A DNA stretch of 64,000 bases from Pseudomonas fragi. Lineage in GTDB: Bacteria; Pseudomonadota; Gammaproteobacteria; Pseudomonadales; Pseudomonadaceae. The notes under the pieces were generated by a model, which made no database searches, was not told the origin of the DNA, and was given only the letters and a program-made list of their open reading frames with translations. Position numbers and translations under genes: made by a program. Shown here one piece after another: positions 1-64,000 of this stretch. Numbering within the stretch: position 1 is the first letter of the stretch; each line of letters opens with the position of its first letter. The stretch is taken from assembly GCF_900105835.1 (NCBI RefSeq), contig NZ_LT629783.1:4672501-4736500 (forward strand). The letters run 5' to 3'.

Positions 1-1
1 G

Positions 2-538
2 GGCGAATTGAATCACCCGCAGGTAGTGGCCATTGGCGAAACCGGCCTGGACTACCACTACGAGCCTGAAGCCGCCGACCTGCAGCAACTGTCGTTCCGG
101 GTGCATCTGGAAGCGGCACAACAGACCGGCAAGCCGGTGGTGATCCACAGTCGCGGGGCCCGCGCCGATACCCTGGCGATGCTGCGCGAGGCGGCCTTGC
201 CCCAGGCTGGCGTGCTGCATTGCTTTACCGAAGACTGGGACATGGCCAGGGCGGCGCTGGACATGGGCTATTACATTTCGCTCTCGGGTATCGTGACCTT
301 CCGTAATGCTGACGCGCTGCGCGATGTAGCCCGCCAGGTGCCTGCCGACCGCTTGCTGGTCGAGACTGACTCGCCTTACCTCGCCCCGATCCCGTATCGC
401 GGCAAGCCGAACCTGCCGCAATATGTGCGGGAAGTGGCGGAATTCCTGGCCATGTTGCGCGGTGAGTCCTACGAGCGCTTCGCCGAGCAAACTACTGAAA
501 ATTTCAAGCGGCTGTTTCCGCTGGCCCGGGTCAGATAA
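2..538 (+). CDS. TatD family metal-dependent hydrolase (5' truncated by window)
   Basis: The reading frame is open from base 2, so the start codon lies before the window. The visible part contains GETGLDYHY, PVVIHSRGA, GVLHCFT and ETDSPYLAPIPYRGKPN, which are the metal-binding blocks of TatD-type TIM-barrel nucleases/hydrolases (His, Glu and Asp ligands). TatD proteins act as metal-dependent DNases; the physiological substrate of this paralogue is unknown. About 80 N-terminal residues are missing compared with the usual ~260 aa. In P. aeruginosa a TatD gene lies beside the rgsA sRNA, which agrees with the RNA called just downstream. Confidence 0.93.
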   Translation, partial: GELNHPQVVAIGETGLDYHYEPEAADLQQLSFRVHLEAAQQTGKPVVIHSRGARADTLAMLREAALPQAGVLHCFTEDWDMARAALDMGYYISLSGIVTFRNADALRDVARQVPADRLLVETDSPYLAPIPYRGKPNLPQYVREVAEFLAMLRGESYERFAEQTTENFKRLFPLARVR

Positions 539-550
539 TTGCGTGGCTTT

Positions 551-636
551 GTGGGAGCGGGCTTGCTCGCGATGGGATCGCTACGGTGTATCTGTTAAAC
601 CGGGTTGCCTGTATCGCGAGCAAGCCCGCTGCCACA
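551..636. repeat. REP element pair (inverted)
   Basis: A GTGGGAGCGGGCTTGCTCGC arm and an inverted GCGAGCAAGCCCGC arm flank about 40 bp. This is the abundant extragenic palindrome of fluorescent pseudomonads. It follows the TatD stop and may stabilise or end its transcript. Confidence 0.9.
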
Positions 637-663
637 GGTTTCGCATTTAACTGAACAGCAGGC

Positions 664-775
664 AAAAAAAACCCGAACTCTGGGGAATTCGGGTTAAGAC
701 CATTAGGAGTAAAACAAAGGCGCACAGTCCATTGCGGCCAATATCGGCGCCACACTTTGGGGGGGATGTCGCACC
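664..775 (-). ncRNA. rgsA: RgsA (P16)-like small RNA
   Basis: No protein gene fits the gap between TatD and the TetR gene. On the minus strand a factor-independent terminator is visible: stem AACCCGAA/TTCGGGTT (plus-strand 670-677 and 688-695) followed by a run of eight T. About 110 bases upstream is a sigma-S-type -10 element. In P. aeruginosa the GacA/RpoS-dependent RgsA RNA (about 120 nt) lies between a TatD gene and a TetR gene, exactly this context. The ends are inferred from the promoter and terminator; I matched context and architecture, not the RNA sequence itself. Family role: Hfq-binding RNA linked to oxidative stress resistance and post-exponential physiology. Confidence 0.72.
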
Positions 776-781
776 GACATG

Positions 782-791
782 TTAAGTATTG
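782..791 (-). promoter_or_regulatory. Sigma-S-like -10 element for RgsA
   Basis: Minus strand reads CAATACTTAA, close to the extended RpoS -10 consensus CTATACTTAA, with no good -35 box. It would start an RNA near position 775. Confidence 0.55.
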
Positions 792-984
792 GTCAGCTTT
801 GTCGAACGTCCAGCCGTGGTTGATCGTTTTTTAAACAGATTTGGAATACCCCAGCTTCGCTTGAGTGCTCATCGAATCGCGGGTAAATCGTTTGACCCCA
901 TCGATATGCAGGATGATCCGTGCAATTTAGCGTGACTAATGCATAATACTCCGCTTCGATTTTGACCCGAACAGACCTTTTCTT

Positions 985-1626
985 ATGCACAAAGAACCCC
1001 GTAAGGTCCGTGAGTTTCGTCGCCGCGAGCAAGAAATTCTCGATACCGCGCTCAAGCTGTTCCTCGACCTGGGTGAAGACAGTGTCACCGTCGAGATGAT
1101 TGCTGATGCCGTGGGTATCGGCAAAGGCACGATCTACAAGCACTTCAAGTCCAAGGCCGAGATCTACCTGCGCCTGATGCTCGACTACGAGCGCGATTTG
1201 AACGAGCTACTGCACTCTGCTGACGTGGACAAGGACAAGGAGGCGTTGTCGCGTGCCTACTTTGAGTTCCGCATGCGCGACCCGCAGCGCTACCGGCTGT
1301 TCGACCGCCTCGAAGAGAAGGTGGTCAAGGGCAACCAGGTGCCGGAACTGGTCGAAGAACTGCACAAGATCCGCGCTTCCAACTTTGAGCGCCTGACCCT
1401 GCTGATCAAGGGGCGCATCAGTGAAGGCAAGCTCGAAGACGTACCGCCATACTTCCATTACTGCGCGGCCTGGGCCCTGGTACATGGCGCGGTAGCGCTG
1501 TACCACTCGCCGTTCTGGAGCAATGTGCTGGAAGATCAGGAAGGCTTCTTCCAGTTCCTGATGGACATCGGCGTGCGCATGGGCAACAAGCGCAAGCGTG
1601 ACAGCGACACCCCGGCGGTAGAGTAA
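985..1626 (+). CDS. TetR/AcrR family transcriptional regulator
   Basis: 213 aa. The N-terminal DNA-binding domain (about residues 14-60) has the TetR helix-turn-helix: TVEMIADAVGIGKGTIYKHF. The C-terminal part is helical ligand-binding sequence without an obvious signature. The very basic N-terminus (RKVREFRRREQ) is typical of the Pseudomonas orthologue found between rgsA and the DUF1285/ETF block. The start ATG is the first in frame. It is followed by moaA on the same strand after about 125 bp. The target genes cannot be read from the sequence. Confidence 0.9.
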   Translation: MHKEPRKVREFRRREQEILDTALKLFLDLGEDSVTVEMIADAVGIGKGTIYKHFKSKAEIYLRLMLDYERDLNELLHSADVDKDKEALSRAYFEFRMRDPQRYRLFDRLEEKVVKGNQVPELVEELHKIRASNFERLTLLIKGRISEGKLEDVPPYFHYCAAWALVHGAVALYHSPFWSNVLEDQEGFFQFLMDIGVRMGNKRKRDSDTPAVE

Positions 1627-1751
1627 TCAAGGCCCGTATTTGCCTTCATGGCAGATGGCCTTGAGGCTTATACTCAGGCTTGGGTCTTGCCAAAACCTGA
1701 TTTATGAGTCAGGTTTTGCAGCGGCCCATTTCCCCCGCGCCGGAGTCATCC

Positions 1752-2720
1752 ATGATCGTTGATCGCCAAGGCAGACGTTTTCGCAATTTGCGTATCAGTC
1801 TGACGTCTGCCTGCAACTACGCCTGCACTTACTGTGTGCCCAACGGCAAACGGCTGGTGGCGGCGCAGAATGAGCTGTCGGCTGAAGCGATGGTGCGCGG
1901 GGTGGCCTACCTGATCGAAGCGGCAGGCATCGAGCGCCTGCGCATTACCGGCGGCGAGCCGCTGATCAGCCCCAAGCTCGAAACGTTCATGGGTGAGGTC
2001 GGTCAGCTCGGTCTGAACGATATCAGCCTGACGACCAATGGCCAGTTGCTTGCGCGCAAACTGCCGCTGCTGCTGGACGCGGGCATCGCTCGCATCAACG
2101 TTTCCCTGGATACCCTCGACCCTGAAGCATTCCGCCGCATTGCCCGGGGTGGCGACCTGGCGACCGTGCTCGACGGCATGCAGCGGGCGCGCGAGGCCGG
2201 GATCAAGATCAAGGTCAATATGGTGCCGCTGCGCGGGCAGAACCTGGACCAGGTCATGCCGTTGCTGGAGTATTGCCTGGAGCGTGGCTACGAGCTGCGT
2301 TTTATCGAGCTTATGCGCATGGGGCATCTGGCCAGTGACGGTAATGCCTTTCTTCAGCAGTTCGTCAGTTTGCAACAGCTGTTGGCGCTGATTGGCGAGC
2401 GTCATGAGTACTTGCAGGCCGATGCACCCATCGACGCCACGGCGGTGCGCTACCAGATTCCCGGGCACGGCTATTTCGGGGTCATTGCCAACGAAAGCGT
2501 GCCGTTTTGCCGGACCTGCTCGCGGTTGCGGCTGTCTTCGACGGGGTGGCTGCATGGTTGCCTGTCGTCGAGTAACCGGCACTATGTGGGCGACCTGTTG
2601 AACAAGCCGCGGCACGAGGCGTTGCCAGCGCTGCAAGGCCTGCTGATGAAAGCTCTGGGCGACAAGCAGGACATCGCCTTCTCGGGCGGCGCTACCGTGA
2701 TGAAAATCATCGGCGGCTAA
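1752..2720 (+). CDS. moaA: GTP 3',8-cyclase MoaA (radical SAM)
   Basis: Radical SAM enzyme of the first step of molybdenum cofactor synthesis (GTP to 3',8-cyclo-7,8-dihydro-GTP). The N-terminal 4Fe-4S motif CNYACTYC and SAM-binding ITGGEPL are present; the second cluster is at FCRTCSRLRLSSTGWLHGC; the chain ends in GG as in MoaA. The ATG at 1752 is preferred over an in-frame ATG at 1704 because GGAG stands 6 bases before it and because MIVDRQGRRFRNLRIS matches the usual MoaA N-terminus. Length from there is 322 aa. It stands alone without other moa genes, so it may be one of several MoaA paralogues. Confidence 0.9.
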   Translation: MIVDRQGRRFRNLRISLTSACNYACTYCVPNGKRLVAAQNELSAEAMVRGVAYLIEAAGIERLRITGGEPLISPKLETFMGEVGQLGLNDISLTTNGQLLARKLPLLLDAGIARINVSLDTLDPEAFRRIARGGDLATVLDGMQRAREAGIKIKVNMVPLRGQNLDQVMPLLEYCLERGYELRFIELMRMGHLASDGNAFLQQFVSLQQLLALIGERHEYLQADAPIDATAVRYQIPGHGYFGVIANESVPFCRTCSRLRLSSTGWLHGCLSSSNRHYVGDLLNKPRHEALPALQGLLMKALGDKQDIAFSGGATVMKIIGG

Positions 2721-2728
2721 CAATCTGC

Positions 2729-2813
2729 GTGGGAGCTGGCTTGCCTGCGATGCTGGCAACTCGGTCTTACTGATACCCCGAGGTGATGCCATCGCGAGCA
2801 AGCCCGCTCCCAC
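2729..2813. repeat. REP element pair
   Basis: GTGGGAGCTGGCTTGCCTGCGATG arm and inverted ATCGCGAGCAAGCCCGCTCCCAC arm just after the moaA stop. The left arm is partly degenerate. Confidence 0.85.
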
Positions 2814-2893
2814 AAGGGAGGAGGGTGTTGGCGCGCAATCTGCATCTCGGGGCTATTCGCCGGTTTTTTGTCGCCGGCCATCGGGAGAGCGGG

Positions 2894-3499
2894 ATGCGTG
2901 GTCTGATTGTATTGCTGGCTTTTTTGACACTGGGCGGCTGCATGACCGTCAGCGATCTGGGTGAAAGCGCACGCTATCAAATGAGCGACGCCGGTCTGCT
3001 CGATCACAGCAATACGCGACGCAGCAATTCGCTGCGCATTCAACCGGATTCCTTTATCTATATCGCCCAAGGCCCGTTTGCACCGATCGGCGACCCCTAT
3101 GTGCGGCCCAATATCGTTGCCGAGGAAGCCTTCAACGGCTTTGTCGAATACTTCCCCATGGTGCGCCGTGCCAAAGCGCCGGTCGGGCTCGACCAGGCGA
3201 TGACCGAAGCGCGTAATTTTGGCGCTCACTATTTACTGTACACCCGCTTTGCCCGGGCCGATGACCGCATCGGCAACAGCGACGAATGGCTCGATCAGGA
3301 AGAAATCAGCCGCCTGGGCATCGACAGCGGTGTGATCCAGGTGATGTTGATCGAAACCAGCACCCAGTACCTGATCGACACCGCCACCATCCGCAGCCGC
3401 GGCGGTTTGCTGACGTTCCATGACAACAAGCCTGCCGACCTGATCGGTCCACCGCTGGCTAAATACGCCCGCAGCTTGATAGGCTTGAGCGATCAATAA
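2894..3499 (+). CDS. DUF4823-like outer-envelope lipoprotein
   Basis: 201 aa from the ATG at 2894, which follows GGAGAG. An upstream in-frame start would run through the REP element and is rejected. The N-terminus MRGLIVLLAFLTLGGCM is a signal peptide with lipobox LGGC, so cleavage and lipidation at Cys16 are expected. The rest (WXL-free, mixed alpha/beta; YLLYTRFARADDR block) resembles Pseudomonas lipoproteins annotated DUF4823. Function unknown. Sixteen bases separate it from the DUF1285 gene, suggesting one operon. Confidence 0.82.
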   Translation: MRGLIVLLAFLTLGGCMTVSDLGESARYQMSDAGLLDHSNTRRSNSLRIQPDSFIYIAQGPFAPIGDPYVRPNIVAEEAFNGFVEYFPMVRRAKAPVGLDQAMTEARNFGAHYLLYTRFARADDRIGNSDEWLDQEEISRLGIDSGVIQVMLIETSTQYLIDTATIRSRGGLLTFHDNKPADLIGPPLAKYARSLIGLSDQ

Positions 3500-3514
3500 G
3501 TCGAGGAGAGCACC

Positions 3515-4078
3515 ATGAGCGAGCCGGTAGACGTCAGCAACCTGCTGGCGCAAATCCCCAGGGCCGACAAGGGCCTGCCGCCCGTTCACTTGTGGGATAC
3601 GGCGTTTTGCGGTGACATCGATATGCGCATCGCCCGTGATGGCACCTGGTACTACATGGGCACGCCGATCGGCCGCAAACCGATGGTAAAATTGTTCTCC
3701 ACCATCATCCGCCGCGATGGCGATGATTATTTCCTGATCACCCCGGTTGAAAAGGTCGGTATCAAGGTCGATGACGCGCCTTTTGTCGCCGTAACGCTGG
3801 ACGTGGAAGGGGCGGGCGAGCAGCAAGTGCTGCGCTTTACTACCAATGTCGACGAGTCGATCAGTGCCGGTCGCGAGCATCCGCTGCGTTTCGTCATTGA
3901 TCCCCAGACCCAGGAGCCTGCGCCATACCTGCATGTGCGGCGCAATCTTGAAGCGCTGATCCACCGCAATGTGTTCTATCAGTTGATAGAGCTGGCGGTG
4001 GTGCGTGAAATCGATGGGCAAAACTGGCTGGGTGTGTGGAGCGCGGGAGTGTTCTTCCCGATAGGGCTTGAACCCTGA
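3515..4078 (+). CDS. DUF1285 family protein
   Basis: 187 aa, ATG preceded by GAGGAG. Contains DIDMRIARDGTWYYMGTPIGR and DDYFLITPVEKVGI, the hallmark blocks of DUF1285, a small cytoplasmic beta-rich fold of unknown role found widely in Proteobacteria. It is conserved next to the ETF genes in Pseudomonas by recalled synteny. Likely cotranscribed with the lipoprotein gene 15 bases upstream. Confidence 0.9.
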   Translation: MSEPVDVSNLLAQIPRADKGLPPVHLWDTAFCGDIDMRIARDGTWYYMGTPIGRKPMVKLFSTIIRRDGDDYFLITPVEKVGIKVDDAPFVAVTLDVEGAGEQQVLRFTTNVDESISAGREHPLRFVIDPQTQEPAPYLHVRRNLEALIHRNVFYQLIELAVVREIDGQNWLGVWSAGVFFPIGLEP

Positions 4079-4086
4079 GGGGGGTT

Positions 4087-4111
4087 GTGGGAGCGGGCAA
4101 TCCGCTCCCAC
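4087..4111. repeat. Short REP hairpin between convergent genes
   Basis: GTGGGAGCGG GCAAT CCGCTCCCAC: a perfect 10-bp stem that lies between the DUF1285 stop and the convergent alcohol dehydrogenase stop. It could act as a bidirectional transcript end. Confidence 0.75.
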
Positions 4112-4121
4112 AAAGACGCTT

Positions 4122-5186
4122 TTAGGCTTTCAAGGTTTTCATATCGATCACAAAGCGGTATTTCACATCGCCTTTGACTACGCGCTCAAAGGCTTCGTTG
4201 ATGTTTTTGATGTCGAGCATTTCGATATCGCAGGTAATCCCGTGCTCGGCGCTGAAATCGAGCATTTCCTGGGTTTCGGCAATGCCACCGATCAGCGAAC
4301 CGGCCAGTACGCGGCGCTTGAACACCAGGTTGAAGGCGTTCAGTGCTGGCTCAACCGGCTCGATCAGGCCCACCAGAATGTGTACGCCGTCAAAGGTCAG
4401 GGTTTCCAGGTACGGGTTCAGGTCGTGCGGCACCGGAATGGTGTCCAGCAAGAAGTCGAAGTGCCCGGCAGCGGCTTTCATCTGCTCGGGATCGGTGGAC
4501 ACGATCACATGGTCGGCGCCCTGGCGACGGGCTTCTTCAGCCTTGGCTTCGGAGCGGGTGAACAGGGTGACTTCAGCGCCCAGGGCCTTGGCGAACTTGA
4601 TGCCCATGTGGCCCAGGCCGCCCATGCCCAGAATCCCGACCTTGTCGCCCGCTTCCACGCCGTAGTGAACCAGTGGCGAGTAGGTGGTGATACCGGCGCA
4701 CAGCAGAGGTGCGGCGCTGGCCGGGTCGAGGTTTTTCGGGATGCTCAGCACGAAGTGTTCGCTGACGACCATCTTGTCCGAGTAACCGCCCATGGTCAGG
4801 GTGCCGTCGATGCGGTCCGGGCTGGCGTAGGTCTGGGTCATGCCTTCCAGGCAGTATTGCTCCAGGTCTTCCTTGCACGCCGAGCAGGTGCGGCACGAAT
4901 CGACCATGCAGCCCACGCCGACCAGATCGCCGACCTTGTGCTTGGTGACCTTGTCGCCAATAGCCGTGACCTTGCCGATGATTTCGTGGCCCGGCATCAG
5001 CGGGTAAGTGGCGAAGCCCCAGTCATTGCGCGCCTGGTGGATGTCGGAGTGGCAAACGCCGCAGTACAGCACTTCGATGGCAACGTCGTCCGGTCGTGGG
5101 GCGCGACGGTTGAACTGCATGGGCGCCAGAGGTGCCTTGGCATTCTGGGCGGCATAACCGATAGCGTTGTAAGTGACTGTGGACAT
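4122..5186 (-). CDS. Zinc-dependent NAD(P) alcohol dehydrogenase, YahK/cinnamyl-type
   Basis: 354 aa medium-chain dehydrogenase. Visible features: catalytic zinc ligands CGVCHSDIH and GHEIIG, structural zinc cysteines SCRTCSACKEDLEQYC, nucleotide-binding GMGGLGHMGIKFAKALGA, and C-terminal GDVKYRFVIDM. The whole chain aligns by eye with E. coli YahK, a broad aldehyde reductase. GAGG precedes the ATG by 6 bases. It is divergent from an AraC-type regulator, an arrangement that parallels YqhC-YqhD aldehyde response in E. coli, so aldehyde detoxification is a reasonable inference. Confidence 0.93.
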   Translation of the reverse strand: MSTVTYNAIGYAAQNAKAPLAPMQFNRRAPRPDDVAIEVLYCGVCHSDIHQARNDWGFATYPLMPGHEIIGKVTAIGDKVTKHKVGDLVGVGCMVDSCRTCSACKEDLEQYCLEGMTQTYASPDRIDGTLTMGGYSDKMVVSEHFVLSIPKNLDPASAAPLLCAGITTYSPLVHYGVEAGDKVGILGMGGLGHMGIKFAKALGAEVTLFTRSEAKAEEARRQGADHVIVSTDPEQMKAAAGHFDFLLDTIPVPHDLNPYLETLTFDGVHILVGLIEPVEPALNAFNLVFKRRVLAGSLIGGIAETQEMLDFSAEHGITCDIEMLDIKNINEAFERVVKGDVKYRFVIDMKTLKA

Positions 5187-5365
5187 GTGAACCTCGCGAA
5201 ACGTTAACTGTGGAGAGGGGGCGATTTTGCGCCTGGTTGCTTTGCAGGACTATGACGATTCCTCCGCCTGTCATGCCTATTACTCCGGAGTGTCGGGCCG
5301 GCTGTCGCTTTATTGACCAATTCTGCGAAGATGCGGCTGTCTATTCCTCCTGTGAACCTTTATCC

Positions 5366-6259
5366 ATGTTTTTGACCCGTCATCGCGACGAGAATGCCGC
5401 GCTGGTGTCTCTGATCGAACCCTTGGCAACACAGACCGGTTTTGTGTCGACCCTTTTGCCTGAAGTTCGGGTGGTTTCTGCGTGCCGGGTGGTGGCCCGG
5501 ATGCCGCAGATCTATGAGCCTAGCCTGATGGTGATCGCCCAGGGCAGTAAATTGGCCTACTTGGGCCAGCGCACCCTGGAATACGGCGCCGGGCATTATC
5601 TGGTGCAGGCGCTGGCGGTGCCGTTCGAGTGCGAAACCTTCGCCAGTGAAGAAATGCCGCTGTTGGGAGTGGCCATCAGTATTGATCGTGCAGTGCTGGG
5701 TGAGCTGGTGCTGGCAATGGGCCTGACAGCGGATCGCAATGCCGTGGCGCAGACGCCGGAGTCAATGACCTCGGCGGTACTGGATGACGACATGCGCGAG
5801 GCGGTGGAGCGCTTGCTGCGTTGCCTGCATGATCCGCTGGAGTGCCGGATCATGGGTCAGGCGCGTTTGCGCGAGGTGTTGTTTGCCGCGCTGCGCGGGC
5901 CGCAGGCGGGGGTGTTGCGGGCTTTGGTTGAGCAGCAAGGGCAGTTTGCCCGGGTGGCGGCGTCGTTAAGCTATTTGCACGAGCACTTTGCCCGGCCGCT
6001 GAATGTCGAGACCCTGGCCCGTTGCGCAAACATGAGCGCGTCCACCTTTCATGAGCATTTCAAGCGCAGCACGTTATTGTCGCCGGTGCAGTACCTCAAG
6101 CGGTTGCGATTGTTGCGCGCGCAGCAGTTGCTGCTGAGCGAGGGCTTGGGAGTGGCGCAGGTAGCGGAGCGGGTGGGTTATCAAAGTACCTCGCAGTTCA
6201 GTCGCGAGTACAAGCGTTACTTCGAACGCAGCCCGGGGCATGAAGGGGTGGGGTGCTAG
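5366..6259 (+). CDS. AraC family transcriptional regulator
   Basis: 297 aa from ATG 5366; longer frames upstream lack typical regulator sequence. The N-terminal half (ARMPQIYEPSLMVIAQGSKLAYLG) is the AraC_N cupin-like domain seen in YqhC-type regulators. The C-terminal ~100 residues carry two HTH motifs (VETLARCANMSASTFHEHFK and VAQVAERVGYQSTSQFSREY). No strong ribosome site is seen, so the start is uncertain. It probably controls the divergent alcohol dehydrogenase gene. Confidence 0.88.
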   Translation: MFLTRHRDENAALVSLIEPLATQTGFVSTLLPEVRVVSACRVVARMPQIYEPSLMVIAQGSKLAYLGQRTLEYGAGHYLVQALAVPFECETFASEEMPLLGVAISIDRAVLGELVLAMGLTADRNAVAQTPESMTSAVLDDDMREAVERLLRCLHDPLECRIMGQARLREVLFAALRGPQAGVLRALVEQQGQFARVAASLSYLHEHFARPLNVETLARCANMSASTFHEHFKRSTLLSPVQYLKRLRLLRAQQLLLSEGLGVAQVAERVGYQSTSQFSREYKRYFERSPGHEGVGC

Positions 6260-6282
6260 TCAATCGGTGTGACAGGCGTGTT

Positions 6283-6367
6283 GTGGGAGCGGGCTTGCTC
6301 GCGATGCGGGCAGCGCAGGCTGTCAGGCAAGGCTGGGCGATCCCATCGCGAGCAAGCCCGCTCCCAC
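6283..6367. repeat. REP element pair
   Basis: Complete pair of inverted arms (GTGGGAGCGGGCTTGCTCGC ... GCGAGCAAGCCCGCTCCCAC) between convergent araC-type and ETF-QO genes. Confidence 0.9.
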
Positions 6368-6385
6368 AAAAAAGCCGGGGGCAAT

Positions 6386-6410
6386 AAAAAGGCTCCCGAA
6401 GGAGCCTTTT
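6386..6410 (-). terminator. Rho-independent terminator of ETF-QO gene
   Basis: Stem AAAGGCTCC / GGAGCCTTT with loop CGAA, flanked by A and T runs, directly after the etfD stop; it can work on both strands. Confidence 0.85.
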
Positions 6411-6413
6411 GAC

Positions 6414-8078
6414 TTACATGTTCGGGTAAGTCGGCCCGCCGCCACCTTCCGGGGTGACCCAGGTGATGTTCTGCGAAGGGTCCTTGATGTCACAGGTCTT
6501 GCAGTGCACGCAGTTTTGCGCGTTGATCTGGAAGCGCTTCTCGCCGCTTTCCTGGGTGATCACTTCGTACACACCCGCCGGGCAATAACGCTGCGCAGGC
6601 TCGTCGTAGAGCGGCAGGTTAACGCTGATCGGGATGCTCGCGTCACGCAGCTTGAGGTGGCACGGCTGCTCTTCTTCATGGTTGGTGCTGGAGATAAACA
6701 CCGAGCTGAGCTTGTCGAAGCTGAGCTTGCCGTCGGGTTTCGGGTAGTCGATCTTCTTGCAGTCCTTGGCCTGTTTCAGACACGCGTAGTCCGGCTTGGT
6801 GTCGTGCAGGGTAAACGGCATCTTGCCGCCAAAGATGTTCTGGTCGAGCCAGTTGAAACCACCGCCTACGATTGGGCCGAACTTGTGCAGTGCCGGGCCG
6901 AAGTTGCGGCTGGCGAACAGCTCGTCGAACAACCAGCTGGCCTTGAAGGCTTCAACGTAGGTGTTGAGTGCATCACCCCCTTCGGAGTCGGCGAGCAACG
7001 AGTCAGCCACGGCCTCAGCTGCGAGCATGCCGGACTTCATGGCGGTGTGGCTGCCCTTGATCTTGGAGAAGTTCAGGGTGCCCAGGTCGCAACCGATCAA
7101 TGCACCGCCGTTGAAGATCATTTTCGGCAGCGAGTTCAGGCCGCCCTTGCAAATGGCGCGGGCGCCGTAGCTGATGCGCTTGCCGCCTTCCAGGTACTGC
7201 TTGAGCACCGGGTGATGCTTGAGGCGCTGGAATTCGTCGAACGGTGACAGGAAGGTGTTGCTGTAGGACAGGTCAACGATCAGGCCGACAACCACCTGGT
7301 TGTTTTCCAGGTGATAGAGGAACGACCCCCCGGTGTTTTCGCTGCTGACGATGTCCAGCGGCCAGCCTGCAGTGTGTACCACCAGGCCTGGCTGGTGCTT
7401 GGCCGGGTCGATTTCCCAGATTTCCTTCAGGCCGATGCCGTAGTGCTGGGCGTCGGCTTCGCTGTCGAGCTTGAAGCGCTCGATCAGTTGCTTGCCCAGG
7501 TGGCCACGACAGCCTTCGGCGAACAGGGTGTACTTGCCGCGCAGTTCCATGCCCGGGGTGTACAGGCCTTCCTTGGGGTTGCCTTCGCGGTCAACCCCGA
7601 GGTCGCCGGTGATGATTCCGCGCACCACATTGTTTTCGTCGAACAGCACTTCTTGAGCAGCAAAGCCCGGGTAGATTTCTACGCCCAGGTTTTCAGCCTG
7701 CTGTGCCAGCCAGCGGCACAGGTTGCCCAGGGAGATGATGTAGTTGCCTTCGTTGTGCATGGTTTTTGGCACAAACAGGTCTGGCACCTTGGTCGCGGTG
7801 CTGTCGCTGCGCAGTACATAGATATCGTCGCGGGTGACCGGAGTATTGAGCGGAGCGCCAAGCTCTTTCCAGTCCGGGAACAATTCGTTCAGGGCGCGGG
7901 GTTCGAATACCGCACCGGACAGGATGTGAGCACCGACTTCGGAGCCTTTTTCAACCACGCAGACGCTGATTTCTTTACCGGCTTCGGCGGCCTTCTGCTT
8001 CAGGCGGCAGGCGGCGGACAAACCGGCAGGGCCGGCGCCGACGATGACCACGTCGAATTCCATGTATTCGCGTTCCAC
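6414..8078 (-). CDS. etfD: Electron-transfer flavoprotein:ubiquinone oxidoreductase
   Basis: 554 aa inner-membrane-associated flavo-iron-sulfur protein that passes electrons from reduced ETF to ubiquinone. The N-terminus has the FAD-binding VVIVGAGPAGLSAACRL; the C-terminus has CPAGVYE and ferredoxin-like cysteines CVHCKTCDIKDP, ending in GGGGPTYPNM as in known ETF-QO. The GTG at 8078 is chosen because GGAGAG stands 5 bases upstream; an in-frame ATG at 8096 would overlap this ribosome site. Divergent from etfBA across a 546-bp gap holding a PsrA-like operator. Confidence 0.97.
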   Translation of the reverse strand: MEREYMEFDVVIVGAGPAGLSAACRLKQKAAEAGKEISVCVVEKGSEVGAHILSGAVFEPRALNELFPDWKELGAPLNTPVTRDDIYVLRSDSTATKVPDLFVPKTMHNEGNYIISLGNLCRWLAQQAENLGVEIYPGFAAQEVLFDENNVVRGIITGDLGVDREGNPKEGLYTPGMELRGKYTLFAEGCRGHLGKQLIERFKLDSEADAQHYGIGLKEIWEIDPAKHQPGLVVHTAGWPLDIVSSENTGGSFLYHLENNQVVVGLIVDLSYSNTFLSPFDEFQRLKHHPVLKQYLEGGKRISYGARAICKGGLNSLPKMIFNGGALIGCDLGTLNFSKIKGSHTAMKSGMLAAEAVADSLLADSEGGDALNTYVEAFKASWLFDELFASRNFGPALHKFGPIVGGGFNWLDQNIFGGKMPFTLHDTKPDYACLKQAKDCKKIDYPKPDGKLSFDKLSSVFISSTNHEEEQPCHLKLRDASIPISVNLPLYDEPAQRYCPAGVYEVITQESGEKRFQINAQNCVHCKTCDIKDPSQNITWVTPEGGGGPTYPNM

Positions 8079-8624
8079 AGGTTCTCTCCTACTCAAGGCT
8101 CAACGGTATTTTTCTAATTGGAGGTTTGGCGTTTCATCCATTATTCCCTCGGCGCAGGCCAAGGACGCAATGGATGAGGCGCCGCTCTCTCTATAAGGCC
8201 GGGCATTATATCTACACCACTGGCAGGGTCCAATACAAACGTTTGTTTGAATTCACTGCAAGCCAGACAAATCAAAGACGCGCGGCTTGAAACTGGCCCA
8301 TTTGCTGTATTGACCGCAAATGGTGTTCCGGTCAAGATACGGGCGGTTTTGCGCTCGCCGTAGGCTGATTGTCGGTTTCAAGAGCACCTCTAAAGACAGG
8401 GCACAGGCACACGCCAGTGGGAGCCTGCCATTTTTGCAGCGGAGTTTACACGTCCTTTTGGTGGATGACTTGTTAGTCACATCGGACAGACGGTCGCAGG
8501 GGCAGTCGCTGGTACCCGTCTATTAATAAGGCAACGATCTTTGGAGGTGCCCTTGTGCTGACGAGCATCAACCGCCAGGTTCGCCTAGGCGACTTTCTTT
8601 TCACCGGAGAGTAACGAGGAATCC
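8079..8624. other. Divergent etfD/etfBA regulatory region
   Basis: Apart from the PsrA-like site this 546-bp stretch contains no credible gene. The distance from the operator to etfB suggests a long etfBA leader; GGAG-type ribosome site (GAGAGTAACGAGGA) precedes etfB. No riboswitch class could be recognised. Confidence 0.5.
8236..8249. promoter_or_regulatory. PsrA-like operator between etfD and etfBA
   Basis: CAAAC GTTT GTTTG fits the published PsrA consensus (G/C)AAAC-N2-4-GTTT(G/C); it also contains the perfect palindrome ACAAACGTTTGT (8235-8246). It lies about 160 bp before etfD and 375 bp before etfB. PsrA is a long-chain fatty-acid-responsive TetR regulator of beta-oxidation genes in Pseudomonas, a fitting controller for ETF genes. 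Confidence 0.6.
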
Positions 8625-9374
8625 ATGAAGGTTCTTGTAGCTGTCAAACGAGTGGTCGATTACAACGTTAAAGTGCGCGTCAAGGCGGACAACTCCGGCG
8701 TTGACCTCGCCAACGTCAAGATGTCGATGAACCCCTTCTGCGAAATCGCCGTGGAAGAAGCCGTACGCCTGAAAGAAAAAGGTGTTGCGACTGAAATCGT
8801 CGTCGTCTCCATCGGCCCGACCACTGCTCAGGAACAGCTGCGTACCGCGCTGGCTCTGGGTGCAGATCGCGCCATTCTCGTCGAGTCCGCCGAAGACCTG
8901 ACCTCGCTGGCCGTGGCCAAGCTGCTCAAGGCCGTTGTCGACAAGGAACAGCCTCAGCTGGTGATCCTGGGCAAACAGGCCATCGACAGCGACAACAACC
9001 AGACTGGCCAGATGCTGGCTGCGCTGACCGGTTTCGGCCAGGGTACGTTTGCCTCCAAGGTTGAAGTGGCAGGTGACAAGGTTGCCGTCACGCGTGAAGT
9101 CGACGGCGGCGCGCAAACTGTTTCGCTGAGCTTGCCGGCGATCATCACCACCGACCTGCGTTTGAACGAGCCGCGTTATGCGTCCCTGCCAAACATCATG
9201 AAAGCCAAGAAAAAGCCGCTTGAAGTGCTGACGCCAGACGCGTTGGGTGTTTCGACTGCTTCGACCAACAAGACCCTGAAAGTTGAAGCCCCGGCTGCAC
9301 GCAGCGCGGGTATCAAGGTCAAGTCGGTGGCTGAACTGGTCGAGAAACTGAAAAACGAAGCGAAGGTAATCTAA
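8625..9374 (+). CDS. etfB: Electron transfer flavoprotein beta subunit
   Basis: 249 aa. Begins [19 protein letters not shown] and contains [36 protein letters not shown] and [20 protein letters not shown], the last being the conserved ETF-beta signature loop. It binds AMP and forms the heterodimer with EtfA that collects electrons from acyl-CoA and other dehydrogenases. Two bases separate its stop from the etfA start, so the two are translated from one mRNA. Confidence 0.98.
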
Positions 9375-9376
9375 TC

Positions 9377-10306
9377 ATGACTATCTTGGTAATCGCAGAA
9401 CACGACGGCAAGGCACTGGCTCCGGCCACGCTGAACACCGTAGCCGCCGCCGCTAAAATCGGTGGCGACATCCACGTTCTGGTTGCAGGCCAGGGCATTG
9501 GCGCAGTCGCTGAAGCCGCTGCACAGATCGCTGGCGTGGCCAAAGTCCTGGTTGCTGATAACGCGGCTTACGCCCATCAGTTGCCGGAAAACGTTGCCCC
9601 GCTGGTTGCAGAGCTGGGTGCCGGCTACAGCCACATCCTGGCCGCCGCGACCTCCAACGGCAAAAACATCCTGCCGCGCGTTGCTGCACAGCTGGACGTT
9701 GACCAGATCTCCGAGATCATCTCGGTGGTCAGCGCCGACACCTTCACCCGCCCGATCTACGCCGGTAACGCCATTGCCACCGTGCAGTCCACTGCGCCGG
9801 TGAAAGTGATCACCGTGCGTGCCACCGGTTTCGACCCGGTTGCCGCCCAAGGTGGTTCGGCAGCGGTTGAAGCGGTTGCAGCGGTTCACGATGCTGGCAC
9901 TTCCTCGTTCGTGGGTGAAGAACTGGCCAAGTCGGACCGTCCTGAGCTGACCGCAGCCAAAGTCGTGGTTTCCGGCGGTCGTGGCATGCAGAACGGCGAC
10001 AACTTCAAACTGCTTTACACTCTGGCCGACAAGCTGGGTGCTGCGGTTGGCGCATCGCGTGCCGCTGTGGACGCAGGCTTTGTACCCAACGACATGCAGG
10101 TCGGTCAGACCGGTAAAATCGTTGCGCCACAGCTGTACATCGCGGTGGGCATTTCCGGCGCGATCCAGCATCTGGCCGGCATGAAAGACTCCAAGGTGAT
10201 CGTTGCGATCAACAAGGACGAAGAAGCACCGATCTTCCAGGTGGCTGATTACGGCCTGGTAGCGGACTTGTTCGAAGCAGTACCTGAGCTGGAGAAGCTG
10301 GTTTAA
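9377..10306 (+). CDS. etfA: Electron transfer flavoprotein alpha subunit
   Basis: 309 aa. N-terminal ETF domain ([20 protein letters not shown]) and the C-terminal FAD domain with [40 protein letters not shown] and [12 protein letters not shown]. Partner of EtfB, soluble cytoplasmic carrier feeding ETF-QO. A strong terminator follows. Confidence 0.98.
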
Positions 10307-10387
10307 TCCAGTCGCTTCACTTATAAAGAGCCCGGTGACCGGGGCGTGGGGAAGGGCAGGGCACTCAGTGTTTTGCCTGCTTTCACC

Positions 10388-10409
10388 GCCCGGGTAACCG
10401 GGCTTTTTT
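10388..10409 (+). terminator. Terminator of etfBA
   Basis: Stem GCCCGG / CCGGGC with GTAA tetraloop and six T. Confidence 0.9.
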
Positions 10410-10448
10410 ATGCCTGTCAATTGTGGAGGGAGCGTGAGGGGTATGGAT

Positions 10449-11261
10449 ATGCGTCAGATCAGCAGGCTGCTGGCGGGGCTGGCATTGTTGCCATTGCTGG
10501 CCGAGGCGGCGGGCAAGTGCGAACGCCTGATTGTCACCGGCAGCCCCGATGCGCCGCCTTACCTGTGGCGCGACCCGGCCGACCCGGCGCATTTGATCGG
10601 TGCCAGCGCCGACCTGATCCAGCAGGCGGGGCAGGAGCTGGGGATCAAGGTTGAAGTGCTGTATGGCGGCAAGCGCGCCCAGGCCCAGGACGAAGTGCGC
10701 ACCGGACGCATGGACATGCTGCTCGATGCGCCGCTGACGGTAGCCGGGCTTTCGTCTTTTGATTACATCCACCCGCCGCTGGTACGCAACGATTACCTGG
10801 TGTGGACGCGCAAGGACTCGCCCCTGATCTACGAAACGCCCGCAGATTTGCATGGGCACAAGGGGGCTGTCTCGCAAAAGGCCCGTTTAAGCGAGACCTT
10901 CAACGAGTTTGCCCAGCATCAACTGACACTCGAGCTCCAGCCCGGGTTGACCCAGGCTTTTCAGAAGCTGCTGCTGGGGCAGGCCGAATACGTATTGGCC
11001 GGGCGCTACGCCGGTATGGCTACAGCACAGACCCTGGGTATTGCCGACGACTTGCTGGCGCACCCGCAACCGGTCGATCAGCCAGGGCTGTTTTTGGCGG
11101 TTTCCCACGACTCGGCCTGCAATGAGCCGTGGTTGCGCGGACAGCTCGCCAAAAAGATGACAGAATTGCCCGCCTCCGGCCTGACCGAGGCGGTAGTGCA
11201 ACGCAACCTGGAGCGGTGGAAAACCCAGCTGCAACAACCGCTCAGCGCCCCAAAACAGTAG
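10449..11261 (+). CDS. Periplasmic solute-binding protein (SBP_bac_3-like)
   Basis: 270 aa from ATG 10449, which has GAGGGG 7 bases upstream (ATG at 10443 is too close to it). N-terminal signal peptide MRQISRLLAGLALLPLLAEA with cleavage near AEA-A. The body shows the family 3 pattern: VTGSPDAPPYLWRD, GASADLIQQAGQELGIKVEVLY, VRTGRMDMLLDAPLT. No permease or ATPase gene is nearby, as for many stand-alone Pseudomonas paralogues. Ligand unknown. The downstream lipoprotein genes follow closely (9 bp), so a three-gene operon is likely. Confidence 0.85.
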   Translation: MRQISRLLAGLALLPLLAEAAGKCERLIVTGSPDAPPYLWRDPADPAHLIGASADLIQQAGQELGIKVEVLYGGKRAQAQDEVRTGRMDMLLDAPLTVAGLSSFDYIHPPLVRNDYLVWTRKDSPLIYETPADLHGHKGAVSQKARLSETFNEFAQHQLTLELQPGLTQAFQKLLLGQAEYVLAGRYAGMATAQTLGIADDLLAHPQPVDQPGLFLAVSHDSACNEPWLRGQLAKKMTELPASGLTEAVVQRNLERWKTQLQQPLSAPKQ

Positions 11262-11270
11262 GAATCCCTA

Positions 11271-11627
11271 GTGACAATTCGACCTCTTTTCGCTGCCCTG
11301 GCCGTTGTGGCTCTGGCGGGTTGTGCAGCCGATCCTGCGCCGAATGAACAATTGCGTTTGACCGAACAGGCCCTGGAACAAGCCAGGGCGGTGGGTGCCA
11401 AGGCCGATGATCTGGCTGAGCTAAAACAAGCCGAAGACAAGCTGGCCCAAGCGCTGGCCGATATGGCTGATGAATCCTACAAAGACGCCCGCATGCACGC
11501 CGAGCAGGCCGAGCTTGACGCCCGGTTGGCCGAAGCGCGTGTGCTGACGCAAAAAAGCCAGGAACAATTGAACGTGCTCAATACCCGTATCGCGCGCTTG
11601 CGCAAACAACTGGCGGAGGCGCAATGA
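11271..11627 (+). CDS. DUF4398-like coiled-coil lipoprotein
   Basis: 118 aa, GTG start preceded by TAGGAA. Signal peptide with lipobox ALAGC (Cys18). The mature part is one long helix rich in Ala, Gln, Glu and Leu with heptad spacing, typical of DUF4398 proteins. It overlaps the OmpA-like gene by four bases (ATGA), and such DUF4398/OmpA pairs are common, suggesting a paired envelope role that is still undefined. Confidence 0.87.
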   Translation: MTIRPLFAALAVVALAGCAADPAPNEQLRLTEQALEQARAVGAKADDLAELKQAEDKLAQALADMADESYKDARMHAEQAELDARLAEARVLTQKSQEQLNVLNTRIARLRKQLAEAQ

Positions 11628-12430
11628 GCCTCAAACCCTTAGCTTGCATGGGTGCGCTGGTGGTCGGCCTGAGCGGTTGCGCCGGTCATCACAACAGCGA
11701 ACAAGCCTTGCAGCAGGCCAGCACGGACTTCCAGGCCGTCAAGGAAGATACCAATGTGCTGCGCATCGCTCCCAAGGATGTGATCCGTTCCGGTGAGTCC
11801 CTGGCGCGAGCCGACCGGTTGTCCAGCTACTGGGGCAGCGGCGAAGATGTAGCGCATTACGCTTACTTGAGTCAGCGCTACAGCGAAATCGCCCGTGAGC
11901 ATACCCAGCAAGTGCTGAATGAAGAACGTGCTGCCAAGCTCGAACTGGAGCGTCAGCGCCTGCAACTGGCCTTACGCGAAGCCAAGCTGTTGAGTGTTCA
12001 GCAGCAGGGCCAATGGTTGGAAGAGCAAATCATCAGCCTGGCCACGACCCAGACCGATCGAGGCCTGGTCATGACCCTGGGCGACGTGCTGTTTGATACC
12101 GGCGAAGCCGACTTGAAGAATTCGGCCAACCGCACGGTGCTCAAGCTGGTGCAGTTTCTGCAACTCAATCCCAAGCGCATAGTGCGAATCGAGGGTTACA
12201 CCGACAGCACCGGCGGCACGGAGGATAACCTCAAGTTGTCCCTGGCCCGTGCCCAGGCCGTGGCGGATGTGCTGATTGATCTGGGAATCGATGAAAAACG
12301 CATCCAGGTGGAAGGTTATGGCGACCAGTACCCGGTGGATGTAAACGCAAGTGAACGCGGGCGGGCCCAGAACCGTCGTGTTGAAATCGTCTTTTCTGAC
12401 GAAAAAGGCCAGTTGGGCGCTGCGCGGTAA
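11624..12430 (+). CDS. OmpA-family lipoprotein (peptidoglycan-binding C-terminus)
   Basis: 268 aa. Lipobox LSGC at about residue 19; central helical region with DUF4398-like coiled coil (about 25-150); C-terminal OmpA domain (about 155-265) including GDVLFDTGEADL, EGYTDSTGG and GRAQNRRVEIVF, the peptidoglycan-contacting motif. Predicted to be anchored in the outer membrane and to bind the cell wall. Translationally coupled to the preceding lipoprotein gene. Confidence 0.92.
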   Translation: MSLKPLACMGALVVGLSGCAGHHNSEQALQQASTDFQAVKEDTNVLRIAPKDVIRSGESLARADRLSSYWGSGEDVAHYAYLSQRYSEIAREHTQQVLNEERAAKLELERQRLQLALREAKLLSVQQQGQWLEEQIISLATTQTDRGLVMTLGDVLFDTGEADLKNSANRTVLKLVQFLQLNPKRIVRIEGYTDSTGGTEDNLKLSLARAQAVADVLIDLGIDEKRIQVEGYGDQYPVDVNASERGRAQNRRVEIVFSDEKGQLGAAR

Positions 12431-12484
12431 ACGTTTTACCCGAAACCCTGTAGATACTCTGTTGCAGGTCAAGCCCAACCAAAA

Positions 12485-12594
12485 GCCCCTCACCCTAGCC
12501 CTCTCCCGGAGGGAGAGGGGACTGACCGCACGCGGCCTCAAAATCTCCACAGATCAACCCCCTCTCCCTCCGGGAGAGGGTTGGGGTGAGGGGC
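12485..12594. repeat. Large inverted repeat, about 35-bp arms
   Basis: Arms starting GCCCCTCACCCTAGCCCTCT and ending TTGGGGTGAGGGGC, each containing CTCCCGGAGGGAGAGGGG in opposite sense, enclose about 35 bp. This is a known type of intergenic element in pseudomonads and could fold into a very stable hairpin after the OmpA-like gene. Confidence 0.8.
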
Positions 12595-12794
12595 TTTCAG
12601 CCATCACTTTTCCCCAGCGTGTAGCAGCAGTCTCGTCCCTTCGGCAGCTGCAGGGGAAGTTCCGTCCGCACCCATACAGTTTGCCCCGCACTCGGGCTGT
12701 ACGGCTGAGATAAGTGACAACTGTGCCCGTACACTTCTAAACTGTTCCGGTATTGTTCCCACAAAAATAAAGCCTGAACATCGAGTGCGGCGCC

Positions 12795-14264
12795 ATGACC
12801 AACCTTTTGCTTTACCAACGTATCGCTCAGCAGCTGGCTGAAGATATCCGGCGTGGCGTTTATCAGCCCGGCGAGCGCGTGCCTTCGGTGCGCAAGATGA
12901 GCTCGCAGCTCAACGTCAGCCATGCCACGGTGTTGCAGGCCTACGCCAATCTTGAAGACCAGGGGCTGATCCGGGCGCGGCCACAGTCCGGCTACTACGT
13001 TCACCAGACCCCGGCCCTCACCGCGCCCACTCCGGATATTGCCCGTGTCGAGCGCCCGGGGCTGGTCACCCGCAGCAGCATAATCCAGCAAGTTTTGGTC
13101 GAGTCCCGCCGCGAAGGCGTATTCCCGCTGGGCGCGGCAGTGCCCAGTGTCGATTACCTGCCTGTGCGGGCGCTGCACCAGCAATTGGCCAAGGTCACGC
13201 GCTTTCACAGCCCGCGGGCGTTCAGCTATATGTTCAGCCCCGGCTTCGAACCCCTGCGCCGACAGGTGGCCATCCGCATGCGCGACGCCGGGGTGGTGGT
13301 TGATCCGTCCGAGGTCATCATCACCCACGGCTGTGTCGATGCCCTGCAAATGTCATTACGGGTGCTGACCCGCCCCGGTGACCTGATTGCGGCAGAGTCG
13401 CCGACTTACTACGGCTTGTTGCAACTGGCCGATCTGCTGGGTTTGAAAGTCATTGAAATCCCCAGCGACCCGGCCACCGGCATGAGCCTTGAGGCCCTGC
13501 AGCTGGCCGCCAACCAATGGTCGATCAAGGCCCTGGTGCTGACCACGCGCCTGAGCAACCCGCTGGGCGGGACCATGCCTGAAGAGCGGCAAAAGCAACT
13601 GCTGCGCCTGGCTTCAGACTTTGATATCCAGATCGTCGAAGATGACATCTACGGCGAATTGATGTTCGAGGTCGGGCGCACCAAGGCCCTGAAAGCCTAT
13701 GACCGCCTGGATCGGGTGATCTACTGTTCGAGCTTTTCCAAAACCCTGTCACCCGGTGTGCGTATCGGCTGGATGATTGCGGGTAAATTTCAGCAGGAAA
13801 TCCAGCGTCTGCAAACCTTTACCACCCATTCGGCGTGCAGCGTGACCCAAATGGGCGTGGCGGCTTACCTTGAAAATGGTGGTTACGACCGCCATTTACG
13901 TTACATCCGCCAGGAATACAGAAAAAACCTCAGTGCATTCCAGTTGGCCGTACAGCAGCATTTCCCGGAAGGCACACAGATGTCACGCCCCAGCGGCGGT
14001 TTTATCCTGTGGGTCAGTTTGCCGGGCCGGGTCAATACCCAGGAGCTGCATGTGCGGGCGCTGCAGCAGGGCATCAGTATCGCGCCGGGGCTGATTTTCA
14101 GTAATACCGAGCAGTTCAATCATTGCATCCGGCTAAACTGCGGCACGCCCTGGAATCGGGAAGCCGAACGGGCCCTGATGACACTTGGCATGCTTGCCAA
14201 GCAGCTATGCCAGGAAGCGGCAGGTCTGTATGGCGGCTCGGCAACAGCCGGGATGGCATTTTGA
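12795..14264 (+). CDS. MocR-type GntR/aminotransferase regulator
   Basis: 489 aa. N-terminal winged helix (residues 1-75) with RVPSVRKMSSQLNVSHATVL; then a fold-type I aminotransferase domain. The PLP lysine is in SSFSKTLSPGVRIGW, and EDDIYGEL and LTTRLSNPLGG correspond to other PLP contacts. MocR proteins sense PLP and amino-group ligands and regulate often adjacent genes, but neighbours here (OmpA lipoprotein, small hypothetical) give no clear target. The short C-terminal tail is poorly conserved. Confidence 0.92.
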   Translation: MTNLLLYQRIAQQLAEDIRRGVYQPGERVPSVRKMSSQLNVSHATVLQAYANLEDQGLIRARPQSGYYVHQTPALTAPTPDIARVERPGLVTRSSIIQQVLVESRREGVFPLGAAVPSVDYLPVRALHQQLAKVTRFHSPRAFSYMFSPGFEPLRRQVAIRMRDAGVVVDPSEVIITHGCVDALQMSLRVLTRPGDLIAAESPTYYGLLQLADLLGLKVIEIPSDPATGMSLEALQLAANQWSIKALVLTTRLSNPLGGTMPEERQKQLLRLASDFDIQIVEDDIYGELMFEVGRTKALKAYDRLDRVIYCSSFSKTLSPGVRIGWMIAGKFQQEIQRLQTFTTHSACSVTQMGVAAYLENGGYDRHLRYIRQEYRKNLSAFQLAVQQHFPEGTQMSRPSGGFILWVSLPGRVNTQELHVRALQQGISIAPGLIFSNTEQFNHCIRLNCGTPWNREAERALMTLGMLAKQLCQEAAGLYGGSATAGMAF

Positions 14265-14334
14265 CTATAATTACCTTGTTCCCCTGTGCGTAAAGCGCGA
14301 GCATACGCACCTGAACCGTTAAAGCTGTGGAGTT

Positions 14335-14808
14335 ATGAAAGCGACATATTGTGCAAGTCTTGTGTTGATGGGTGTTTTGGGTGCGCTCAATGCAGTCGTT
14401 GCAACAGCAGACCCGGTGCAACCTGCATCCACTTCTGCGCAGACGCCATCTGTCCATTCAGCGGCCCAACCTGCCGCCAGCGAGAAAAAAGCGCCCGTCA
14501 AAAAGCGTGAGCCGATTGCCTCCAAATCCAGGTCGGCCCATGACATCGCCAAAAAGCGTTTGCCTTCTGCCAAGCTGGACCTGCACCTGCCGCCCGAGAT
14601 GGTCAGGCAATTGCGCCCCCTGGGTACGGTCCCCATGCCTGCCCACAAACCGCTGTTGCCCAATATGTTTGGCGAAAAGTCGGTCGAAGAAAGTCCGTTT
14701 CAACTCAATGGGCGTTTGCTCAGCAATGAAATGGACCTGCAATTGCGCAATGAATATCGGCGCAATGAAATCGAAGGTGCGGCGCTGGATTTCGAGTTCA
14801 AGCAATAA
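14335..14808 (+). CDS. Small secreted hypothetical protein
   Basis: 157 aa. Signal peptide MKATYCASLVLMGVLGALNAVVATA, then a Pro/Ala/Lys-rich low-complexity linker (about 30-75) and a folded C-terminal half containing KLDLHLPPEMVRQLRPLG and NGRLLSNEMDLQLRNEYR. Good codon bias and a GGAG ribosome site 6 bases before ATG support it being real. Similar Pseudomonas proteins are sometimes mislabelled translation initiation factor 2 because of the linker; no function is assigned. Confidence 0.75.
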   Translation: MKATYCASLVLMGVLGALNAVVATADPVQPASTSAQTPSVHSAAQPAASEKKAPVKKREPIASKSRSAHDIAKKRLPSAKLDLHLPPEMVRQLRPLGTVPMPAHKPLLPNMFGEKSVEESPFQLNGRLLSNEMDLQLRNEYRRNEIEGAALDFEFKQ

Positions 14809-14839
14809 GTGCCGAACGTTGAAAAACAGACTTCTAAAC

Positions 14840-14853
14840 TGACTAATCAGTCA
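14840..14853. promoter_or_regulatory. Palindrome TGACTAATCAGTCA
   Basis: Five-base arms TGACT/AGTCA separated by AATC in the gap before the YkgJ-like gene. Could be an operator; there is no direct evidence for a cognate protein. Confidence 0.3.
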
Positions 14854-14961
14854 CCGTCAGTTATCGGCACATTCTGCTGAACGGTCAATTTCAAACACCT
14901 GTTCCAGCGAGTACTATCCCTTGTCATCTACACACTTTGCCCCGAACGAGGAGCTGACGTC

Positions 14962-15216
14962 ATGAATTGCCGTGAAGGCTGTGGCGCTTGCTGCATAGCC
15001 CCTTCCATCAGTACACCGCTGCCCGGCATGCCCAATGGCAAGCCGGCCGGGGAACGCTGCCTGCATCTGTCTGTCGACTACCTGTGTGGTTTGTTCGGCC
15101 AGCCGCAACGCCCTGCGGTGTGCGGTGATTTCAAGGCCGATATCGAGGTGTGCGGCAGCAATCGGGAAGAAGCCATCAACCTGATCGGCTGGTGGGAGCA
15201 GGTGACTGCGGCGTAG
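14962..15216 (+). CDS. YkgJ family cysteine-cluster protein
   Basis: 84 aa, GAGGAG 9 bases before ATG. The N-terminal CREGCGACC followed by later cysteines (GERCLHL, DYLCGLF, PAVCGDF) is the YkgJ/UPF0153 zinc- or iron-sulfur-binding pattern. It is shorter than the E. coli protein but typical for pseudomonads. Function unknown. Confidence 0.88.
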   Translation: MNCREGCGACCIAPSISTPLPGMPNGKPAGERCLHLSVDYLCGLFGQPQRPAVCGDFKADIEVCGSNREEAINLIGWWEQVTAA

Positions 15217-15263
15217 TGTGTTGGTGTCCAGTGAACAAACCTTCAACAATAAGGAACAAGACA

Positions 15264-15872
15264 ATGGGTTCGTTGCATAGAGTGGCATTGGTATGTGGTT
15301 TGAGCGCGCTGCTGGTGGGTGTGGCCCAGGCTGAAGACTGGAAGGTTGCCAAGGATCAGGACGGCATCAAGGTGTCGCTGAGTGAGGTCGCCGGTTCCCA
15401 GTACAAGGCGTACCAGGGCGTGACCACCATCAAGGCGCCACTGGCCAAAATCAGCAAGCTGCAGGAAGACGTGGCCAGCGCTTGCGCCTGGATCCATGAG
15501 TGTCAGTCGCAAAAATTGCTCAAGCATGAAGGCGACCAGAGCTGGACTTACACCCAGTTCAAGACCCCGTGGCCGGTCACCCCGCGTGATTCGGTGCTGC
15601 AGGTGACCACGGCCCAGGGTGCCGATGGCAGTCTGACCCGCACGCTCAAGGGCATGCCGACCTACATCCCGGAAGAAAAGGGCTTTGTACGGGTTGCCCA
15701 GGTCAACGGCTTCTGGAAACTGGTGCCCAAAGGCGACAACCTGACCGAAGTGACTTACCAGGTGCACACCGAGCCGGGCGGCAGCGTGCCTTCGTGGCTG
15801 GCCAACAAGTTTGTGGTCGATGCTCCGTTCAATACCCTCAAGGGGCTGAAAGAACGCGCTGAAAAGCCGTAA
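15264..15872 (+). CDS. START-domain (lipid-binding) secreted protein
   Basis: 202 aa from ATG 15264 (AAGGAA upstream). Signal peptide MGSLHRVALVCGLSALLVGVAQA. The mature protein is a helix-grip START fold: AEDWKVAKDQDGIKVSL at the beginning, CAWIHECQSQKLL, WPVTPRDSVLQVTT, GFWKLVPKGDNLTEVTYQVH and a C-terminal amphipathic helix KGLKERAEK. Known bacterial START proteins bind lipids or sterol-like ligands; the ligand here is unknown. Confidence 0.87.
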   Translation: MGSLHRVALVCGLSALLVGVAQAEDWKVAKDQDGIKVSLSEVAGSQYKAYQGVTTIKAPLAKISKLQEDVASACAWIHECQSQKLLKHEGDQSWTYTQFKTPWPVTPRDSVLQVTTAQGADGSLTRTLKGMPTYIPEEKGFVRVAQVNGFWKLVPKGDNLTEVTYQVHTEPGGSVPSWLANKFVVDAPFNTLKGLKERAEKP

Positions 15873-16137
15873 CCCGCAGCAGTGCAAGCCGGGTCCTGGA
15901 CAGCGCATCTGTCCGGGTACCGGGCGAGGTTTCCCCGGAGTGGGGTAAAAAACTGTTGAAATTCATGGCTTGCCCCCTTGGCAGAGGCCGCTCCCCGGGT
16001 CTACTCTGGATCCAGACCAGCGAAGTAATCGACTGGCTCTGATCTTGTTCGCTACATGCTTATTTCTTCCCCTGTCACGGCCCGAATGCGGCCAGAGGGA
16101 AGCGCTGAATGTCTATCCATTGCGAGGAGGACGTTTC

Positions 16138-16479
16138 ATGAGCACAGCCCATCAAGAAGACCTCAGCAGCTATGTGCTGCGCCGCATGAAAGAAGGCGGT
16201 TTTGATTTTTCACGCATCCATCCCATCGAGTTTTACGCAATCTTCCCGGACGAGGAGCGGGCGCGCAGGGCTGCACAAAAATTTTGCGGTGAATCCCTCA
16301 ATGCGCAGATCAATGTGCGTGATGACGGGGCCTGGCATCTGGAATTGAGCAAGGTGATGTATGCCACCTATGGTGGTATCGGTGATTTCGAGCAGGACTT
16401 TGAAGCTGTCGTGGTGCCGCTGGGCGGGATTATCGAAGGCTGGGGCGTCAAGCAGGAGGTGCGTGGCCTGCTCAATTGA
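16138..16479 (+). CDS. RraB family ribonuclease E inhibitor-like protein
   Basis: 113 aa from ATG 16138, with GAGGAGG 7 bases upstream. IHPIEFYAIFPDEERARRAA and WHLELSKVMYATYGGIGDFE match the RraB-type ferredoxin-like domain, whose E. coli member binds RNase E and alters its cleavage pattern. The full ORF begins earlier but without a ribosome site or conserved residues. Assignment rests on motif similarity. Confidence 0.72.
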   Translation: MSTAHQEDLSSYVLRRMKEGGFDFSRIHPIEFYAIFPDEERARRAAQKFCGESLNAQINVRDDGAWHLELSKVMYATYGGIGDFEQDFEAVVVPLGGIIEGWGVKQEVRGLLN

Positions 16480-16596
16480 ACGGCGTTTGATGGATAAGCG
16501 GCTGGCCTCAGGGCTGGCCGTTCTGCTTTTTGCGCCGGGTACCCAGGCCCGCGAAGACGCGCAGGGGCTGCACGTCTTCGGCGCAGTGGCGTGTCT

Positions 16597-16692
16597 TTAA
16601 CCGATAACCTTGGTCAGGTTCGGCAAGATCAGCAGCAAGGTGGTAGCAAAGAGGATAAGACCGGCTTGACGTACTTTCGTATGTTTGAACAT
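16597..16692 (-). CDS. Candidate 31-aa single-span membrane protein
   Basis: ATG at 16692 gives MFKHTKVRQAGLILFATTLL followed by LILPNLTKVIG: a basic N-terminus, one hydrophobic helix of about 17 residues and a short polar tail. AGG stands 9 bases before the start. It occupies an otherwise geneless 500-bp region. Codon bias cannot prove such a short gene, but the positive-inside layout is what real small membrane proteins show. Confidence 0.5.
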   Translation of the reverse strand: MFKHTKVRQAGLILFATTLLLILPNLTKVIG

Positions 16693-17106
16693 GGCTATCT
16701 GCCTTTTTTTGTTTTTTCCGAACGACAATGCCTGCGCCAAGGGCACCATGCCTTGGAAAGAAAGCGGCCCCGGCGACAGGCTTAACAGTAGAGCCCTCAT
16801 AAGACATGGCTTAGAACCCTTTCACATCATTCAAGTGCAGTAAGTTTCTAAAACGCTATTAGGTTTATTGCGCCTGACCTGCCGCCCCGCAGCTAGACGC
16901 AACGGACTTGTGGGGAGGGCATATTCTTAGCCACCTACCGTTCGTCAGTGCGTCCAGTTCCTGTTTGTTTTGTCCTACAAAAGCCCACGGTTTTCGGGGG
17001 CTGGAGGGTAATCACCCGCTTCAGTGCTTGCCATGAAATACCCTTTCAAGGCAGGCTCTGGCGAGCAGTCATCATTACTTTCGCCTTTATCGTGCCAGGT
17101 ACTTTT
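16693..17106. other. Intergenic region before glutamine amidotransferase
   Basis: No further credible gene, repeat or hairpin with a T tract seen. It should contain the promoters of the small membrane protein (minus) and the amidotransferase (plus). Confidence 0.4.
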
Positions 17107-17829
17107 ATGTCGCTACGCATCTGCATTCTGGAAACCGACATTTTGCGTCCAGAGTTTGTTGACCAATATCAGGGTTACGGGCAAATGTTCGTGCGCCTGT
17201 TCTCCACGCAGCCTATTGCGGCACAGTTCAGTGTTTTTAACGTGATGCAAGGCGAGTACCCGTCTGATGACCAGGTTTTTGATGCTTACCTGGTTACCGG
17301 CAGCAAGGCGGATTCATTTGGCACCGATCCGTGGATTGAAACCCTCAAAGCCTACTTGCTGAGCCGCTACGAGCGCGGCGACAAGTTGCTAGGTGTGTGC
17401 TTTGGCCATCAATTGCTGGCGCTGCTGCTCGGTGGCAAGAGCGAGCGCGCTACCCAGGGTTGGGGAGTGGGCACCCATCAGTACAAACTGGCGGCCAGGG
17501 CGCCGTGGATGAGCCCGGTGGTCGAGGACCTGACCCTGCTGATCAGTCATCAGGATCAGGTCACAGCCCTGCCGCAGAACGCCACGGTCATTGCCTCCAG
17601 CGATTTCTGCCCGTATGCCGCCTACCATATCAATGATCAGGTGCTGTGCTTCCAGGGGCACCCCGAGTTTATCCACGATTATTCGCGGGCCTTGCTCGAC
17701 CTGCGCCAGGAGCACCTGGGCGAGCAGGTCTACAGCACCGGTGTTGCCAGCCTGGGCCAGGACCATCATGGTCGCACCGTTGCCGAGTGGATGATGCGCT
17801 TCGTTTCGCACAAGCCGCAGACCGCCTGA
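17107..17829 (+). CDS. Class I glutamine amidotransferase (GATase1)
   Basis: 240 aa from ATG 17107; the frame extends 53 codons upstream but that part is not protein-like for the family. Nucleophile motif GVCFGHQLLA and catalytic GHPEF are visible, with TGSKADSFG near the oxyanion region. This group (COG0518) covers stand-alone enzymes resembling GMP-synthase amidotransferase domains and gamma-glutamyl hydrolases of polyamine catabolism. The acceptor domain or partner is not in the window. Confidence 0.9.
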   Translation: MSLRICILETDILRPEFVDQYQGYGQMFVRLFSTQPIAAQFSVFNVMQGEYPSDDQVFDAYLVTGSKADSFGTDPWIETLKAYLLSRYERGDKLLGVCFGHQLLALLLGGKSERATQGWGVGTHQYKLAARAPWMSPVVEDLTLLISHQDQVTALPQNATVIASSDFCPYAAYHINDQVLCFQGHPEFIHDYSRALLDLRQEHLGEQVYSTGVASLGQDHHGRTVAEWMMRFVSHKPQTA

Positions 17830-17846
17830 TATCCGGCTCGATACCT

Positions 17847-17872
17847 GTGGGAGCGAGCAAGCCCGCTCCCAC
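17847..17872. repeat. Single short REP hairpin
   Basis: GTGGGAGCG AGCAAGCC CGCTCCCAC between the convergent amidotransferase and CorA-like genes. Confidence 0.75.
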
Positions 17873-17883
17873 AGGGTGGGGCG

Positions 17884-18855
17884 TTATAGCCAGCCAGAGC
17901 GCTTGAAGCTGGTCCACAGGCCGGTCACGCCCAGCGCAATAAACCCCAGCACGCCGAAATAGCCGTAATGCCAGGTCAATTCCGGCATGTTCTGGAAGTT
18001 CATCCCGTAAATACCCGCCACGGCAGTGGGGAAGGCGAGGATGGCGGCCCAGGCGGCGAATTTGCGCTGCACGTTGCTCTGGCGTGAAGATTCCAGCAAC
18101 ACCACGATCTCAATGGTCTGGGTCGCGGCATCGCGCAGGTTGGTGAGGTCTTCCATCTGCCGGGTGACGTGAATCTGCACATCGCGAAAGTACGGGCGCA
18201 TGTTTTTGTCGATAAAGGGAAAGGTCAGGCGCTGCAGTTCTTCGCTGATCTCGACCATCGGCGCCACATAACGGCGCAGGCGCAGTACATCGCGGCGCAG
18301 GCCATGCAGGTGGACAATGTCGGCCTCATTCAGGGCGTTGCCCATGATGCTTTGCTCGAGCTGTTCGATTTCGGCGTGGATGGCCTCGCTGACCGGCTGA
18401 TAGCTCTCGGTGACGAAGTCGAGCAGGGCATACAGCACAAAGTCTTCGCCATGCTCCAGCAGCAGCGGGCGAGCTTCGCAACGCTGGCGCACGGCCTTGT
18501 ACGAGGCCGAATGGCCGTTGCGGCTGGTGATGATGTAGCCGTTGCCGGCAAAGATATGGGTTTCGACAAACTCCAATTTGCCTTCATGGCGAATCGGCGA
18601 ATAGATCACGATAAACAGCGCATCGCCGAAGGTTTCGAGCTTGGGCCGGCTGTGCTGCTCAAGGGCGTCCTCGATGGCCAGTTCATGCAGGTTGAACTGG
18701 CGTTGCAAGTTGGCCAGCTCTTGCGCGTCAGGTTGCTCCAGACCGATCCAGACGAAGTGACCGGGCTTTTTCGCCCACTCAATACCTTCGTCCAGCGTGA
18801 TATTGGTGACCTTCTTGCCTGCGTTGTAAACCGCAGCAGCAACAACTCTCCCCAT
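17884..18855 (-). CDS. CorA/ZntB family divalent cation transporter
   Basis: 323 aa. Long soluble N-terminal domain, then two C-terminal transmembrane helices; between them the pore signature YGMNFQNMPEL (GMN motif). The chain ends in a basic GLWTSFKRSGWL. CorA-type pentamers carry Mg2+, Co2+ or Zn2+; the sequence cannot decide which. Stands alone, with the plsC-like gene 84 bp upstream in the same direction. Confidence 0.93.
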   Translation of the reverse strand: MGRVVAAAVYNAGKKVTNITLDEGIEWAKKPGHFVWIGLEQPDAQELANLQRQFNLHELAIEDALEQHSRPKLETFGDALFIVIYSPIRHEGKLEFVETHIFAGNGYIITSRNGHSASYKAVRQRCEARPLLLEHGEDFVLYALLDFVTESYQPVSEAIHAEIEQLEQSIMGNALNEADIVHLHGLRRDVLRLRRYVAPMVEISEELQRLTFPFIDKNMRPYFRDVQIHVTRQMEDLTNLRDAATQTIEIVVLLESSRQSNVQRKFAAWAAILAFPTAVAGIYGMNFQNMPELTWHYGYFGVLGFIALGVTGLWTSFKRSGWL

Positions 18856-18938
18856 AGTTCTAATCGCTTCTTCTTCAAAGGGTTATGGCACGAAGATGCA
18901 GCTTAGCGCGCTATTGACCACTTTGAGTCGCCAAAGGC

Positions 18939-19721
18939 TCAGAGGTTCGGGTTGGACACTGTCGAATTGCCCTTGGCCAGGGGCGGCAAGTGACGGTTTT
19001 GCGGGCTCAGCAGCTCGCGATCCATAGACTCGATGCATTCGCGCATCTGCGTATGGCACAGCTCCATCAGGTGCGGGATGTCATCCAGGGTCAGGCCGGC
19101 GGTCGGGATGGCCGGTAACGAGCGGATCAGGATATCGGCACTGTGCCAGCGGTTGAGCTGCAGATGCCGGCTATAAGTGCTGACACACACCGGCACAATC
19201 GGCACCCCGGCAGTGATTGCCATCTGAAATGCCCCTTTCTTGAAGGGCAGCAGGGTTTTGCCCAGGTTGCGCGTGCCCTCCGGGAACACCCAGATCGATG
19301 TGTCCTTCTCTTGCAGGGTGCGCGTTGTCGTCAACATCGACTTGCGTACTTTCTGGGCATTGCCGCGATCGATCAGCACATTACCCGCCAACCAGAACAG
19401 CTGGCCGAACAAAGGCACCCACTTGAGGCTTTTTTTGCCGATGCACACCGTGCGGCGCGGCACTACGTTGCCGAATACAAACAGGTCGTAGTTGGACTGA
19501 TGATTGGCAATCACCACACAGCTTTGCGGCTTGTCCATCAGTGGTCCGACTTCGGCTTTGAGCCGGTAGCCCAGGATCCAGCGCGATGGCCAGGCATACA
19601 GGCGCGCGCACAGGCGGCTGTTGTCCGGATTGAAGGGGCGGCACATGCCCAGTAAGACACCCAGTACGCCTGCGAGCATAAAATGCAAAAACATCAACAA
19701 CATACGCATCGAAAGTAGCAT
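18939..19721 (-). CDS. 1-acyl-glycerol-3-phosphate acyltransferase-like (PlsC family)
   Basis: 260 aa. N-terminal hydrophobic helix (about 1-28), then acyltransferase block I NHQSNYD, block II DRGNAQK (for lysophosphatidate binding) and block III FPEGTRN. Predicted inner-membrane enzyme that makes phosphatidic acid or modifies lysolipids. Pseudomonas has several PlsC paralogues, so substrate preference is open. Confidence 0.92.
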   Translation of the reverse strand: MLLSMRMLLMFLHFMLAGVLGVLLGMCRPFNPDNSRLCARLYAWPSRWILGYRLKAEVGPLMDKPQSCVVIANHQSNYDLFVFGNVVPRRTVCIGKKSLKWVPLFGQLFWLAGNVLIDRGNAQKVRKSMLTTTRTLQEKDTSIWVFPEGTRNLGKTLLPFKKGAFQMAITAGVPIVPVCVSTYSRHLQLNRWHSADILIRSLPAIPTAGLTLDDIPHLMELCHTQMRECIESMDRELLSPQNRHLPPLAKGNSTVSNPNL

Positions 19722-19902
19722 TTACAGGCTCGCCAAAACAAAAGTCGGCGCAGTGTACGGATGTGCACTGTCTTCAGCAATTACCCCGATACAAGTAGGA
19801 GATAGCTGAAGTTTTAGCATTTGTTTCAGCAAGCGCTGTAAGAAGCGGGCCAGAGGTGTTCAAGAATGTCAGGTGGGGGGTGTTGCGCAGGCACAATCCC
19901 GA

Positions 19903-19927
19903 CCGCAGGTTGCGGTCGGAACCGGGT
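19903..19927. other. GC-rich stem-loop
   Basis: CCGACCGCA / TGCGGTCGG stem after the crotonase stop (minus strand). No T tract, so it is only a possible transcript end. Confidence 0.4.
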
Positions 19928-19944
19928 TTGCGGAGGGAGGAGGG

Positions 19945-20634
19945 TCAGAGCGGGTGGTGCTGATCTTCTTCGATGGCCTTGTCCAGGGTCTCCAGCAGCT
20001 CCTTGCGCACTTTGAGCTTGGTGTTCCTGTGAGCCTTCATATTGATCTTCTTCAACTGGCGGGCCACTTCCAGGGCTGCGGCGTGCAGCTCTTCAGGCTT
20101 GACCACCTTGTCGAGAAAGCCTGCATCTACGGCGGTGAGCGGGTTGAACATCTCGCCGTTGATCACTGAACGATGGAATGCCGATTTGCGCAGACGGTCG
20201 CGGGCCAGCTCGATGCCGGCGTGGTGCATGGTCATGCCGATCTGCACCTCGTTCAGACCGATACTGAACGGGCCTTCCACACCGATGCGGTAATCCACCG
20301 ACAACAACAGGAACGCACCCTTGGCCACCGCATGGCCGGAGCAGGCGATCACCACCGGGAAAGGGTGTGCAAGCATGCGCCGGGCCAGGGTTGAGCCCTG
20401 CCTTACCAGCTCAATGGCTTGCTCGGGGCTGGCGGTCATCACCTTCAAGTCATAGCCACCAGAGAGAATGCCCGGTTGCCCGGTAATAATGACCACCGCG
20501 CGATCCTGCTCGGCCTGGTCCAGCGCGGCATTGAACGCAGAGATCACATCCGGGGAGATGGCATTGACCTTGCCATTGCTTAAGGTCAGCGTGGCGATAC
20601 CGTCTTCCAGGTGGTAGGCAATCAAGTCACTCAT
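19945..20634 (-). CDS. Crotonase/enoyl-CoA hydratase family protein
   Basis: 229 aa. LSNGKVNAISPDVISAFNAAL, GILSGGYDLKVM and SGHAVAKGAFLLLSVDYRIG form the crotonase CoA-binding and oxyanion-hole regions. The second half (LNEVQIGMTMHHAGIELARDRL) has the glutamate-containing segment of hydratases. It acts on an acyl-CoA thioester; the exact reaction is not evident. A palindrome in its upstream region may be an operator. Confidence 0.9.
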   Translation of the reverse strand: MSDLIAYHLEDGIATLTLSNGKVNAISPDVISAFNAALDQAEQDRAVVIITGQPGILSGGYDLKVMTASPEQAIELVRQGSTLARRMLAHPFPVVIACSGHAVAKGAFLLLSVDYRIGVEGPFSIGLNEVQIGMTMHHAGIELARDRLRKSAFHRSVINGEMFNPLTAVDAGFLDKVVKPEELHAAALEVARQLKKINMKAHRNTKLKVRKELLETLDKAIEEDQHHPL

Positions 20635-20697
20635 GGCGCAAATCCTTGTTATGAAGTGGGTCAGACGTTACCCAGCCCTGTGGCGCAGGTAAAGGGC

Positions 20698-20719
20698 CAT
20701 GACTGACTGGTGAGTCATG
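20698..20719. promoter_or_regulatory. Operator-like palindrome upstream of crotonase gene
   Basis: CATGACT-N8-AGTCATG, 64 bp before the crotonase start codon, in a position suited to repressor binding. Its regulator is not identified. Confidence 0.4.
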
Positions 20720-20874
20720 CAATTGGCCTTCGCCTTCTATATAGAGGGCAGCGCAGCAGGGGTTGCGCTGGAGCGAGCAACGTTGCGGTGCCGGAATTTG
20801 GCAGAAACACCCCCCTGGGGCCTACGCCCAAAAGGACTATTTTCGTAAGCACATGAAAATTCTGAAAAAAACAT

Positions 20875-20903
20875 TTGTCATATCGAAAGCTTTCGACTAC
20901 ATT
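20875..20903 (+). promoter_or_regulatory. Sigma-70 promoter of tRNA-Ser
   Basis: TTGTCA, 17-bp spacer, TACATT, with a GC-rich discriminator (AGCGCGCC) typical of stable RNA promoters, about 40 bp before the tRNA. Confidence 0.65.
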
Positions 20904-20941
20904 AGCGCGCCTCGACAGACAGAACTTGTTTGAAGAGATAC

Positions 20942-21031
20942 GGTGAAGTGTCCGAGTGGCTTAAGGAGCACGCCTGGAAAGTGTGTATACAAGAAATTGT
21001 ATCGAGAGTTCGAATCTCTCCTTCACCGCCA
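20942..21031 (+). tRNA. tRNA-Ser(GGA)
   Basis: 90 nt. Acceptor stem GGTGAAG pairs with CTTCACC, discriminator G and encoded CCA. Anticodon arm CACGC-CTGGAAA-GTGTG gives anticodon GGA. A long variable arm (class II) and T arm GAGAGTTCGAATCTCTC are visible. Its 3' 22 bases begin the 106-bp direct repeat that also occurs at 28692. Confidence 0.97.
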
Positions 21032-21115
21032 CATTAAGTAAACACAAACCCCTGATTTTCCTAGAGAAAGTCGGGGGTTTGTGGTTTCTGGCGTCTGGAA
21101 AAGGGCGGTATGGGA
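21010..21115 (+). repeat. 106-bp direct repeat, left copy (attL-like)
   Basis: Starts at TCGAATCTCTCCTTCACCGC inside the tRNA-Ser T arm and runs through the tRNA terminator to GGCGGTATGGGA. Identical base for base to 28692-28797. Marks the left end of an integrated island. Confidence 0.95.
21044..21082 (+). terminator. tRNA-Ser terminator hairpin
   Basis: Arms ACAAACCCC and GGGGGTTTGT flank about 20 bases; duplicated at the right end of the island with the att-like repeat. Confidence 0.7.
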
Positions 21116-21195
21116 ACAATATGGGAGCACGACCGCTGAACTGCCCGTGTTCTGCTTGAATGCTCTTCTTCGAACCTAAATGGATTTAGACTTTT

Positions 21196-21714
21196 ATGAA
21201 AGTGCTCCCCCTTGGTGTGCTGTTGTTGCTGACTGCAGGTTGCGTCCAGGTCCAGCAGTACACGCCCCCTCCCGGTGTACCCCAGGCGCAGATTCGCAGC
21301 GAAATGGACGCCTTGAGCAATTATCGCAACTACCTGACCCTGACCGAGGCGCCGATTGTGGGCTGCAAGTACGGCAGAACAGTGCCGGTGAAACCGGGTC
21401 GACAATTGTTCGCCGTGCGGGATAAGACATCCTGGCCAGCAGGCTTCATCCCGGTAGAAGCGGAAAAACCCGTCCATTTGGTAGTGGATGGCGCGGCTAA
21501 TGCCGGCCGCAGATGCAAGATCGAGTTTGTCAGCGTGTTCGCCACGGGTGCCCGTTATGTCATTAAGGGAGGTATTGTCGAGAACCCCGAGACTTACGAT
21601 TCTTGCCAAGTCAAAATCTTTAACGAGGACACCGGAGCCCCTCTGCTGATGCTCGAACCGTCAACGCTCAAGAACGACTGTGCTTTGGACAAGTTGCCGT
21701 CTACGGCGCGTTGA
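21196..21714 (+). CDS. Hypothetical lipoprotein on island
   Basis: 172 aa. Signal peptide MKVLPLGVLLLLTAGC with lipobox at Cys16. The mature part has paired cysteines (GCKYGR, RRCKIEF, DSCQVKI, NDCALD) that could form disulfides, and no domain I recognise. It is the first gene after the left island end, separated by 360 bp from the sulfur-carrier cassette. Ribosome site is weak. Confidence 0.7.
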   Translation: MKVLPLGVLLLLTAGCVQVQQYTPPPGVPQAQIRSEMDALSNYRNYLTLTEAPIVGCKYGRTVPVKPGRQLFAVRDKTSWPAGFIPVEAEKPVHLVVDGAANAGRRCKIEFVSVFATGARYVIKGGIVENPETYDSCQVKIFNEDTGAPLLMLEPSTLKNDCALDKLPSTAR

Positions 21715-21732
21715 TTGTTGCAGGCAAGGACC

Positions 21733-21793
21733 TGTAGTCGCTGACAAGCGGCGTGAGGCTGCGTCCGCCGACGCAGTCGTCGCACAATTCGCT
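21733..21793. repeat. Partial copy of 49.5-kb intergenic element
   Basis: TGTAGTCGCTGACAAGCGGC followed by GTGAGGCTGCG resembles one arm of the inverted element at 49473-49613 (read as TGTAGCCGCTGACGAG...GAGGCTGCG). A degenerate single arm inside the island. Confidence 0.45.
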
Positions 21794-21870
21794 GCTGCAA
21801 GGCACCCGATAAACCCGAATGACTGGATATGTGATCGCCGCGCCAGCGGGTCAGGGTAATGATGCAAACA

Positions 21871-21939
21871 GTCTCATATTTAATAGTGAGCGTTATCGGT
21901 AACTTAGAAGAGTATGAGTGGTGTCATATTTAACGAGTC
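21871..21939. promoter_or_regulatory. Two direct repeats 50 bp apart before sulfur-carrier cassette
   Basis: GTCTCATATTTAATAGTGAG at 21871 and GTGTCATATTTAACGAGTCG at 21921 share GT(C/G)TCATATTTAA. Spacing of 50 bp is close to five helical turns, so a regulator could bind both on one face. They lie 140-210 bp before the acyl-CoA-dehydrogenase-like gene. Confidence 0.5.
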
Positions 21940-22077
21940 GGGTTTATTTGTGCTAAAGCGCCTTGCATGTTTTTAGTTCTGATCTAATATTTGCTCGCAC
22001 TAAGCAGCACGACACGATTCTAGGACCGGTTTTCTTTCGCGCTTGCTTTCCAATTGTTTGACGTAGAAGGAACTACG

Positions 22078-23253
22078 ATGAGTGTTGACTGGCAAGGTGC
22101 GGGTGATATTCAGGCTATTTTTGGCACGCTGATCGACAAGGAGCTTAATTGCACCGTCGAAGAACGTGATCGTCTCTCTATTCCTATTTCCAATGCGCTG
22201 ATAGAAAAGTTTGCACGACTGGGGTTGTATAAATACAACTTGCCCGCCGTGTGGGGCGGTCAGGAAGTTGGTTATGCTCAGTGGGGCCGTGTGCTGGAAA
22301 AGCTCGGGTATTTATCTACGGACTTATCGTTTCCCTTTTTGATATCCGTAAGGATGTCATTTATTTCATTTCTGATTGCAGTGGGGCGGGAAGATATAAA
22401 TAACGAATACCTGGTTCACCTGATTGAGGGTAAAACAGGTGGTGCATTTGCTTATACAGAAGATGCCGATGCTTTTTCTTTTGTCTCCCGTGCAGTGCCC
22501 ACTGCGGACGGAAAAGCCTATACGGTGAATGCCGTGAAAAAGATCGTCACCGGCGGTGAGACAGCGAATTATTTTTTGCTGTTTGTTCATGGTGATACCG
22601 CTGATATGCAAGTCTTTCTTGTGCACGCCGACGATCCGGGTGTTGTGGTGACACCTAGCGTGATGCATGGCTGTCGTTCTACAGGGATTGCCTGTTTAAC
22701 ATTGACAGATGTGCGCCTGGATAAACACCGCTTGTTGCTGGCCACGGACGGTCTGAGTTTTGCGCAGCGTTATTTCCTTAATTGCAGGCGCTCATTGCAA
22801 ACCACCTTGTTTTTAGGGCGCGCCCGCGCCGTGATTGAAACCACTGTGGCGTATTTGCAAAACACTGTGCGCTACGATCAGCAATTGATCGATATGCAGC
22901 ATGTGCAGGCCTGTATTGGTGAAATGTATATGGCGCTTGAGTCATCCCGCACCTTGGTCCATTACTCACTGGAGCGTCAGGTCAGGCAAGAGTCTGACCT
23001 GTACTGGGATGCAGCCGCTTCAATGGCCAAGTATCAGGCGGTGGAGGATGTCAACAAAATCGCCTTCAAAGCCCTGAACCTGACGGGTAGCTGGGGCTAT
23101 ACCGAAAGCAGCGGTATCGGTCGGGCGCAGCGCGACTTTGCGGCGCTGGTGGCAGGGGCTGATCCGCAGGAGAAGCTCAAGGTTGATATGGGCATTCGGA
23201 TGGTGCACGACCTGGACATGATGTCCCGACGTTCTTCAAAAAAGGAGAGTTGA
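22078..23253 (+). CDS. Acyl-CoA dehydrogenase-like flavoprotein of sulfur-carrier cassette
   Basis: 391 aa from ATG 22078 (AGAAGGAA upstream). Overall acyl-CoA dehydrogenase fold: N-terminal helices, a central beta domain with GGAFAYTEDADAFSF and VKKIVTGGETANYFLLF (FAD-contacting region), and a C-terminal helical domain with VQACIGEMYMALESSRTLVHY and LNLTGSWGYTESSGIGRAQRD. I could not place the catalytic glutamate, so dehydrogenase activity is not assured. Thiocarboxylate clusters such as thioquinolobactin and PDTC are remembered to contain an acyl-CoA-dehydrogenase homologue thought to help sulfur transfer, which may be the closer functional model. Ends 2 bp before the MoaD/ThiS-like gene start region. 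Confidence 0.82.
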   Translation: MSVDWQGAGDIQAIFGTLIDKELNCTVEERDRLSIPISNALIEKFARLGLYKYNLPAVWGGQEVGYAQWGRVLEKLGYLSTDLSFPFLISVRMSFISFLIAVGREDINNEYLVHLIEGKTGGAFAYTEDADAFSFVSRAVPTADGKAYTVNAVKKIVTGGETANYFLLFVHGDTADMQVFLVHADDPGVVVTPSVMHGCRSTGIACLTLTDVRLDKHRLLLATDGLSFAQRYFLNCRRSLQTTLFLGRARAVIETTVAYLQNTVRYDQQLIDMQHVQACIGEMYMALESSRTLVHYSLERQVRQESDLYWDAAASMAKYQAVEDVNKIAFKALNLTGSWGYTESSGIGRAQRDFAALVAGADPQEKLKVDMGIRMVHDLDMMSRRSSKKES

Positions 23254-23255
23254 AC

Positions 23256-23531
23256 ATGAAGATCAAGTTGTCAGGCAATTTGGCACGTTTTGTTAACTAT
23301 AAAAAAGAGTTGAAACTGGAGGGCGATGGTATTCAGACCGTAGGCGATGCGTTGCACGCGTTGGTGGTGAATTATCCGGTATTGAAAGATATTATTTTTG
23401 ATAAGAATCACAGCGTTAAAAAAGGCTATTTGATTTCTTTGAATGGCGAAAAAGTTGACGCAGCAGTTAAAGTAAGTGCAGGCGGTGAGGGTGATTGTCT
23501 TGATATTTTTACTGCGATAGCCGGGGGGTGA
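23256..23531 (+). CDS. MoaD/ThiS-like sulfur carrier protein
   Basis: 91 aa, beta-grasp. Start ATG 23256 after AAAGGAGAG. Begins MKIKLSGNLARFVNYKKEL and ends DCLDIFTAIAGG: the free C-terminal Gly-Gly is what an E1 enzyme adenylates and converts to a thiocarboxylate. LRxG-like region ISLNGEKVDA is conserved. Because the diglycine is already terminal, no JAMM-type protease is needed to expose it. Sits two bases after the flavoprotein stop and four before the next gene: a tight operon. Confidence 0.93.
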   Translation: MKIKLSGNLARFVNYKKELKLEGDGIQTVGDALHALVVNYPVLKDIIFDKNHSVKKGYLISLNGEKVDAAVKVSAGGEGDCLDIFTAIAGG

Positions 23532-23535
23532 GGCT

Positions 23536-24369
23536 ATGCAAAGCAGAACAATAAAGGTTACGCATCCGATAGAGCCAACGCTGTTTGGTCCTTTCCAGTT
23601 TCATGCGCGCTCGCTGATGTTGATGAGTTACAGTTTGATGTGGTCCTGGTGTAGTACCTATCTGTCAGTGTCCTTTCCGGGGATGATCAAAGAGCATCAC
23701 CAAAGCATGGTGGCCGTGGGTGCCGAAGTTGAATATGTCGAACCTTTTGAGATGTTCTCGGTCGATGAGTTTTCGGTGTCGGTCGATGAGTTCAAGGTGC
23801 GCCAGGGCAACTCTGTGTTTCAAGTGCTGCACCTGGTTCGTGCCCAGGGCATTGTGGTTGCCAGGGTCAAGGTTCGCTGGAAACTGCTGGAGCTGGATGG
23901 TGATGAAGCACTGTCCGCAACGCCTGGGGTTATTCGGCCTGCTTTACTGCAGAAGTTTCTTCCCGAGGAAGTTGACCCTTCACGGGTTGAGCGGCCTTTG
24001 CTGGCGCAACTGGATAGCTTGAAAGAGCATGGGCAGCTCGGTGCCGAGTTTGAATATGACTTCACCCTGTTTCGGCATCGTTGTGAAGTGGCCGATCAAT
24101 GGGTGTTCTTTGAATTACCCACACTGGCTGCGGAAAGCAGGGAGTCATTAATTGATGCCTTGCAAGATGATCCTGACGAACTTTCCAGTTCGCTGGGCCT
24201 GGCCCTGAATGATATTTACATGGAGTGGCGTTGCCCTTTTTATCTTTTCGAAAAGGGCCGTATTAAAACGCAGGCTTATCGGCTGCAGGGCAAGCTGTAT
24301 TTCGCTCATCATGTTTTCAACCTGACGCGCGCCAATACATTGGCAGCGATCGTGATTGAAGCGTTTTAA
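23536..24369 (+). CDS. Hotdog/thioesterase-like protein of sulfur-carrier cassette
   Basis: 277 aa, no confident family. The first half (GAEVEYVEPFEMFSVDEFSV, then a beta segment SVFQVLHLVRAQGIVVARVKV) has the rhythm of a hotdog-fold acyl-thioesterase, and a weaker second copy follows (YMEWRCPFYLFEKGRIKTQA), suggesting a double hotdog. Such a fold would act on a thioester or thiocarboxylate-linked acyl group. This is inference from pattern only. It is embedded between the sulfur carrier and the E1 gene. Confidence 0.65.
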   Translation: MQSRTIKVTHPIEPTLFGPFQFHARSLMLMSYSLMWSWCSTYLSVSFPGMIKEHHQSMVAVGAEVEYVEPFEMFSVDEFSVSVDEFKVRQGNSVFQVLHLVRAQGIVVARVKVRWKLLELDGDEALSATPGVIRPALLQKFLPEEVDPSRVERPLLAQLDSLKEHGQLGAEFEYDFTLFRHRCEVADQWVFFELPTLAAESRESLIDALQDDPDELSSSLGLALNDIYMEWRCPFYLFEKGRIKTQAYRLQGKLYFAHHVFNLTRANTLAAIVIEAF

Positions 24370-24433
24370 ATTCGACTCAGGTTTTTTATCTGTCTCGTCA
24401 ATCCGATCCTAGAAAAGTGAAGGGAGCAACGCC

Positions 24434-25645
24434 ATGAGCAGGGAGGGTGATGCGATCGAGCATGAGCAACTTACCGCGGGTGAGATGGGGATGTACTCCC
24501 GTCATTTGCTGATCCCCGCGATCGGCATCAAAGGTCAACTGGCATTGAAAAATGCCAGTGTTTTAATGATTGGTGCTGGCGGCCTGGGGTGCCCGGCGCT
24601 GCTTTATCTGGCGGCTGCCGGGGTGGGGCGGCTGGGAATTATCGATGCCGACCAGATCAATGTGTCCAATGTGCACCGCCAGGTGCTGTTTCGCATCACC
24701 GATAAAGGTCAGAACAAGGTCGATGTCGCCAAGCGGCGTTTGCAAAAACTCAATCCCTATATCGAGATCGAAACCTGGATTGAGCGCTTCAACCTCGACA
24801 ATGCCCAGGCGCTTGTGGCTGATTACGACATCATTGTCGATGGCACTGACAACTTTACCGCCAAGTACTTGATCAACGATGCCTGTTTCTATGGCGGCAA
24901 GCCGCTGGTGTATGGCGCCATCATGCAGTTCGAGGGGCACGTCACGGTGTTTAACGCGCTGGATGAGCAAGGCCGTCGTGGCGCCAATTATCGTGATCTC
25001 TACGATGGTCCGCCTGATGCTGCGTTGGCGCCCAACTGCGCGGAAGCCGGGGTGTTGGGGGTGCTGCCTGGCATGATCGGCTGCTTTCAGGCCAATGAAG
25101 TGATCAAACTGATTACCGGGATCGGGCGGCCGCTGGTCAACCGCCTGATGGTCTACGACGCCCTTGAGGCCACGAGCCGGGAGATCGTTTTTTCGCCTGT
25201 CGGCGATAACCCTCTCAGGGACCCGCTGCGCCAGCCAGTGCTGGAAGAAATGGCGCAAGTCTGTAGCGCGCCAGGTGTCACCGATGACTTTATGCTGAGC
25301 ATTGAAGACTTTGCCGCGCTGATCAGTGAGACATCGATCCATCTGATTGATGTGCGTGAAGGGCATGAGCGCGAACAGGTTTCGATCGGTGGCGAACATG
25401 TCCCGTTGGAGCAGGTGGGCGAGCGGGTCGCACAGTGCCTGAGCGACAGGCCAATCGTGCTTTACTGCCAGTCGGGTGTGCGCAGCCAGAAGGTGGCGAG
25501 AATCCTCGCGCAGCAAGCACTCCGGTCACCGATTTTCAGTTTGAAAGGCGGCTTGAGCGCGTTTTTGGGCGCAGATACCTATGCGCAGATAATGGCTGAA
25601 CTGGTGTTCTGCAAATGTCCCATGAGCCATCAGGCTCGCGTGTAA
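24434..25645 (+). CDS. MoeZ-type E1 adenylyltransferase with rhodanese domain
   Basis: 403 aa. N-terminal ThiF/MoeB domain: MYSRHLLIPAIGIKGQ, ATP loop GAGGLG (47-52), DGTDNFTAKYLINDAC, and active-site Cys202 in PNCAEAGVLGVLPG. The C-terminal rhodanese domain (about 290-395) has CQSGVRS with catalytic Cys345. Such proteins adenylate the GG end of a sulfur carrier and then deliver sulfur from the rhodanese persulfide. Zinc CxxC pairs of MoeB are absent, as in other MoeZ-type enzymes. It ends in FCKCPMSHQARV. Expected partner: the 91-aa carrier two genes upstream. Confidence 0.94.
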   Translation: MSREGDAIEHEQLTAGEMGMYSRHLLIPAIGIKGQLALKNASVLMIGAGGLGCPALLYLAAAGVGRLGIIDADQINVSNVHRQVLFRITDKGQNKVDVAKRRLQKLNPYIEIETWIERFNLDNAQALVADYDIIVDGTDNFTAKYLINDACFYGGKPLVYGAIMQFEGHVTVFNALDEQGRRGANYRDLYDGPPDAALAPNCAEAGVLGVLPGMIGCFQANEVIKLITGIGRPLVNRLMVYDALEATSREIVFSPVGDNPLRDPLRQPVLEEMAQVCSAPGVTDDFMLSIEDFAALISETSIHLIDVREGHEREQVSIGGEHVPLEQVGERVAQCLSDRPIVLYCQSGVRSQKVARILAQQALRSPIFSLKGGLSAFLGADTYAQIMAELVFCKCPMSHQARV

Positions 25646-25650
25646 AGAAC

Positions 25651-25738
25651 CTGTGGGTCAGGCTTGTTTGCGATGCAGATGAAGTGGATGTTCTGGCATT
25701 CAGTCTCGAGGCAATCGTGAGCTAGCCTGCTCCCACAG
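25651..25738. repeat. Degenerate REP element
   Basis: CTGTGGGTCAGGCTTGTTTG and inverted ATCGTGAGCTAGCCTGCTCC follow the REP pattern with several mismatches. An old copy at the end of the sulfur-carrier operon. Confidence 0.6.
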
Positions 25739-25746
25739 GGTCGTTT

Positions 25747-25923
25747 TCAGAGCGATGAGGAATGCGGGCCATTGATATCCAGATCCCTGGAAACAGCTTG
25801 CTCTGCCTCGATGAATGATGGCGTCTTGCCAGTATCGGCATAAATCTCCTCGCCTTCTTCAATCCGGATGACCTCAGAACCCTTTACATAGGGCATGGCT
25901 TGTTCTGCCTGTTCAAGGGCGCA
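25747..25923 (-). pseudogene. C-terminal fragment of the 31.7-kb hypothetical gene
   Basis: Encodes ALEQAEQAMPYVKGSEVIRI followed by EEGEEIYADTGKTPSF, nearly the same as residues in the intact gene at 31659-32000. Similarity stops exactly at 25923, where phage terminase sequence begins on the other strand. The N-terminal half of the gene is gone, so this is a truncated duplicate. Confidence 0.85.
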
Positions 25924-26560
25924 ACTTTCCGCTGGCCGTGCTGCAGACGTGCATGGTCGATAGCTGGGTGGAGTGGGCCGAGGACTCCAAGCCCTTTGCC
26001 TCACGGCCATTCGGTGACCGGCAGGAGTGGATCGGCTACGACCCGGCCGAGACGGGGGACTGCTCTGGGTTGGTGGTGTGCGCACCGCCGTTGGTACCGG
26101 GTGGGAAATATCGTGTCATGGAGCGACATCAGTTCCGGGGCATGGACTTTGCGGCGCAGGCGGCCTTTATCAAAAGCGTCTGCGACCGCAACTGGGTGAC
26201 CTATATCGGCATCGATGTCACCGGCTTGGCAGCGGCGTGGCGCAGCTGGTGCGCCAGTTCTTCCCCAACGTCACCACGTTCAGTTCTTCGCCGGAAGTCA
26301 AAACCCGACTGGTACTCAAAGCCTCCGACGTGATCCACAACGGCCACCTGGAGTTCGACGCAGGGTGGACCGATAGGGCGCAGTCGCTGATGGCCTTCCG
26401 CAAAACCGTCACCGCAGGCTGTCGCCAATACACCTATACCGCAGGACGCAACGACACTACCGGCCACGCCGACCTGGCCTGGGCGCTCTTTCACGCATTG
26501 CACACCGAACCGCTTGAGGGGCAGATCGCTGCCAATACCGGGCGGATGGAGATTTTTTGA
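25924..26560 (+). pseudogene. P2-type phage terminase large subunit remnant
   Basis: The C-terminal third of a P2 gpP-like ATPase/nuclease. First frame: FPLAVLQTCMVDSWVEW, RPFGDRQEWIGYDPAETGD, RHQFRGMDFAAQAAFIK. A one-base deletion near 26228 (TTGGCAGC where TTGGGCAGC would keep frame) moves it to a second frame with VAQLVRQFFPNVTTF, EVKTRLVLKASDVI and HADLAWALFHALHTEPLEG. No start codon region or ATPase half is present. Not functional. Confidence 0.85.
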
Positions 26561-26820
26561 TGAGCGATCAACAGGCAGAGGGCAGAGTTAATCAGTCCAT
26601 TCAGGCGTTCAGCTTTGGTGAGCCCACCCCGGTGCTGGGCGGTCGGGCGGTATTCAACTATCTGGAGTGCTGGTTTAACGGGCGCTGGTATGAGCCGCCG
26701 CAATCGCTCGATGGGCTGTCGCGCTCGGTGGGTTCCAGCGTGCATTTGCACTCGGGCCTGGCTTTTAAACGCAACTTGCTGAGCAAGACCTTTATCCCGC
26801 TGCTCCAAGGTCACTTGTAG
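26560..26820 (+). pseudogene. P2-type portal protein fragment (gpQ-like)
   Basis: ATG at 26560 overlaps the terminase stop, as in the P-Q operon of P2-like phages. About 80 residues match the portal N-terminus (FSFGEPTPVLGGR, GRWYEPPQSLDGLSRS, FKRNLLSKTFIPL), then the frame ends after LQGHL, where the full portal would continue for some 250 more residues. A truncated relic. Confidence 0.82.
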
Positions 26821-26877
26821 GGACACCCGACGTCCGCCTAGTTCAGGCGGGGGTTCTTGACGATGCTGTGAGCTAGT

Positions 26878-27453
26878 TTATTTCGGATTCAAAAGCATAT
26901 TAGCTTTGGTTTCTTCGTCGATGATATTGCGAAGCGCCTCGAATAGAGGGGCGGCATCTGTGTATTTTTTGCCATAGGCAAGATTGAATTCGTAATCGAA
27001 GTCCGCTGGGTTCTTGCCTTGGTTGTGCTGAAGCATTGTTTCCAACTTATCTAGCGCCTTGACGGCTACCGCCTCTGGTGACAAAGCATTTTCGTAGTCG
27101 TCCCAAAGTGCCAATATCTCGGCTTTTAATGATTCATCCAGAGTATTGGTCAAGAGAATGAGGTCGCTCCTCTCTTGCTCGCTCTTGTTGGGGAACGAAT
27201 CTTTATTGATGGCGGGAATGTCACCGCTGATGGCCTCTCCCAAGTCGTGAATTACACACATCTTGAGCATTTTTAACCTGTCGAGACCGGTCAGATAATC
27301 TCCAAAGACGACGGCCATCAGGCATAAGCGCCAGCTGTGCTCTGCCGTGCTTTCGGTGCGCCCGGAAGAGGTGTGTGCGCTTCTAAGTACATCCTTGAGC
27401 TTTTCCGCCTCACGCAGAAATTCAAGGCGCCCTTTGATTTTTTCGATGTCCAT
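26878..27453 (-). CDS. HD-domain hydrolase (YfbR/HDDC2-like)
   Basis: 191 aa from ATG 27453 (AGAGG before it). HD-superfamily metal ligands are visible: H in RTESTAEHSWRLCL, HD in MCVIHDLGEAISGDIP, and the later D in AVKALDKLETMLQH. Closest in pattern to 5'-deoxynucleotidases/HDDC2 proteins (HD_3), which dephosphorylate (d)NMPs. On this island it could be a metabolic or a phage-defence gene; nothing in the sequence decides. Confidence 0.88.
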   Translation of the reverse strand: MDIEKIKGRLEFLREAEKLKDVLRSAHTSSGRTESTAEHSWRLCLMAVVFGDYLTGLDRLKMLKMCVIHDLGEAISGDIPAINKDSFPNKSEQERSDLILLTNTLDESLKAEILALWDDYENALSPEAVAVKALDKLETMLQHNQGKNPADFDYEFNLAYGKKYTDAAPLFEALRNIIDEETKANMLLNPK

Positions 27454-27558
27454 GAACACCTCTGACTCTGTGGGCCGGACAGAATGTCCGCTCACCTGGT
27501 TAAGCCAGACTAGATCTCAAGATAATTAGCGTCTACGCATAAAATATGCCGGGTGCAG

Positions 27559-28116
27559 TCAGAGCGACTCAACCAGGCGTGTTGTTGCTCCGTCCGAAAG
27601 GGGGATTTGTGTCCAGCGACATAAGCTTTGGCTGATCGGAACAATGGACGAATGATTGTCGCCCGTTAGAAATTCCAGCGCTGGTGGTGCGAAGGCTTCC
27701 CGCCAACCCAATCTATCCAGGTCAGCTTCCATGCTAATAATAGTTGGCGTAGCGAAGCGCCATAAAGAACTACCCAGCAGCTCGCTGACAGGACTTGCGA
27801 ACTGGGCTGCTCGTGAAGATGAACAAGCAAGCAAACGGTGCGTCAAATCACAAATGAGATGAACGGGGCGCGAGCTTTCACGAACCATTCGGCCCAGCGC
27901 TTGATCTGCGGCTGTAGTGAGGCGAGCAGCCAGCAACTTCTCAAGCTTTTCGTGTGCGAGGGAATCCAAATCCAGTACGCCACTTTCCCAGCGAGAGATA
28001 GTCGATTGGGTAACGCTAAACAACTCTGCGGCATGTGATTGTTTGACTTGGTGCAAGAGACGCCATCGCCGGAGCATGACTCCAGGCAACGAAGGTTTTA
28101 GCAACATATCAGGCAT
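27559..28116 (-). CDS. XRE-type transcriptional regulator
   Basis: 185 aa. N-terminal HTH_3 (about residues 14-65): LRRWRLLHQVKQSHAAELFS and VTQSTISRWESG. The C-terminal part (HLICDLTHRLLACSSSRAAQ, ELLGSSLWRFATP) looks like a PAS-like sensory fold with no clear ligand. Lies 100 bp upstream of the HD hydrolase in the same direction and may control it. Confidence 0.8.
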   Translation of the reverse strand: MPDMLLKPSLPGVMLRRWRLLHQVKQSHAAELFSVTQSTISRWESGVLDLDSLAHEKLEKLLAARLTTAADQALGRMVRESSRPVHLICDLTHRLLACSSSRAAQFASPVSELLGSSLWRFATPTIISMEADLDRLGWREAFAPPALEFLTGDNHSSIVPISQSLCRWTQIPLSDGATTRLVESL

Positions 28117-28691
28117 ATTGGGTTACAGAAAAAGTGGGAGTCTTGGCGAGTTTGATCTGCGCGAGCCCTGCATGCAAATTGCCTGGATAGGTGGAAGCTG
28201 GATCGACGTGCCAGCAGGCAATGTCTTTTGCGGAGCTGCTCGTAACGCCCCTTTAAATGACTGCCATTGAAGGGTGGCCGCCTCCAGGCTAAGTGAGCAG
28301 AGGCTGGGGCTCATATTTTGCGTAGCAGCATGCAAAAATGGCGTTTTCAGCAGTCAGTACATGGGCAGTCTGGAAGGGCCGACTTTTTCTACAGAATCAG
28401 CCGATAGCTGCCGTTCACGAAGGACTCCATCAGCTCGGATTCTCAGGAACGCTGACGGAAAAAGGTAACTCAATAGCGCACAGGTCTAAAGGTTGCTGGA
28501 AGCCCCGTGTTTGTTGGATTTGGCGTAGTACAGAAAAGATTGATTTTGAGTGATGCGCAAGGCAATGCAATTGTAAGTTATTGATTTATATAGCATTGAT
28601 CTTTATAGGTTACTCAGATATTACCTGCACCGTATCGGCTGTAGCCCTTGAATCCGGGGGCCGTGATTTGAAAAAGCGGGGGCGGGCGGTA
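28117..28691. other. Geneless right part of island
   Basis: About 575 bp. Short open frames are present but lack ribosome sites and family motifs. AT-rich near 28560-28620. No integrase remnant recognised. Confidence 0.4.
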
Positions 28692-28797
28692 TCGAATCTC
28701 TCCTTCACCGCCACATTAAGTAAACACAAACCCCTGATTTTCCTAGAGAAAGTCGGGGGTTTGTGGTTTCTGGCGTCTGGAAAAGGGCGGTATGGGA
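28692..28797 (+). repeat. 106-bp direct repeat, right copy (attR-like)
   Basis: Perfect copy of 21010-21115. It holds the last 22 bases of tRNA-Ser including CCA and the downstream terminator, but the rest of the tRNA is absent on its left side. Confidence 0.95.
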
Positions 28798-28877
28798 GCA
28801 TCCGTGGGAATACGGCTGCAGGCCAGTTCGCGATCCGCCCCATACCACCTTGCGGTACAGTGATGCACTGATGCGGC

Positions 28878-28903
28878 ACGCGCCTGATTTACCTCAGGCG
28901 CGT
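28878..28903. terminator. Hairpin after serine hydrolase-like gene
   Basis: ACGCGCCTGA-TTTACC-TCAGGCGCGT, perfect 10-bp stem beyond the stop of the minus-strand gene. T tract is poor, so activity is uncertain. Confidence 0.5.
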
Positions 28904-28947
28904 TATTGCTTGTTGTGTGTGCAGGCATCCTGCTGATCCGTGCAGCT

Positions 28948-30093
28948 TTAAATCACCGCGTAGGCAAGCGCCGCAAGGTTCTGGGCACGTGGATCGATCA
29001 TCATGTGGCGACCTGATGTGGTTGTCACAAAGCTGAAGCTCACGTCACGCTCTGCATCGGCAAAGGCAATTGGGCCACCAAGCCCTATATGGCCGAAAGT
29101 GTTGGGCCCCATGCAGTGTGAAGCGTCCGGATCGGCTTTTTGCTCCATCATGCAGCCCAGGCCATAGCGCATTGGTCTTTTCCAGATTCGATCCAGGCCG
29201 TTGCTGTGCTCTTTGGTGAACTCATTGAGCATCTCTGTGCCGATCAAGCGCCCGGCCAGCAGGGCGCTGTAGAAACCGGCCAGCCCGGCTGCCGTACTGT
29301 GCGAGCATGCTCCGGGCTGTTGAAAAGCCCACCATTTACGGTCGGATGTACGCCCGGGGGATATTCCCGGGTTAGTAAATGCAAGCGTCGAAATGTCTTC
29401 TGAATGACCAGTAACCACATCACGCAAGTGCTTAGAGTAGGGGTCGCCCACTCGCCCCCTGGCCGCGTCATAATGGGCGATGCGGTAAAACTCCTGTTCT
29501 TCTACGCCAAGATGAACCTCTAGCCCGTTGGGTCGGGTTATTTCCTCGTGGATAAAGGTGCAAGGGTTGCGCCCGTCCGTTCGCCTTATCAGCTCGCCGA
29601 TTATCCAGCCGTATGTTGTGGTGCCATACCCCAGCGCAGTCCCTGGTTGCCACCATAATGGCTCGGCAGCCAGTGTCTTGACCATCTGCTCCCAGTCATA
29701 CATCGCAGGGTTGCGGTCCGGGAGTCTTAATGCCGGAATGCCAGAGGTATGGCTCATGACATGGCGCAAGGTCACCTGGCATTTACCGCCCTGCGCGAAC
29801 TCAGGCCAGTAATCAGCCACCGGGATATCCAGCTCCAGTTTTCCTTTCTCGACCAGCATTAATGCAGCCACCGCAGCGAACGGTTTTACCGTACAAAATG
29901 TATTCGCCAATGTGTGTTTGTTCCAAGGTATGTTTCCCTGGAGGTCCGACGAGCCTGCCCATAAGTCCACAACCGTCGTGCCGCCAACGTTAATACATAG
30001 CCCTGCGCCTCGTTCTTGCGGGTCATTAAAGATGGCTTCAAAAGCGCTTTTGACGGCTTCGAATTCGGGGGTACATAGTCCTTTTGCTTCCAT
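28948..30093 (-). CDS. Beta-lactamase/esterase-fold hydrolase with Cys in place of catalytic Ser
   Basis: 381 aa from ATG 30093 (GGAG 8 bases before; MEAKGLCTPEFEAVKSAF is the usual family start). Class C beta-lactamase fold: VVDLWAG, WPEFAQGGKCQVTLRHVMSH, ALGYGTTTYGWIIGEL with the catalytic Tyr, and FGHIGLGG near the C-terminus. The nucleophile motif reads FCTVK: Cys67-x-x-Lys70 (codon TGT at 29893-29895) where relatives have SxxK. No signal peptide, so a cytoplasmic esterase-like protein. Either a thiol-dependent variant or an inactive one. Confidence 0.85.
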   Translation of the reverse strand: MEAKGLCTPEFEAVKSAFEAIFNDPQERGAGLCINVGGTTVVDLWAGSSDLQGNIPWNKHTLANTFCTVKPFAAVAALMLVEKGKLELDIPVADYWPEFAQGGKCQVTLRHVMSHTSGIPALRLPDRNPAMYDWEQMVKTLAAEPLWWQPGTALGYGTTTYGWIIGELIRRTDGRNPCTFIHEEITRPNGLEVHLGVEEQEFYRIAHYDAARGRVGDPYSKHLRDVVTGHSEDISTLAFTNPGISPGRTSDRKWWAFQQPGACSHSTAAGLAGFYSALLAGRLIGTEMLNEFTKEHSNGLDRIWKRPMRYGLGCMMEQKADPDASHCMGPNTFGHIGLGGPIAFADAERDVSFSFVTTTSGRHMMIDPRAQNLAALAYAVI

Positions 30094-30275
30094 GCGTAAT
30101 GCTCCATGCAGTAAACCAGTATTTATTAACGGCATATATAGAGGGCAGGGTCGATGCCCTGCACTAAAAGGTGCCGTTGAATAAGGCGTAACGCGCTCTG
30201 AAGGTCACTGGGTGTGGGGGTGTTCAGTGGCGCTGTTTTAGGGTGAGGTGATTTAAATAAAAGAGTGTGGCCTGA

Positions 30276-31331
30276 TCAAACTTCGGGTTGCGAAAAGTTG
30301 TAGCGGTTTGAGCGCTTGTAAGTGCCAAAGTCATTGAATCTGACACCGGCATCCGCTAAAACTTTATGGGCGAAGGGTGCGGTCATTTGGCGCAGGTAGA
30401 ACGGGTCCTTCACCACAAAGTGATGAATGCAGTGGGTACTTCCGAAGTTGAAGCAAAACAACTGGAATGGCCACAGCCACCACCGGTTCATGACCTGGGT
30501 TTGTTGCAGGGGATTGCGCGGCATGACGTCGCCGAAGTAGTGAATGTTGGAGCTGATAAAAAACAGGCAGAACTGGCGGATGATATTGGGCGCGACGATA
30601 ATCACCACTGCAGCATTGACCACCTGCATCAGCAGTGCTGCGCCAGCCGAGAGCTCAACAGTGTGGCCCATCAACGAGTTCACCCATGTGTACAGGTGGT
30701 AACCCAGGAATATATACCAGCAGCCCCAGTACAGAAGCCCCATGGGCGCATTCAAGCGAAGCACCTTGACGGTCAGCCTGATTTTTTCTTTCCATGTAGA
30801 TGCGAACAAGGCATTTACAATGCCAAAGACAAAACCATCGATGAGTTTTAAAAAGCGCTTGGCGCCCCACTGGCTGCCGCTGGTGGTAATCCAGGCTTCA
30901 ACATCGGTCTGGGTGCCAGACTCTTTATGATGATGAAAGTGCAGTTCACGGCGCAGCCAGGGGCTGGGCATGCCGGGGCGGGCTATCCAGCACAACAGCA
31001 TCATCAGGTTGTGCGCCACGGGTTGTTTGCGGAAATACAGGCGATGAATCAAGTCGTGCTCAAGTTCATGAATAAATGACGTCAATAACGCATTGATTAA
31101 AATACACAGCCAGCCGGGAATAAGACCTTTTATATACAGTGTGCCTGTGACGATCATGCCAATAATTGAAACGGCCATCACGCTGGCGCCGAGGGTGTTC
31201 TGGAAAGCCAGTATGCGATAGCGTTTACGCAGCTCATTACTGTGCTGGGTGATTTTTTGAGTAACGTCGTTAATTAAATCCTGCTCGGTTTTTGGCAGGG
31301 GTGTGCGGGGTGCTTGATTAGCAGTATTCAT
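30276..31331 (-). CDS. Membrane fatty acid desaturase-like protein
   Basis: 351 aa. Three histidine boxes: HELEHDLIH, HFHHH and HCIHHF, the di-iron ligands of the integral membrane desaturase/hydroxylase family. Several hydrophobic segments (about 45-90, 185-220, 235-265) fit two membrane hairpins. ATG 31331 follows AAAGGATGAAGTG. Substrate (acyl lipid, sterol, alkane or carotenoid type) is not evident. A FadR-type palindrome is 122 bp upstream. Confidence 0.9.
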   Translation of the reverse strand: MNTANQAPRTPLPKTEQDLINDVTQKITQHSNELRKRYRILAFQNTLGASVMAVSIIGMIVTGTLYIKGLIPGWLCILINALLTSFIHELEHDLIHRLYFRKQPVAHNLMMLLCWIARPGMPSPWLRRELHFHHHKESGTQTDVEAWITTSGSQWGAKRFLKLIDGFVFGIVNALFASTWKEKIRLTVKVLRLNAPMGLLYWGCWYIFLGYHLYTWVNSLMGHTVELSAGAALLMQVVNAAVVIIVAPNIIRQFCLFFISSNIHYFGDVMPRNPLQQTQVMNRWWLWPFQLFCFNFGSTHCIHHFVVKDPFYLRQMTAPFAHKVLADAGVRFNDFGTYKRSNRYNFSQPEV

Positions 31332-31453
31332 CACTTCATCCTTTGAAGACGATGGGTCGGGAACGCTCCTCTAGAAAAGCACATTTATTTTATTGGGCAA
31401 GTTTTAAAGTTTTTATGGCGAGTTGGTCAGACGAGTGGATATATATCGTTGTA

Positions 31454-31464
31454 TTGTCTGACAA
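31454..31464. promoter_or_regulatory. FadR/GntR-type operator candidate
   Basis: TTGTCTGACAA (within the 13-bp palindrome ATTGTCTGACAAT) fits the FadR-subfamily GntR consensus TNGTNNNACNA. Located upstream of the desaturase gene; a second GTCAGAC half site lies at 31426. Confidence 0.5.
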
Positions 31465-31658
31465 TAACTTTGCAGTTTTGGACTAACTATTGCGCCGGAT
31501 TAAATACCGCCCGGCCAACTAATGGCGTATGCCATATAACTGCCTGAACCGCATTGTTGTGCATGCTCCACCGGGTTGCCGGGATTGAAGGGTTACTCTG
31601 CGGGCCTGGCAATCATCAGGGACGACCGGGCGCAGCGCTGCCCGGTCACTGCCTAAGG

Positions 31659-32000
31659 CTAGCTTGAGGAAGACGGACTGTTTACCTCCAGCGCCCTGGA
31701 GATTGCTTGTTCTGCTTTCACGAATGCTGGTGTCTTGCCAGCATCGGCATAAATCTCCTCGCCTTCTTCAATCCGGATGACCTCAGAACCCTTTACATAG
31801 GGCATGGCCTGTTCTGCTTGTTCAAGGGCGCAATGAATCAGGCTTTGGGTAATGGTGGCCTCATCCAGGCCGTAGGCTTGGGCGAAAGCCTTGATTTTGA
31901 CCAGATCACGCTTGTGCAGTGAAAGGCTGTATTCAACCCGCTCACTGGACTCCTGAGATCTGGATTCCCAGTTGTCGAGCATGGCCCTGAAGGCGTCCAT
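31659..32000 (-). CDS. Hypothetical DNA-binding-like small protein
   Basis: 113 aa from ATG 32000 (AGGAGA before it). Residues about 20-60 (VEYSLSLHKRDLVKIKAFAQ, then YGLDEATITQSLIHCALEQAEQAM) resemble the beta-helix-helix pattern of small antitoxin or mobilisation-type DNA-binding proteins, followed by an acidic IEEGEEIYADAGKT and a Ser-rich end. No partner toxin gene beside it. A truncated copy lies in the island at 25747-25923. Family not recognised with confidence. Confidence 0.65.
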   Translation of the reverse strand: MDAFRAMLDNWESRSQESSERVEYSLSLHKRDLVKIKAFAQAYGLDEATITQSLIHCALEQAEQAMPYVKGSEVIRIEEGEEIYADAGKTPAFVKAEQAISRALEVNSPSSSS

Positions 32001-32169
32001 ATGGCTTCTCCTGTTTGGCGGCAAGTGCTGCTGGACAGTATGGCTCACGGTTCGCTGACGTGCTTTTAGTTGCCACCCGTCAGAAAAAACAGCTTTGATC
32101 TAAACCTTTGCCATCACCTGCCTTCAGATTCTGTGCAGGGAATAAACCTGCCTTTTTCTGGAGGACGTT

Positions 32170-32688
32170 ATGAAACACCTGATTGGCCCCAAACGCTTCG
32201 TGGCAGGTTGTGCCCTGGTCTGTTCCCTGGTCGTGGCCGCCACAGCCGTCGCAGCCAGTCCGGCAGACTTTGTTGATGAGGCCCACGCAGCAGGGATTGC
32301 GGAGATCGAAACCAGCCGTATGGCGATCAGTAAAACGTCATCTACCGATATAGAAAGCTATGCCGTGGAGGCCATCAAGGACCATACCAACGCCAACCGG
32401 GACTTGAAGGACCTGGCCAGCCGCCTCGGCCTGCAGGTGTCCAGCGACGAGCAATTGCTCGACAAGGCGAAAAAACTGATGCTGCAAGTGCAGGAGGGGG
32501 ACTCGTTTGATGCGGCTTATGCGGCCAATCAGGTCAAGGCCCATGAGCAGGCCATCAAGTTGTACAAGGAGCAGGCGCAAAACCCCGAGTCACCGGAGTT
32601 GCAGGCGTTTGCCGAAAAGTATCTGCCCAAGCTGGAAATGCATCTGCTGATGGCGCAAAAACTGGTGGATGCTCACCACAAGTCCTGA
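32170..32688 (+). CDS. DUF4142 periplasmic protein
   Basis: 172 aa, GGAGG 7 bases before ATG. Signal peptide MKHLIGPKRFVAGCALVCSL with cleavage near AVAA. Mature protein: four-helix ferritin-like DUF4142 (DFVDEAHAAGIAEIETSRMA, VEAIKDHTNANRDLKDLASR, YLPKLEMHLLMAQKLVD). Members are stress-related or predicted outer-envelope proteins of unknown function. Confidence 0.9.
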   Translation: MKHLIGPKRFVAGCALVCSLVVAATAVAASPADFVDEAHAAGIAEIETSRMAISKTSSTDIESYAVEAIKDHTNANRDLKDLASRLGLQVSSDEQLLDKAKKLMLQVQEGDSFDAAYAANQVKAHEQAIKLYKEQAQNPESPELQAFAEKYLPKLEMHLLMAQKLVDAHHKS

Positions 32689-32705
32689 GCCTTTGAGATG
32701 CAAAA

Positions 32706-32732
32706 ACGCCCGGTGAGTAATCGACCGGGCGT
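32706..32732 (+). terminator. Hairpin after DUF4142 gene
   Basis: ACGCCCGGT / ACCGGGCGT perfect stem, followed by GTTGTG. Serves the convergent gene as well. Confidence 0.65.
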
Positions 32733-32752
32733 GTTGTGCAGCGGGGCGTGGT

Positions 32753-33049
32753 TCAGACCGCGATTTCGTTGAAACCGCAATATTCTTCCCAGCTCATGTC
32801 CAGGGCTTCGGCGACTTCCTGATGCACTTCAAGGCGCATGCTCTTGAGTTCTTCAGGGGAGCGCGCGATCAGCTCCAGAGCCAGTTCCCAGGCTTCCAGG
32901 CCGCGGCTTTCGGCTTCGTCTTCAAAGGCCCACAAAATCTGTTGCTGGCGGTCCTCGGCGCTCAGCTCTTTCATTTCTTCGATCAGTTCAGGGTGCGCCT
33001 TGATAAAAGTATCCAGGGCCAGTTCGTTACGGGATTCTTTAGGGATCAT
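32753..33049 (-). CDS. Small acidic protein, DUF6388-like
   Basis: 98 aa from ATG 33049. Highly acidic and helical: HPELIEEMKELSAEDRQQQI, LWAFEDEAESRGLEAWELAL, SWEEYCGF. Matches small Pseudomonas proteins annotated DUF6388; role unknown. A longer upstream frame lacks homologue-like sequence. Confidence 0.75.
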   Translation of the reverse strand: MIPKESRNELALDTFIKAHPELIEEMKELSAEDRQQQILWAFEDEAESRGLEAWELALELIARSPEELKSMRLEVHQEVAEALDMSWEEYCGFNEIAV

Positions 33050-33125
33050 ATGGCGTCTCGGATGGTCAGGGCTTTTTTCGCATGCTAGCGAGTTCGCATT
33101 ACGATGAAAAGCGCCGTATAGCTGC

Positions 33126-34328
33126 CTAGCCGACCGGTTGCAGCTTGCTTTCACGCTGCAGGCTATAAGCCCACACCGCCAGTGCCAGTGTCGCGACCAC
33201 TGCGCCGACCACGACAATGCCGTCCCAGCCATAGGTCGGGTAGGTTTGCGCACCCACCAGCGAGCCCAAAGCGCCGCCAATAAAATAGCAGGTGATATAA
33301 CCGGCATTCAGGCGGTTGCGTGCGGCCGGGCGGACTTTGAATACCGCGTTCTGGTTGCTCACATGGACCAGCTGCACGGCAAAATCCAGGGCCAGTACGC
33401 CGATCAGCAAAGCGATCAATGAGTGCCCGGCAAATGCCATCGGCAGCCAGCACGCCAGCAGCACCAGCAGGCCGGCGGTGGTCGCCTGCTGCCCCTTGCC
33501 GCGATCAGCCATGCGTCCGGCCCAGTTGGCTGCCACTGCACCGACTGCACCGGCCAGGCCGAACAGGCCGATCACGGCGTCCGAGAAACTGTAGGGCGGT
33601 ACGGCCAGCAAAAAGGCCAGGGGTGTCCAGAACAGGGCGAACAGCGAGAACGTCAGCAGGCCCAGCAGGGCGCGCAGGCGCAGTACTGGCTCTTCGACAA
33701 ACAGGGTAAATACCGACTTCAGCAGTTTCGGGTAGCTCAGGCCTGCGCTCTGGTGATGGTTGGGCAGGGCACGGAACAGGGCGATGGCACTGACCAGCAT
33801 CAGCGCGGCGGCCACCAGATAAATGGTGCGCCAGTCACCTGCCGACGACAGTGCGCCCGCCACGGTGCGCGCCAGCAATATGCCCAGTAACAGCCCGCTC
33901 ATCAGGGTGCCGACTACTCGACCACGGCTTTGCGGGTCGGTCAGGCTGGCCGCCATCGGCACCAGCACCTGGGCCGATACCGAAAACAGCCCGGTCATTG
34001 CCGTGCCGATCAACAGCCAGGTCAACGAAGGGGCGAACGCGCTGAGCAGAAGACCCAGGGCGCTGAGCACGGTCATGGTGACGATCAGGCGGCGTTGTTC
34101 AAACAGATCACCCAGCGGCACCAGCAGCAACAGGCCGGCGCCATAGCTGAGTTGGGCCGTGATGACCACGGTGCCGGCGCTGCCCATGCTCAAGCCCAGT
34201 TCCTGGGCGATGGTGTGCAGCAAGGGCTGGGCATAATAGTTGCTGGCAACAGCCAGGCCGGTGGCGGTGGCCATCAGCAGGATCAGGGCAGTGCTAAGAG
34301 GCTTTGTTGCAGTAGTAGACGCGGACAT
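33126..34328 (-). CDS. MFS transporter
   Basis: 400 aa with about 12 hydrophobic segments. The motif GDLFEQRRLI (loop 2-3 MFS signature) and the second-half repeat GRMADRGKGQQ are visible. N-terminal ATATGLAVASNYYAQPLLHT is characteristic of the YgaY/inner-membrane efflux group. Start at 34328 is chosen over 34346 because of the GAGA before it. Substrate unknown. Confidence 0.88.
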   Translation of the reverse strand: MSASTTATKPLSTALILLMATATGLAVASNYYAQPLLHTIAQELGLSMGSAGTVVITAQLSYGAGLLLLVPLGDLFEQRRLIVTMTVLSALGLLLSAFAPSLTWLLIGTAMTGLFSVSAQVLVPMAASLTDPQSRGRVVGTLMSGLLLGILLARTVAGALSSAGDWRTIYLVAAALMLVSAIALFRALPNHHQSAGLSYPKLLKSVFTLFVEEPVLRLRALLGLLTFSLFALFWTPLAFLLAVPPYSFSDAVIGLFGLAGAVGAVAANWAGRMADRGKGQQATTAGLLVLLACWLPMAFAGHSLIALLIGVLALDFAVQLVHVSNQNAVFKVRPAARNRLNAGYITCYFIGGALGSLVGAQTYPTYGWDGIVVVGAVVATLALAVWAYSLQRESKLQPVG

Positions 34329-34423
34329 TGGCTGTCTCGTTGGCATGGGGTATGCGACGAAGTATTGGAATGCCAGCGAAGAATGTCACTGAATATGTCG
34401 GTAATTTTAATTTATAAACCACA

Positions 34424-34454
34424 AAGCCCCTGGCGATAAACATCAGGGGCTTTG
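34424..34454 (-). terminator. Terminator of DUF883 gene
   Basis: AAAGCCCCTG / CAGGGGCTTT stem in the gap after the DUF883 stop. Confidence 0.75.
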
Positions 34455-34477
34455 CTTGCAGGCGTTGCCGCCAATTT

Positions 34478-34795
34478 TTAGTTGCGACGGCCCAGCAGCA
34501 GGCCTACGACCAGACCAAAACCGGCCGAGATGGCCACGGTCTGCCACGGATGACCGCCGATGTAGCTTTCAGTGGCGTCGACCACAGGTTTGGTGCGCTC
34601 ACGCACATTGGTCACTGAGTCCAGTGCCTGCTTGAGCTTGAGGCTGACCTGCGCACGCAGGGTTTCGCCTTCTTCGCCGATCAGGGACGCGCTGTCCTTG
34701 AGCAGCTTTTCAGATTCGGCAATCAGGTCTTGCAGCTCGCTGAACGCTTGATCCTTGATTTGATCTTCAGCTTGTACGGCATTTTTTCGAGCCAT
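34478..34795 (-). CDS. DUF883 (ElaB/YqjD-like) ribosome/membrane-associated protein
   Basis: 105 aa. Helical N-terminal two thirds (LQDLIAESEKLLKDSASLIG, heptad pattern) then ESYIGGHPWQTVAISAGFGL and VVGLLLGRRN: a C-terminal glycine-rich transmembrane helix with arginine tail. E. coli ElaB/YqjD members are tail-anchored inner-membrane proteins that bind ribosomes in stationary phase. Confidence 0.92.
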   Translation of the reverse strand: MARKNAVQAEDQIKDQAFSELQDLIAESEKLLKDSASLIGEEGETLRAQVSLKLKQALDSVTNVRERTKPVVDATESYIGGHPWQTVAISAGFGLVVGLLLGRRN

Positions 34796-34962
34796 TGCGG
34801 TACTCCTTGCAGGTTAAAGGGGTGATAAGTAATGGAGTCAACCCAATGCTAAAAAGTTGCATCTGATTTGCGCCTGAGCTGACAGCGTAGTCAAAAACCA
34901 GACTGAGACACTTCTTTGTAGGGTGTAAGATGTCACCTAAATTTACGCCGCAGGAAATTCCC

Positions 34963-35217
34963 ATGAGCTTCAACCTCGCCAACAAGCCTCTCGCAGAGCG
35001 TGCAGCGCTTGAAGATGAAAAATCCCGTTTGTATGACCTCTGGCAGAGCAACCTGGGCAAGGCCAAAGGCGATGCGGCGCGTTTGTTCGGTGAGCGCGCC
35101 AAGCGCAAGGGCAAGTGGGCTGAATGGGTACGTTCGGAACTGGACGCCATGTCGCCGCCCGAATACGCCAACATGGTGCGCAGCGAAGTGAACCGCATGA
35201 TGGCTGCGGCCAAGTAA
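34963..35217 (+). CDS. Conserved small hypothetical protein
   Basis: 84 aa from ATG 34963 (AGGAAATT before it). Basic and helical: LANKPLAERAALEDEKSRLY, ERAKRKGKWAEWVRSELDAM, EYANMVRSEVNRMMAAAK. Consistent Pseudomonas codon use. No known domain. Confidence 0.75.
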   Translation: MSFNLANKPLAERAALEDEKSRLYDLWQSNLGKAKGDAARLFGERAKRKGKWAEWVRSELDAMSPPEYANMVRSEVNRMMAAAK

Positions 35218-35240
35218 TTCATACGCAAAAACTACTGTCT

Positions 35241-35324
35241 GTGGGAGCGGGCTTGCTCGCGATTCAGGCGCCGCGATTTATCTGAAAACCGGGGCGATGC
35301 TATCGCGAGCAAGCCCGCTCCCAC
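35241..35324. repeat. REP element pair
   Basis: Full inverted pair between the small hypothetical gene and the convergent Gre-like gene. Confidence 0.9.
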
Positions 35325-35330
35325 AGTTGC

Positions 35331-35813
35331 CTAGAGCGTTTCGCAAACGCTGAACACCTGCACCGCGCCGCCCACATTGATCTGCACTTCGTCATCGAGC
35401 TGCTTGCCCAGCAAGGCAGCGCCCAGCGGTGAGCGCGGGGTGATCACAGTGACCGTCTGTCCGCCGTGTTCGAGCTTGAGCCCGGCGGCATCGGGGGCGA
35501 GAAACAGCCACTGCGCACTGCCGTTGTCAGCCTCCAGTTGAATCAGCGCCCCGATCTGTATGCCGCTTGCCGCGTCGTATGGCGCCAGGGGCATGGCCCG
35601 GCAGTTTTTCAGCGCCTGACGGATTTCTTCAACCCGGCGTGCCTGCCCCGTGGCCAGATACGAGGCTTCAAGGCCAAGGGTGTCGTATTTGTTTTCGGCG
35701 ATATTTTCCGCGTGGGTCGCCGCTTCATAGGCGGTTTGCGCTGCCCGCTGGAGCACGTCGAGGTCGATGGCGAGCTTTTCCAGCATCAGCAAGTGGACTG
35801 CGGTCTTGTTCAT
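35331..35813 (-). CDS. GreA/GreB-family elongation factor-like protein
   Basis: 160 aa. N-terminal coiled coil (about 8-75, with ENIAENKYDTLGLEASYLAT) and C-terminal FKBP-like domain ending VITPRSPLGAALLGKQLDDE, the GreA/B C-domain signature. Shorter than GreA, and the acidic tip needed for transcript cleavage is not clearly seen, so it may be a Gre-like secondary-channel regulator rather than a cleavage factor. Confidence 0.85.
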   Translation of the reverse strand: MNKTAVHLLMLEKLAIDLDVLQRAAQTAYEAATHAENIAENKYDTLGLEASYLATGQARRVEEIRQALKNCRAMPLAPYDAASGIQIGALIQLEADNGSAQWLFLAPDAAGLKLEHGGQTVTVITPRSPLGAALLGKQLDDEVQINVGGAVQVFSVCETL

Positions 35814-35938
35814 GGCTCATGGCTTGCAGGAAACGAGCAGCGATTGTCGCACGAGTGCTGCGCAGATTAATCCGCATCAAGCCTTCTGTACGCGTGAAAT
35901 TATGCGGACAATCACCCCTTTGAATGTTGGAGCCCGGA

Positions 35939-37072
35939 ATGAAAGCCTCCTGGGATATTTTTTGCAGTGTGGTCGATAACTACGGCGACATTGGTGTGAC
36001 CTGGCGCCTGGCCCGGCAGTTGGTGGCCGAGCATCAGCAGGGTGTGCGGTTGTGGGTCGATGATCTGCGGGCCTTTGTGCCGTTGTGCCCCGAGGCGGAT
36101 GTGCAGGCGGCTCGGCAATGGCAGCAGGGGGTCGAAGTTTGCCAGTGGCCTCAACAGTGGCAACCGGCCGATGTCGCTGATGTGGTGGTCGAGGCATTTG
36201 GCTGCAAGTTGCCTGAAGGTTACTTGCAGGCGATGAAAGCGCGCCCGGCTCCGGCGCTGTGGATCAATCTGGAGTACCTGAGCGCGGAAGACTGGGTCAG
36301 TGGCTGTCATGGTTTGCCCTCCTTGCGCCCCGACGGCCTGAAGCGGATGTTTTTCTTTCCAGGGTTTACCCCTGATACCGGCGGGTTGCTGCGTGAGGCC
36401 GACCTGCTGCAGCGTCGCCGTGCCTTTGAGCAGGATCCGCAAGCCAAGCAGGCTTTTTTGCAGGGGCTGGGGGTTACACCGGCAAGCGATGCGCGGTTGA
36501 TTTCATTGTTTGCCTATGAAAATACCGGGCTTGCCAGCTGGTTGGACGCAATGGCAGCGGGCAGTGTACCGACCCATCTGCTGGTGCCTCAGGGGCGGAT
36601 TATGGGTGATCTGCTGCGCTGGCTTGGGGTTGAACAACTGTCGGTGGGGCAGGTGCAGCAACGCGGGGCCTTGACCGTGCAGACTTTACCGTTCGTCCGT
36701 CAGCAGGACTACGACCTGTTGTTATGGAGCTGTGATTTCAACGCGGTACGCGGTGAAGACTCGTTTGTGCGGGCGCAATGGGCGGGGCGCCCCCTGCTGT
36801 GGCACATCTATGAGCAGGAAGAAGACGCGCACTGGGTCAAGCTCAATGCCTTCCTTGATTTGTACGTCAAAGGCCTTTCGCGGCCGGCTGCCCAGGCATT
36901 TACCGGGCTCTGGCATGCCTGGAATGCGGGTGCCGATATGGCGCAAAGCTGGAATTCGCTGCTGGAACACTGGCCCGAGATCACCGCGCACGCCGAGCGT
37001 TGGTGTCTGGAACAGTCATTACAGGCCGATCTTGCGCAAGCGCTAGTACTGTTTTATAGAAATTGGATATGA
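35939..37072 (+). CDS. earP: EF-P arginine rhamnosyltransferase EarP
   Basis: 377 aa, GGAG before ATG 35939. MKASWDIFCSVVDNYGDIGV is the diagnostic EarP start, with the Asp that serves in catalysis in DNYGD. Also LWINLEYLSAEDWV and the C-terminal SFVRAQWAGRPLLWHIYEQE donor-binding segment. Transfers rhamnose from dTDP-rhamnose to Arg32 of EF-P, whose gene is next (49 bp). Such pairs replace the lysyl/hydroxyl modification of other bacteria. Confidence 0.97.
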   Translation: MKASWDIFCSVVDNYGDIGVTWRLARQLVAEHQQGVRLWVDDLRAFVPLCPEADVQAARQWQQGVEVCQWPQQWQPADVADVVVEAFGCKLPEGYLQAMKARPAPALWINLEYLSAEDWVSGCHGLPSLRPDGLKRMFFFPGFTPDTGGLLREADLLQRRRAFEQDPQAKQAFLQGLGVTPASDARLISLFAYENTGLASWLDAMAAGSVPTHLLVPQGRIMGDLLRWLGVEQLSVGQVQQRGALTVQTLPFVRQQDYDLLLWSCDFNAVRGEDSFVRAQWAGRPLLWHIYEQEEDAHWVKLNAFLDLYVKGLSRPAAQAFTGLWHAWNAGADMAQSWNSLLEHWPEITAHAERWCLEQSLQADLAQALVLFYRNWI

Positions 37073-37121
37073 TACGCGACCTAGATTTTTGTAAATCTCA
37101 ATCCAAATTCGGATATTCGTA

Positions 37122-37694
37122 ATGAAAACTGGTAAAGAGCTTAAACCCGGTACAGTCATCAAGCTCGAAAACGACCCTTGGTTGGTTCAGAAAGCTGAAT
37201 TCACCAAGTCCGGTCGTAACAGCGCGATCATGAAGACCAAGCTGAAAAACCTGCTGACTGGCTACAAGACCGAAATCGTATACAGCGCTGACGACAAGCT
37301 GGAAGACGTGATCCTGGATCGCAAAGAAGCGACCCTGTCCTTCATCAGCGGCGACACCTACACGTTCATGGACACCACTGACTACACCATGTACGAGCTG
37401 AACGCTGAAGATATCGAAGCCGTTCTGCCATTCGTTGAAGAAGGCATGACCGACGTTTGCGAAGCCATCTTCTTCGAAGACCGTCTGGTTTCCGTAGAGC
37501 TGCCGACCACTATCGTGCGTCAGGTTGACTACACCGAAGGTTCCGCTCGCGGCGACACTTCGGGCAAGGTGATGAAGCCTGCCAAACTGAAAAACGGTAC
37601 CGAGCTGAGCGTTGCTGATTTCGTTGAAATCGGTGACTGGATCGAAATCGATACCCGTGACGGTGGTTCCTACAAGGGCCGCGCCAAGGTTTAA
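37122..37694 (+). CDS. efp: Translation elongation factor P (Arg32 type)
   Basis: 190 aa with three KOW/OB domains. The loop that enters the ribosomal P site reads [12 protein letters not shown]: the tip residue 32 is Arg, the EarP modification site. Relieves stalling at polyproline stretches. Ends [12 protein letters not shown]. Strong terminator downstream. Confidence 0.98.
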
Positions 37695-37715
37695 ACCTTG
37701 CGTTAACCGTACGAT

Positions 37716-37748
37716 AAAAAGCCCGGCCTGTTGGTCGGGCTTTTTTTT
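37716..37748 (+). terminator. efp terminator
   Basis: AAAAGCCCG / CGGGCTTTT stem, followed by eight T. Confidence 0.9.
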
Positions 37749-37827
37749 GCCCGGCAAAAGCCCCCGCATAGCGCTTTGCCCGGGGCCGGGGACTGGGTAG
37801 CATGGGCGCTTACCAAGAGGGGCGGCA

Positions 37828-38580
37828 ATGCTGATCGATTTTGTAATGTATGCAGCCTTGGGCGTCGCGATGGGCGCGCTGGGCGGGTTGTTCGGGATTG
37901 GCGGCGGCTTGATCGCCATTCCGGTGCTGGGGTTGTGGTTCGGGCTGGATCAGCAATTGGCGCAAGGCACGGCCCTGGCCATGTCGGTGCCCAATGTGTT
38001 TTTGGCGCTGTACCGCTATCAGCAGCGCAACCGGATCAATCTGCGTCAGGCATTGCCGCTGGTGCTGATGAGTTTTTGCTTCGCCTGGCTGGGGGCAATG
38101 TTCGCGGTCGGGGTGGATGCAGGGGTTATTCGCTGGGGCTTTATCGCCTTTTTACTGGCGATCACCCTCTACAACCTGATCAAAATGTACACCTCGGCGC
38201 CACCCTCAGTGACCGGTTCACGCTACGGCTGGCCGTGGTTCGGGGTGCTGGGGGCCGTAGCGGGCACGACCGGCGGGTTGTTTGGGGTAGGCGGGGCCGT
38301 GGTGGCGGCCCCTGTACTGACCAGCGTGTTCGGCACCACGCAGGTGGTGGCTCAGGGCCTGTCGCTGGCCCTGGCAGCGCCGAGTACTGCGGTTACCTTG
38401 CTGACGTATGCGGTGCATGACGAGGTCAACTGGGTCATGGGCGTGCCGATGGCCATCGGCGGCCTGTTGAGCATCAGCTGGGGCGTCAGGCTGGCCCACG
38501 CCCTGCCGGAGCGCATGCTGCGCGGCTTGTATTGCGCCTTTTTGCTGCTGTGCGCGGGGTTGCTGGCAATCAAGGCTTGA
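37828..38580 (+). CDS. TauE/SafE family membrane exporter
   Basis: 250 aa, about eight hydrophobic segments. The two family repeats are seen as GGLFGIGGGLIAIPVLGLWF and GGLFGVGGAVVAAPVLTSVF. These proteins are sulfite/organosulfonate exporter-like permeases; this paralogue's substrate is not known. Its 3' end overlaps the convergent LysR gene by 11 bp. Confidence 0.92.
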   Translation: MLIDFVMYAALGVAMGALGGLFGIGGGLIAIPVLGLWFGLDQQLAQGTALAMSVPNVFLALYRYQQRNRINLRQALPLVLMSFCFAWLGAMFAVGVDAGVIRWGFIAFLLAITLYNLIKMYTSAPPSVTGSRYGWPWFGVLGAVAGTTGGLFGVGGAVVAAPVLTSVFGTTQVVAQGLSLALAAPSTAVTLLTYAVHDEVNWVMGVPMAIGGLLSISWGVRLAHALPERMLRGLYCAFLLLCAGLLAIKA

Positions 38581-39427
38581 AGCCTTCAACGATGTACTCG
38601 GCAAAGCACTCGATAATGGGCGACGACGCGCTGTTGGCTTTGCGCAGCAGCACGATACTGGCGGAGGGCAGCACGGGCAGGTTCTCGGCCTCGCCGATAA
38701 TGCGCAGGTCGGGCGTCAGCAGGCTTTGCAGCTGTGCGGTCACGGCCAGCCCGGTGCTCACCACGGCGTTGATTGCCGCCAGGCTGGCGCTGGTGTAGGC
38801 CACCCGGTATTCACGTTGCTGAATATCCAGCGCATTGCAGGCCCAGGTTCGGCAAAAACAGTCGGTATTGAACATTGCCAGCGGCAGGGGCGTTTGCTCG
38901 TGGGGCGAGAAGCCCTGGGCCACCATCCAGACAAAACGCTCCTGGCGCAGGATCTGGCCCATTTCGGTGCCGGGTTTGCGGGTGACGATGGTCAGGTCCA
39001 GGTCGTTGCGCTGCAACAGCTGCGATGACGGCTCGCAATGCACCTCGACATTGATCAGCGGGTAGTCCTGGGCAAAACGCGACAGCACCCCGGGTAGAAA
39101 GCGCATCACATAATCATCCGGCGAGCCGATCTTTACCGTGCCCACCATCTGTGGCTGGCGCAGGGTGTTGAACACCTCGCTGTGCAACTTGAGGATGCGC
39201 CGCGCATAGCCGAGCAGCACGATGCCTTCCTGGGTCAGGCTGACATTGCGCCCCTCGCGCTGGAATAGCGCACATTTCAGTACGTCTTCTTCCAGGCGTT
39301 TCATTTGCATGCTGACCGCCGACTGGGTGCGATTGACCACTTCGGCCGCACGGGTAAAACCGCCGTGATCGGCGATTGCGGCAAAGGTGCGCAGCAGGTC
39401 GGTGTCGATGCTGGGGAATTCAGCCAT
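38570..39427 (-). CDS. LysR family transcriptional regulator
   Basis: 285 aa. N-terminal winged helix: DTDLLRTFAAIADHGGFTRA and VNRTQSAVSMQMKRLEEDV. The remainder is the two-lobed co-inducer domain (VKIGSPDDYVMRFLPGVLSR). The divergent partner is a small DUF1127 gene at 39523. Ligand unknown. Confidence 0.93.
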   Translation of the reverse strand: MAEFPSIDTDLLRTFAAIADHGGFTRAAEVVNRTQSAVSMQMKRLEEDVLKCALFQREGRNVSLTQEGIVLLGYARRILKLHSEVFNTLRQPQMVGTVKIGSPDDYVMRFLPGVLSRFAQDYPLINVEVHCEPSSQLLQRNDLDLTIVTRKPGTEMGQILRQERFVWMVAQGFSPHEQTPLPLAMFNTDCFCRTWACNALDIQQREYRVAYTSASLAAINAVVSTGLAVTAQLQSLLTPDLRIIGEAENLPVLPSASIVLLRKANSASSPIIECFAEYIVEGFKP

Positions 39428-39522
39428 TGATCAATCTCGTAGATGTGTCGCATAAGAAACATTCGTTGGATTGATCTTATGCCCGCGCCGACACTTGAGC
39501 CATACCCCAGGAGGCTCAAGTG

Positions 39523-39702
39523 ATGAAAGGTCAAATAGGCAGGGTGTGGATGGCCCGGATTTCGCGCTGGTATCAACTGTCTCGGGAGAGGGCCTGCTTG
39601 CGGCAGATCAGCGATGCGGCGCTCAAGGATCTTGGCTTGAGCAGGGCGGATATCGAAACCGAAAGCCACCGGGCTTTTTGGGATGATCCGTTTAACAAGT
39701 GA
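39523..39702 (+). CDS. DUF1127 small protein
   Basis: 59 aa, AGGAGG 9 bases upstream. RISRWYQLSRERACLRQISD and LKDLGLSRADIETES form the DUF1127/YjiS motif, a short basic RNA-binding-like helix protein; relatives in alphaproteobacteria affect sRNA and phosphate or carbon metabolism. Confidence 0.9.
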   Translation: MKGQIGRVWMARISRWYQLSRERACLRQISDAALKDLGLSRADIETESHRAFWDDPFNK

Positions 39703-39725
39703 GGCGAGCTTGCCTCAACCCCTCT

Positions 39726-39810
39726 GTGGGAGCGGGCTTGCTCGCGATGGTATCCCCCGGCTTTGCCTGAGACACCGGGGTGTCCGCATCGCGAGCAAGC
39801 CCGCTCCCAC
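39726..39810. repeat. REP element pair
   Basis: Full inverted REP pair, between DUF1127 and the convergent DAHP synthase gene. Confidence 0.9.
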
Positions 39811-39837
39811 AAGATCGGCATGCACACAGTGTGTGGG

Positions 39838-41184
39838 TCAGCGCTTGACCTGCTTGAGCGTCTCGGCAATCAAAAATGCCAGTTCCAGCGACTGATCGGC
39901 GTTCATGCGCGGGTCGCAGTGGGTGTGATAGCGGTCCGACAGGCCGTCTTCGGTAATCGGGTTGGCGCCACCGATGCATTCGGTGACGTTTTGCCCGGTC
40001 ATCTCGATATGAATGCCGCCGGCATAGCTGCCTTCTGCCTCATGCACCTGGAAGAACTGCTTCACCTCACCCAGGATCTGCGCAAAGTCGCGGGTCTTGT
40101 AGCCGCTGCTGGCCTTGATGGTGTTGGCGTGCATCGGGTCGCAGCTCCACAGCACCTGCTTGCCTTCACCTTCCACGGCGCGGATCAGTTGCGGCAGGTG
40201 ATCGCCGACCTTGTCGGCACCCATGCGCACGATCAGGTTGAGACGGCCCGGGTCGTTGTCCGGGTTGAGGATATCGATCAGGCGGATCAGGTCTTCGTTG
40301 TTCATGCTCGGGCCGACCTTGACCCCGATCGGGTTGTTGACCCCGCGCAGGAACTCGACATGGGCGCCGTCCAGCTGGCGCGTGCGGTCGCCGATCCACA
40401 GCATATGTGCCGAGCAATCGTAGTAATCGTTGGTCAGGCTGTCGCGCCGTACAAAGGCTTCTTCGTAGTTGAGCAGCAGCGCTTCGTGGGCGGTAAAGAA
40501 GCTGGTTTCACGCAGTTGCGGCGAGCTGTCCATGCCGCAGGCGCGCATAAACGCCAGGGTCTCGTCGATGCGGTCGGCCAGTTGGCTGTATTTTGCCGCC
40601 AGCGCCGAGTTGGCGATAAAGTCCAGGTTCCACTTATGTACCTGGTGCAGGTCGGCAAAACCGCCCTGGGCAAAGGCGCGCAGCAGGTTCAGGGTGGCGG
40701 TGGACTGGTGGTAGGACTGCAGCAGGCGCTCCGGATCCGGCACACGGCTTTTTTCATCAAAGCCGATGCCGTTGACGATATCGCCACGGTAGGCGGGCAG
40801 GGTCACGCCGTTGATGGTTTCATCATTGGCCGAGCGCGGCTTGGCGAATTGCCCGGCCATGCGACCGACCTTGACCACCGGGCAACCTGCCGCGAAGGTC
40901 ATGACAATGGCCATTTGCAGCAACACCTTGAAGGTGTCGCGAATCTTCGCCGCCGAAAATTCGGCAAAACTTTCAGCGCAATCGCCGCCCTGAAGCAGAA
41001 ACGCCCGACCTTGAGTGACTTCGGCAAACTGGCGGCGCAGCTCGCGGGCTTCCCCGGCAAACACCAGCGGCGGGTAACTGGCCAGGCTTTGCTCGACGCG
41101 CAGCAGGTGTGCAGCGTCCGGGTAGTGGGGTTGTTGCTGGATCGGCAGGGCGCGCCAGCTGTCAGGGGTCCAGATTGGGCTCAT
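39838..41184 (-). CDS. 3-deoxy-7-phosphoheptulonate synthase, class II
   Basis: 448 aa from ATG 41184. First enzyme of the shikimate pathway (PEP + erythrose 4-phosphate to DAHP), plant-type. Signature regions: [34 protein letters not shown] (metal-binding Cys), [25 protein letters not shown] and [18 protein letters not shown]. The length agrees with the long-type primary-metabolic class II enzyme of pseudomonads rather than the short PhzC type. Confidence 0.97.
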
Positions 41185-41341
41185 CGCAGACTCTAGTATT
41201 TGTTGGGGGTGGCCCATGTTAGCAGCAATTAGTGCGTGACCTGTTGCGCTGCAATGGCCGACAATCGCGCCTTTGCGCTCGCTATCGAGTGGCTGTTTTT
41301 TCAGCGTTGCGGGTAGTGCCGGAGCGCGGCAAGGAGTGGAA

Positions 41342-42097
41342 ATGTCTGAGGAGCGCGTAGAGCGTCTGCTCGCCGAAGTTCACGATGACTTCGGCATGAT
41401 TCGGGTACTGGAGGTGGCTGACTACCGTTTCCTCGAATTTGGCGATGCAATCGAGCAAAGTTGCGTGTTCACCGCTGACCCCAGCTGGCTGGAGTACGAT
41501 TACACCCGTGCCATGCTGATCGGTGCGTTGTGCCATGACGCCCCGGAAAGCGCGTTGTTCCTGGGGCTGGGCGCCGGAACCCTGACCCAGGCCTGCCTGA
41601 AATTCTTGCCCCTGGAAGATGTCGAAGCCATCGAGCTGCGCCCTGATGTGCCACGCCTGGCCATTGAATACCTGGGCCTGGACGATGATCCGCGGTTATT
41701 TATACGCATTGGCGATGCGCTTGAACTTTTGGACAGTGCCGAGCCGGCGGACCTGATTTTTGTCGATCTGTACAACGACCTGGGTCCGGCTGCGGGGCAC
41801 CTGGCCTGGACCTTCCTTGAAAGCTGCCAGAAAAAACTGGCCCCCAACGGCTGGCTGATCATCAACCAGTGGGCCACCGATGATGGCAAGCCGCTAGGTG
41901 CTGCCCTGTTGCGCGGCCTGTATCACCGCCATTACTGGGAGCTGCCGGTCAAGGAGGGTAACGTGATCCTGATGGTGCCTGCCGATCTGGAACAGACCCT
42001 GGACATCGACGCGCTGACCGTTCGTGCGCAAGCCCTGGCACCGCGTCTGGGCTATTCGCTGGAGTCGCTGATCAAGGCAATTCGCCCGGCAACCTGA
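41342..42097 (+). CDS. Spermidine synthase-like methyltransferase-fold protein
   Basis: 251 aa from ATG 41342 (AGGAG before it). Rossmann segment [34 protein letters not shown] and [13 protein letters not shown] follow the spermidine synthase pattern. The typical aminopropyltransferase DD pair is altered (VDLYND), so true spermidine synthesis is doubtful. Conserved near DEAD helicase and DAHP synthase in Pseudomonas. Confidence 0.82.
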
Positions 42098-42191
42098 TGC
42101 CCGACGGTGAAACGTTTTAGCGTTTGCCCCAGGGTGGCCCGGCACGAAACGCTTTTTCAGGGACGAAAAAATCGTTAAAGCCCGGTCTACA

Positions 42192-42236
42192 GAGGGGTAC
42201 AGGCGTTTTTACAGTAAAAAACCCCTTCTTTTTTTT
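42192..42236 (+). terminator. Terminator upstream of DEAD helicase
   Basis: AGGGGT ... ACCCCT outer stem with inner GTTTTT/AAAAAC pairing, followed by ten T after CTTC. Ends the spermidine-synthase-like transcript. Confidence 0.65.
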
Positions 42237-42247
42237 GATAAATCCGG

Positions 42248-42253
42248 TATAGT
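42248..42253 (+). promoter_or_regulatory. -10 box TATAGT of DEAD helicase; long leader
   Basis: TATAGT with no clear -35 lies 215 bp before the helicase start. The resulting leader of about 205 nt includes hairpin sequence CGAAGCACGCTTCGG and GTCCGTTTCGCGGAC. Cold-inducible csdA/deaD genes of other bacteria also have long leaders. Confidence 0.5.
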
Positions 42254-42468
42254 GCGCGCCGGCCTTTAGCCGGGCCACGTTTAGGTGTCGCATTTCCCGA
42301 AGCACGCTTCGGCTGCTCGTCCGTTTCGCGGACAACCCCTGAACGCTCCATTCATTTAACGTTTTCGCAAATCCCCGCCGACAAAGCAGCCAGGGCGACT
42401 CTTGAGTCTTACACGGCATGCGCAGCTTTGGAGCATGGGTCTTTGCGGATGCACTTAGAGGCAGACCC

Positions 42469-44139
42469 ATGACCCAGGAAACCGGCGGCTTCGCCGCTTT
42501 TAATCTTAACCCGAACATTCTTTCTGCTGTCATCGCGACTGGCTACGAAGAACCTTCGGCTATTCAGCAGCAATCGATCCCGATCATCATGGCCGGTCAC
42601 GACATGATTGGTCAGGCGCAAACCGGTACGGGTAAAACCGCCGCGTTCGCCCTGCCGATCCTGCACCGCATCGATCCTGCTAAGCGCGAGCCGCAAGCCC
42701 TGATCCTGGCGCCAACCCGTGAGTTGGCGCTGCAAGTAGCAACCGCTTTCGAAACCTACGCCAAGCAAATGCCGGGCGTTACCGTTGTGGCCGTTTACGG
42801 CGGCGCCCCTATGGGTCCACAACTGAAAGCAATCCGTAATGGCGCACAGATCGTTGTCGCCACTCCGGGCCGTCTGTGCGACCACCTGCGTCGTGACGAA
42901 AAAGTGCTGTCGACCGTGAACCACCTGGTTCTGGACGAAGCTGACGAAATGTTGAAACTGGGTTTCATGGACGATCTTGAAGTTATCTTCAAGGCACTTC
43001 CGCCAACCCGTCAGACCGTATTGTTCTCGGCAACCTTGCCGCAGTCGATCCGTGCCATTGCCGAACGCCATCTGCGCGATCCGCAACACGTGAAGATCCA
43101 GACCAAGACTCAGACCGTTACCGCGATCGAACAGGCTCACCTGTTGGTTCACGCTGACCAGAAGACCTCGGCTGTATTGAGCCTGCTGGAAGTTGAAGAT
43201 TTCGACGCCCTGATCATGTTCGTTCGCACCAAGCAAGCGACCCTGGACCTGGCCAGCGCCCTTGAAGCCAAAGGCTACAAGGCTGCAGCACTGAACGGCG
43301 ACATCGCCCAGAACCAGCGTGAGCGCGTGATCGACTCCCTCAAGGATGGCCGTCTGGACATCGTTGTGGCGACCGACGTTGCTGCTCGTGGTCTCGATGT
43401 TCCACGTATCACTCACGTGTTCAACGTTGACATGCCTTACGATCCAGAGTCCTACGTTCACCGTATCGGCCGTACTGGCCGTGCCGGTCGCGAAGGTCGC
43501 GCACTGCTGCTGGTGACTCCGCGTGAGCGCCGCATGCTGCAAGTGATCGAGCGTGTAACGGGTCAGAAGGTTGCGGAAGTCCGCCTGCCGGATGCCCAGG
43601 CTGTTCTGGATGCTCGCATCAAGAAGTTGACCAACAGCCTGACGCCGCTGGTTGCTGACGCTGAAGCCACTCACGGTGATCTGCTGGATCGCCTGATTGC
43701 TGATATCGGTTGCAGCCCGCGTGCCCTGGCCGCTGCTCTGCTGCGCAAGGCCACCAACGGTCAGGCCCTGACCCTGGCTGCCATCGAGCGTGAGCGTCCA
43801 CTGGTGCCGAACAGCGCACCGCGTGAGCGTTCCGAGCGTTCGGGTGACCGTCCGGATCGTGGTGATCGTGAGCGTCGTGCTCCGGTTCCATTGGCCGAAG
43901 GCCGTGCTCGTTGCCGTACCGCGCTGGGTGCGCGTGACGGTATCGCTGCCAAGAACCTGCTGGGCGCTATCCTCAACGAGGGTGGCCTGGCGCGTGAAGC
44001 GATCGGTCGCATCCAGGTGCGTGACAGCTTCAGCCTGGTAGAACTGCCGGAAGCCGGTCTGGAAGGTTTGCTGGCCAAACTGAAAGACACCCGCGTTGCT
44101 GGCAAGCAGTTGAAACTGCGTCGCTACCGCGAAGATTAA
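42469..44139 (+). CDS. deaD: DEAD-box ATP-dependent RNA helicase (CsdA/DeaD type)
   Basis: 556 aa. All helicase motifs seen: AQTGTGKT (I), PTRELA (Ia), VATPGR (Ib), DEAD (II), SAT (III), IMFVRTKQ (IV), ATDVAARGLD (V) and HRIGRTGRAGREG (VI). After about residue 440 comes an Arg/Asp-rich RERSERSGDRPDRGDRERR linker and a DbpA-like RNA-binding domain (NLLGAILNEGGL). Works in ribosome assembly and RNA turnover at low temperature. Start chosen at 42469 after AGAGGC; earlier ATG at 42418 lies in the leader. Confidence 0.95.
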   Translation: MTQETGGFAAFNLNPNILSAVIATGYEEPSAIQQQSIPIIMAGHDMIGQAQTGTGKTAAFALPILHRIDPAKREPQALILAPTRELALQVATAFETYAKQMPGVTVVAVYGGAPMGPQLKAIRNGAQIVVATPGRLCDHLRRDEKVLSTVNHLVLDEADEMLKLGFMDDLEVIFKALPPTRQTVLFSATLPQSIRAIAERHLRDPQHVKIQTKTQTVTAIEQAHLLVHADQKTSAVLSLLEVEDFDALIMFVRTKQATLDLASALEAKGYKAAALNGDIAQNQRERVIDSLKDGRLDIVVATDVAARGLDVPRITHVFNVDMPYDPESYVHRIGRTGRAGREGRALLLVTPRERRMLQVIERVTGQKVAEVRLPDAQAVLDARIKKLTNSLTPLVADAEATHGDLLDRLIADIGCSPRALAAALLRKATNGQALTLAAIERERPLVPNSAPRERSERSGDRPDRGDRERRAPVPLAEGRARCRTALGARDGIAAKNLLGAILNEGGLAREAIGRIQVRDSFSLVELPEAGLEGLLAKLKDTRVAGKQLKLRRYRED

Positions 44140-44164
44140 TCACTGTTGCAGTGATTGATCGCTA

Positions 44165-44197
44165 AAAAAATCCCCGCCTGGTGCGGGGATTTTTTTT
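44165..44197 (+). terminator. DEAD helicase terminator
   Basis: AAATCCCCGC-CTGGT-GCGGGGATTT followed by T8. Confidence 0.9.
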
Positions 44198-44224
44198 GTC
44201 CGTCATTTGTACTGTCTGGCCTTT

Positions 44225-44309
44225 GTGGGAGCGGGCTTGCTCGCGATGCTGGCGGCGCGGCAGTGCAGTTGAACGGCGTCGATGCCATCGCGAGCAAGCC
44301 CGCTCCCAC
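44225..44309. repeat. REP element pair
   Basis: Full inverted REP pair between convergent genes. Confidence 0.9.
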
Positions 44310-44322
44310 AGGATATGGGGCG

Positions 44323-45090
44323 CTAGCCAAACCGGTAGATATCCATGCCCAGCGCGCCCAGCGTCCAGCCCTGGTGGGCAATGCTGAACGGGCCGCCTGC
44401 GGCGCGGGCAAAATACAACGGCAGCAGGTGCTCGTCGCTGGGGTGGTTTTTGGCGGCGAAAGGCGCCTGTGTGCGATAAGCATGCAGTGCGGTTTCGTCA
44501 TCAGCAGCCAGTTTGTCGATCATCCAGTCACGGAAAGCCTTGGCCCAGGGCTCAATGCTCTCAGGGCCTGCGTGCCAGTCCAGTTCGCGCAGGTTGTGGG
44601 TGATGCTGCCCGAGCCGATGATCAGCACGCCCTCGCTGCGCAGGGCCGCCAGTGCATGCCCGACTCTGGTCTGGCCGGCCGGGCCAAGCTGGCTGGGCAG
44701 CGACACCTGCACCACCGGAATATCTGCGTCCGGGTACATTAATGACAGTGGCACCCAGGCACCGTGGTCAAAAGGCCGTCTGGCGTCCAGTCGGGCCGGC
44801 AGGCCGTTATCTGCCAGCAACGCGGCGATCCGCGCCGCCAGCGCCGGCTCGCCGGGCGCCGGGTATTGCACGGCAAACAGGGCTGGCGGGAAGCCGCCGA
44901 AGTCGTGCCAGGTCTCGGGCGCCGGGTTGCTGGCGACCCGCAGGTCGGGGCTTTCCCAATGCGCGGACACCAGCACGATGGCTGTTGGTCGTGGCAGTTC
45001 GGCCGCCAGGCGTTTGAGCGCCGGGCCACTGGCGCCCGGTTCCAGTGCTAGCATGGGGGAACCGTGGGAAATAAACAGGCTGGGGAGCAT
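44323..45090 (-). CDS. YgiD-like extradiol ring-cleavage dioxygenase
   Basis: 255 aa from ATG 45090, GAGG 8-9 bases before it. LigB/DODA superfamily: SLFISHGSPML with metal His, VLVSAHWE, PFDHGAWVPLSLMYP, and IGSGSITHNL. E. coli YgiD is a zinc-dependent DOPA 4,5-dioxygenase; related plant DODA makes betalamic acid. Substrate in pseudomonads unproven. Confidence 0.92.
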   Translation of the reverse strand: MLPSLFISHGSPMLALEPGASGPALKRLAAELPRPTAIVLVSAHWESPDLRVASNPAPETWHDFGGFPPALFAVQYPAPGEPALAARIAALLADNGLPARLDARRPFDHGAWVPLSLMYPDADIPVVQVSLPSQLGPAGQTRVGHALAALRSEGVLIIGSGSITHNLRELDWHAGPESIEPWAKAFRDWMIDKLAADDETALHAYRTQAPFAAKNHPSDEHLLPLYFARAAGGPFSIAHQGWTLGALGMDIYRFG

Positions 45091-45191
45091 GAACGATGTC
45101 CTCAAAGTTAAGATGCGTCATCTTCATCCCGATCATTGATCTAAATCCAATATAAGTTTTAGTACTTATCTATCGAATTTAAAGGTGAATC

Positions 45192-45851
45192 ATGCAGCCC
45201 GAATTTTGGCACGACCGCTGGGATCGCAATCAGATCGGCTTTCACCTGCAGCAGGTCAACCCTTACCTGCCGCGCCTTTGGCCCACTCTGGGCCTTGAGC
45301 AGGGCGGGTGTGTGCTGGTGCCGCTGTGTGGCAAGAGCCTGGATATGAGCTGGTTGGCTGCCAACGGCCATGAAGTGCTGGGGGTGGAGCTGACGCAGAC
45401 GGCCGTGGAGCAGTTTTTCAGCGAGCAGCAGGTCGAGCCACAGATTCGCCAGCAGGGCGCCTTCAAGGTGTACGAGGCAGGCCCGGTGACGATCCTGTGC
45501 GGTGACGTGTTCGCCCTGACTGAGGCCGACGTGGCCTCCTGTGTGGGGCTGTATGACCGCGCTGCGACTATCGCATTGCCTGCCGAAATGCGCGCAGCCT
45601 ACGCTCAGCACCTGAACCGGATTCTGCCGAGGGGTTGCCGTGGCCTGTTGATAACCCTCGATTACGATCAATCACAAATGAACGGCCCGCCGTTTTCGGT
45701 GCCGGACGCCGAGGTGCAGAGCCTGCTGGCACCTGCCTGGACGCTGGAAATCATTGAGCAACCCGATGTGCTCGATCAGGAATGGAAGTTCCTCAAGAGC
45801 GGTGTGACGCGGCTGGTGGAGCGGGTGTATCGCCTGGAAAAAACCGCCTGA
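45192..45851 (+). CDS. tpm: Thiopurine S-methyltransferase
   Basis: 219 aa. [20 protein letters not shown] and [20 protein letters not shown] are the TPMT signature, with SAM-binding [13 protein letters not shown] and [10 protein letters not shown]. Bacterial Tpm methylates thiopurines and selenium/tellurium oxyanions. In P. aeruginosa tpm is near htpX, as here. A strong terminator follows. Confidence 0.97.
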
Positions 45852-45865
45852 GCGAAATCGCAGGC

Positions 45866-45898
45866 ACAAAAAAGGGCGACCGCAGTCGCCCTTTTTTG
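45866..45898 (+). terminator. Bidirectional terminator tpm/htpX
   Basis: AAAAAAGGGCGAC-CGCA-GTCGCCCTTTTTT between convergent genes. Confidence 0.92.
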
Positions 45899-45911
45899 TG
45901 TTCGCCGTGGG

Positions 45912-46799
45912 TTAGCCGCGGCGACGCAGAGCATCGATACGTTCTTCCAGTGGCGGGTGGCTCATGAACATCCGCGCCAGGCCTTGCTTGAGGCCGCCGT
46001 TGATGCCGAAAGCCGCCATGGTGTCCGGCATGTGAACCGGCAGGCCCTGTTCGGAGCGCAAGCGCTGCAAGGCGCTGATCATGGCCGTGGTGCCGGCAAG
46101 CTGCGCACCGGCTTCGTCAGCCCGGAACTCACGCTTGCGCGAGAACCACATGACGATGGCGCTGGCCAGGAAGCCCAGGACCAGCTCGGCGAAAATGGTC
46201 GCGACGTAATAGGCAATGCCGCGGCCTTCATCGTTCTTGAACACCACCTTGTCGACAAAGTTGCCGATGATCCGTGCGAAGAACATCACGAAGGTGTTCA
46301 CCACGCCCTGCACCAGTGCCAGGGTGACCATGTCACCGTTGGCAACGTGGCCGATCTCGTGGGCCAGTACCGCTTTGACTTCATCGGGCGAAAAACGCTC
46401 GAGCAAACCCTGGCTGACCGCGACCAGGGCATCATTTTTGTTCCAGCCTGTGGCAAAGGCATTCGCCTCATAAGCAGGGAAAATCCCCACTTCAGGCATT
46501 TTGATTCCCGCCTCGCGGGACAATTGCTCAACGGTTTGCATCAACCATTGTTCATGACGAGTACGAGGTTGAGTGATCACCTGGGTGCTGGTGCTCATCT
46601 TCGCCATCCATTTGGAGATGAACAGCGAGAACAAAGACCCTGCAAAACCAAAGACCGCACAGAACACCAACAGCTGACTGAGGTTCAGATCAACCCCGTT
46701 GGCCGCCATGAACCCGTCGAAGCCGAACAGGCTCAAGGTGATGCTGGCAATCAGCACGACCGCCAGGTTAGTGGCCAAAAACAGCAGAATGCGCATCAT
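45912..46799 (-). CDS. htpX: Membrane zinc protease HtpX
   Basis: 295 aa, M48 family. Two N-terminal membrane helices (about 4-25, 35-60), zinc motif HEIGH in [17 protein letters not shown], two more hydrophobic segments, third ligand Glu in [12 protein letters not shown], and [13 protein letters not shown] at the end. Inner-membrane quality control with FtsH. Sigma-70-like promoter mapped upstream. Confidence 0.97.
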
Positions 46800-46843
46800 G
46801 GTTGTAAGAATCTCCTCGTCTTAAAGGTGTTGCCGTATGCGGG

Positions 46844-46872
46844 TATATAAGGTGCTGCCCCAGGCTATTCAA
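46844..46872 (-). promoter_or_regulatory. htpX promoter
   Basis: Minus strand TTGAAT - 17 bp - TATATA, giving a start about 38 bp before htpX. The overlapping CTTGGTTGAA and CACCTTATATA may also fit sigma-32, the usual htpX sigma factor. The rest of the 46800-47112 gap shows nothing else. Confidence 0.6.
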
Positions 46873-47112
46873 CCAAGTGACTATTTCAAACTGTGTCCTT
46901 CAGCCTGATTCTAGTTGCATGCGGGGCATTTCCTAATATGAAGGAACGTTTTTCTGCGCCAGAAGTTCCACCTCAAGCCAATAAACACGGGACTTTGTCG
47001 TTTGCAGGGGGTTTTTGAGGGGGGAAGAGGGCGGCAGCAGGCAGTGCGTGAAGAATGTTTCATCTGACACATGCTGTGCGACTTTTGATTGGTCGCACAG
47101 CATGCTCAGAAA

Positions 47113-48324
47113 TTACTGACGGTAGGTCTTCAGGAAATTACCGATCCGGCCGATGGCCATATCCAGCTCGTCGACACGCGGCAGGGTCACCACACGGAAG
47201 TGGTCAGGCCACGGCCAGTTGAATGCCGTGCCTTGAACCACCAGCAGTTTTTCCGAGAGCAGCAGGTCCAGCACGAATTTTTCGTCGTTAAGGATCGGGC
47301 ACACTTTCGGGTCGATACGCGGGAACGCATACAGTGCCCCCATCGGTTTCACGCAGCTGACCCCGGGGATGTCGTTGAGCAGTTCCCAGGTGCGGTTGCG
47401 CTGCTCCAGCAAGCGGCCGTTGGGCAGGACCAGGTCATTGATGCTCTGATAGCCGCCCAGTGCAGTCTGGATGGCGTGCTGGCTGGGCACGTTGGCGCAC
47501 AGGCGCATGTTGGCCAGCATATCGATGCCTTCGATATAGCCCTGGGCGTTTTGCTTGGGCCCGGAGATGGCAATCCAGCCTGAGCGGAAACCGGCCACCC
47601 GGTACGACTTGGACAGGCCGTTGAAGGTCAGGCACAGCACGTCCGGGGCCAGGGACGCGGTGCAGATATGCACGGCGTCGTCGTAGAGGATCTTGTCGTA
47701 AATTTCGTCCGAGAACACCACCAGGTTGTGTTGGCGGGCAATTTCCAGCATGCCCAGCAGCACTTCCTTGGAATACACCGCACCGGTAGGGTTGTTCGGG
47801 TTGATGATGACCATCGCCTTGGTGTTGGGGGTGATCTTGGCTTTTATATCCTCAAGATCAGGCCACCAGTTGGCTTGCTCGTCACACAGGTAGTGTACCG
47901 GGTGGCCGCCGGCCAGGGTCACGGCTGCAGTCCACAGCGGGTAGTCAGGTGCAGGTACCAGCACTTCGTCGCCATTGTTGAGCAGCGCTTGCAGCGACAT
48001 CACGATCAACTCGGACACACCGTTGCCCAGGTAGATGTCTTCGATGCCGACCCCTTCCACCTGTTTTTGCTGGTAGTACTGCATCACGGCCTTGCGGGCG
48101 CTGAACAGGCCCTTGGAGTCGCTGTAGCCCTGGGCAGTCGGCAGGTTGCGGATCACGTCCTGGAGGATTTCGTCCGGCGCTTCAAATCCAAAGGGTGCGG
48201 GGTTGCCGATATTCAGCTTGAGGATGCGCTGGCCTTCCTCCTCCAGACGCTTGGCGTGCTTGAGCACCGGGCCGCGAATGTCATAACAGACGTTGGCGAG
48301 CTTGTTTGATTTGCTGACCTGCAT
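47113..48324 (-). CDS. alaA: Alanine-synthesising aminotransferase AlaA
   Basis: 403 aa from ATG 48324 (MQVSKSNKLANVCYDIRGPV, the AlaA start). Class I PLP aminotransferase: NPNNPTGAVYS, SDEIYDKILYD, PLP Lys in FNGLSKSYRVAGFRSGW. Glutamate-pyruvate transaminase by homology to E. coli AlaA. Divergent from msrB with a 222-bp gap. Confidence 0.93.
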   Translation of the reverse strand: MQVSKSNKLANVCYDIRGPVLKHAKRLEEEGQRILKLNIGNPAPFGFEAPDEILQDVIRNLPTAQGYSDSKGLFSARKAVMQYYQQKQVEGVGIEDIYLGNGVSELIVMSLQALLNNGDEVLVPAPDYPLWTAAVTLAGGHPVHYLCDEQANWWPDLEDIKAKITPNTKAMVIINPNNPTGAVYSKEVLLGMLEIARQHNLVVFSDEIYDKILYDDAVHICTASLAPDVLCLTFNGLSKSYRVAGFRSGWIAISGPKQNAQGYIEGIDMLANMRLCANVPSQHAIQTALGGYQSINDLVLPNGRLLEQRNRTWELLNDIPGVSCVKPMGALYAFPRIDPKVCPILNDEKFVLDLLLSEKLLVVQGTAFNWPWPDHFRVVTLPRVDELDMAIGRIGNFLKTYRQ

Positions 48325-48546
48325 GGCGATGTGATCCCGAAAATGAACGATCCAGGCGCTGTGATGACCACGGCACTGGGAAATTCTGTGTTTGCACACA
48401 GTGGCTAACACCGCTTTGCTTCAAGAATCCGTTTGAATGCAGTTGGGGCGGGTGCCAGACTGGTGTTTAACGAGGCGCAATCATACGTGCCACCCGACCC
48501 CTGGAAAAGCCACTGGTCGGGGTTTTTCAGTTGCAGAGGCATAAGC

Positions 48547-48942
48547 ATGGAAAAGTTGAACAAAACCCTGGACGAATGGAAGGCCATGCTCGATCCGGAG
48601 CAATACAACGTGTGCCGGCTCAAAGGCACCGAACGGCCGTTTTCGGGCAAATACAACGGCACCAAAACCGACGGCGTTTATCACTGCATTTGCTGCAACG
48701 CGCCATTGTTCGATTCCAGCGCCAAATTTGATTCCGGCTGTGGCTGGCCGAGCTTTTACCAGCCCATTGGCGACAGTGCGATGGTCGAGATCCGTGACGT
48801 GAGCCACGGCATGGTGCGTACCGAAGTGGTCTGCGCCAAATGTGATGCGCACCTGGGCCATGTGTTCCCTGACGGTCCGCCACCCACCGGGTTGCGCTAC
48901 TGCATCAACTCGGTGTGCCTGGACCTGGTTCCCCGCAACTGA
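48547..48942 (+). CDS. msrB: Peptide methionine-R-sulfoxide reductase MsrB
   Basis: 131 aa from ATG 48547. Zinc cysteine pairs CICC and CAKC, substrate region [11 protein letters not shown], and catalytic Cys in [11 protein letters not shown]. Repairs oxidised methionine in proteins. Followed after 17 bp by glutathione peroxidase: an oxidative-stress operon. Confidence 0.97.
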
Positions 48943-48959
48943 CCTTTTGAGGCGCCGTC

Positions 48960-49451
48960 ATGAACGACAACCTGTTCGATATCCCATGCACCACTCTTGG
49001 CGGCGAGCCGAAAACCCTGGCGGATTTCCAGGGCAAAGCCGTGTTGGTGGTCAATACGGCCAGCAAGTGTGGTTTTACCCCGCAGTACAAGGGGCTAGAG
49101 GCGCTGTGGCAGCAGTATCGCGACCAGGGGTTGGTGATCCTGGGGTTTCCATGCAACCAGTTTGGCCAGCAGGAGCCGGGCGACGAAGCGGCCATTTCCG
49201 AGTTTTGCGAGCTGAACTTCGGCGTGAGCTTCCCGCTGTTCAAGAAGGTTGACGTCAATGGCCCCAAGGCCCACCCCTTGTTTGTCCAGCTCAAGAAACG
49301 TGCGCCGGGGTTGCTGGGGTCGCAGGGAATCAAGTGGAACTTCACCAAGTTCCTGGTCAGTGGCGATGGCCAGAGCGTCAAGCGTTATGCCCCGACTACC
49401 AAGCCCGAGGCGCTCAAGGCCGATATCGAGGCGCTGCTGCGATCGATTTAA
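48960..49451 (+). CDS. Glutathione/thioredoxin peroxidase (Cys type)
   Basis: 163 aa, GAGG before ATG. NTASKCGFTPQYKGLEALW contains the peroxidatic Cys; then FPCNQFGQQEPG and KWNFTKFLV (catalytic Trp, Gln region) as in GPx. Reduces hydroperoxides. Operon with msrB. Confidence 0.97.
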   Translation: MNDNLFDIPCTTLGGEPKTLADFQGKAVLVVNTASKCGFTPQYKGLEALWQQYRDQGLVILGFPCNQFGQQEPGDEAAISEFCELNFGVSFPLFKKVDVNGPKAHPLFVQLKKRAPGLLGSQGIKWNFTKFLVSGDGQSVKRYAPTTKPEALKADIEALLRSI

Positions 49452-49472
49452 TGGTAAGACGGTTTATCTTAA

Positions 49473-49613
49473 GCCGCTGACGAGTGGAACGAGGCTGCGA
49501 ACGGCGGCGCAGACGTCGCAAATCCTGAGTCCGGATCTGACTGGCGCACCGTTGCGTGTGATTTAGCGACCGCTTCGCGCTCGATCGCAGCCTCGTTCTA
49601 CTCGTCAGCGGCT
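49473..49613. repeat. Inverted-repeat intergenic element, about 140 bp
   Basis: GCCGCTGACGAGTGGAACGA ... then TCGTTCTACTCGTCAGCGGC: about 28-bp arms with two mismatches around an 85-bp centre. Similar arm fragment at 21733. MITE-like; lies between gpx and sagS (convergent). Confidence 0.8.
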
Positions 49614-49630
49614 ACACAAACCTGCCTCTT

Positions 49631-51946
<2,316 letters not shown>

Positions 51947-52120
51947 TGGGGTGCAGCACCTGTTTCCATTTCTTGCGGGGTGCAAGAGTAGTCGATTAGT
52001 AGGTCAATCGGCAGCCTGATTGAGCTGCCTGCGGTTAGCCGAGCGAGTCATTTTGCGGATGGCTGTCGAATTCTGGCAATGTCAATGTGCCATCATTGTG
52101 TATCAGTCCGAGGAAATGTT

Positions 52121-53014
52121 GTGAATTCTAAACTGGATGCCTTTCTGGAACGGGCCGAAGCGGTCCTTGCACGTCTTGAACCTTTGCTGCCGGCGCAGCG
52201 CGAATCGATCGAGTGGGACCAGTGCCTGGCAGCCAGGTGGCAGCGTGAAGGTCGCTCAGGCTATCTGATGCCGTTGCAAGTCAGCCTTGAAATGCGCCTT
52301 TCGGACTTGATCGGGGTGGATAACCAGCGTGACCAGCTGGGGCGCAACACCAAACAGTTTCTCGACGGCTTGCCTGCCAACCATGCCCTGCTCTGGGGCT
52401 CACGGGGCACCGGCAAGTCTTCAATCATTCGGGCCTTGCTGGCCGAGTATGGCCATGCGGGGCTGCGTCTGATCGAGATCGAACGCGATCATCTGGCCGA
52501 CCTGCCGCGCGTGGTTGAGCAGTTGCAGGGCTTGCCCCAGCGCTTTGTGCTGTTTTGCGATGACCTGTCGTTTGAAGCTGGCGAGAGTGATTACCGGGTG
52601 CTGAAAAGTGTGCTGGATGGCTCGCTGGAGCAAGCGCCGGATAACGTGCTGCTATATGCCACTTCGAACCGTCGCCACCTGGTGCCGGAAAAGGAAAGCG
52701 ACAACGAGAACTGGAAGAACGTTGACGGTGAGTTACACCCCAATGAGGCCGTGGAAGACAAGATCGCCTTGTCTGACCGTTTTGGCCTGTGGCTGTCATT
52801 CTATCCCTTTACCCAGGATCATTTTTTGAGTGTGGTCGAGCACTGGATCGAGGTATTGGCCCGCAAAGCCGGTTTGCAGTGGCAACGCGACGAGGCACTG
52901 GATATTCTGGCCGTGCGCTGGGCGACCGGGCGTGGCAACCGCAACGGCCGTTGCGCCTATCAGTTCGCGCGTTATTGGGTGGGTTTGAAATTGTTGGAGC
53001 AAGTGAATGATTGA
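52121..53014 (+). CDS. DUF815 AAA-type ATP-binding protein
   Basis: 297 aa from GTG 52121 (GAGG upstream). Walker A GSRGTGKS in LWGSRGTGKSSIIRAL; Walker B FVLFCDDLSFE; sensor ATSNRRHLVPE. DUF815 proteins are YraL-linked ATPases of unknown function. Overlaps the next gene by eight bases. Confidence 0.92.
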   Translation: MNSKLDAFLERAEAVLARLEPLLPAQRESIEWDQCLAARWQREGRSGYLMPLQVSLEMRLSDLIGVDNQRDQLGRNTKQFLDGLPANHALLWGSRGTGKSSIIRALLAEYGHAGLRLIEIERDHLADLPRVVEQLQGLPQRFVLFCDDLSFEAGESDYRVLKSVLDGSLEQAPDNVLLYATSNRRHLVPEKESDNENWKNVDGELHPNEAVEDKIALSDRFGLWLSFYPFTQDHFLSVVEHWIEVLARKAGLQWQRDEALDILAVRWATGRGNRNGRCAYQFARYWVGLKLLEQVND

Positions 53015-53489
53015 TTTGAACGCCACAGGTGCAGGCCTGAACGGCTACACCCTGTTGCAGGCTCAGCTGGAGTCGTTGTTGGCAGATGAGCGTGACTTTA
53101 TTGCCAATGCTGCACAGTTCTCGGCGTTTTTGTATCACCAGCTTGATGATCTGAACTGGGCCGGTTTTTACCTCAACCGCAATGAAGAACTGGTACTGGG
53201 CCCGTTCCAGGGGCAGATTGCCTGTGTTCGTATCCCGTTCGGGCGGGGCGTGTGCGGGGCTGCGGCGGCGAGCCGGCAGACCCAGCGGGTTGAAGATGTG
53301 CATGCATTTGCCGGGCATATTGCGTGTGACAGTGCTTCCAACAGTGAGTTGGTGGTGCCCTTGATCAAGGATGGCCGCCTGATTGGCGTGCTGGATCTGG
53401 ACAGCCCGAGCATCGGGCGCTTCAGCGAGCAGGACCAGCAGGGCATTGAAGCCCTGGCTGCGATCTTCTTGCGTTTGAGCGATTGCTGA
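53007..53489 (+). CDS. msrC: Free methionine-(R)-sulfoxide reductase (GAF)
   Basis: 160 aa GAF-domain enzyme. CVRIPFGRGVCGAAAASRQT, VEDVHAFAGHIACDSASNSE and VPLIKDGRLIGVLDLDSP are the fRMsr signature, with the three redox cysteines present. Reduces free Met-R-sulfoxide. Complements the MsrB upstream. Confidence 0.95.
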   Translation: MIDLNATGAGLNGYTLLQAQLESLLADERDFIANAAQFSAFLYHQLDDLNWAGFYLNRNEELVLGPFQGQIACVRIPFGRGVCGAAAASRQTQRVEDVHAFAGHIACDSASNSELVVPLIKDGRLIGVLDLDSPSIGRFSEQDQQGIEALAAIFLRLSDC

Positions 53490-53494
53490 GGCCG

Positions 53495-56449
53495 CTAGCC
53501 GCTTAGCCCGGCCTTGAGCATCAGGGCGTCGATATCGACCGGGTCGATTTGCTCCGGGTCGAGAAACTGCCGGGCATACTGCATAAACACCTGTTCGCGC
53601 ATAAATAGCGCGAACAGTTGTGGGTCAATATGCGCATCGTGGCACATGGTGGCCATGATGCTCAGGGCTTCGCTTAACGTCTTGCTGCGTTTATAGGGGC
53701 GGTCCGAGGCGGTCAACGCCTCGAAAATATCGGCAATCGCCATCATCCGTGACTCCAGGCTCATCTCTTCGCGTTTCAGGCGTTTTGGATAGCCGGTCCC
53801 GTCCATTTTTTCGTGATGCCCGCCGGCGATTTCGGCAATGTTGCTCAAGTAGGCGGGCAGGGGCAGGCTGCTGAGCATCAGGATGGTCTGCACGATGTGG
53901 TTGTTGATGATGTAGCGTTCCTCGTTGGTCAAGGTGCCGCGCCGGGTGCTCAGGTTGTACAGTTCACCCCGGTTGAACTTGTACTGTGGCACCTCGAGCT
54001 TGAAGCCCCAGGGGTTTTCAGGGTCAATCAGGTCGGCTTCAGGGCGAAGGAACAGGTGCTCGGGCTTGTCGGCCAGCAGCTGTTCGGTTACCGGCAAGTC
54101 GTGCTCCTCACGGGTTGACTGGCGCTTGTTCTCCTCCCAGGACACCCCCAACCGATCATCCAGGGTTCGCTTCCAGGTACGCCGGGCGATGGCGTTCAAG
54201 CGCTCAAGGTCGGCCTCCTGCATGGCCTCGCCGCCCAGGTTGCATTGCGCGACAAAGGCGAAGTCCTGGTCCAGGGCCGCCAGGCTGGCTTCGCGTCGTT
54301 CACTCAATTGCGCATCATCGCCACCCAGGGCCCGGGCTTGCCAGTAGTCGACCCAGGTATCGCGCTTGAGCACTTCAAAGCGGGTGCGAATTTCGTGGAT
54401 GCGGTCGTACAGGGTTTCAAGCTTGGTGGCCTTGTCGACCACATACTCGGGGGTTGTGACCTTGCCGCAGTCATGTAGCCAGGCCGCGATGCGCAGGGCC
54501 TCCCACTGTTCTTGCGAGGGGTCGTACTGCTCGAATTCGGGCTGCTGGCTGGCGGCCGCTGCCTGGGCCAGCATCAGGGTGAGGGTCGGCACCCGTTGGC
54601 AATGGCTGGCGGTATATGGGCTTTTGGCGTCGATGGCGCCCGCCAGTAGTTGTATCAAGGCATCCAGCAGCTGCTTCTGACGTGCTTGCAGGCGCTGGCT
54701 TTCGATCGACACGGCGGCGGTGCCGGAGACGGCCTGGATAAAGGCGATGCGATCAGCCCGCAAGTGGTCCTGGTCGTCACTGGAACCACTGTCGTTCAAC
54801 ACCAGCAGCAAAATGCCCACGGTTTCGCCGTGGCGGTTGTGCAGGCGAATACCGATCAGGTGGATACTCTGGCTGCCCAGTTGCGCCATGATTGGCTGCA
54901 AATCCCCCGCCTGCTCAAGGCTGAGCGAATGGGCGACGCTGTCATGGCCCTGGAACAGCCCTTGTAGCCACGGCGGATTGTCATTGCTGTCAGGGTCTAT
55001 ATCCGGCTGTGGTTGGGTAGTCAGGTCCTGGGGCTGGCCATTGATGATCAGTCCCTTCAACTCCAGTTGACGGCTGTCGTTTTGCGTCAGGTAGATCAGG
55101 CCGGCCTGTGCCTGGGCAATCTTGATCGTTTCCAGCAAAACCGACTGCAGCAATGGCTCAAAACGGGTGTGGGCCGAGAGGCTGGAGGTGATTTCAAAAA
55201 AACTGGCGAGGGTTTCTTTCATGCGTGACATCGACCCCTCCAGTTGGTCGATTTCAAGCACGATCGATTTCTGCTTCAGGGGGTAGTTGAAATCGAACCG
55301 CCGAATGGCATCGGCTTCGCGGACCAGCGCCTGCAAGGGCTTGACCAGCAAGCGTGAGGTCACCCAGCCCATCGGCAGGCACAGCAGCAGGGCCGCCAGT
55401 GTCACCAGGGCTCCCTGCCATCTGAGCCGATAGGCATCGGCCAGCAATTCGTCTTCCGGCACCATCATGGCTAATTGCAAGCCATTGGCTCCGCCATCCT
55501 CTACGTTGAACCGTGTCACGACCCATTGGCGCTGGCCGTCGTACAGGCGCCGCTGGGCGTCCGGGCCCTGGCTGACCAGGTAGCCCAGGGCCGGGTTTAA
55601 TTCCGCGATTTTTGGCAGCTTTTCCGGGTCCTGAGCGGTGAGCAGCTTGCTGAAGTCCGGGTAGGCGATAGCGCGGCCATCGGCGCCGTACAACACGATT
55701 TGCGTGCCGGGTGTTACCTGATGCGCCGCCAGGGTGGCGGACAGTTGCGACAGGGTCACGTCGGCACCCAGCACCGTGTTGCCAGCGCTGCGTTTGGCCA
55801 GTGTTGTGCCAACTTCGTGGGTGGTAAAAAACAGGTAGGGGGTGGTGGTGGTTTGATCGTGCTCGGCATGTGCCGGGATAAACCACTTTCGGCTGCGGGG
55901 GTCATAGGTTTCATTGGCAATAGTTCGCTGTGCCAGCTCGACCAGGGACGCATCCAGGTACAGTTTTTTCGACTCAACGCCACCTTGTCGTGCCGAGCGG
56001 GTTATCGACCAGACTTCGTAGCGTGCTTGGGCTGGGGCCTGGAGCTGGAGCCTGATGGCCTCGTTGCGCAACGGCCTGACGAGAAAGAGATTGCCGTTGT
56101 CATCCCCCAGGTACAGTGCTGACAAACTGTGGTTGTCTTCGAGTGTTTGCACGAAAGGCAGCAGCAGCCCCGTTCGCCGCTCCGGCTGGTCGGTCACGGC
56201 GTCAGGGTTGAGGGTCAACAGGTTCAGGGCATGCCTGATGGGTTGGTAGGCGTCGAGCAGGTCGCGTTGAACATCCTGCTCCAGGTAACCGAACAGTTTC
56301 TGGCTGCTGCCGAGAATGATCTGGGTGGTTTGCTGGTAGTTGAACACACCCAGCACCAGGCCCAGCAGGAGCAGCAAACATGTAAACATCGCACTAATGT
56401 GAACATGCAGCGGCAGTTGGCGCTTCCGGGATTGCGCAACATTGCGCAT
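53495..56449 (-). CDS. Membrane HD-GYP phosphodiesterase with dCache sensor
   Basis: 984 aa. Helix about 18-40, a large periplasmic dCache_1 segment (40-345, with SRKWFIPAHAEH), helix about 348-368, HAMP-like linker, GAF-like region (about 430-610, FEITSSLSAHTRFEPLLQSV) and C-terminal HD-GYP. Metal ligands in TASHCQRVPTL and IAAWLHDCGKVT; HHEKMDGTGYPKR provides the GYP motif. Expected to cleave cyclic di-GMP to GMP in response to a periplasmic ligand. An insert between the HD and GYP parts is longer than usual. Confidence 0.92.
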   Translation of the reverse strand: MRNVAQSRKRQLPLHVHISAMFTCLLLLLGLVLGVFNYQQTTQIILGSSQKLFGYLEQDVQRDLLDAYQPIRHALNLLTLNPDAVTDQPERRTGLLLPFVQTLEDNHSLSALYLGDDNGNLFLVRPLRNEAIRLQLQAPAQARYEVWSITRSARQGGVESKKLYLDASLVELAQRTIANETYDPRSRKWFIPAHAEHDQTTTTPYLFFTTHEVGTTLAKRSAGNTVLGADVTLSQLSATLAAHQVTPGTQIVLYGADGRAIAYPDFSKLLTAQDPEKLPKIAELNPALGYLVSQGPDAQRRLYDGQRQWVVTRFNVEDGGANGLQLAMMVPEDELLADAYRLRWQGALVTLAALLLCLPMGWVTSRLLVKPLQALVREADAIRRFDFNYPLKQKSIVLEIDQLEGSMSRMKETLASFFEITSSLSAHTRFEPLLQSVLLETIKIAQAQAGLIYLTQNDSRQLELKGLIINGQPQDLTTQPQPDIDPDSNDNPPWLQGLFQGHDSVAHSLSLEQAGDLQPIMAQLGSQSIHLIGIRLHNRHGETVGILLLVLNDSGSSDDQDHLRADRIAFIQAVSGTAAVSIESQRLQARQKQLLDALIQLLAGAIDAKSPYTASHCQRVPTLTLMLAQAAAASQQPEFEQYDPSQEQWEALRIAAWLHDCGKVTTPEYVVDKATKLETLYDRIHEIRTRFEVLKRDTWVDYWQARALGGDDAQLSERREASLAALDQDFAFVAQCNLGGEAMQEADLERLNAIARRTWKRTLDDRLGVSWEENKRQSTREEHDLPVTEQLLADKPEHLFLRPEADLIDPENPWGFKLEVPQYKFNRGELYNLSTRRGTLTNEERYIINNHIVQTILMLSSLPLPAYLSNIAEIAGGHHEKMDGTGYPKRLKREEMSLESRMMAIADIFEALTASDRPYKRSKTLSEALSIMATMCHDAHIDPQLFALFMREQVFMQYARQFLDPEQIDPVDIDALMLKAGLSG

Positions 56450-56546
56450 GTGCAGTTACTCCGCGATTGGTTCACCTGCCGATGCCTTTAAGCATAGTGA
56501 AACCGGGCCAACCTGCTCAGCCATTGGCCGGTTTTGCGGTTGGCGC

Positions 56547-59500
56547 TCAGGTGCCGCTGGCCAACTTTTGAAGTTGACGGGCCAGTACCTGCTCCAGGGC
56601 CTGCATGGCGGCTTGTACGTCATTGCGCGCCTGGATGAGGTTGGACGGGCTGGCGTGCTCAAGTATTTCGCAGTGTTTGATCAACTGCGCGGCACCGACG
56701 ATGCGGGCCGCGCCTTTGATCCGGTGAGCAATGTCGGCAAATGGCTTCAAGTCCCCGTTGTCGGGCAGGTGCATCAGGGCCTTGAGATCCTGGCCATTGC
56801 TGCGCAGCAGCTCCTCCAGCAAGCGTTGTTTGCGTTCGTTATCACCGCCCGAAAGCGCGTTGAGGGATTCCAGGTTGAAGGCCTCGTTGCCAGTGTCGAG
56901 CGGTACCAGGGCTGCCAGATGCTGGCTGAGCAGGGTCAGGCTGATGGGTTTGAACAGGCAGTCGTCCATCCCGGCCATTGCGCAGCGCTGGCGCTCCTCA
57001 GGCTGGGCGTTGGCAGTAAAGCCCAGCACGGTGCATGGCCGTTGCTGCGACGCCTGCTCGTACTGGCGTATGGCCCTGGTGAGGTCATAACCGTTCATGA
57101 CGGGCATGTTGCAGTCGGCAATGACCAGGTCGAATGTGCCTTCTTTCCAGGTTTTGAAGCCGGCCGCGCCATCGTGCTCAGTGGTAAAGCGATGCCCCAG
57201 GTACCCCAGTTGCTGGCACATCAGCAGTCGATTGGCAGGATGATCGTCCACCACCAGCACGTTCAGGCGGTGCGCCGCAGGGTTGATTACCGGTTCATGC
57301 GCGGCGCTGCTCAGGCAGGGCGGCAAGGTGGGCAGCCTGAGCTTTATCTCAACCAGGGTGCCCACGTTTACCTGGCTGCTCAGTTCCAGCGTGCCCCCCA
57401 TCATTTCGCACAGGCTGCGGCAGATCAGCAGGCCAAGGCCTGCACCGTTGAGGGCCAGTTGCCCGCTGTTTTCGGCCTGGGCGAAGGGTTCGAACAGACG
57501 GGCCTGATCGCGATCACTGATACCGATACCTGTGTCCTGGACACTCAGTTGCAGTTCGGTATGGTCGGGGGTGCTGGCAGGCAGCAGGTTGATCGCCAGG
57601 GTGACCTGGCCCTGGCGGGTGAACTTGATCGCATTGCTGACCAGGTTGGTCAGGATTTGCTTGAAACGTAGCGGGTCGATCAGCACATCGGGCGCATCGC
57701 CCCGGGGATGGAACTGCAGGGAGAGCGTGAGGTTTTTTTGCCTGGCCAGGCCGTCAAACACCCTGATCACCGAATGGGCGAGGTTGCGCAGGTTGACGCG
57801 CTCCGGGGACAGGTTCAGGCGGCCTGATTCGATCCGGGCAATATCGAGAATATCGCCGATCAACTCCAGCAGGTCCTTGGCCGAGTGGTAGGCCACCTCA
57901 ATGGAGGGGCGGTCGAGATGCCCCTGGTCGGCGCGTTTTAGGGTGAGTTCCAGCAAACCGATCACGGCATTCATCGGTGTACGGATTTCATGGCTCATGG
58001 TGGCCAGAAAGGTGCTTTTGGCACGGTTGGCGTCGTCGGCCAGTTCTTTGGCTGCGCGCAGCTCATCCAGAAGGTGGCGCCGTTCACTGATGTCGATCCA
58101 GCCTCCGATAATGCCCTGGACCTCGCCCAGTGAGTCGCGGAAGGGCAGGATCCAGTGATAGATGGTGAAGTTTTTACCACCGATATTGAGCGGGCGATCC
58201 AGGACCAGCGGGGTGCCCTCAGCCATGACGCGCAAGTAGTCGGCCTGATAATCGTGGGCTTCGCACTCATTGCTCAGCAAGCCGCAGGCCTGCATCACCG
58301 TTTTGCCAATGACGTCTTCACGCCGGGCTGAAAAGGCCTGCAGGTAGCTGTCATTGCAGGTTTTAAGTATGCCTTCGCGATCGCGGACATAAATGGGATG
58401 AGGCGTGCCATTGACCATTGCCCGCATGAATTCAAATTGATCGCTGAGGGCTCGCTCGGCTATTTTTCGATGACGGATCTGGCGGCGCATGTAGGCATTC
58501 CACACCAGGGACAGCAACAGCAACAGGCTGGTGCCAATGATGATCTGGTATATCAGGCGATGGTAGTTGCGCCAGTAGCTATCGGATGCCGGGGCATAGC
58601 CACGCCAGCGGCTGTTGATGATGCCCAGTTCATCCGGCGCAATGCTCAGCAGGGCCTTGTTGAGGATTGAGTGCAACTCGGTGGCATCCCGGGCAGTGGC
58701 GAGGGCAAAGGTTGCAGGCTGGGTGCCGAGGGTGGCGCTGATTTGCAAACGATCCCGAAACATTTGCGAGGCGAGCAGGTAGTTGGCAATCACCAGGGTA
58801 TTGACGGCGCCTTGTACTTCACCCTCTGCCAGTAACTCTGTTGCTCGGTAAATACTCTCTGTTTCGACCAGTGTTATCCGCGGGTACTGGCTGCGCAGGT
58901 AGTCGGTCAGGGGGTTGCCCTGGCTCAAGGCCAGTTTCTTGCCCGCCAGTTGTTCGAGGCTTGCAGGTGCCTGGCGCCCCTTGGCCGTGAGCAGGACAAA
59001 CGAGTTGACCAGGTAAGGACGAGTGAACTTCAGGGTGCTTTCTCGCGAAGCGGTCGGGCTGATGGCCGAGATAATGTCGGTTTCGCCCTGCTTGACCCTC
59101 TGTATCATGGTATTTAGGCCGTGGGCGCGCTGTATCTCGAAGCGCAGGCCGGTACGCAGGCGGATCATTTCCAGCAGGTCCGCGGTGATGCCCCTGAAGT
59201 TGCCGTGGGCGTCAAAGAAGGTCAGCGGTGCCAGGGTTTCACTGACCACGACTCTGACCACCGGGTGCTGGGCCAGCCATTGTTCTTCGCGCCCGGTCAA
59301 TTGCAGCTTGTTATCGGAGAGCAATATGTCACTGCCCGCGCTCCAGCGCTTGGCGATGCGCTCCTGCTCGCTGTCGGGTACGGCCTTGAGCGTGGCGTTG
59401 ATGATAGCGAGCAGTTGCGCATTGTCATGGCGTACTGCAAAGCTGAACCCTTGGGCTTCGTGCCTGCCAAAGTTGGCCATCTTGATGTTCTTCAGATAGC

Positions 59501-60182
59501 CCTTGTTGATCATGTAATGGGTTGAGACCGTGTCCCCCAGGAATACATCCGCCTGATCGAAAGCCACGGCATTGAGTGCGTTTTGATAAGACGGATATGA
59601 CTGGATGATGGCCTTGGGGTAGAGCGCCTTGATCTCATCCAGGGGCAGGTAGTGGTAAACCATGCTCAGGCGCAAGCCTTCAAGGCCTTGTGAAAGCGAC
59701 CGCGTTTCGCCCTCGCGGGTCACCAGTACGGGCTGGTCGATGGCGTATGGCGCAGAAAGCAGCAGGTTGCGGTTGGCGGCTTCAAACCCATTGGACGTAC
59801 CGAGCAGGTCGATCTGGCCCTCTTCAAGGGCCTTGATGGCAGCGTCTCTGGATGCAAAGCGCTCAACTTTTATTGATACATCGAGGGTTTTGGCCAGGAT
59901 GCCGACGTAATCGGCGGTGAGCCCTTCGTAGTCCTGACCGCTGTCGGTCATGTCGAAGGGCGGGTAATCGGTAGTTGAAGTACCCACCCGAAGCTCGCGC
60001 TTGTGCTCCAGCCAGGAACGCTGCGCGTTATCCAGCGCAACTTCCACGCCAGAGGTGGCCGAGCGGCTGAGCAATGAAAGGGTTTCAGTGCGGGCGGGTT
60101 CGGCGGACACGCAGGTGCACAGCACTAAAGCAGTGAGCAGTGATAAATACTTGTTTAACCGCGTGGGCATTCTGTTTCTCAC
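56547..60182 (-). CDS. BvgS/EvgS-type hybrid sensor histidine kinase
   Basis: 1211 aa. Signal peptide, two periplasmic SBP_bac_3 domains (about 55-280 with LRVGTSTTDYPPFDMTDSG; 300-540 with VVRVVVSETLAPLTFFDAHG), membrane helix near 560, PAS (PHPIYVRDREGILKTCNDSY), HisKA FLATMSHEIRTPMNAV, HATPase (DTGIGISDRDQARLFEPFAQ), receiver (NVLVVDDHPANRLLM, DCNMPVMNGYDLTR), and HPT (ADIAHRIKGAARIVGA). Unorthodox phosphorelay for a LuxR-type regulator; the start GTG overlaps the stop of that regulator gene, of which only the 3' end remains beside it. An alternative start ATG is at 60170. Confidence 0.93.
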   Translation of the reverse strand: MRNRMPTRLNKYLSLLTALVLCTCVSAEPARTETLSLLSRSATSGVEVALDNAQRSWLEHKRELRVGTSTTDYPPFDMTDSGQDYEGLTADYVGILAKTLDVSIKVERFASRDAAIKALEEGQIDLLGTSNGFEAANRNLLLSAPYAIDQPVLVTREGETRSLSQGLEGLRLSMVYHYLPLDEIKALYPKAIIQSYPSYQNALNAVAFDQADVFLGDTVSTHYMINKGYLKNIKMANFGRHEAQGFSFAVRHDNAQLLAIINATLKAVPDSEQERIAKRWSAGSDILLSDNKLQLTGREEQWLAQHPVVRVVVSETLAPLTFFDAHGNFRGITADLLEMIRLRTGLRFEIQRAHGLNTMIQRVKQGETDIISAISPTASRESTLKFTRPYLVNSFVLLTAKGRQAPASLEQLAGKKLALSQGNPLTDYLRSQYPRITLVETESIYRATELLAEGEVQGAVNTLVIANYLLASQMFRDRLQISATLGTQPATFALATARDATELHSILNKALLSIAPDELGIINSRWRGYAPASDSYWRNYHRLIYQIIIGTSLLLLLSLVWNAYMRRQIRHRKIAERALSDQFEFMRAMVNGTPHPIYVRDREGILKTCNDSYLQAFSARREDVIGKTVMQACGLLSNECEAHDYQADYLRVMAEGTPLVLDRPLNIGGKNFTIYHWILPFRDSLGEVQGIIGGWIDISERRHLLDELRAAKELADDANRAKSTFLATMSHEIRTPMNAVIGLLELTLKRADQGHLDRPSIEVAYHSAKDLLELIGDILDIARIESGRLNLSPERVNLRNLAHSVIRVFDGLARQKNLTLSLQFHPRGDAPDVLIDPLRFKQILTNLVSNAIKFTRQGQVTLAINLLPASTPDHTELQLSVQDTGIGISDRDQARLFEPFAQAENSGQLALNGAGLGLLICRSLCEMMGGTLELSSQVNVGTLVEIKLRLPTLPPCLSSAAHEPVINPAAHRLNVLVVDDHPANRLLMCQQLGYLGHRFTTEHDGAAGFKTWKEGTFDLVIADCNMPVMNGYDLTRAIRQYEQASQQRPCTVLGFTANAQPEERQRCAMAGMDDCLFKPISLTLLSQHLAALVPLDTGNEAFNLESLNALSGGDNERKQRLLEELLRSNGQDLKALMHLPDNGDLKPFADIAHRIKGAARIVGAAQLIKHCEILEHASPSNLIQARNDVQAAMQALEQVLARQLQKLASGT

Positions 60183-60256
60183 ACCAGGCCGTTACGTTTG
60201 GCCATTTCGATAAGTTCAACCAATGAGTGGGCTTTTAGTTTTTGCATGAGCCGTTT
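60179..60256 (-). pseudogene. 3' end of LuxR/BvgA-type response regulator gene, cut by mobile element
   Basis: Minus strand encodes KRLMQKLKAHSLVELIEMAK followed by RNGLV and stop: the last two helices of a NarL/LuxR HTH (BvgA/EvgA end in a similar RL.QKL....LV.LI.LA). A stop (TAA, 60257-60259) stands immediately upstream and foreign sequence with the recombinase promoter begins there. The remainder of the regulator should lie past the element outside the window. Confidence 0.87.
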
Positions 60257-60282
60257 TTACAGCTTTTTCATATGTGTATAAT
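60256..60282 (+). promoter_or_regulatory. Promoter of the serine recombinase at island edge
   Basis: TTTACA - 15 bp - TATAAT (or TTTTAC with 16), 30 bp before the recombinase start. It begins at the junction with the response regulator remnant. Confidence 0.65.
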
Positions 60283-60311
60283 TATTGCTTCGGCACTATT
60301 CCGGGGGCGTT

Positions 60312-61874
60312 ATGCCTACAGCATTCAGTTACTCACGTTTTTCCAGTGTCACCCAGAAGCGCGGATCAAGCCTTGAGCGTCAGCAGTCGATGGTTTCTGA
60401 ATGGCACGTTCGTCACCCTGAATATTCGTCAAGCAAGTTGACGTTCCAAGACTTGGGCAAGAGCGGTTGGAAGGGGGAGCACATCAAGGAGGGGGGTGGC
60501 TTCGCTGATTTACTTGCGGCTGTAACAGCTGGTGTTATTCAGGAGGGCGATGCCGTCCTTGTAGAGTCTGTGGACAGAGCTGGGCGCTTGGATACGTTAG
60601 ACATGCTGACGAGAGTGATTTCTCCGATTCTCCGTGCAGGTGTGTCGATCATCACTCTGGACGACAACGTGATCTATACACGCCAGAGCTTAGATGGGGG
60701 GGCCATTTACATCCTGCTCGGGAAGATCCAAGCAGCTCGGCAATACAGCGATAACCTGAGTCGTCGCCTTAAAGGTTCATACGACTCTCGACGTCGGCTC
60801 GCCAATGAGGGTAAGACACCCAAACGCAATACGCCTGCATGGCTGACATCGAAAGGGGAGGTGGTTGTAGAGGTCGCGGCTCAGGTGAAGCTGGCGTTTG
60901 AACTTTACGCATCCGGTCTGGGGAAGGCTGTAATCGCAAAGCGTATGCGGGAGAGTGGTGTCGAGGCGCTGGCCAAGTGTTCTGGCCCCGGTGTGGAAGG
61001 CTGGCTGAGGAATGAAGCTGCGATTGGCCGCTGGGACGGTGCCCAAGTATATGAGCCTATCATCGACATTTCGTTGTATCACCTTGCCCAACTCGAAGGT
61101 CAGAGGCGTAAGACGTCCAAAAAGATTAAAACAGCCGCACATTTCTACGTTGGATTAATCAAATGCGGCTGCTGTAGTCATAACTTCATTATGCGTACTA
61201 TCAAGGGTGTGCAGGTTTCCATGCGGTGCAGGAAGCGACAGGAGTTGAATGGATGCGACAACAAGAAAGTCATCCCCAGAGAAATCATTGATGCTGTGTA
61301 CCTTCGCACTTCTGCGACGGCAGCCCTTAGAGCTGTAGAGCGTAACCATACAGGTGTGAACGAACAGGCAATCATTGCTGCTGAGGTTAAGTTGCTGGAA
61401 ACCTCTAGGATACTGAAGAGCTATTCATCCGCTATTGAAGTTGTTGGCGACATTCCTGAGGTGTTAGATCAGCTCATGCGTGCAGATGAAGCACGCAAAG
61501 TTGCTGAGCGAGAGTTGGCCATGCTTAAGGCGACTGTAGTCCCCGATGCAGGACGTAACTGGCAAAAACAAGGGGATGTTTGGACATTAGAAAGAAGCGA
61601 CCCACAAAGGCTCTCAGCAATGCTCCGTAGTGTCGGATACAGTATTACAATTCATTCAGACGGTCGTCTTGTGTCGGATTCTGGTGCAACATTTCGTTAT
61701 GCTGGTGTTGATCGAAAGCTAAACCGATACAAGCTGATGTGGGGTAACGATCTCATATTAGTCTTGAAAGGGCCGGATGAGGATTATCCGTACTGGGAGC
61801 CGTTTGAGGAAATAGCGGGTAGTGCTACGTGGGATAATGCGGATTATGAAAACCTTCGCTTGCAATACGAATGA
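60312..61874 (+). CDS. Large serine recombinase (integrase)
   Basis: 520 aa from ATG 60312. Resolvase domain with catalytic Ser in YSRFSSVTQKRGSSLERQ (about 7-25) and VLVESVDRAGRLDTL; Recombinase domain around NEGKTPKRNTPAWLT; zinc beta-ribbon CGCCSHNFIMRTIK ... MRCRKRQELNGCDN (about 295-330); C-terminal coiled coil. This class performs directional attP x attB integration with a 2-bp core, often inside genes. It most likely inserted this element into the regulator gene just upstream. Confidence 0.94.
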   Translation: MPTAFSYSRFSSVTQKRGSSLERQQSMVSEWHVRHPEYSSSKLTFQDLGKSGWKGEHIKEGGGFADLLAAVTAGVIQEGDAVLVESVDRAGRLDTLDMLTRVISPILRAGVSIITLDDNVIYTRQSLDGGAIYILLGKIQAARQYSDNLSRRLKGSYDSRRRLANEGKTPKRNTPAWLTSKGEVVVEVAAQVKLAFELYASGLGKAVIAKRMRESGVEALAKCSGPGVEGWLRNEAAIGRWDGAQVYEPIIDISLYHLAQLEGQRRKTSKKIKTAAHFYVGLIKCGCCSHNFIMRTIKGVQVSMRCRKRQELNGCDNKKVIPREIIDAVYLRTSATAALRAVERNHTGVNEQAIIAAEVKLLETSRILKSYSSAIEVVGDIPEVLDQLMRADEARKVAERELAMLKATVVPDAGRNWQKQGDVWTLERSDPQRLSAMLRSVGYSITIHSDGRLVSDSGATFRYAGVDRKLNRYKLMWGNDLILVLKGPDEDYPYWEPFEEIAGSATWDNADYENLRLQYE

Positions 61875-61946
61875 CGAGAAGCAGTTATTAAGTAGTTCTT
61901 AGTTCACCAGCGGAAACTTTTATTTTATGAAATGCCATTCATAAGA

Positions 61947-61974
61947 TTGACTTTCCTCACTTCCGTGGTAAAAT
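61947..61974 (+). promoter_or_regulatory. Strong sigma-70 promoter
   Basis: TTGACT - 16 bp - TAAAAT, 200 bp before the next gene; predicted start near 61981. Confidence 0.7.
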
Positions 61975-61980
61975 ATGTAT

Positions 61981-62129
61981 ATAAGCAGAGGCGAAGTTTC
62001 TTTATCAGTTGACTGGCACCTTCCATTGCCTTCCTCCAACTGGCTAGGTAACTTCGTATTTCTGCAAGCGGTGTCTCTCAGGGAGCATCGCAACTAGAGA
62101 GGGCGTCTCCCAAACGCTCTCTTTTTTTT
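61981..62129 (+). ncRNA. Candidate small RNA or attenuator leader
   Basis: Defined by the promoter at 61947 and the terminator below. About 150 nt, no ORF. Could be a stand-alone RNA or a leader that controls readthrough into the downstream genes. Confidence 0.5.
62096..62129 (+). terminator. Intrinsic terminator in leader
   Basis: AGAGAGGGCG ... CGCTCTCT stem followed by T8, 40 bp before the ATG of the zinc-knuckle gene. Confidence 0.8.
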
Positions 62130-62170
62130 CGTCCCCAAAAAATCATATCACTAACTTCGGAGGGCTAATA

Positions 62171-62419
62171 ATGGCCATGCTTCACGTTTCCACCTGCCCG
62201 GTCTGCGGGCAATCAATGACATCTCGCCGCAAAGATAAAACCGTCTGTAGCCACAAGTGCTATATGCGTGTGTACCGGGCAAGAGCTAGAGCAGCTCTTG
62301 TTCCACTGCTAACAAACACAGATCGTGCAAACCAATTCGTAGCTGCTGAATACATCGCAGCCATGTTCCTACAACTCAACTTACAGGAGACAAATCATGT
62401 CTATTCTACGCAAGCATAA
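62171..62419 (+). CDS. Small zinc-knuckle protein 1
   Basis: 82 aa, GGAGGG before ATG. CPVCGQSMTSRRKDKTVCSH and KCYMRVYRARARA: four cysteines (CxxC, then C..KC) in the pattern shared by the next genes, followed by a basic helix. Nucleic acid binding is likely. The stop overlaps the next gene start by 23 bp. Confidence 0.75.
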   Translation: MAMLHVSTCPVCGQSMTSRRKDKTVCSHKCYMRVYRARARAALVPLLTNTDRANQFVAAEYIAAMFLQLNLQETNHVYSTQA

Positions 62420-62903
62420 CAAACAAGAACTTAACGCCCTCCAAGAGGTCGCTGTAGCCTCGTACAAGAACCGTCCGCATGGATACGATGCTTATGCCGA
62501 CACTGACCCTAGAACAGGCAGACCTATCGGCAAGGTGCTGGTGGGTGCCTATATCTCAGAGCTTGTTCTAGCTCCCGCTCAGATCATCCCTGTGTACCTA
62601 GCCAAGATGGAAGAGGGCTACACGCTGCACGAGCTAGGGACGCTGCCATTCGCTGGAACTTCTCACCACATCTACTTTTACAAGCCTCAAGCAGAACAAG
62701 ATGCTGACATAAAGGTGATCCATGCAGCAGTTGAAGCAGAGTACAAACGCGAGATTGAGGACAGTAATCGCCTGATTGTAGAACGTCAAGTAGCACTTGA
62801 AGAAGCTGCGATTGATCGTCAGGTTGAAAAAGAGTTAGCAGCAGAGCGTCAGACTCAACGCGATGCTATCGAAGCTCGTGTTCGTCTGGAACTTGCCAAG
62901 TAA
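62397..62903 (+). CDS. Hypothetical island protein with C-terminal coiled coil
   Basis: 168 aa, AGGAGA before ATG. N-terminal globular part (YDAYADTDPRTGRPIGKVLV, HELGTLPFAGTSHHIYFYKP); from about residue 105 a long charged helix (EYKREIEDSNRLIVERQVAL). No family recognised. Translationally linked to the upstream zinc-knuckle gene. Confidence 0.75.
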   Translation: MSILRKHNKQELNALQEVAVASYKNRPHGYDAYADTDPRTGRPIGKVLVGAYISELVLAPAQIIPVYLAKMEEGYTLHELGTLPFAGTSHHIYFYKPQAEQDADIKVIHAAVEAEYKREIEDSNRLIVERQVALEEAAIDRQVEKELAAERQTQRDAIEARVRLELAK

Positions 62904-62954
62904 CGCTGTTACCCCATCAGACAAATCCTAGTTCCCATCATATAAGAGGTAAGA

Positions 62955-63134
62955 ATGAACAAGACCTGCACATGTAATCATTGCGGTCACGTGTTCTCAG
63001 TACAGAAGCGGCGACGTTATTGCAACGCTCGCTGCTTTCACTCTGACCCGTGCAACCCCAAAGCCCAGAATCCCATAAACGCCAACCATAATGGAGCCTA
63101 TAACAATGACTGCAAGAACCCGAACAACAACTGA
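62955..63134 (+). CDS. Small zinc-knuckle protein 2
   Basis: 59 aa; GAGGTAAGA before ATG 62955. MNKTCTCNHCGHVFSVQKRR followed by RYCNARCFHSDPC and an Asn-rich tail. Same CxxCG.xF....RYC...C pattern as its neighbours. Its 3' end overlaps the next gene by 29 bp in another frame. Confidence 0.7.
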   Translation: MNKTCTCNHCGHVFSVQKRRRYCNARCFHSDPCNPKAQNPINANHNGAYNNDCKNPNNN

Positions 63135-64000
63135 ACGCCGCCCGACATGCCCTCAGTGCAAGACGCGCTTTCGCACCAGAAGCAATACAGCGAAATTCTG
63201 CAACACTTCTTGTCGCACCACTTCCCACAACATAGCTCGTCGCGTTAAAAAGATTGCCAGCGCCAGCACTTCCCCATTCTTCTACGAACTTGCCCGTCAG
63301 GCTATTAGAGCCCGCACCATCCAGATTTATCATCACTTCGACCAGCAACAACTTGAAGATCTTTACGATGTATATGCAAGCTGTCAGAAGATGAATGGTT
63401 ATGGTCTACGCAGGGAGCACGGTGAAGATCCGTTTGAACTTTCCCACATTGCCCCTGTACGTGGCAAAACGTCAGTCGGCCTGTTCAGAGCTGACAATCT
63501 TGTCATTGCACCAATGGCACTCAATCGTTCTCACGGTACAAACCATTACAGCGGCGGGGCTTCAATCTCTCGTGCAGACCTCTTGCCGCGATTCGCAGTG
63601 TCCAAAGACGATAGCGTTTCTGAGGTGGTGCAGCGCGTCATTCAGTTAATCGGCGAAGACGTGGTTCAGGCTGTTGTCCAATCCCGCAAGATCAAGCCTA
63701 GTACGCGACAAAAACACTATTCGTGGTTGATTGAGCATCTCGACCCAGCCAATCCCGATCATGCAGAACATTTCAAGATACTCGACACGGCCTCGTCTTT
63801 CATTCTGGAAGGTATTAAGCGCCAGCTCGAAGGTAAGGAGCCTGTGGGTGATTTCCGTGTGTGGCTCGGCTACCACTGCGACACCAGTGTTCTCTTGAGC
63901 GAATGGGAACGCATCGGCAATAGCTATCGCCCCGAATTGCTATCCGCCCTTGAACGTATCCAGTTCGTGCTCGCCAACACGGGGCGGCGTTTCAGTTATA
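63106..64000 (+). CDS. HNH-like nuclease with N-terminal zinc knuckle (3' end outside window)
   Basis: Open from ATG 63106 to the window end (298 codons, no stop). N-terminus CPQCKTRFRTRSNTAKFCNT followed by SCRTTSHNIARRVKK: the same zinc-knuckle. Around residue 115-150, ELSHIAPVRGKTSVGLFRAD then NLVIAPMALNRSHG has the spacing of an HNH endonuclease (xHI.P..G...NL......N..HG). C-terminal part is helical, unknown. Rule: similar phage or island proteins act as nucleases, but activity is not shown. Confidence 0.75.
   Translation, partial: MTARTRTTTERRPTCPQCKTRFRTRSNTAKFCNTSCRTTSHNIARRVKKIASASTSPFFYELARQAIRARTIQIYHHFDQQQLEDLYDVYASCQKMNGYGLRREHGEDPFELSHIAPVRGKTSVGLFRADNLVIAPMALNRSHGTNHYSGGASISRADLLPRFAVSKDDSVSEVVQRVIQLIGEDVVQAVVQSRKIKPSTRQKHYSWLIEHLDPANPDHAEHFKILDTASSFILEGIKRQLEGKEPVGDFRVWLGYHCDTSVLLSEWERIGNSYRPELLSALERIQFVLANTGRRFSY

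Follow-up and report, generated by a model that had tools for sequence, protein, structure and literature searches.

Known parts in an unusual combination: a four-gene cassette of Pseudomonas fragi that looks like a compact machine to sulfurate an acyl chain

What does a sulfur carrier do between an acyl-CoA-dehydrogenase-like protein and a protein of apparent thioesterase fold? The question is raised by a 64,000-nucleotide stretch of the Pseudomonas fragi genome (NZ_LT629783.1, positions 4,672,501 to 4,736,500; hereafter the window), in which an earlier note had picked out four tightly spaced open reading frames as a sulfur-carrier cassette. The four frames are real, their coordinates and reading frames agree with that description, and all lie on the plus strand with intergenic gaps of -4 to +64 nt.

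22078..23253, plus strand: flavoprotein of acyl-CoA-dehydrogenase (ACAD) fold, 391 aa from ATG, without the catalytic carboxylate; proposed S-oxygenase
23250..23531, plus strand: ThiS/MoaD/SAMP1-like sulfur carrier, 93 aa from TTG at 23250 or 91 aa from ATG at 23256, with a C-terminal Gly-Gly
23536..24369, plus strand: double-hotdog protein, 277 aa, acyl-ACP-thioesterase fold, CEVADQW at residues 183-189; proposed acyl/sulfur transferase
24434..25645, plus strand: MoeZ/Uba4/MoeB-type E1, 403 aa, with a ThiF domain and a C-terminal rhodanese domain by Pfam

These are known parts, and together they look like a compact machine to sulfurate an acyl chain and perhaps to oxidise its sulfur. A ligase and a JAMM protease had been described as missing, and indeed Pfam finds no acyl-CoA synthetase or other ligase, no type III CoA-transferase and no JAMM/JAB protease domain in the four proteins, most neighbouring frames having been read by eye only. 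It is possible that a pre-activated acyl-ACP or acyl-CoA substrate simply explains the missing ligase, and a carrier that already ends in GG the missing JAMM. None of the four genes encodes a flavin reductase. Consensus scans gave one promoter-like site where 3.6 were expected, and seven terminator-like sites where 4.2 were expected.

The suggestion that the cassette lies on a mobile island is supported by a 109-bp direct repeat at a tRNA gene and by a phage terminase domain that lies between the two copies of the repeat, one part in each of two frames.

20942..21031, plus strand: tRNA-Ser(GGA), integration site, found with ARAGORN
21010..21118, plus strand: left copy of the 109-bp direct repeat, att-like, starting within the 3' end of tRNA-Ser(GGA)
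21196..21714, plus strand: 172-aa protein of unknown family, which also adjoins the cassette in L008, L012 and L015
28692..28800, plus strand: right copy of the 109-bp direct repeat, 99% identical to the left copy

The gene for the 172-aa protein has nucleotide matches of 86.5-92.7%, and its product has no Pfam or NCBIfam match at an E value of 0.001. G+C content is 0.496 at 22001-24000, and 23 of the 32 2-kb segments of the window lie at 0.570-0.615; three other segments (30001-32000 and 60001-64000) are similarly low, at 0.500-0.507.

The genome-neighbourhood check bore out the proposed co-occurrence. We counted 21 double-hotdog loci, namely the window and 20 others, leaving out same-place copies (L001, L003-L006, L010, L011, L019, L023, L024, L025, L031, L035-L040, L042-L045 and L056), the other two Streptomyces clavuligerus records (H1 and H3/L057), a weak match in the P. 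fragi genome itself (L002) and a partial match at E 5.7e-14 (L041, in G1164). Flavoprotein, carrier and double-hotdog protein occur together, on one strand and within 5 kb, in 18 of these loci, spread over Gammaproteobacteria, a Myxococcales MAG and Actinomycetota; all four genes, and with them an E1 in cis, are found in eight. The carrier adjoins the double-hotdog gene in 20/21 loci. In the remaining three loci without the full core (L021, L050; L049) the flavoprotein is not detectable, and one of these also has no carrier. Recurrence of the three genes across such distant bacteria means that their grouping is more than chance. The cassette is nevertheless sparse: it was found in five of 398 genomes of the genus, this one included, in one of 398 genomes of a phylum-wide sample (again this one) and, of 396 genomes sampled around Streptosporangium, in the central genome alone; in these last two samples no more than six first-look candidates per genome were scored. 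A plasmid search returned three records, all from S. clavuligerus and unannotated there; the viral contigs yielded one matching stretch, which was no relative, and the phages searched yielded no match. No title among the literature matches listed, drawn mostly from outside subscription papers, describes this gene set. In the P. fragi genome, PF01643 has matches in a further pair of short frames, L054 and L055.

The scheme that follows, with its reactions, its substrate chain and its product, is one that we infer from the genes, their conservation and the predicted folds. Sulfur would come from cysteine through a cysteine desulfurase, encoded in cis in Yersinia and otherwise supplied by the cell, and would be held as a persulfide on the rhodanese domain of the E1. 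The E1 would then adenylate the C-terminal Gly-Gly of the carrier, leading to a thiocarboxylate. The double-hotdog protein would move a pre-activated acyl group, from acyl-ACP or acyl-CoA, to the carrier sulfur rather than to water, and release from the carrier would give an acyl thiocarboxylic acid. Finally, oxidation of the sulfur would fall to the base-less flavoprotein, the most probable outcome being an acylsulfenic acid or something derived from it. As a whole, we put the view that the cassette is a thio-acylation operon including flavoprotein S-oxidation at somewhat short of an even chance; the first three steps taken jointly seem about evenly balanced, and S-oxidation as the fourth is possible but doubtful. 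Two loci from the Streptomyces sample, L019 and L047, have AMP-ligases and a second ACAD adjoining the cassette, and L019 has an ACP as well; these neighbours, which are high-GC frames from a simple frame scorer with approximate borders, are consistent with a carrier-bound acyl substrate.

The flavoprotein bears most directly on how far the pathway runs. It matches the Pfam ACAD N, M and C domains and has the three-domain ACAD fold, so that its description as acyl-CoA-dehydrogenase-like holds for the fold; the dehydrogenase base, by contrast, is missing. We compared 17 of the 18 flavoprotein loci, with L013 represented by its C-terminal part and the frameshifted L015 left out, and none has Asp or Glu at either the canonical or the isovaleryl position: one is A, G or Q, and the other, where isovaleryl-CoA dehydrogenase has Glu, is Arg in all 17. 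At the base position Glu stands in three other ACADs of the same genome, and Asp or Glu in the additional ACADs that accompany the cassette in L019 and L047. Because the base is missing throughout, we hold a classical dehydrogenase to be unlikely. In an alternative that we consider unlikely, the pathway stops at the thiocarboxylic acid: carrier, E1 and double-hotdog protein would make the acyl thioacid, and the ACAD-like protein would act on the carbon chain, by desaturation or other redox chemistry with an unrecognised base, or be structural. By both sequence and model the nearest relatives are indeed classical ACADs together with PigA, AnaB and similar dehydrogenases of carrier-bound prolyl groups, and not a monooxygenase. 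The 50 structural matches listed include no monooxygenase, which does not argue against one; the DszC model scores 20.9 bits (cut-off 850). Thioplatensimycin also offers a precedent, in which, by the available part of the account, acyl-CoA and a carrier thiocarboxylate give a thioacid (PMC6006322). Against it stand the missing carboxylate at both base positions in all 17, with Arg at one of them, and the separate ACADs of L019 and L047, with which desaturation may already be provided. The missing base is compatible with the oxygenase activity that we propose, of the ACAD-fold group D or TdaE type, without being proof of it.

For the 277-aa protein, Pfam gives only sub-threshold matches, the best being 4HBT_2 (16.2 bits, cut-off 25.5). 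The earlier guess of a double hotdog gains from an AlphaFold2 model, which predicts that fold over the whole length (pLDDT 89.1, pTM 0.88; below 50 at residues 184-186), and whose structural matches include acyl-ACP thioesterases and LnmK, an acyltransferase/decarboxylase, at 6-12% sequence identity among the top rows. Sequence searches of the PDB with the family returned only single-hotdog or unrelated proteins (YbaW, 1njk, E 0.001-0.0091), and none of the 21 members matches the Acyl-ACP_TE Pfam family even at E values as high as 10. All 21 carry CE[VL]ADQW, located here by hotdog half, the C-terminal one, rather than by residue-level alignment to a thioesterase active site. The count is partly selected because eight rows were found with the scan pattern CE[VL]ADQW[AVS], which contains the motif; the other 13 did not come from that pattern, though word matches may favour it. 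D-x-N-x-H, which we take to be the catalytic motif of acyl-ACP thioesterases of the FatA/FatB type, was found in none of the 21 by a pattern search. In FatB it is the C-terminal hotdog half that cleaves the thioester, according to the available part of PMC9806908. Of the proposal that the cassette adds a thioesterase-like protein, the fold survives and a hydrolytic role becomes less likely: an acyl-ACP-thioesterase fold with a different motif makes an acyl/sulfur transferase more likely than an added thioesterase. We hold a plain thioesterase to be unlikely, given the missing motif and the adjoining carrier, while the weak 4HBT_2 matches in 12/21 members (best E 1.6e-5) leave plain thioester hydrolysis some room. 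In a different sulfur chemistry, akin to that of hotdog hydratases, the carrier thiocarboxylate would attack the beta carbon of an enoyl thioester in the double-hotdog active site to give a beta-mercapto acyl product; we regard such conjugate thiolation as improbable.

Carrier and E1 together uphold the earlier prediction of protein-thiocarboxylate machinery, as judged from domains and conserved residues. The carrier is a predicted beta-grasp ThiS protein (PF02597, 24.8 bits, cut-off 22.5) ending in IAGG, with GG at the very end in 12/12 aligned relatives, and its best solved relatives are SAMP1 structures (E 1.5e-5). The E1 has ThiF (250.7 bits) and Rhodanese (35.6 bits) domains; Cys202 and the rhodanese Cys345 are invariant in 5/5 sequences, the rhodanese active-site motif being CQSGVRS (CQSGARS in one relative), and the zinc CxxC of Uba4 (CYRC) aligns to NYRD in all five. 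Its score falls below the cut-offs of MoeZ (NF005902, 336.2 bits against 647) and of the narrower MoeB equivalog (TIGR02355, 209 against 376.55); it passes that of the MoeB subfamily (NF004281, 267.7 against 266), and therefore nothing in its sequence singles it out as a dedicated enzyme. As for sulfur supply, the Yersinia vastinensis operon is headed by a SufS-family cysteine desulfurase (TIGR01979, 536 bits, cut-off 475.1), whose stop codon lies 25 nt upstream of the earliest ATG in the flavoprotein frame and 52 nt upstream of the ATG that aligns. Four actinomycete genomes with all or part of the core (G400-G403) each encode a MoeZ-like E1 elsewhere (43-46% identity). Pseudomonas lundensis (L017/G106) has the core, and its E1 matches stop short of the rhodanese part, so that either another E1 serves there or the operon is decaying.

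A ubiquitin-like or housekeeping role, in which the carrier would be conjugated to proteins or supply sulfur to tRNA or a cofactor instead of to an acyl product, would suit the SAMP1-like profile of the carrier (NF041918, 42.0 bits, below the cut-off of 60) and the Uba4/MoeB-like E1, but is improbable in view of the two further E1-like frames in the genome (by length and similarity, one labelled MoeB-like and the other TcdA-like), the acyl-type enzymes that are the constant partners, and a rarity unlike that of housekeeping modifications.

If thio-acylation with S-oxidation is correct, the cassette would be a second enzymatic way to thiocarboxylic acids, with a hotdog protein replacing a PtmU4-type CoA-transferase, would give the acyl-ACP-thioesterase fold a new role, and would offer a genetic way into the search for labile sulfur lipids or acylsulfenic acids, both in Pseudomonas and in actinomycetes. 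Genomes can be mined with the three-gene core and its CE[VL]ADQW motif as the probe. A bolder version is rather doubtful: that this is a horizontally moving, self-contained operon in which a thioesterase fold has turned from hydrolysis to sulfur transfer, taking ordinary acyl-ACP/CoA chains through the thiocarboxylate of a ubiquitin-like carrier and flavoprotein S-oxidation to fatty acylsulfenic acids in Pseudomonas and other bacteria, without dedicated ligase, CoA-transferase, PKS or NRPS.

The closest known systems include sulfenicin. In its biosynthesis a flavin-dependent S-hydroxylase is said (Xue et al., Nat. Chem. 2025, doi 10.1038/s41557-025-01833-9) to hydroxylate the sulfur of a thiocarboxylic acid, giving an acylsulfenic acid, with enzymes that reportedly come in part from primary metabolism and are called widespread. 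By description rather than by sequence, a flavoprotein of ACAD fold that lacks the base and adjoins a carrier would be suited to such a reaction; unlike sulfenicin, the Pseudomonas loci show no adjoining PKS or NRPS gene among the frames read by eye.

The proposed route resembles that of PtmA3/PtmU4 (thioplatensimycin), QbsK/QbsL, Pdt OrfI/OrfJ and YtkF/YtkG, in which, in the part of PMC6006322 available, a carrier thiocarboxylate gives its sulfur to an activated acyl group. The cassette differs in having neither the type III CoA-transferase nor the acyl-CoA synthetase, the double-hotdog protein being the proposed substitute and the flavoprotein an extra. The operons of Iyer et al. (2006; PMC1779556), described in the available part as joining a ThiS/MoaD-like protein, an E1-rhodanese and a JAB protease, share the carrier and E1-rhodanese pair, whereas the four genes here include no JAB protease; the JAMM of the qbs and pdt carrier/E1/JAMM operons is likewise absent. 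The main text of PMC1779556 has no occurrence of 'acyl-CoA dehydrogenase', 'thioesterase', 'hotdog' or 'hot dog'. From FatA/FatB and LnmK the double-hotdog protein stands apart by its low identity, by CE[VL]ADQW in place of D-x-N-x-H and by the missing Acyl-ACP_TE match. Monooxygenases that share the ACAD fold are known and form group D (PMC10696468, available part), and TdaE is an ACAD-like oxygenase of a sulfur antibiotic pathway that, in the part of PMC8283759 available, carries out classical dehydrogenation before oxygenation and is therefore an imperfect precedent. By description, and not by sequence, group D and TdaE nonetheless share with the proposed S-oxygenase an ACAD-like fold used for oxygenation.

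The genome is a single contig of 5.07 Mb, with the window at 4,672,501-4,736,500. Four tightly spaced genes had been claimed here in the earlier note, and the claim is borne out, with intergenic gaps of -4 to +64 nt. Pfam matches were obtained for an acyl-CoA dehydrogenase (ACAD)-type flavoprotein, a ThiS-type carrier and a ThiF-rhodanese protein (E1); the 277-aa double-hotdog protein matched no Pfam family over the cut-off. Among the named loci compared, the cassette is closest to those of Pseudomonas sp. NKUCC02_KPG, P. fragi and P. psychrophila.

22078-25645, + strand: four-gene cassette
21031: 3' end of tRNA-Ser(GGA)
21010-21118 and 28692-28800: 109-bp direct repeat, copies 99% identical, the left beginning within the tRNA-Ser(GGA) 3' end
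21196-21714: 172-aa protein, adjoining the cassette
25756-25924 and 31665-31833: second direct repeat (169 bp, copies 86% identical), of which one lies just 3' of the E1 gene
25938-26557: phage large-terminase RNaseH-like domain (PF17289), split across two overlapping frames

Within the genus, 5 of 398 genomes (its own counted) matched the double-hotdog protein; within the phylum it was one of 398 (its own), in a Streptomyces sample six of 392 (one match partial), and around Streptosporangium one of 396, the centre genome itself. Protein searches gave 4 and then 13 relatives, and searching GTDB contigs for CE[VL]ADQW[AVS] yielded 13 loci in Pseudomonas, Yersinia vastinensis, a Myxococcales MAG, Streptomyces, Couchioplanes and Streptosporangium. 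When 21 distinct loci were counted (the window and 20 others, numbered L below), flavoprotein, carrier and double-hotdog genes lay on one strand within 5 kb in 18, and therefore the co-occurrence expected of the set holds for these three genes. The E1 was found in 8 of the 21, all Pseudomonas or Yersinia. The carrier is present in 20. At L021 no flavoprotein was found near the double-hotdog gene. S. chattanoogensis has two extra double-hotdog copies outside its main cluster: L050 (9582-10534), in two frames with a carrier adjoining and no flavoprotein found, and L049 (9842-10615), alone.

Given the 109-bp repeat at the tRNA 3' end and its second copy, the cassette belongs to an island of 7.7 kb, within which the split terminase is a prophage remnant. 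G+C is 0.496 at 22001-24000; most 2-kb windows (23 of 32) range from 0.570 to 0.615, and three besides this one fall at 0.500-0.507. In L008, L011, L012 and L015 the cassette likewise has this tRNA-Ser on one side and a shared downstream set on the other (DUF4142-like, MFS, EarP and Efp, labelled from reading the sequences); genes from this set are kept in L009 and L013, and L009 has a phage-type integrase upstream. Copies similar to the 169-bp repeat follow the cassette in L008, L012, L013 and L015, and the 172-aa protein, which has no Pfam or NCBIfam match, also adjoins it in L008, L012 and L015. We read the tRNA-Ser site as an insertion hotspot. At the same site, L008 (3090-5881) carries two copies of a 339-aa ORF, IS30-type transposase-like by eye, which together separate two pieces of a fatty-acid-desaturase-like gene.

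Protein thiocarboxylate formation usually employs a desulfurase, a rhodanese-E1 and a GG carrier. Each of the 12 aligned carriers terminates in GG, so a JAMM protease would not be needed for tail trimming. Cassette E1s have Cys202 and the rhodanese loop CQSGVRS or CQSGARS (5 of 5), with NYRD at the position of Uba4 CYRC; the E1 falls short of the MoeZ threshold (336.2, cut-off 647) and narrowly passes that of the MoeB subfamily (267.7, cut-off 266). In Y. vastinensis the flavoprotein gene is preceded by that of a cysteine desulfurase of the SufS family (TIGR01979, 536 bits against a cut-off of 475.1), which stops 25 nt short of the first ATG in the flavoprotein frame and 52 nt short of the aligned one. 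Where the cassette has no E1, one may act in trans: four actinomycete genomes (G400-G403) each have a MoeZ-like E1 elsewhere (43-46% identity), and the Myxococcales MAG has a 408-aa frame that matches at 50% over the ThiF part. P. lundensis has the three-gene core, and its E1 matches end before the rhodanese part.

Our preferred reading is that sulfur from cysteine would pass through the E1-rhodanese to form the carrier thiocarboxylate, that the double-hotdog protein would transfer an acyl group onto its sulfur, and that the product would be released as a thiocarboxylic acid; together, these steps seem to us about evenly balanced between right and wrong. Subsequent S-oxidation by the flavoprotein, also part of this reading, is less likely than not. 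Cassette flavoproteins of L047 (13192-15579) and L048 (11084-12799) have Gln at the catalytic-Glu position and are extended at the C-terminus by roughly 280-400 residues with no Pfam match at E 1e-4. The flavoprotein gene of P. psychrophila DSM 17535 (L015, 8544-9715) matched as two overlapping pieces; in that record it is apparently frameshifted. Of the alternatives, a plain thiocarboxylic acid together with an unassigned redox step on carbon is rather unlikely; beta-thiolation is improbable, as is, equally, a modifier, cofactor or tRNA role. The S. chattanoogensis cassette (L019/L053) adjoins two AMP-ligases, an ACP and a second ACAD. At L047, too, there are AMP-ligases and another ACAD, and L048 lies near chorismate-binding-enzyme and NRPS-like genes (the latter by eye). 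Such neighbours fit a carrier-bound acyl substrate made specially by those strains; the Pseudomonas operon may instead use acyl-ACP or acyl-CoA from primary metabolism.

Operons of carrier, E1-rhodanese and JAB were catalogued by Iyer et al. 2006 (PMC1779556), in whose main text the terms "acyl-CoA dehydrogenase", "thioesterase" and "hotdog" are absent. The thioplatensimycin thioacid cassette relies on PtmA3, PtmU4 and carrier proteins (PMC6006322). Neither PtmA3 nor PtmU4 has a counterpart of its kind in the four genes here. In chemistry the nearest lead is sulfenicin, for which a flavin-dependent S-hydroxylase reportedly acts on a thiocarboxylic acid. Should the sulfenicin enzymes turn out to be homologous, the cassette would be a minimal new representative of that chemistry; otherwise it would constitute a separate, independent route.
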